A stretch of DNA of 16,678 bases, from contig JAJRSX010000202.1 of the NCBI GenBank assembly GCA_024278555.1, positions 1 to 16,678 on the forward strand. Direction: 5' to 3'. Source of the stretch: a bacterium. GTDB taxonomy: Bacteria > CG2-30-53-67 > CG2-30-70-394. Below are positions 1 through 16,678 of this stretch, piece by piece (position 1 is the stretch's first letter; each line of letters opens with the position of its first letter). The translations under genes and the position numbers were made by a program. The notes beneath the pieces are model-generated. The model was not told where the DNA came from and did no database searches. It was given only the letters and a program-made list of their open reading frames with translations.

Positions 1-126
1 CCGGCTTCGGATCTGGGCCAGGTGAATCTGCGTGTCCCGATCACGCAGCTCCACCGGCAGGACACAAATCCGGCTCTTCCGGTCGCTCACGTCCACTCCG
101 ATCGTCTGCGTGGTAGCCCGCTTCAT
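1..126 (-). CDS. IS110-family transposase, N-terminal fragment (cut by window edge)
   Basis: The 42 visible residues begin MKRATTQTIGVDVSDRKSR. They match the start of IS110-family DEDD transposases, where the aspartate of the IGVDVSD segment is the first acidic residue of the RuvC-like catalytic core. The frame is open to position 1, so the remainder, including the C-terminal serine-containing domain of the family, lies outside the window. The start is supported by AGGAGA on the minus strand (plus positions 133-138), six bases before the ATG. Members of this family move without terminal inverted repeats and use an element-encoded bridge RNA; that is family knowledge, not seen here. The gene points away from argF. 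Whether the full element is intact cannot be judged from this end. Confidence 0.8.
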   Translation of the reverse strand, partial: MKRATTQTIGVDVSDRKSRICVLPVELRDRDTQIHLAQIRSR

Positions 127-146
127 GGTCGTTCTCCTTTGCTTGT

Positions 147-214
147 GGGCTCCGGGCCCGTGGTTAGCATTGAGCCAGGTGAGAACCTGAGCCCGCGAGG
201 AGAGCGGCCTCCTC
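147..214 (-). ncRNA. Hairpin cluster in the IS110 leader, possible bridge RNA segment
   Basis: Three short hairpins follow one another upstream of the transposase start. They are GAGGAG/CTCCTC (197-202 with 209-214), CAGGT/ACCTG with a four-base loop (176-180 with 185-189), and GGGC/GCCC (147-150 with 156-159). In the IS110 subgroup the bridge RNA is encoded in the non-coding end upstream of the transposase, and it folds into successive stem-loops. The position and the fold fit that, but I cannot identify target- or donor-binding loops or the element boundary. The stems are short, so chance pairing in GC-rich DNA remains possible. Confidence 0.3.
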
Positions 215-296
215 ATCCCATCTCCGCGCGAGAACCCACCCGACAATGATGGGCTGGCGCCTCTCCCTTTCCCCCCCGCCCCACGATCTGCCATCC

Positions 297-317
297 TTCC
301 CGCTTCCCGCTTCCCGC
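297..317 (+). repeat. Three tandem copies of TTCCCGC upstream of argF
   Basis: The heptamer TTCCCGC is repeated exactly three times, ending 21 bases before the argF ATG. A run of seven C lies just upstream at 271-277. Other gaps in this window carry 7-bp tandem repeats of different sequence, so this looks like one member of a class of heptameric short repeats. Confidence 0.8.
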
Positions 318-338
318 GCCGTCGCGCGGCCGACTGCC

Positions 339-1277
339 ATGGCCACGAAACGTGACTTTCTCACCCTCGCCGACTGGTCGCACGAGGAGCTTGCCGCGCT
401 CCTCGACGACGCCGCCCGCCTGAAGGCGGAGCTCAAGGCGGGCCGCCCCCACCCCCTGCTCGCCGGCAAGAGCCTGGGGATGATCTTCGAGAAGGCGTCG
501 ACCCGCACCCGGGTCTCCTTCGAGACCGGGATGTTCCAGCTCGGCGGCCATGCCCTGAACCTCTCGGGGCGAGACATGCAGCTCGGCCGCGGCGAGACCC
601 TGGAGGACACCGCCCACGTCCTCTCCCGCTACCTCGACGGGATCCTCATCCGCACCTTCGGCCACGACAAGCTGGAGCGGCTGGCCGCGGCGGCGTCGAT
701 CCCGGTGATCAACGGCCTCACCGACACCTACCACCCGTGCCAGGTCCTCACCGACCTCTTCACCCTGCGCGAGCGGTTCGGCGACCTGACCGGCATGGGC
801 GTCGCCTTCGTCGGTGACGGCAACAACATGGCCCACTCGTGGCTCCTCGGCGCCGCCCTCTTCGGGATGGACTTCCGCCTCGCAACCCCCCCCGGCTACC
901 GGCCGGACGGGGCGGTGGTGGCCCGCGCCGAGGAGATCGCCCAGACCCACGGTGCCACCCTCTCCATCGGCGACGACCCGGCGGCGGCGGTGGACGGGGT
1001 GGTGGCGGTGCACACCGACACCTGGGTCTCCATGGGCGACGAGGCGAGCGAGGCGGAACGGCTCGCCGCCTTCCAGCCGTACCGGGTGGACGCGGCCCTC
1101 ATGGCCCACGCCGCCGACGACGCGGTCTTCATGCACTGCCTCCCGGCCCACCGGGGAGACGAGGTAACCGCGGAGCTCTTCGACGGCCCCCGCTCGATCG
1201 TCTTCGACCAGGCGGAGAACCGGCTGCACGTCCAAAAGGCGATCCTCGTGCGGCTGCTGGCGCAGCCGCACGAGTAG
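339..1277 (+). CDS. argF: Ornithine carbamoyltransferase
   Basis: This 312-residue cytoplasmic enzyme joins carbamoyl phosphate to ornithine to make citrulline, the sixth step of arginine synthesis. The carbamoyl-phosphate loop STRTR is at residues 54-58 and HPCQ at 132-135. The ornithine-binding segment DTWVSMG is at 227-233, and the HCLP motif with the active-site cysteine is at 266-269. Length is normal for the family (about 305-335). The frame is open back to 246, but the extra residues are a proline-rich translation of the TTCCCGC repeats, so I use the ATG at 339, which gives the usual N-terminus. No clear Shine-Dalgarno sequence precedes it. argG and argH follow on the same strand. The usual upstream partners argB or argD are absent; an IS110 element lies there instead. 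The TAG stop lies inside a GAGTAGG/AAGTAGA repeat. Confidence 0.97.
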   Translation: MATKRDFLTLADWSHEELAALLDDAARLKAELKAGRPHPLLAGKSLGMIFEKASTRTRVSFETGMFQLGGHALNLSGRDMQLGRGETLEDTAHVLSRYLDGILIRTFGHDKLERLAAAASIPVINGLTDTYHPCQVLTDLFTLRERFGDLTGMGVAFVGDGNNMAHSWLLGAALFGMDFRLATPPGYRPDGAVVARAEEIAQTHGATLSIGDDPAAAVDGVVAVHTDTWVSMGDEASEAERLAAFQPYRVDAALMAHAADDAVFMHCLPAHRGDEVTAELFDGPRSIVFDQAENRLHVQKAILVRLLAQPHE

Positions 1278-1360
1278 GAAGTAGAGGGGGGGAGGTCATC
1301 AGGTCGATGCGGAGCTATTGCCAGGGCAAGTAGCATCTCCCCCCTTTCTACTTTCTACTT
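1274..1360. repeat. Inverted repeat with 7-bp units between argF and argG
   Basis: The left arm (1279-1294: AAGTAGA followed by a G run) and the right arm (1337-1353: a C run followed by TTTCTACTT) are near-complementary, with about 42 bases between them. Each arm carries 7-bp units: GAGTAGG, AAGTAGA on the left and TTTCTAC, TTTCTAC, TTCACTT on the right. The loop is too long and a T tract is missing, so a simple intrinsic terminator is unlikely. The left arm includes the argF stop codon. Confidence 0.65.
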
Positions 1361-1392
1361 CACTTCCCCTCCCCTATCCGCGAGCCCCTCCC

Positions 1393-2595
<1,203 letters not shown>

Positions 2596-2628
2596 GGCGC
2601 GCCCCGTGCCACCCGGGAGGCAAGAATT

Positions 2629-2886
2629 CACCGCAGAGGCGCAGGGGGCGCAGAGGGGGTGCCGGCTTGCCGGTTGGGTGACGCGAGCCGCGTCACAGCT
2701 CCGAGCCCCATCCTTAACAGCCCTTCCACCATGAAGGGCATGAAAGATAGGAAGGCCTGGGATCTCCATTCTTCATGCCCTTCATGGTGAAAGGGCTGTT
2801 TGCCCGAAAGGTGAGGCCGCACCCAGGCGACGCGCTTCGCGCCACAAACCCCCGGTTCCCACACCCCCTCTGCCCCCTCTGCGGTG
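2629..2886. repeat. Nested palindromic element between argG and argH
   Basis: The 378-bp gap holds a layered inverted repeat. The outer arms, at 2629-2661 and 2860-2886, both start from CACCGCAGAGG and reach AGAGGGGGTG, with an indel between them. The inner arms, 2716-2744 and 2772-2800, are 29 bp each with one mismatch and contain CCATGAAGGGCATGAA. They enclose 27 bases. Smaller hairpins lie between: CCGGC/GCCGG at 2662-2673, GTGACGCG/CGCGTCAC with a three-base loop at 2678-2696, and CGCG/CGCG at 2831-2841. No transposase or plausible coding frame lies inside. The arm motifs resemble dispersed intergenic repeats seen in many bacterial genomes. Confidence 0.8.
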
Positions 2887-2924
2887 GCCCTGTCCCCGCC
2901 CCTGCCCGGGCGGACGAAATCCGC

Positions 2925-2930
2925 TATCCT
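2925..2930 (+). promoter_or_regulatory. Possible -10 element for argH
   Basis: TATCCT, set in the context CCGCTATCCTGCGCC, resembles a sigma-70 type -10 hexamer with a GC-rich discriminator. It would start transcription about 35 bases before argH. No good -35 hexamer is visible at 16-18 bp spacing, so this is weak. Confidence 0.25.
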
Positions 2931-2973
2931 GCGCCGCCTCGTAGCCCACCGAGCCATCACCCGACTGAACGCC

Positions 2974-4383
2974 ATGTCCGACAAGCCGCAAAAAAAGCCG
3001 TGGGGCGGCCGCTTCCACGATGCCACCGACCGCTTCGTGGAGCGGTGGCAGGCCTCCATCGCCTATGACCAGCGCCTCGCCGCGGTGGACATCGTCGGCT
3101 CCATCGCCCACGCCCACATGCTCGCCAAGCAGGGAATCGTCCCGGTGGACGAGGTAGAGCAGATCGTCGCGGCGCTGCACGAGATCCGCGAGGAGATCGA
3201 GACGGGCACCTTCGTCTTCTCCGACGCGCTGGAGGATATTCACATGAACGTGGAGGCGCGGCTGATCGACAAGGTGGGCGCGGTCGGCGGCAAGCTGCAC
3301 ACGGCGCGGTCACGCAACGACCAGGTGGCCACCGACATCCGCCTCTACCTTCGCGACGAGGTCTCCGCCCTGTCGCACCAGCTCGTTGAGCTGCAACGGG
3401 TCCTGGTGGACCAGGCGGAGGCGCACGCCGAGGTGGTCTTCCCCGGCTTCACCCACATGCAGACGGCACAGCCGGTGGTCTTCGGCCACCACCTCCTCGC
3501 CTACTACGAGATGGTGGCGCGCGACCACGGGCGGCTTGCCGACGCCTACCGGCGGCTCAACCAGCTCCCCCTCGGCGCCGGCGCCCTGGCCGGCACCACC
3601 TTCCCCATCGACCGCCTCGCCGTCGCCCGCGAGCTCGGCTTCGACGGGGTCTGCCGCAACTCGCTCGATGGGGTCTCCGACCGCGACTTCGCCATCGAGC
3701 TCCTCGCCGCCCTCAGCCTCATCATGGTCCACCTCTCCCGGTTGGCCGAGGAGCTGGTCCTCTGGTCGTCGCCGCCGTTTCGCCTGGTCCATCTGCCCGA
3801 GGGGTACTGCACCGGCTCGTCGATCATGCCGCAGAAGCGCAACCCGGACGTGCCCGAGCTGATCCGCGGCAAGAGCGGCCGGGTCTTCGGCGACCTCACC
3901 GCCCTGCTCACCCTGATGAAGGGGCTGCCCCTCGCCTACAACAAGGACATGCAGGAAGACAAAGAGCCGCTCTTCGACGCGGTGGACACGGTGCGCGACT
4001 GTCTCACCGCGATCACCGGCCTGATGGCGGGGCTCACGGTGCACGGCGACCGTGCCCGCGAGCTCGCCGGCCAGGGGTTCGCCACCGCCACCGACCTCGC
4101 CGACGCCCTGGTGCGCACCGGCCTCCCCTTCCGCGATGCCCACGAGGTGGTGGGCAAGCTGGTGGCGCGGGCGGAGGCGGCGGGGTGCGACCTCGCCGAG
4201 CTCCCGGGCGAGGCGCTCACCGAGTTGGCCCCGGGCGCCGACGCCGACCTCTTGCACAAACTCACCGTGGACGGCTCAGTGGCCGCCCGCGCTGCCCTCG
4301 GCGGCACCGCCCCGGCCCAGGTGCTGGAGGCGGTACGCGACGCGCGCATCGCCCTCAAGCATCACAACTCCAAAATGCGCTGA
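2974..4383 (+). CDS. argH: Argininosuccinate lyase
   Basis: This 469-residue enzyme of the fumarase/aspartase superfamily splits argininosuccinate into arginine and fumarate, the last step of the pathway. The superfamily signature GSSIMPQKRN is at residues 281-290, with the catalytic serine in the GSS loop (Ser283 by analogy). The T-H-M-Q segment (T160-H161) supplies the conserved active-site histidine, and TARSRNDQ is at 110-117. Length fits the family (about 455-475). I chose the ATG at 2974 because it gives the typical MSDKPQKKPWGGRF start; the open frame back to 2884 runs through the intergenic repeat. No clear Shine-Dalgarno sequence is visible. The TGA stop sits in the loop of a perfect 10-bp inverted repeat. 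Confidence 0.98.
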   Translation: MSDKPQKKPWGGRFHDATDRFVERWQASIAYDQRLAAVDIVGSIAHAHMLAKQGIVPVDEVEQIVAALHEIREEIETGTFVFSDALEDIHMNVEARLIDKVGAVGGKLHTARSRNDQVATDIRLYLRDEVSALSHQLVELQRVLVDQAEAHAEVVFPGFTHMQTAQPVVFGHHLLAYYEMVARDHGRLADAYRRLNQLPLGAGALAGTTFPIDRLAVARELGFDGVCRNSLDGVSDRDFAIELLAALSLIMVHLSRLAEELVLWSSPPFRLVHLPEGYCTGSSIMPQKRNPDVPELIRGKSGRVFGDLTALLTLMKGLPLAYNKDMQEDKEPLFDAVDTVRDCLTAITGLMAGLTVHGDRARELAGQGFATATDLADALVRTGLPFRDAHEVVGKLVARAEAAGCDLAELPGEALTELAPGADADLLHKLTVDGSVAARAALGGTAPAQVLEAVRDARIALKHHNSKMR

Positions 4384-4395
4384 CACGCATTTTGG
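4370..4395. repeat. Perfect 10-bp hairpin spanning the argH stop
   Basis: CCAAAATGCG (4370-4379) pairs exactly with CGCATTTTGG (4386-4395). The TGA stop is in the six-base loop. The last codons of argH form the left arm. It might act as part of a bidirectional terminator between argH and the facing TPR gene. Confidence 0.7.
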
Positions 4396-4400
4396 AAGAG

Positions 4401-4423
4401 AGGGGGACGCGTGGCGTCCCCCT
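4401..4423. terminator. Strong GC-rich stem-loop between convergent argH and TPR gene
   Basis: AGGGGGACGC pairs perfectly with GCGTCCCCCT across the loop GTG. It lies 17 bases after the argH stop and downstream of the opposing TPR gene. The stem is stable enough for a terminator, but no T tract follows on either strand, so termination is inferred from position. Confidence 0.5.
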
Positions 4424-4481
4424 TCAGATTGGGACGCCGATCTCGGAGTCGGGACATCGCGCCCCGTTCTTCCCGAACCGA

Positions 4482-4568
4482 GGTAGGAACGAGCTCCTGC
4501 TCGCGATACGGGCCATAGGCCCGCCGCGGCCACAGGCCGCGGTTCGCGAGCGGAAGCTCGCTCCTACC
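4482..4568. repeat. REP-like palindromic element, copy 1
   Basis: Two 25-bp outer arms, 4482-4506 and 4544-4568, match in 22 of 25 positions as an inverted repeat. The head reads GGTAGGAGCGAGC from the right-hand side. Each arm also folds on itself (CGAGC/GCTCG). Between the arms lie two tight hairpins with three-base loops: CGGGCC-ATA-GGCCCG (4509-4523) and CCGCGGCC-ACA-GGCCGCGG (4524-4542). The head resembles proteobacterial REP sequences. The TAG stop of the TPR gene is part of the right-hand head. Confidence 0.8.
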
Positions 4569-6660
4569 GAGCGCAGCCGGCGAGCAGGGTGGCGACGTCG
4601 CGGTAGCCGGGGGAGGCGGCCTCGATCTGTTCGAGCTGCGCCTGCGCGTCTGCGGTCTCACCACGCTCCAGGTGGAGCAGGGCGAGCTCGTAGCGGGCCT
4701 CCACCACCTCGTCCCCGTCATCGGCGCGCGACAGGAAGGTGCAGAAGGCCGCCACCGCTGGATCGCCCTCCCCATGCATCACGTAACACCGCCCCAAGAG
4801 GAGGTAGGCCGCCGCCGGCGGCCCATCGCACTGGGTGGCGACGAGCGCCTCGCCCAACGCCTCTTCCACCATCCCCATCTCCAGGTAGGAGGCGGCGAGC
4901 TCCAGGTGGAGGCGCGGATCCTCCTCCGTGGAATCGTCCTCGCCAACCAAATCCGACAGGAGGGAGGTCATCTGCCGCTCGATCCCATCCTCGAAGAGCT
5001 GCTCCTCTTCCCGCAACCCGGTGTCGCCGGCGAGCCGGCGTGCCTTCTCCAGGCCGACGGTGGCCTCCGGGAGGCCGGGCTCGGCGGCGAGGATGCGCTC
5101 GTAGATTGCCATCGCCTCGTCGAACAGGGTGCCCGCCACGTAGATGTCCGCCTCGGCGAGGAGGTCGGCCACCGCCCCGGTGGGGACCGCGCCGGCAGTG
5201 GGCGGCGCCGGAGACGGATCCCCGTCGTCGTCCTCGACCGCCGTACCGTGCTCAACCGTCTCCGCCAGCGGGGGCTCAGGGTCGGCAGTGTCGTCGGTGG
5301 CTGTCGTTGCCTCTAGGCCGAGGCGGGCCATCGCCTCCACCACCCGCGGGTGGTCGGGGACGACCTCCATGAGGCCGCGCCAAGCCGCCGCCGCCTCCTC
5401 GCCCATGCCGATCTCTTCATAGAACTTCGCCTCGGTGACCAGGCGATCCACATCGGCCTCGTCAACCACCGACGCCGCCACCGCCTCGGTCGGGGGGACC
5501 ACCTCTTCCACGCTCGCGGTGTCCTGATCGAAGACCGCCGGGAAGTCATCCAACTCGACCGCCGGCGTCTCGGCACCATCCGCGAGGACCACCTCGTCGG
5601 CCTCCACCTCCGGGGACGCGGTCGCCGCCGTCTCATCGTCGACGCGCAGGGCCGTGGGATCGAAACCGTCCACCGCGTCGCTGTCCAACTCGACGGCCGG
5701 CGCCGACGTCGCGTCGATCTCCGCCTCGTCTGCAGCCTCGATCGTGTCAGAGGTGAACGGCGCGGCATCGCCGTCGCCGCTCACCGCGCGCAGGGCCGCC
5801 TCCAGCTCCTGGTTCATCGGGTTGAGGGCCGACGCCTTCTGGTACTGGGCGATCGCCTCTTCCGTGCGGCCCTGGGAGGCCAGGAGGTCGCCATACCCCT
5901 TGAGGAGCTCCCAGTCGGACTCGACGTAGTCACCGAGCCGCCCCATGTAGGCGTCCGCCTCGGCGTAGTCCTCCTCCACCATGGCGATGTGGAGGATACC
6001 GTGGAGGGCGTCACGGTTGCCCGCCTTCTGCCCGAGGCTGGAGAGACAGAGCTCACGGGCGCGGCGCAGGTCGCCCATCTCGATGAGCCGCCGGGCGGTG
6101 CGCCCGTATTGGTTCGACGCCTCCTCCTTCATCCCCTCCTTGGCGTACATGCGCCCCAGATCGGCATTGAGCTCGACGTTGTCCGGGAGGAGGTCGGCGA
6201 GGCGCTGGAACACTGCGAGGGCGTCGCGAATGGCGCCCGCCTCCTGGTAGCGCTGCGCCGCCAGGAGGTAGGCCTCCTTGGCGTTGGCCACCATTCCACG
6301 ACGTTGATTGAGATCGCCGAGGCGCACGTACATCTCGGTGGCGCAGACGTCGTCGGGGAACTGCTTGAGGATCTTTTTGATCACCGCGATCGACTTGACC
6401 ACCAGATCCTCTTCGAGGAACTGGTCGCATGCCGATTTGTAGAGGTCGAGGGCGTCGTCGCGCGACCCCTTCTCCAGCTTCATGTCACCGAGCTGGTTGA
6501 GCTGGTCGCCGGTGGCGATGCCGCTCGCCACCCGCGCCTCCAAACGGGCGAACTTCTCCTCGCGATCCGCCGCCAGGGGGTTGATCCGCCGTTTGAGAAA
6601 GGCAAGCAGGCCGCCCCGACGCACCGGGACCGCACCGGTGGCCTCGGTCAGATCGCTCAT
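4564..6660 (-). CDS. Large cytoplasmic tetratricopeptide-repeat protein
   Basis: This 698-residue protein has no signal peptide. A short basic segment (residues 12-26) is followed by a run of TPR-like helix pairs at about 50-295, with units such as GDMKLEKGSRDDALDLYKSA and GDLLASQGRTEEAIAQYQKA. A long acidic linker (about 296-405) contains PAVELD twice (321-326 and 366-371). A TPR pair lies at about 405-450, a second acidic/proline linker at about 451-495, and more TPR at about 496-545 and 580-690. Such proteins are scaffolds for protein complexes; the partner is unknown. The open frame extends to a TTG at 6711, but I prefer the ATG at 6660, with GGAA about 10 bases upstream. It is divergent from dxr and convergent with argH. 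The TAG stop is supplied by a REP-like head. Confidence 0.85.
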   Translation of the reverse strand: MSDLTEATGAVPVRRGGLLAFLKRRINPLAADREEKFARLEARVASGIATGDQLNQLGDMKLEKGSRDDALDLYKSACDQFLEEDLVVKSIAVIKKILKQFPDDVCATEMYVRLGDLNQRRGMVANAKEAYLLAAQRYQEAGAIRDALAVFQRLADLLPDNVELNADLGRMYAKEGMKEEASNQYGRTARRLIEMGDLRRARELCLSSLGQKAGNRDALHGILHIAMVEEDYAEADAYMGRLGDYVESDWELLKGYGDLLASQGRTEEAIAQYQKASALNPMNQELEAALRAVSGDGDAAPFTSDTIEAADEAEIDATSAPAVELDSDAVDGFDPTALRVDDETAATASPEVEADEVVLADGAETPAVELDDFPAVFDQDTASVEEVVPPTEAVAASVVDEADVDRLVTEAKFYEEIGMGEEAAAAWRGLMEVVPDHPRVVEAMARLGLEATTATDDTADPEPPLAETVEHGTAVEDDDGDPSPAPPTAGAVPTGAVADLLAEADIYVAGTLFDEAMAIYERILAAEPGLPEATVGLEKARRLAGDTGLREEEQLFEDGIERQMTSLLSDLVGEDDSTEEDPRLHLELAASYLEMGMVEEALGEALVATQCDGPPAAAYLLLGRCYVMHGEGDPAVAAFCTFLSRADDGDEVVEARYELALLHLERGETADAQAQLEQIEAASPGYRDVATLLAGCAR

Positions 6661-6765
6661 TTCGCTATTTCCGAAGCCGAACAAGGGAGCCTCCTTCACC
6701 ACAGTTACCAACCGCCGCTGCGCCGCCTTATCGACAAGCCATGCCCGCAGGTTGATCGGCGATGG

Positions 6766-6915
6766 GACAGCGGACAGCTTTCAGCTAACGGGTTTCAGCT
6801 TTTCGGAGAGAGGGGGGGCTTGCGGTTGTACTGCAGACCCCGGTTCGCTGGTTGAAGGAGACGATGTGTCCGCTGTCCGCTGTCCGCTGAAAGCTGTTCG
6901 CTGAAAGCTGAAAGC
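6766..6915. repeat. Mirror pair of 7-bp tandem arrays between the TPR gene and dxr
   Basis: The right array (6867-6915) is exactly seven 7-bp units of the form TGNNNGC: TGTCCGC three times, then TGAAAGC, TGTTCGC, TGAAAGC and TGAAAGC. The left array (about 6766-6801), read on the minus strand, has units TGAAACC, CGTTAGC, TGAAAGC, TGTCCGC and a degraded TGTCCCA. Both arrays therefore read outward, one toward each divergent gene, across a 65-bp spacer with a run of seven G. The 322-bp gap 6661-6982 holds no other gene that I can see. Confidence 0.85.
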
Positions 6916-6966
6916 CCCCTCGTGGATGGATACCGCCGCCCCCGGCCCACTCCCCCACCCCCGTGC

Positions 6967-6972
6967 TACCCT
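6967..6972 (+). promoter_or_regulatory. Possible -10 element very close to dxr
   Basis: TACCCT, in the context GTGCTACCCTCCGCG, ends 10 bases before the dxr ATG. If it is used, the transcript would have almost no leader. No clear -35 is present, so support is weak. Confidence 0.2.
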
Positions 6973-6982
6973 CCGCGGCTCC

Positions 6983-8143
6983 ATGCGCAACATCTCCCTC
7001 CTCGGCGCCACCGGCTCCATCGGCCGCTCGACCCTCGACCTCGTGCGCCGCTACCCGGAGGCGGTGCGGGTGGTGGGGCTCACCGCCCACACGCGGGTCG
7101 CCGCCCTGGCCGAGGCGATCACCGAGTTTTGCCCAGCGGTGGCCGCGATCGCCGACCCCACCCTCCTCCCCGAGCTCCGCGAGCGGGTCGGCGACGCCCC
7201 CACCGAGCTGGTCGCCGGGCCGGAGGGGGTGGTGCAGGTCGCCACCCAGGCCGAGTGCGACACGGTGCTTGCCGCCATCGTCGGCGGCGCCGGCCTCGCC
7301 CCGACCCTGGCCGCCGCCCGCGCCGGCAAGGACATCGCCCTGGCCAACAAAGAGGCCCTGGTGATGGCCGGTGACCTCTTTCTTCGGGGGATGGCCGCCG
7401 GGGGCGGACGGCTCATCCCGGTGGACTCGGAGCACTCGGCGGTCTACCAGTGCCTCCGGGGGTGCCGGATCGAGGACGTGCGCCGGATCATCCTCACCGC
7501 CTCGGGCGGCCCTTTCCACGGCCGCCCGGAGATCGACCTTGCCGCGGTCACCCGCGCCCAGGCACTCAACCACCCCAACTGGTCGATGGGCGAGAAGATC
7601 ACCATCGACTCCGCCACCCTCATGAACAAGGGGCTGGAGGTGATCGAGGCCCGCTACCTCTTCACCGGCGACCACGGCGCGGCGACCATCGACGTGGTGA
7701 TCCACCCCGAGTCGATCGTCCACTCGGTGGTCGAGCTGTGCGACGGCCAGATGCTCGCCCAGCTCGGCATGCCGGACATGCGCGGCCCCATCGCCTACGC
7801 CCTCACCGGTCCGCGGCGGGCCGCCGACGTGATGCCCCGCCTCGACCTCACCGCCACCCCGCTGCATTTCACCACCCCAGACCTCGACCGCTTCCCCTGC
7901 CTCCGCCTCGGCTTCGACGCCCTCGCCGGGGGCGGCCCCTTGCCGTGCGTCCTCAACGGAGCCAACGAGACCGCGGTCGCCGCCTTCCTCGACAACGCCA
8001 TCCCCTTCACCGCCATCCCCGAGGTGATCGAAGCGGTGATGGCCGCGTGCACCGCCCCGGCGCCGGCCACCCTCGAGGAGGTCCTGGAGATCGACCGCTG
8101 GGCGAGGGAGCGGGCGAGCGGAGAGGTCACCCGAAAAGGGTAG
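6983..8143 (+). CDS. dxr: 1-deoxy-D-xylulose 5-phosphate reductoisomerase
   Basis: This 386-residue cytoplasmic enzyme converts 1-deoxy-D-xylulose 5-phosphate to 2-C-methyl-D-erythritol 4-phosphate with NADPH, the committed step of the MEP isoprenoid pathway. The nucleotide-binding GATGSIG is at residues 8-14 and ANKEALVMAG at 121-130. The metal-binding segment PVDSEHS supplies Asp148 and Glu150, and MNKGLEVIEA supplies Glu219. The flexible-loop region NHPNWSMGEKITIDSATL is present, and the C-terminal helical domain is complete (LNGANETAV). Length is normal. I chose the ATG at 6983 over the open frame from 6926 because it gives the usual MRNISLLGATGSIG start. No Shine-Dalgarno sequence is evident. 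The usual genomic partners (cdsA, rseP) are not adjacent. The TAG stop is part of a GGGTAGGAG repeat head. Confidence 0.97.
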   Translation: MRNISLLGATGSIGRSTLDLVRRYPEAVRVVGLTAHTRVAALAEAITEFCPAVAAIADPTLLPELRERVGDAPTELVAGPEGVVQVATQAECDTVLAAIVGGAGLAPTLAAARAGKDIALANKEALVMAGDLFLRGMAAGGGRLIPVDSEHSAVYQCLRGCRIEDVRRIILTASGGPFHGRPEIDLAAVTRAQALNHPNWSMGEKITIDSATLMNKGLEVIEARYLFTGDHGAATIDVVIHPESIVHSVVELCDGQMLAQLGMPDMRGPIAYALTGPRRAADVMPRLDLTATPLHFTTPDLDRFPCLRLGFDALAGGGPLPCVLNGANETAVAAFLDNAIPFTAIPEVIEAVMAACTAPAPATLEEVLEIDRWARERASGEVTRKG

Positions 8144-8273
8144 GAGGGTGTTGTCCCCCCGATCCCGGCCCGCAGGGCCGGCCGGGGCCGGAGGCCCCGG
8201 GTTGCGGGCGCAACCCGCTCCTACCCATAGGACCGAGGGTCCGGCTTTCCGGGAGGAGAAGCCGGGTAGGAGC
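8138..8273. repeat. REP-like palindromic element, copy 2, with extra head
   Basis: GGGTAGGAG heads occur at 8138 (plus), 8218-8226 (minus) and 8264-8272 (plus). Between the first two lie hairpins CCGGCCC-GCA-GGGCCGG (8165-8181), CCGGGGCC-GGA-GGCCCCGG (8182-8200) and GGGTTGCG-GG-CGCAACCC (8199-8216). GCTCCTACCC (8217-8226) and GGGTAGGAGC (8264-8273) form a perfect 10-bp inverted repeat enclosing GGACC-GAG-GGTCC and CCGGCTT/AAGCCGG hairpins. The plan matches copy 1 at 4482-4568 although the stems differ in sequence. It begins at the dxr stop codon. Confidence 0.75.
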
Positions 8274-8403
8274 CTGTCGATCCGTACTTGCAAACCACGA
8301 AACCTTTTTTTCCCTCCACGCTCTATACGGGCCATCGCGCGTTTCCCTACCATTCGGATAGGAAACACGGTTAGCCCCTCAACCCCTCAGGAAAGGCCCC
8401 CCC

Positions 8404-9732
8404 ATGAACATCTGTGTCATCGGCACCGGCTACGTCGGCCTGGTCACCGGCACCTGCTTCGCCGAGTTCGGCGTCCATGTCACCTGTGTCGACAACGACG
8501 AGAAGAAGATCGAGGCGCTGCGTCGCGGCGAGATCCCGATCTACGAGCCGGGGCTCGACCGGATGGTGGCGAAGAACGTCGCCGAGGGGCGCCTCACCTT
8601 CACCACCGACCTGAAAGAGGGGGTCGACTCGTCCCTGGTGGTGATGATCGCCGTCGGCACCCCGCCGGGGGAGGACGGCTCCGCCGACCTCCACTACGTC
8701 GAGCAGGTCGCCCGCGACGTCGCGAAGGTCATGGACGGCTACAAGCTGATCATCAACAAGTCCACCGTCCCGGTCGGTACCGCACGGCACGTCAAGCGGA
8801 TCATGGAGGAGGTCCTCCAGGGCAGACACCGGGTCGATATCGCCTCCAACCCCGAGTTCCTCCGCGAGGGCTCGGCCATCGAGGACTGCATGCGCCCGAA
8901 CCGGGTGGTCATCGGGGTCGACGACGAGCGCGCCCGGGCCATCCTCCAGGACCTCTACCGGCCGCTCTACCTGCTGGAGACACCGATGGTGATCACCAAC
9001 CCGGAGACCGCCGAGCTCATCAAGTACTCCGCCAACGCCTTCCTCGCCACCAAGATCAGCTTCATCAACGAGTGCGCCAACCTGTGCGAGAAGGTCGGGG
9101 CCAACGTCCAGGACGTCGCCAGAGGGATGGGGCTCGACCGCCGCATCGGCGCCAAGTTCCTCCACGCCGGCCCCGGCTACGGCGGCTCCTGCTTCCCCAA
9201 GGACACCCTGGCGCTGACCCGCATCGCCCGCGAACACGACTACACCTTCGAGATCGTCGACTCGGTGGTGGCGGTCAATGAGCGCCAGAAGCAGCGCGGC
9301 CTGGAGATCATCCTCGCCGCCCTCGGCGACAACCCCGAAGGCAAGACCGTGGCGCTCCTCGGCCTCGCCTTCAAGCCGAACACCGACGACATGCGCGAGG
9401 CACCTTCGATCGTCATCGTCCGTGGCCTGCAGGCGGCGGGCGTCCGGGTACGCGCCTACGATCCGGCGGCGATGGAGACCTCGAAGGCGGAGATCGACCA
9501 CGTGGTCTACTGCGACGACGCCTACGAGACCGCCGAGGGGGCCGACTGCATCGCCCTGGTCACCGAGTGGAACGTCTTCCGGAACCTCGACCTCGACCGG
9601 ATCAGGGAGGCCCTGAAGACACCGACCTTCGTCGACCTGCGCAACGTCTACAACCCGGCACGCATGGTCGAAGCCGGCTTCAACTACCACTCCATCGGCC
9701 GCCCCCTCTCCTCCTACGGCATCGAGGGCTGA
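8404..9732 (+). CDS. ugd: UDP-glucose 6-dehydrogenase
   Basis: This 442-residue cytoplasmic enzyme oxidises UDP-glucose twice with NAD+ to give UDP-glucuronate, a precursor for capsule, exopolysaccharide or lipid A sugars. The Rossmann motif GTGYVGLVTG is at residues 7-16. VGTPPGEDG (84-92), KSTVPVGTA (119-127) and NPEFLREGSA (149-158) follow, then the Lys207 segment ELIKYSANAF and the catalytic Cys263 in GGSCFPKD. The C-terminal UDP-binding domain is complete. Length fits the family (430-450). The start is well supported: AGGAAAGG lies seven bases before the ATG, the best ribosome-binding site among the plus-strand genes here. A PAP2 phosphatase follows 84 bp downstream. The family also includes UDP-mannuronate-type dehydrogenases, but the motifs favour Ugd. 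Confidence 0.95.
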   Translation: MNICVIGTGYVGLVTGTCFAEFGVHVTCVDNDEKKIEALRRGEIPIYEPGLDRMVAKNVAEGRLTFTTDLKEGVDSSLVVMIAVGTPPGEDGSADLHYVEQVARDVAKVMDGYKLIINKSTVPVGTARHVKRIMEEVLQGRHRVDIASNPEFLREGSAIEDCMRPNRVVIGVDDERARAILQDLYRPLYLLETPMVITNPETAELIKYSANAFLATKISFINECANLCEKVGANVQDVARGMGLDRRIGAKFLHAGPGYGGSCFPKDTLALTRIAREHDYTFEIVDSVVAVNERQKQRGLEIILAALGDNPEGKTVALLGLAFKPNTDDMREAPSIVIVRGLQAAGVRVRAYDPAAMETSKAEIDHVVYCDDAYETAEGADCIALVTEWNVFRNLDLDRIREALKTPTFVDLRNVYNPARMVEAGFNYHSIGRPLSSYGIEG

Positions 9733-9766
9733 CGCCGGAGAGCGGCGACGCGGACGGGCTGACGCC
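9726..9766 (+). repeat. Direct repeat GGGCTGACGCC spanning the ugd stop
   Basis: GGGCTGACGCC occurs at 9726-9736, where it includes the ugd TGA, and again exactly 30 bases later at 9756-9766. The copies are identical over 11 bp. It may be a small local duplication. Confidence 0.6.
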
Positions 9767-9816
9767 CCCACGGCCGCCCGCCCACCGCGGTTCGACACCG
9801 CCGCGCCCATGACCCG

Positions 9817-10662
9817 ATGAGGAGTTGGTCCCCCCGCCTCCGGCGCGCCGCCGGGCTCGCCGCCCTCCTCATCGCCCTCGCCTGCCTCGCCCTGGCGGTC
9901 GCCACCGGACCGGTGGCGAGCCTCGACCGCGCCCTCTTCCTCTTCGTGCAACACCACCTGCGGGTGGCGTGGCTCGACGGGGTGATGGCGCAGCTCACCA
10001 TGCTCGGCGACGCCGCGGTCTGCCTCCTGCTGCTCCTGTGGGCGGCGGTGGTGGTACGGCGACCGCTCCTCACCGAATCCATCGTCGCCCTGGTCGCGGT
10101 GGCCGGTTCGGTCGGGTGGCTCAAACACCTGGTGGCGCGCCCGCGCCCCTCCCAGGTCATCCCCGACCTCCACCTCATCGGGCCGCACCTCGGCAACCTC
10201 TCCTTCCCCTCCGGCCACACCACCACCGCCGTCGCCCTCGCCGCCCTCCTCGGCCACCGCCACCCGCGCCTGCGGCCGCTCCTCTGGACGCTGGCGGCAG
10301 GCGTCGGCCTATCCCGTATCTACAACGGCGTCCACTACCCCCTCGACGTCCTCGCCGGCGCCCTCCTCGGGACCGCCATCGCCGTCGCCGTCGTGCAGCT
10401 CGCCCCCGCCCTCACCTGGCTCACCGACCGCCTCCACCTCCACCACACCGAACCTCGCGGCCGCGACCTCCACACCACCCTCCTCGCCCTCATGGGGCTG
10501 CTACTCGTCTGGCAAGCCTTCAAGACCAAACAGATCCCCGACCTCTGGCGCTGGCCGCTCTTCACCATCGGCCTCATCACCTGCCTCACCGCCTACCTCC
10601 GCACCCGGCCGATGCTCAACCGTTGGCCGTGGTCCCGGTGGACCCTGCGCCAAGGGCCGTAG
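9817..10662 (+). CDS. PAP2-family membrane phosphatase
   Basis: This 281-residue integral membrane protein belongs to the PAP2 / type 2 phosphatidic acid phosphatase family. All three catalytic motifs are present: KHLVARPRP (103-111, the KX6RP motif), PSGH (131-134), and SRIYNGVHYPLD (166-177, with the catalytic His173 and Asp177). Hydrophobic segments lie at about 11-30, 65-80, 88-102, 138-146, 155-165, 178-198 and 222-236, with one or two more near the C-terminus. Likely substrates are undecaprenyl pyrophosphate, phosphatidylglycerophosphate or another lipid phosphate; the sequence does not decide. About 85 residues follow the last catalytic motif, longer than in minimal PAP2 proteins. It follows ugd by 84 bp, so an envelope-polysaccharide role is possible by context only. 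The TAG stop is inside a GGGCC-GTA-GGCCC hairpin. Confidence 0.88.
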   Translation: MRSWSPRLRRAAGLAALLIALACLALAVATGPVASLDRALFLFVQHHLRVAWLDGVMAQLTMLGDAAVCLLLLLWAAVVVRRPLLTESIVALVAVAGSVGWLKHLVARPRPSQVIPDLHLIGPHLGNLSFPSGHTTTAVALAALLGHRHPRLRPLLWTLAAGVGLSRIYNGVHYPLDVLAGALLGTAIAVAVVQLAPALTWLTDRLHLHHTEPRGRDLHTTLLALMGLLLVWQAFKTKQIPDLWRWPLFTIGLITCLTAYLRTRPMLNRWPWSRWTLRQGP

Positions 10663-10666
10663 GCCC
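10654..10666. repeat. Three-base-loop hairpin at the PAP2 stop codon
   Basis: GGGCC-GTA-GGCCC overlaps the TAG stop of the PAP2 gene. It differs by one loop base from the GGGCC-ATA-GGCCC hairpin in the REP-like element near 4510. A second pairing, CCTCCC with GGGAGG (10666-10671 with 10683-10688), follows. It could be a repeat remnant or a weak terminator without a T tract. Confidence 0.5.
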
Positions 10667-10754
10667 CTCCCTCCCCCGAGCCGGGAGGCAGACGACGGGG
10701 TTCCCCCGCCCGGGGCCCGAAGGGCGCCCACTCCCGTTGCCCTGTCCGGGCTGA

Positions 10755-10760
10755 TACGAT
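10755..10760 (+). promoter_or_regulatory. Possible -10 element close to pepF
   Basis: TACGAT, in GCTGATACGATCCGCG, ends nine bases before the GTG start of pepF. Transcription from it would begin almost at the start codon. The nearest TTG-type -35 (TTGCCC, 10737-10742) is only 12 bp away, which is too close, so support is weak. Confidence 0.2.
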
Positions 10761-10769
10761 CCGCGCCCC

Positions 10770-12593
10770 GTGAAGAGCGAGACCGACCAAGGCGAGGCCA
10801 CCGCCCAGGGGATCACCTGGGACCTGACCGACCTATACGCCGCCCCCGACGACCCGCGACTCACCGCCGACTTCGACGCGGCGGAGCAGGAGGCCGCACG
10901 CTTCGAGGAGCAGTACCGGGGCAAGCTCTCCGGAGACGAGCTCGACGCCTCGGGGCTGGCCGAGGCGGTGGCGGTGATGGAGCGGGTCTCCGAACGGCTG
11001 ATCCGTATCCTCTCCTTCGCCCACCTCCTGTTCGCCGCCGACACCAGCGCACCGGCCCACGGCGCCTTCCTGGTCTCCTGCCAGGAACGGCTCACCGCCA
11101 TCCAGCGCCACCTCCTCTTCTTCGATCTGGAGTGGGCGGCGCTTCCCGACGCACAGGCCAAGGCGTTGCTCGCCGACCCGGCGCTCGCCCACTACCGCCA
11201 CCACCTCGCCCGCGCCCGCCGCTACGCCCCGTATCGCCTCTCCGAGCCGGAGGAGCTGATCCTCGAAGAGAAGGCGAACACCGGCGCCCGCGCCTTCATG
11301 CGCCTGTTCGACGAGTCCCTGTCGGCGATGCGCTTTCCGGTGGTACGCGACGGCGCCACCGAGGAGCTCTCCGAGGAAGAGGTCCTGGCGCTCCTCCATG
11401 ACCCCGACCGCGCCACCCGCCGGGCGGCGGCCGCCGGGTTGACCGCGGGGCTGCGCGACAACGAGCGGCTCCTCACCTTCGTCACCAACACCCTGGTGCA
11501 GGACCACGCGGTGGACTGCCGCCTGCACCGTTACCCGGACGTGATGACCCCGCGCCACCTCGCCAACGAGACCACCGGCGAGGCGGTGGAGGCACTGCTG
11601 GCCGCGTGCGAGAGCGGCGTCGGGATGGTGGCGCGCTACTACCGGCTGAAGCGACGGCTCCTCGGGCTGGACGAGCTCCTCGACTACGACCGCTACGCCC
11701 CCCTGCCGGCGGCCGCCACCACCTTCACCTGGAGCGAGGCGCAAGAGATGGTGCTGGCCGCCTACGGCAGCTTCTCACCGCGGATGGCGGAGATCGCCTC
11801 GCTCTTTTTCGAGCACCACTGGATCGACGCGGAGGTCCGGCCTGGCAAGCGCGGCGGCGCCTTCTCCGCCTCCACCGTGCCGTCGGTCCACCCCTATGTC
11901 CTGCTCAACTTCCAGGGGCGGCCGCGCGACGTGCAGACCCTGGCCCACGAGCTCGGCCACGGGATCCACCAGTACCTGGCGCGCGACCGCGGCCTCTTCG
12001 CCGCCGACACCCCGCTGACCACCGCCGAGACCGCCTCGGTCTTCGGCGAGATGCTCTCCTTTCAGGCCCTCAAGGGGCGGCTCACCGAGCCACGCGAGCG
12101 GCTGGCGCTGGTGTGCGGGAAGATCGAAGACAGCTTCGCCACCGTCTTCCGGCAGGCGATCATGAGCCGCTTCGAGCAGGCCCTGCACCGGGCCCGCGCC
12201 GACGAGGGGGAGCTCACCGCCGAGCGTATCGGCGAGCTGTGGATGGCGGCCAACCGCACCATGTTCGGCGACGCCCTCACCCTCACCGGCGACTACGCCT
12301 GCTGGTGGTCGTACATCCCCCATTTCATCCACACTCCGTTCTATACCTACGCCTACAGCTTCGGAGAGCTCCTCGTCCTGGCCCTGTACGAGCGCTACCG
12401 GCAAGTGGGTGACGCCTTCGCCCCCGCCTACCTACAGATGCTCGCCGGCGGCGGCTCCGACGCCCCGGAGCGCCTCCTGGCGCCGCTCGGGGTGGAGATC
12501 ACCGCCCCCGACTTCTGGCACGGCGGCCTGGCGGTCCTCGACCGGTTGGTGGCGGAGGCGGAGGCGCTGGCGACCGAGACGGCCGGAGCATGA
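10770..12593 (+). CDS. pepF: Oligoendopeptidase F (M3 metallopeptidase)
   Basis: This 607-residue cytoplasmic zinc peptidase of family M3B trims short peptides. The catalytic HELGH is at residues 393-397, and the third zinc ligand is Glu420 in TTAETASVFGE. The N-terminal WDLTDLYAAPDDPRL (17-31) is the usual PepF opening, followed by the helical oligopeptidase F N-terminal domain (about 110-190). The C-terminal catalytic cleft region DYACWWSYIPHFIHTPFYTYAY is also typical. Length agrees with the family (about 600). The start is GTG at 10770; no upstream in-frame ATG exists, and the family N-terminus begins near residue 15. No Shine-Dalgarno sequence is visible. It is followed 51 bp later by the helicase gene on the same strand. 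No signal peptide is present. Confidence 0.93.
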   Translation: MKSETDQGEATAQGITWDLTDLYAAPDDPRLTADFDAAEQEAARFEEQYRGKLSGDELDASGLAEAVAVMERVSERLIRILSFAHLLFAADTSAPAHGAFLVSCQERLTAIQRHLLFFDLEWAALPDAQAKALLADPALAHYRHHLARARRYAPYRLSEPEELILEEKANTGARAFMRLFDESLSAMRFPVVRDGATEELSEEEVLALLHDPDRATRRAAAAGLTAGLRDNERLLTFVTNTLVQDHAVDCRLHRYPDVMTPRHLANETTGEAVEALLAACESGVGMVARYYRLKRRLLGLDELLDYDRYAPLPAAATTFTWSEAQEMVLAAYGSFSPRMAEIASLFFEHHWIDAEVRPGKRGGAFSASTVPSVHPYVLLNFQGRPRDVQTLAHELGHGIHQYLARDRGLFAADTPLTTAETASVFGEMLSFQALKGRLTEPRERLALVCGKIEDSFATVFRQAIMSRFEQALHRARADEGELTAERIGELWMAANRTMFGDALTLTGDYACWWSYIPHFIHTPFYTYAYSFGELLVLALYERYRQVGDAFAPAYLQMLAGGGSDAPERLLAPLGVEITAPDFWHGGLAVLDRLVAEAEALATETAGA

Positions 12594-12644
12594 CTGTTGC
12601 GCGGCCCGGCCGCGCTCCCACACCGAACTGGCAAGAGCGACACC

Positions 12645-13304
12645 ATGAGCGACACACCCAGCGACACGGCGACCGACACCGACCACCTGAGCGACCGCCG
12701 CTTCGACGATCTCACCCTCCCCGAGTCTGTCCGGCAGGGGATCCGCGATGCCGGCTTTACCCACTGCACCCCGATCCAGGCCCTCACCCTGCCCCCGGCG
12801 CTTGCGGGCGAGGGGGTCGCGGGACAGGCCCACACCGGCACCGGCAAGACCGCCGCCTACCTGATCACCGCCTACAACACCCTGCTCACCCGCGAGCCGC
12901 GCAAGCTCACCGGGCGGGAGGCGGAAAAGGCCGCGCCGCGCTGCCTGATCCTCGCCCCGACCCGCGAGCTGGTCGCCCAGATCCACCACGACGCCGAGAT
13001 CCTCGGCGCCCACACCGGCCTGAAGATGGTGGTGGTCTACGGCGGCATCGACTACGACAAGCAGCGCAAGACCATCACCGCCGGCTGCGACATCCTGGTC
13101 GGGACGCCCGGCAGGCTGATCGACTATTTCAAACAGGGGATCTACACCCTCAAGGGGATCCAGGTGGCGATCCTCGACGAGGCGGACCGGATGTTCGACC
13201 TCGGCTTCATCAAGGACATCCGCTACTTCTTCCGCCGGATGCCGCCATACGACGCGCGCCAGTCGATGCTCTTCTCCGCCACCCTCGACCCCAGGGTGAT
13301 GTAG
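12645..13304 (+). CDS. rhlB: RhlB-type DEAD-box RNA helicase, N-terminal half (RecA domain 1), ends at amber codon
   Basis: This 219-residue open frame holds the whole first RecA domain of an RhlB-like RNA helicase. The Q motif spans Phe20-Gln45. Motif I AHTGTGKT is at 62-69, PTREL at 105-109, TPGR at 154-157, DEAD at 178-181 and SAT at 211-213. It also has RhlB-like stretches such as YGGIDYDKQ and DLGFIKDIRYFFRRMPP. RhlB unwinds RNA and partners RNase E in the degradosome in Gammaproteobacteria. The frame stops at TAG (13302-13304) where RhlB has a glutamate in RELAFEQM; here the sequence reads RVM-stop-LAYEHM. The second half continues in the same frame. I chose the ATG at 12645; no strong Shine-Dalgarno sequence is present. 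A single GAG to TAG change explains the break. Confidence 0.9.
   Translation: MSDTPSDTATDTDHLSDRRFDDLTLPESVRQGIRDAGFTHCTPIQALTLPPALAGEGVAGQAHTGTGKTAAYLITAYNTLLTREPRKLTGREAEKAAPRCLILAPTRELVAQIHHDAEILGAHTGLKMVVVYGGIDYDKQRKTITAGCDILVGTPGRLIDYFKQGIYTLKGIQVAILDEADRMFDLGFIKDIRYFFRRMPPYDARQSMLFSATLDPRVM
13302..13304 (+). other. In-frame amber codon interrupting rhlB
   Basis: The reading frame from 12645 to 14180 is continuous except for this TAG. It replaces the glutamate expected in the RELAFE-type segment just after motif III, at the hinge between the two RecA domains. TAG is the ordinary stop of argF, dxr, the PAP2 gene, the TPR gene and cheB in this window, so a reassigned amber codon is unlikely. 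Confidence 0.9.
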
Positions 13305-13319
13305 CTCGCCTACGAGCAT

Positions 13320-14180
13320 ATGGACATCCGCGAGATGCTCGCGGTGGACACCGGGCGCAAGACCGCGGAAAAGGTGAAGCAGCGCATGTACCACGTGGCG
13401 AGCGACGAGAAGCTCTCCCTGCTCCTCGGTATCCTCGCGAAGGAGAGCCCCGAGCGCACCCTGGTCTTCGTCAATACCCGCCGCGAGGCGGGGTGGCTGG
13501 AGCAGCGGCTGATCCGCGCCGACTTCGCCGCCCGGGCGCTGACCGGCGACGTCGAACAACGCAAGCGGCTCCGCTACCTCAGGCAGTTCATCGAGGGCGA
13601 GGTGGACATCCTCATCGCCACCGACGTCGCCTCCCGCGGCCTGCACATTCCCAACGTCTCCCACGTCATCAACTTCGACCTCCCCGATGACAAGGAGGAC
13701 TATGTCCACCGGGTTGGCCGCACCGCCCGGGCCGGCGCCGAGGGGACCGCGATCTCCTTTTGCTGCGATCGCTACTGTCTCAACCTGCCGGCGATCCAGG
13801 AGTTCCTCAACTTCCCCATCGACACCTCCCTGCCCCCGGAGGAGCTCTTCGCCGATCCGGAGCTGGTGCGCCACGCCCTCGGCGGTCCGAAAGGGTATGT
13901 CGAGCGCGACAAGCGAGCGAAGGGACGTCCGGGCGGGCGCGGCGGTGATCGCGGTGGACGGGGTGGCCGCCGCGGCGACCGTGGTCGCGGCCCACGGCAC
14001 CGATCGGCAGAGAGCGGCAGTCCACCACGCCCGGCGCAAGCGGAGGAGGGGCGCGGCGCCAAGGCCGCCACAAACCCCGCGGGTGGGCCACCGAAGCGCA
14101 AGCGGCGGCGGCGCCGCCGCCGACGCACCAACGCCAACGCGGCCACCAACGCACCCGCTCCACCCAAGGGCGACACATGA
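13320..14180 (+). CDS. rhlB: RhlB-type DEAD-box RNA helicase, C-terminal half (RecA domain 2 and RGG/Arg-rich tail)
   Basis: This segment, in the same frame as the upstream half, encodes the second RecA domain. It has [10 protein letters not shown] (motif IV, 48-57), [10 protein letters not shown] (motif V, 101-110) and HRVGRTAR (motif VI, 130-137). After residue 195 comes a basic tail with RGG-type repeats (about 200-228) and a [11 protein letters not shown] tract (259-269), suited to RNA or RNase E binding. The ATG at 13320, 15 bases after the amber codon, could allow restart, but only a weak GAG precedes it. The domain shows no other lesion, so the stop is either recent, a sequencing error, or tolerated as a split protein. 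The TGA overlaps the start of the next gene (ATGA). Confidence 0.85.
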
Positions 14181-14458
14181 ACCGCAAGGTAATCCTCTCT
14201 CTCCTCGGCGTGGCCGCGGCGGTGGCGCTCCTCTTCTACCTCTCCATGTCGGGGAATGCCTACGAGTGTAAGGTGACGATACAGTTCGCCGGCACCACCC
14301 TCCACCGCACCGGCGCCGGCACCAGCGAGAAGGAGGCGATCCGCGCCGCGGTGGAGTCGGCCTGCGGCACCCTGGGGCTGGCCATGAATGACCAGATCCG
14401 CTGCCAGAACACCCCGCCGGTGGAGGCGCAGTGCGAGGGGCCGTCGTCGGGGTACTAG
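14177..14458 (+). CDS. Small cysteine-containing protein with N-terminal membrane segment
   Basis: This 93-residue protein has a basic N-terminus (MNRK), a hydrophobic stretch at residues 5-23, and a soluble remainder with four cysteines (31, 63, 76, 86). It is therefore probably a signal-anchored or exported protein facing the periplasm, with two possible disulfides. The soluble part ([18 protein letters not shown], then [14 protein letters not shown]) suggests a strand-strand-helix fold. I recall similar small hypothetical proteins but cannot name a family. The ATG overlaps the rhlB stop as ATGA, a layout typical of translational coupling, so its expression may depend on ribosomes ending rhlB. 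It has no recognised function. Confidence 0.7.
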
Positions 14459-14517
14459 CTGAACCGAGTCCATAGCACGCAGGGCGCGAAGAAAAGGGGG
14501 GCACCGGGTGGGAAGAC

Positions 14518-14555
14518 GCCGGCAACCGCAGGCTGCGAGCCTCGTTGCCACCGGC
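14518..14555. repeat. Imperfect GC-rich hairpin in the 14459-14837 gap
   Basis: GCCGG (14518-14522) pairs with CCGGC (14551-14555), CAAC with GTTG, and AGGCT-GCG-AGCCT forms the tip, with small internal loops. Around it are CACGCAGGGCGCGAAG (about 14476-14491) and CCACGGAGGGACATGGAGG (about 14555-14573), both like dispersed intergenic repeats. No T tract follows. Apart from the ParE-like remnant, I see no gene in this gap. Confidence 0.45.
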
Positions 14556-14672
14556 CACGGAGGGACATGGAGGGGCCGAGAGCGCGCGGCCGGAGAGAAA
14601 GAGAGCGAGGTGGCGCCTGCCCCCAGCCCCTCGGCGTCTCGACGCCTCCGCGCGCCTCTCCCAACCGAGCCC

Positions 14673-14822
14673 ATGGGAACGCCCTCTGCCGGACACATCC
14701 GGGGCAACGGACAACTCCGCGATCTCTTCCCCGGCAACCACGTGGTCCGGTACCTCCACCTCGACGGCACCCTCCTCATCCTCCGTACCCGGCACCAGCG
14801 CGAGAGCCGCCACGAGGCGTGA
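14673..14822 (+). pseudogene. Probable remnant of a RelE/ParE-family toxin (C-terminal half)
   Basis: In frame from the ATG at 14673 there are 49 residues ending GQLRDLFPGNHVVRYLHLDGT, then LLILRTRHQRESRHEA. This resembles the C-terminal strands of ParE/RelE-superfamily toxins, which commonly end in a Y-hydrophobic-strand, then I-L-x-V/T-RHQRE pattern. Full toxins are about 90-100 residues, so the first half and its antitoxin gene are missing. The frame is open upstream to 14508, but that part is low-complexity and overlaps repeat sequence. It probably encodes nothing active. The assignment rests on a short stretch recognised by eye. An alternative is a chance open frame in GC-rich DNA, since the opposite strand is open here too. 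Confidence 0.45.
14737..14746. promoter_or_regulatory. Perfect palindrome ACCACGTGGT
   Basis: This 10-bp palindrome lies inside the ParE-like remnant, 91 bases upstream of the solute-binding protein start. It could be a regulator site, or chance sequence; no second copy was noticed nearby. Confidence 0.15.
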
Positions 14823-14837
14823 GCAGAGACCGGAACG

Positions 14838-16406
14838 ATGCGACCCCTGATCTCCACGCGCGGCCCTGAGGACCACGTGCGGCCTCCCCCCCCGCCAGCT
14901 CGATCTCGCGGCCTCGCCGCCGCCGCGAGCGTCCACCTCCTCCTCTGCGCCCTCCTGGCGGGATGCCATCCATCGACCGCCGCCGACCCCGCAACCCTCA
15001 CCCTGGCGGTGGCCACCTCGCCGACGACGCTGGATCCCCGGCTGGCCAGCGACACCCTCTCAGGCCGCCTGATCCAGCTCACCCACCGGGGGTTGGTGCG
15101 CCTCGACGACCACCTGCGCCCCGCCCCCGACCTCGCCACCTGGGAGCGTCTCTCGCCGCTGCACCTTCGCTTCTACCTAACACCCAACGTCACCTTTCAC
15201 GACGGCCACCCCCTCACCGCCGCCGACGTGGTGGCGACCTACCAATCGCTCCTCGACCCCACCCTCGCCTCACCGCACCGGGGGGTCATGGAGCAGGTGG
15301 CGCGGGTGGAGGCGGTGGACGACCTCACGGTCGACTTTCACCTCGACCACCCCTACGCGCCGCTGCTCGCCTCCCTCACCCTCGGCATCGTCCCGGCCGG
15401 TTGGCGGGGTGAGGGGGGGCCGCCCGGCACCGGCCCCTTCCGCCTGCTGCGCTGGGAGCGCGACCAGGAACTCGACTACGCCCGCTTCGACGGCTTCGTC
15501 GGCAAGCCCGTCACCCTGCCGCGCCTCACGGTGCGTATCCTCCCGGACGCCACCGTGCGCGCCCTGGAGCTGGAGCGCGGCGGCGTGGATGTGGTGATCA
15601 ACGACCTCCCTACCGAGCTCCTGCCGCGGCTCGCCGCCCGCCCGAGGCTGCACCTCCTCTCGTCGCCGTCGACAAACCACTTCTACCTCGGCCTCAACCT
15701 CCACGACCCGGCCCTGGCCGACGTGCGCATACGCCGGGCGATCGCCTGCGCCATCGACCGCAAGCCGATCATCTACCACCTCCTCGCCGGCCAGGCGATC
15801 CCCGCCACCGGCCTGTTGCCGCCGGACCACTGGGCGTACCGCCCTCCGACGGAGCCGCCCGCCTACGACCCGAGCCGCGCCCGGCGGCTCCTCGCCGCGG
15901 CCCGCGGGCCGGACGCCCCGCCCTTGAGGCTGGAGTACAAGTCGTCCACCGACGAGACCGCGCGGCTCATCGCCCAGGTCATCGCCCGGCAGCTCGCGCG
16001 GGTGGGGATCGAGCTGACCCTGCAAAGCTTCGAGTGGGGCACCTTCTACGGCGACATCAAGGCGGGCCGCTTCCAGCTCTACTGTCTCACCTGGACCGGG
16101 GTGGTGGAGCCGGACCTCTACTACTACATCCTCGACTCCCACGCGGTGCCGCCCGCCGGCGCCAACCGCAACCGGTACACCAACCCGGTCGTCGACCGCC
16201 TCTTGGAGGAGGCGCGGACCACCCTCGACGAGGCGCGCCGCCGCTCTCTCTACGGCGAGGTGCAGAAGATTGCCGCCCGCGATCTCCCCTACATCCCCCT
16301 GTGGCACCCGCGCCACTTCGCGGTGGTCAACCGGCGGGTGCACAACTTCCGCCTGACCCCGAACATCGATTTCGCCGACCTCGCCACGGTGCGCCTCACC
16401 CGGTAA
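14838..16406 (+). CDS. Family-5 extracellular solute-binding lipoprotein (peptide/nickel ABC type)
   Basis: This protein of up to 522 residues is an SBP_bac_5 (OppA/DppA-like) binding protein that would capture oligopeptides or similar ligands in the periplasm for an ABC importer. The lipobox LAGC is at residues 40-43, so it is probably lipid-anchored at Cys43. The signature VTFHDGHPLTAADVVATYQ follows the first lobe. GPFRLLRWERD, the hinge region NHFYLGLNL, then RIRRAIACAIDR are all family-typical, and the C-terminus is complete. The ATG at 14838 is used here; a GTG at 14877 has a better ribosome site (GAGGA four bases upstream) and gives a normal 30-residue lipoprotein signal, so the true start may be there. 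No permease or ATPase genes are next to it; cheB converges from the other side. Confidence 0.9.
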   Translation: MRPLISTRGPEDHVRPPPPPARSRGLAAAASVHLLLCALLAGCHPSTAADPATLTLAVATSPTTLDPRLASDTLSGRLIQLTHRGLVRLDDHLRPAPDLATWERLSPLHLRFYLTPNVTFHDGHPLTAADVVATYQSLLDPTLASPHRGVMEQVARVEAVDDLTVDFHLDHPYAPLLASLTLGIVPAGWRGEGGPPGTGPFRLLRWERDQELDYARFDGFVGKPVTLPRLTVRILPDATVRALELERGGVDVVINDLPTELLPRLAARPRLHLLSSPSTNHFYLGLNLHDPALADVRIRRAIACAIDRKPIIYHLLAGQAIPATGLLPPDHWAYRPPTEPPAYDPSRARRLLAAARGPDAPPLRLEYKSSTDETARLIAQVIARQLARVGIELTLQSFEWGTFYGDIKAGRFQLYCLTWTGVVEPDLYYYILDSHAVPPAGANRNRYTNPVVDRLLEEARTTLDEARRRSLYGEVQKIAARDLPYIPLWHPRHFAVVNRRVHNFRLTPNIDFADLATVRLTR

Positions 16407-16418
16407 GAGCCGCCTGCC

Positions 16419-16440
16419 GCCGGTGATCCGGCCCCCTTTT
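16419..16440 (+). terminator. Weak hairpin plus T run after the solute-binding protein gene
   Basis: GCCGG-TGAT-CCGGC (16419-16432) is followed by a C run and TTTT. It lies between the convergent solute-binding protein gene and cheB. The stem is short and the T run begins four bases away, so support is modest. Confidence 0.35.
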
Positions 16441-16453
16441 GAGATCGGAGGAG

Positions 16454-16678
16454 CTACCGCGCCGCCGGCGCCAACTGGCCGGCCGCCGCCCGGAGGAGGA
16501 GCTCGGGGATCGCCTCCAGGCTCGCCACGGTGGAGCACGCGCCGCGCGCCGCGGCCGCCGCCGACATCCCGTAGACGACGCAGCTCGCCTCGTCCTGGCC
16601 GATGGTCGTGGCGCCGGCCAGGCCTCCCGGCAAGGCCGGCCCGCGCGTGTCCTCCGCCACGGCGAGCAGGTGAAGCGC
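16454..16678 (-). CDS. cheB: CheB-type chemotaxis glutamate methylesterase, C-terminal fragment
   Basis: The 74 visible residues are the end of a CheB methylesterase domain, which removes methyl groups (and deamidates glutamines) on chemoreceptors. The diagnostic stretch is TTIGQDEASCVVYGM, followed by ARGACSTVASLEAIPELLL, matching the CheB end where GGRTIAQDEATSVVYGMP and LGAVD...LPL are usual. The residues before it (LHLLAVAEDTRGPALPGG) are at the place of the conserved loop after the catalytic aspartate. That aspartate, the serine and histidine of the triad, and the receiver domain are all beyond the window edge. The TAG stop is at 16454-16456. A pilus-chemotaxis homologue such as ChpB is possible; the fragment cannot separate them. 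Confidence 0.78.
   Translation of the reverse strand, partial: ALHLLAVAEDTRGPALPGGLAGATTIGQDEASCVVYGMSAAAAARGACSTVASLEAIPELLLRAAAGQLAPAAR

Follow-up and report, generated by a model that had tools for sequence, protein, structure and literature searches.

In a draft genome of the CG2_30_70_394 lineage, a name that is a GTDB placeholder applied from genus up to phylum (PMC8728215), the rhlB helicase frame runs on the forward strand from an ATG at 12645 to a TGA at 14178-14180 and carries one TAG inside it, at 13302-13304. This raises the question of whether the two sides of the TAG are made as separate proteins, whether the TAG is decoded as a sense codon, or whether an ordinary gene has been interrupted by a single base change, in the sampled cells or in the consensus. 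The gene lies in a window of 16,678 nucleotides, the whole stretch of DNA analysed, which is contig 183 of the 3.06-Mb, 211-contig assembly. A preliminary description of this DNA had placed the TAG exactly at the interdomain hinge, and had offered a recent nonsense mutation, a read error, suppression and a split helicase as options.

As assembled, rhlB is not an uninterrupted reading frame. When read through the TAG, the frame encodes a single RhlB-like protein of 511 residues, and only in this read-through frame are motifs Q, I, II (DEAD), III (SAT), V and VI and both RecA domains present together. The best match of the read-through protein was the NCBIfam RhlB model NF003419 (509 bits across model positions 3-382), yet the score falls short of the curated cut-off (588), which is not surprising in so distant a lineage. 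The two halves match adjoining stretches of this model, positions 3-205 and 215-382. The 5′ part (12645-13304, forward strand) comprises 219 codons of RecA domain 1, with a Pfam DEAD match at 12768-13289, and ends at the TAG; the 3′ part (13305-14180, forward strand) comprises the end of RecA1, the linker, RecA2 with a Pfam Helicase_C match at 13407-13736, and a basic, low-complexity tail that ends at the TGA. The gene resembles RhlB (NF003419/PRK04837) in its motifs and its score when read through, and differs in that one Glu codon is TAG, so that the assembled gene does not encode one protein. These results agree with the preliminary description as to the identity of the gene, the position of the TAG, the absence of a frameshift and the intactness of the motifs. 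The end of rhlB overlaps by four bases (ATGA) with a 93-codon reading frame on the same strand (14177-14458), which has a hydrophobic N-terminus, a TAG stop and no Pfam match.

The state of the codon before the change was determined by comparison with relatives. The TAG occupies the codon for residue 220, which is GAG in a same-genus relative (87% identity in the rhlB core by tblastn) and GAG or GAA in every close RhlB orthologue that was compared, a set of about 90 loci drawn from Gammaproteobacteria among other groups; the codon differs from GAG/GAA only in distant DEAD-box paralogues. Given this distribution, the TAG is, on codon comparison, a derived single-base Glu-to-stop change (GAG to TAG), as had been proposed earlier as the simplest change and as the intact codon in the genus relative bears out. 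The local sequence had been given as RELAFE, and the residues around the stop actually read RVM*LAYEHM. Relative to the genus relative, dN/dS was 0.21 upstream of the TAG and 0.23 downstream, in a comparison that omits the fast-evolving tail. The two halves thus show equal purifying selection, with no sign of decay in the downstream part, so the stop is either recent or not real. The dN/dS values alone would also be compatible with continued use of the downstream part.

Such continued use is what a functional split helicase would entail, in which each half is translated by itself, with re-initiation at the in-frame ATG at 13320-13322 (forward strand) giving the second half, and the two then reassemble. 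The kept frame, the intact motifs, the undecayed downstream part and the presence of this ATG 15 bases past the stop codon, the next in-frame ATG as had been described, would all fit such a split. The position of the break does not. A structure predicted from an alignment of 15 sequences, with core pLDDT mostly between 75 and 95, placed residue 220 within the final RecA1 helix (216-225), which is followed by strand 230-233, a low-confidence linker at about 234-243, and RecA2 from strand 244-250. The stop is therefore predicted to lie within RecA1 and not at the interdomain hinge where it had been placed, and the linker, at which a two-gene split helicase would be expected to break, is predicted to be left whole. 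In this model the final strand of RecA1 would belong to a product starting at Met226 and be missing from the upstream product. In addition, the ATG at 13320 is not a new start but the codon of an old, conserved internal Met226 in the AYEHM motif, as the orthologue comparison showed, and its nearness to the stop is unremarkable because, for about 16% of the codons sampled in rhlB, an ATG follows at a distance of six codons or fewer. No Shine-Dalgarno-like sequence was seen before it, which weighs little against re-initiation since the main start at 12645 also lacks one. Neither the genus relative nor any of the roughly 90 orthologues showed an RhlB split at residue 220, although a few of these carry flagged stops whose positions were not placed individually. 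Given also that unrelated genes of the same genome have similar lone stops, the reading as a naturally split helicase is rejected, and we regard working halves of this kind as extremely improbable.

The TAG might alternatively be decoded as a sense codon at a rate sufficient to yield full-length protein, a reading that could draw on the fact that TAG accounts for six of the seven lone internal stops detected in the genome, several of them in conserved genes. The termination and decoding machinery speaks against it. Release factor 1 (RF1) is present and intact. There were 48 tRNA matches genome-wide, and in the stretches that contain them ARAGORN resolved 47 distinct tRNAs. The amber suppressor tRNA that had been suggested as worth seeking was not found, no CTA anticodon occurring among these 47 in a draft genome that may be incomplete. 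Nothing above the cut-off was found for PylS, which pyrrolysine coding would need. In sampled stretches totalling 952 kb, TAG terminates 275 of 705 predicted genes (39%; gene counts are approximate and come from a coding-potential caller of our own, which had been trained on the genes of the window). The distance from a TAG to the following in-frame stop (median 48 codons) is no shorter than that from a TGA (41 codons). Neither the RF1 loss nor the depletion of terminal TAG that would mark amber recoding was thus found, and TAG serves as a normal stop here, as had been stated in the preliminary description. Amber recoding and pyrrolysine coding were rejected on the basis of RF1, the tRNA set, terminal TAG use and the failure to find PylS. 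The occurrence of one TAA among the lone stops and of one frameshifted gene likewise argues against decoding of TAG, and codon usage alone gives a TAG share of 67.5%, so that six of seven is as predicted. Altogether, amber readthrough or recoding sufficient for full-length RhlB is very unlikely. A leaky reading of UAG that needs no dedicated suppressor tRNA, whereby amber codons would be tolerated in rhlB, the aminotransferase, MotB, CbbQ and other genes named below, is hardly to be expected.

The lone stops themselves were obtained from the same 952-kb sample, in which seven genes, rhlB included, have a lone internal stop; these were selected by visual inspection out of 40 flagged stops, the remainder of which mostly resembled gene boundaries. 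The six genes besides rhlB lie on other contigs. A lone TAG was found in genes for an alanine/LL-diaminopimelate aminotransferase (L156:6584, minus strand; GAG in the relative), MotB (L168:7769, plus strand; GAG), CbbQ/NorQ (L189:2681, plus strand; CAG), a FAD-binding fumarate-reductase-like protein (L162:2687, plus strand) and a beta-propeller-like protein named from its sequence only (L176:17749, minus strand), the close counterpart codon of the last two not being found in the relative. An MMPL protein gene (L215:2177, minus strand) has a lone TAA where the relative has GAG. Relatives or family matches run across the stop in five of these six genes. In addition, a CBS-domain gene is frameshifted, as judged by reading frames, with respect to the genus relative (L230 near 7305, corresponding to contig 164 near 27305), and it was the only one of five frameshift-like flags that looked real. 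Several internal stops flagged when orthologues were compared, L185:4105 and L169:11206 among them, proved to lie in antisense or upstream frames that are not genes. A separate observation from these stretches was a pair of adjacent plus-strand frames at L155:10284-11903, one ADP-ribosyltransferase-like and one macrodomain-like, which, judged by its sequence alone, resembles a DarT/DarG-type toxin-antitoxin pair. In 850 kb of the genus relative (585 genes, likewise approximate) there was one lone-stop candidate (L277:17214), and the difference between 7 of 705 and 1 of 585 reached only p = 0.08. The ancestral codon could be identified for five of the stops, and in four of these it encoded Glu, against 27% expected (p = 0.02); the changes may thus not be purely random.

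Given that similar lone disruptions occur elsewhere in the genome, the rhlB stop is best placed within this background of isolated disruptions. The TAG is very probably a lone one-base GAG-to-TAG change in an rhlB that is ordinary in every other respect. The change would be either a recent nonsense mutation in the sampled population or a wrong consensus base in the draft genome, and these two are about equally probable. Thus, from the options offered earlier, nonsense mutation and read error survive, and suppression and a split helicase do not. The locus resembles an ordinary nonsense pseudogene or draft-genome consensus error in having one substitution, an intact gene elsewhere along its length, an intact relative and other isolated disruptions in the genome. 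An isolated nonsense codon in rhlB has little significance alone; since about 1% of the genes predicted in this draft genome carry a lone stop, caution is called for against reading a single broken gene in it as biology without reads.

If the TAG is real, RF1 would terminate translation after residue 219, and the resulting RecA1 fragment would break off halfway through its final helix and lack its final strand, with little or no RecA2 being made. The cell would then rely on its other DEAD-box helicases. In Caulobacter, rhlB null mutants are viable with a mild growth defect in the cold, and extra rhlE may compensate for this defect (PMC10715135). Nothing useful on naturally occurring nonsense alleles of rhlB was found in the literature searched. 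No second rhlB, a copy of which had been suggested earlier as worth seeking, was found in the genome. The sole other full-length match to RhlB is a DEAD-box helicase on C180, which is 37% identical, has no stop inside its DEAD domain, and scores best with CshA and then with RhlE2, DbpA and RhlE, all below the cut-offs. The genome also has two RNase E/G genes.
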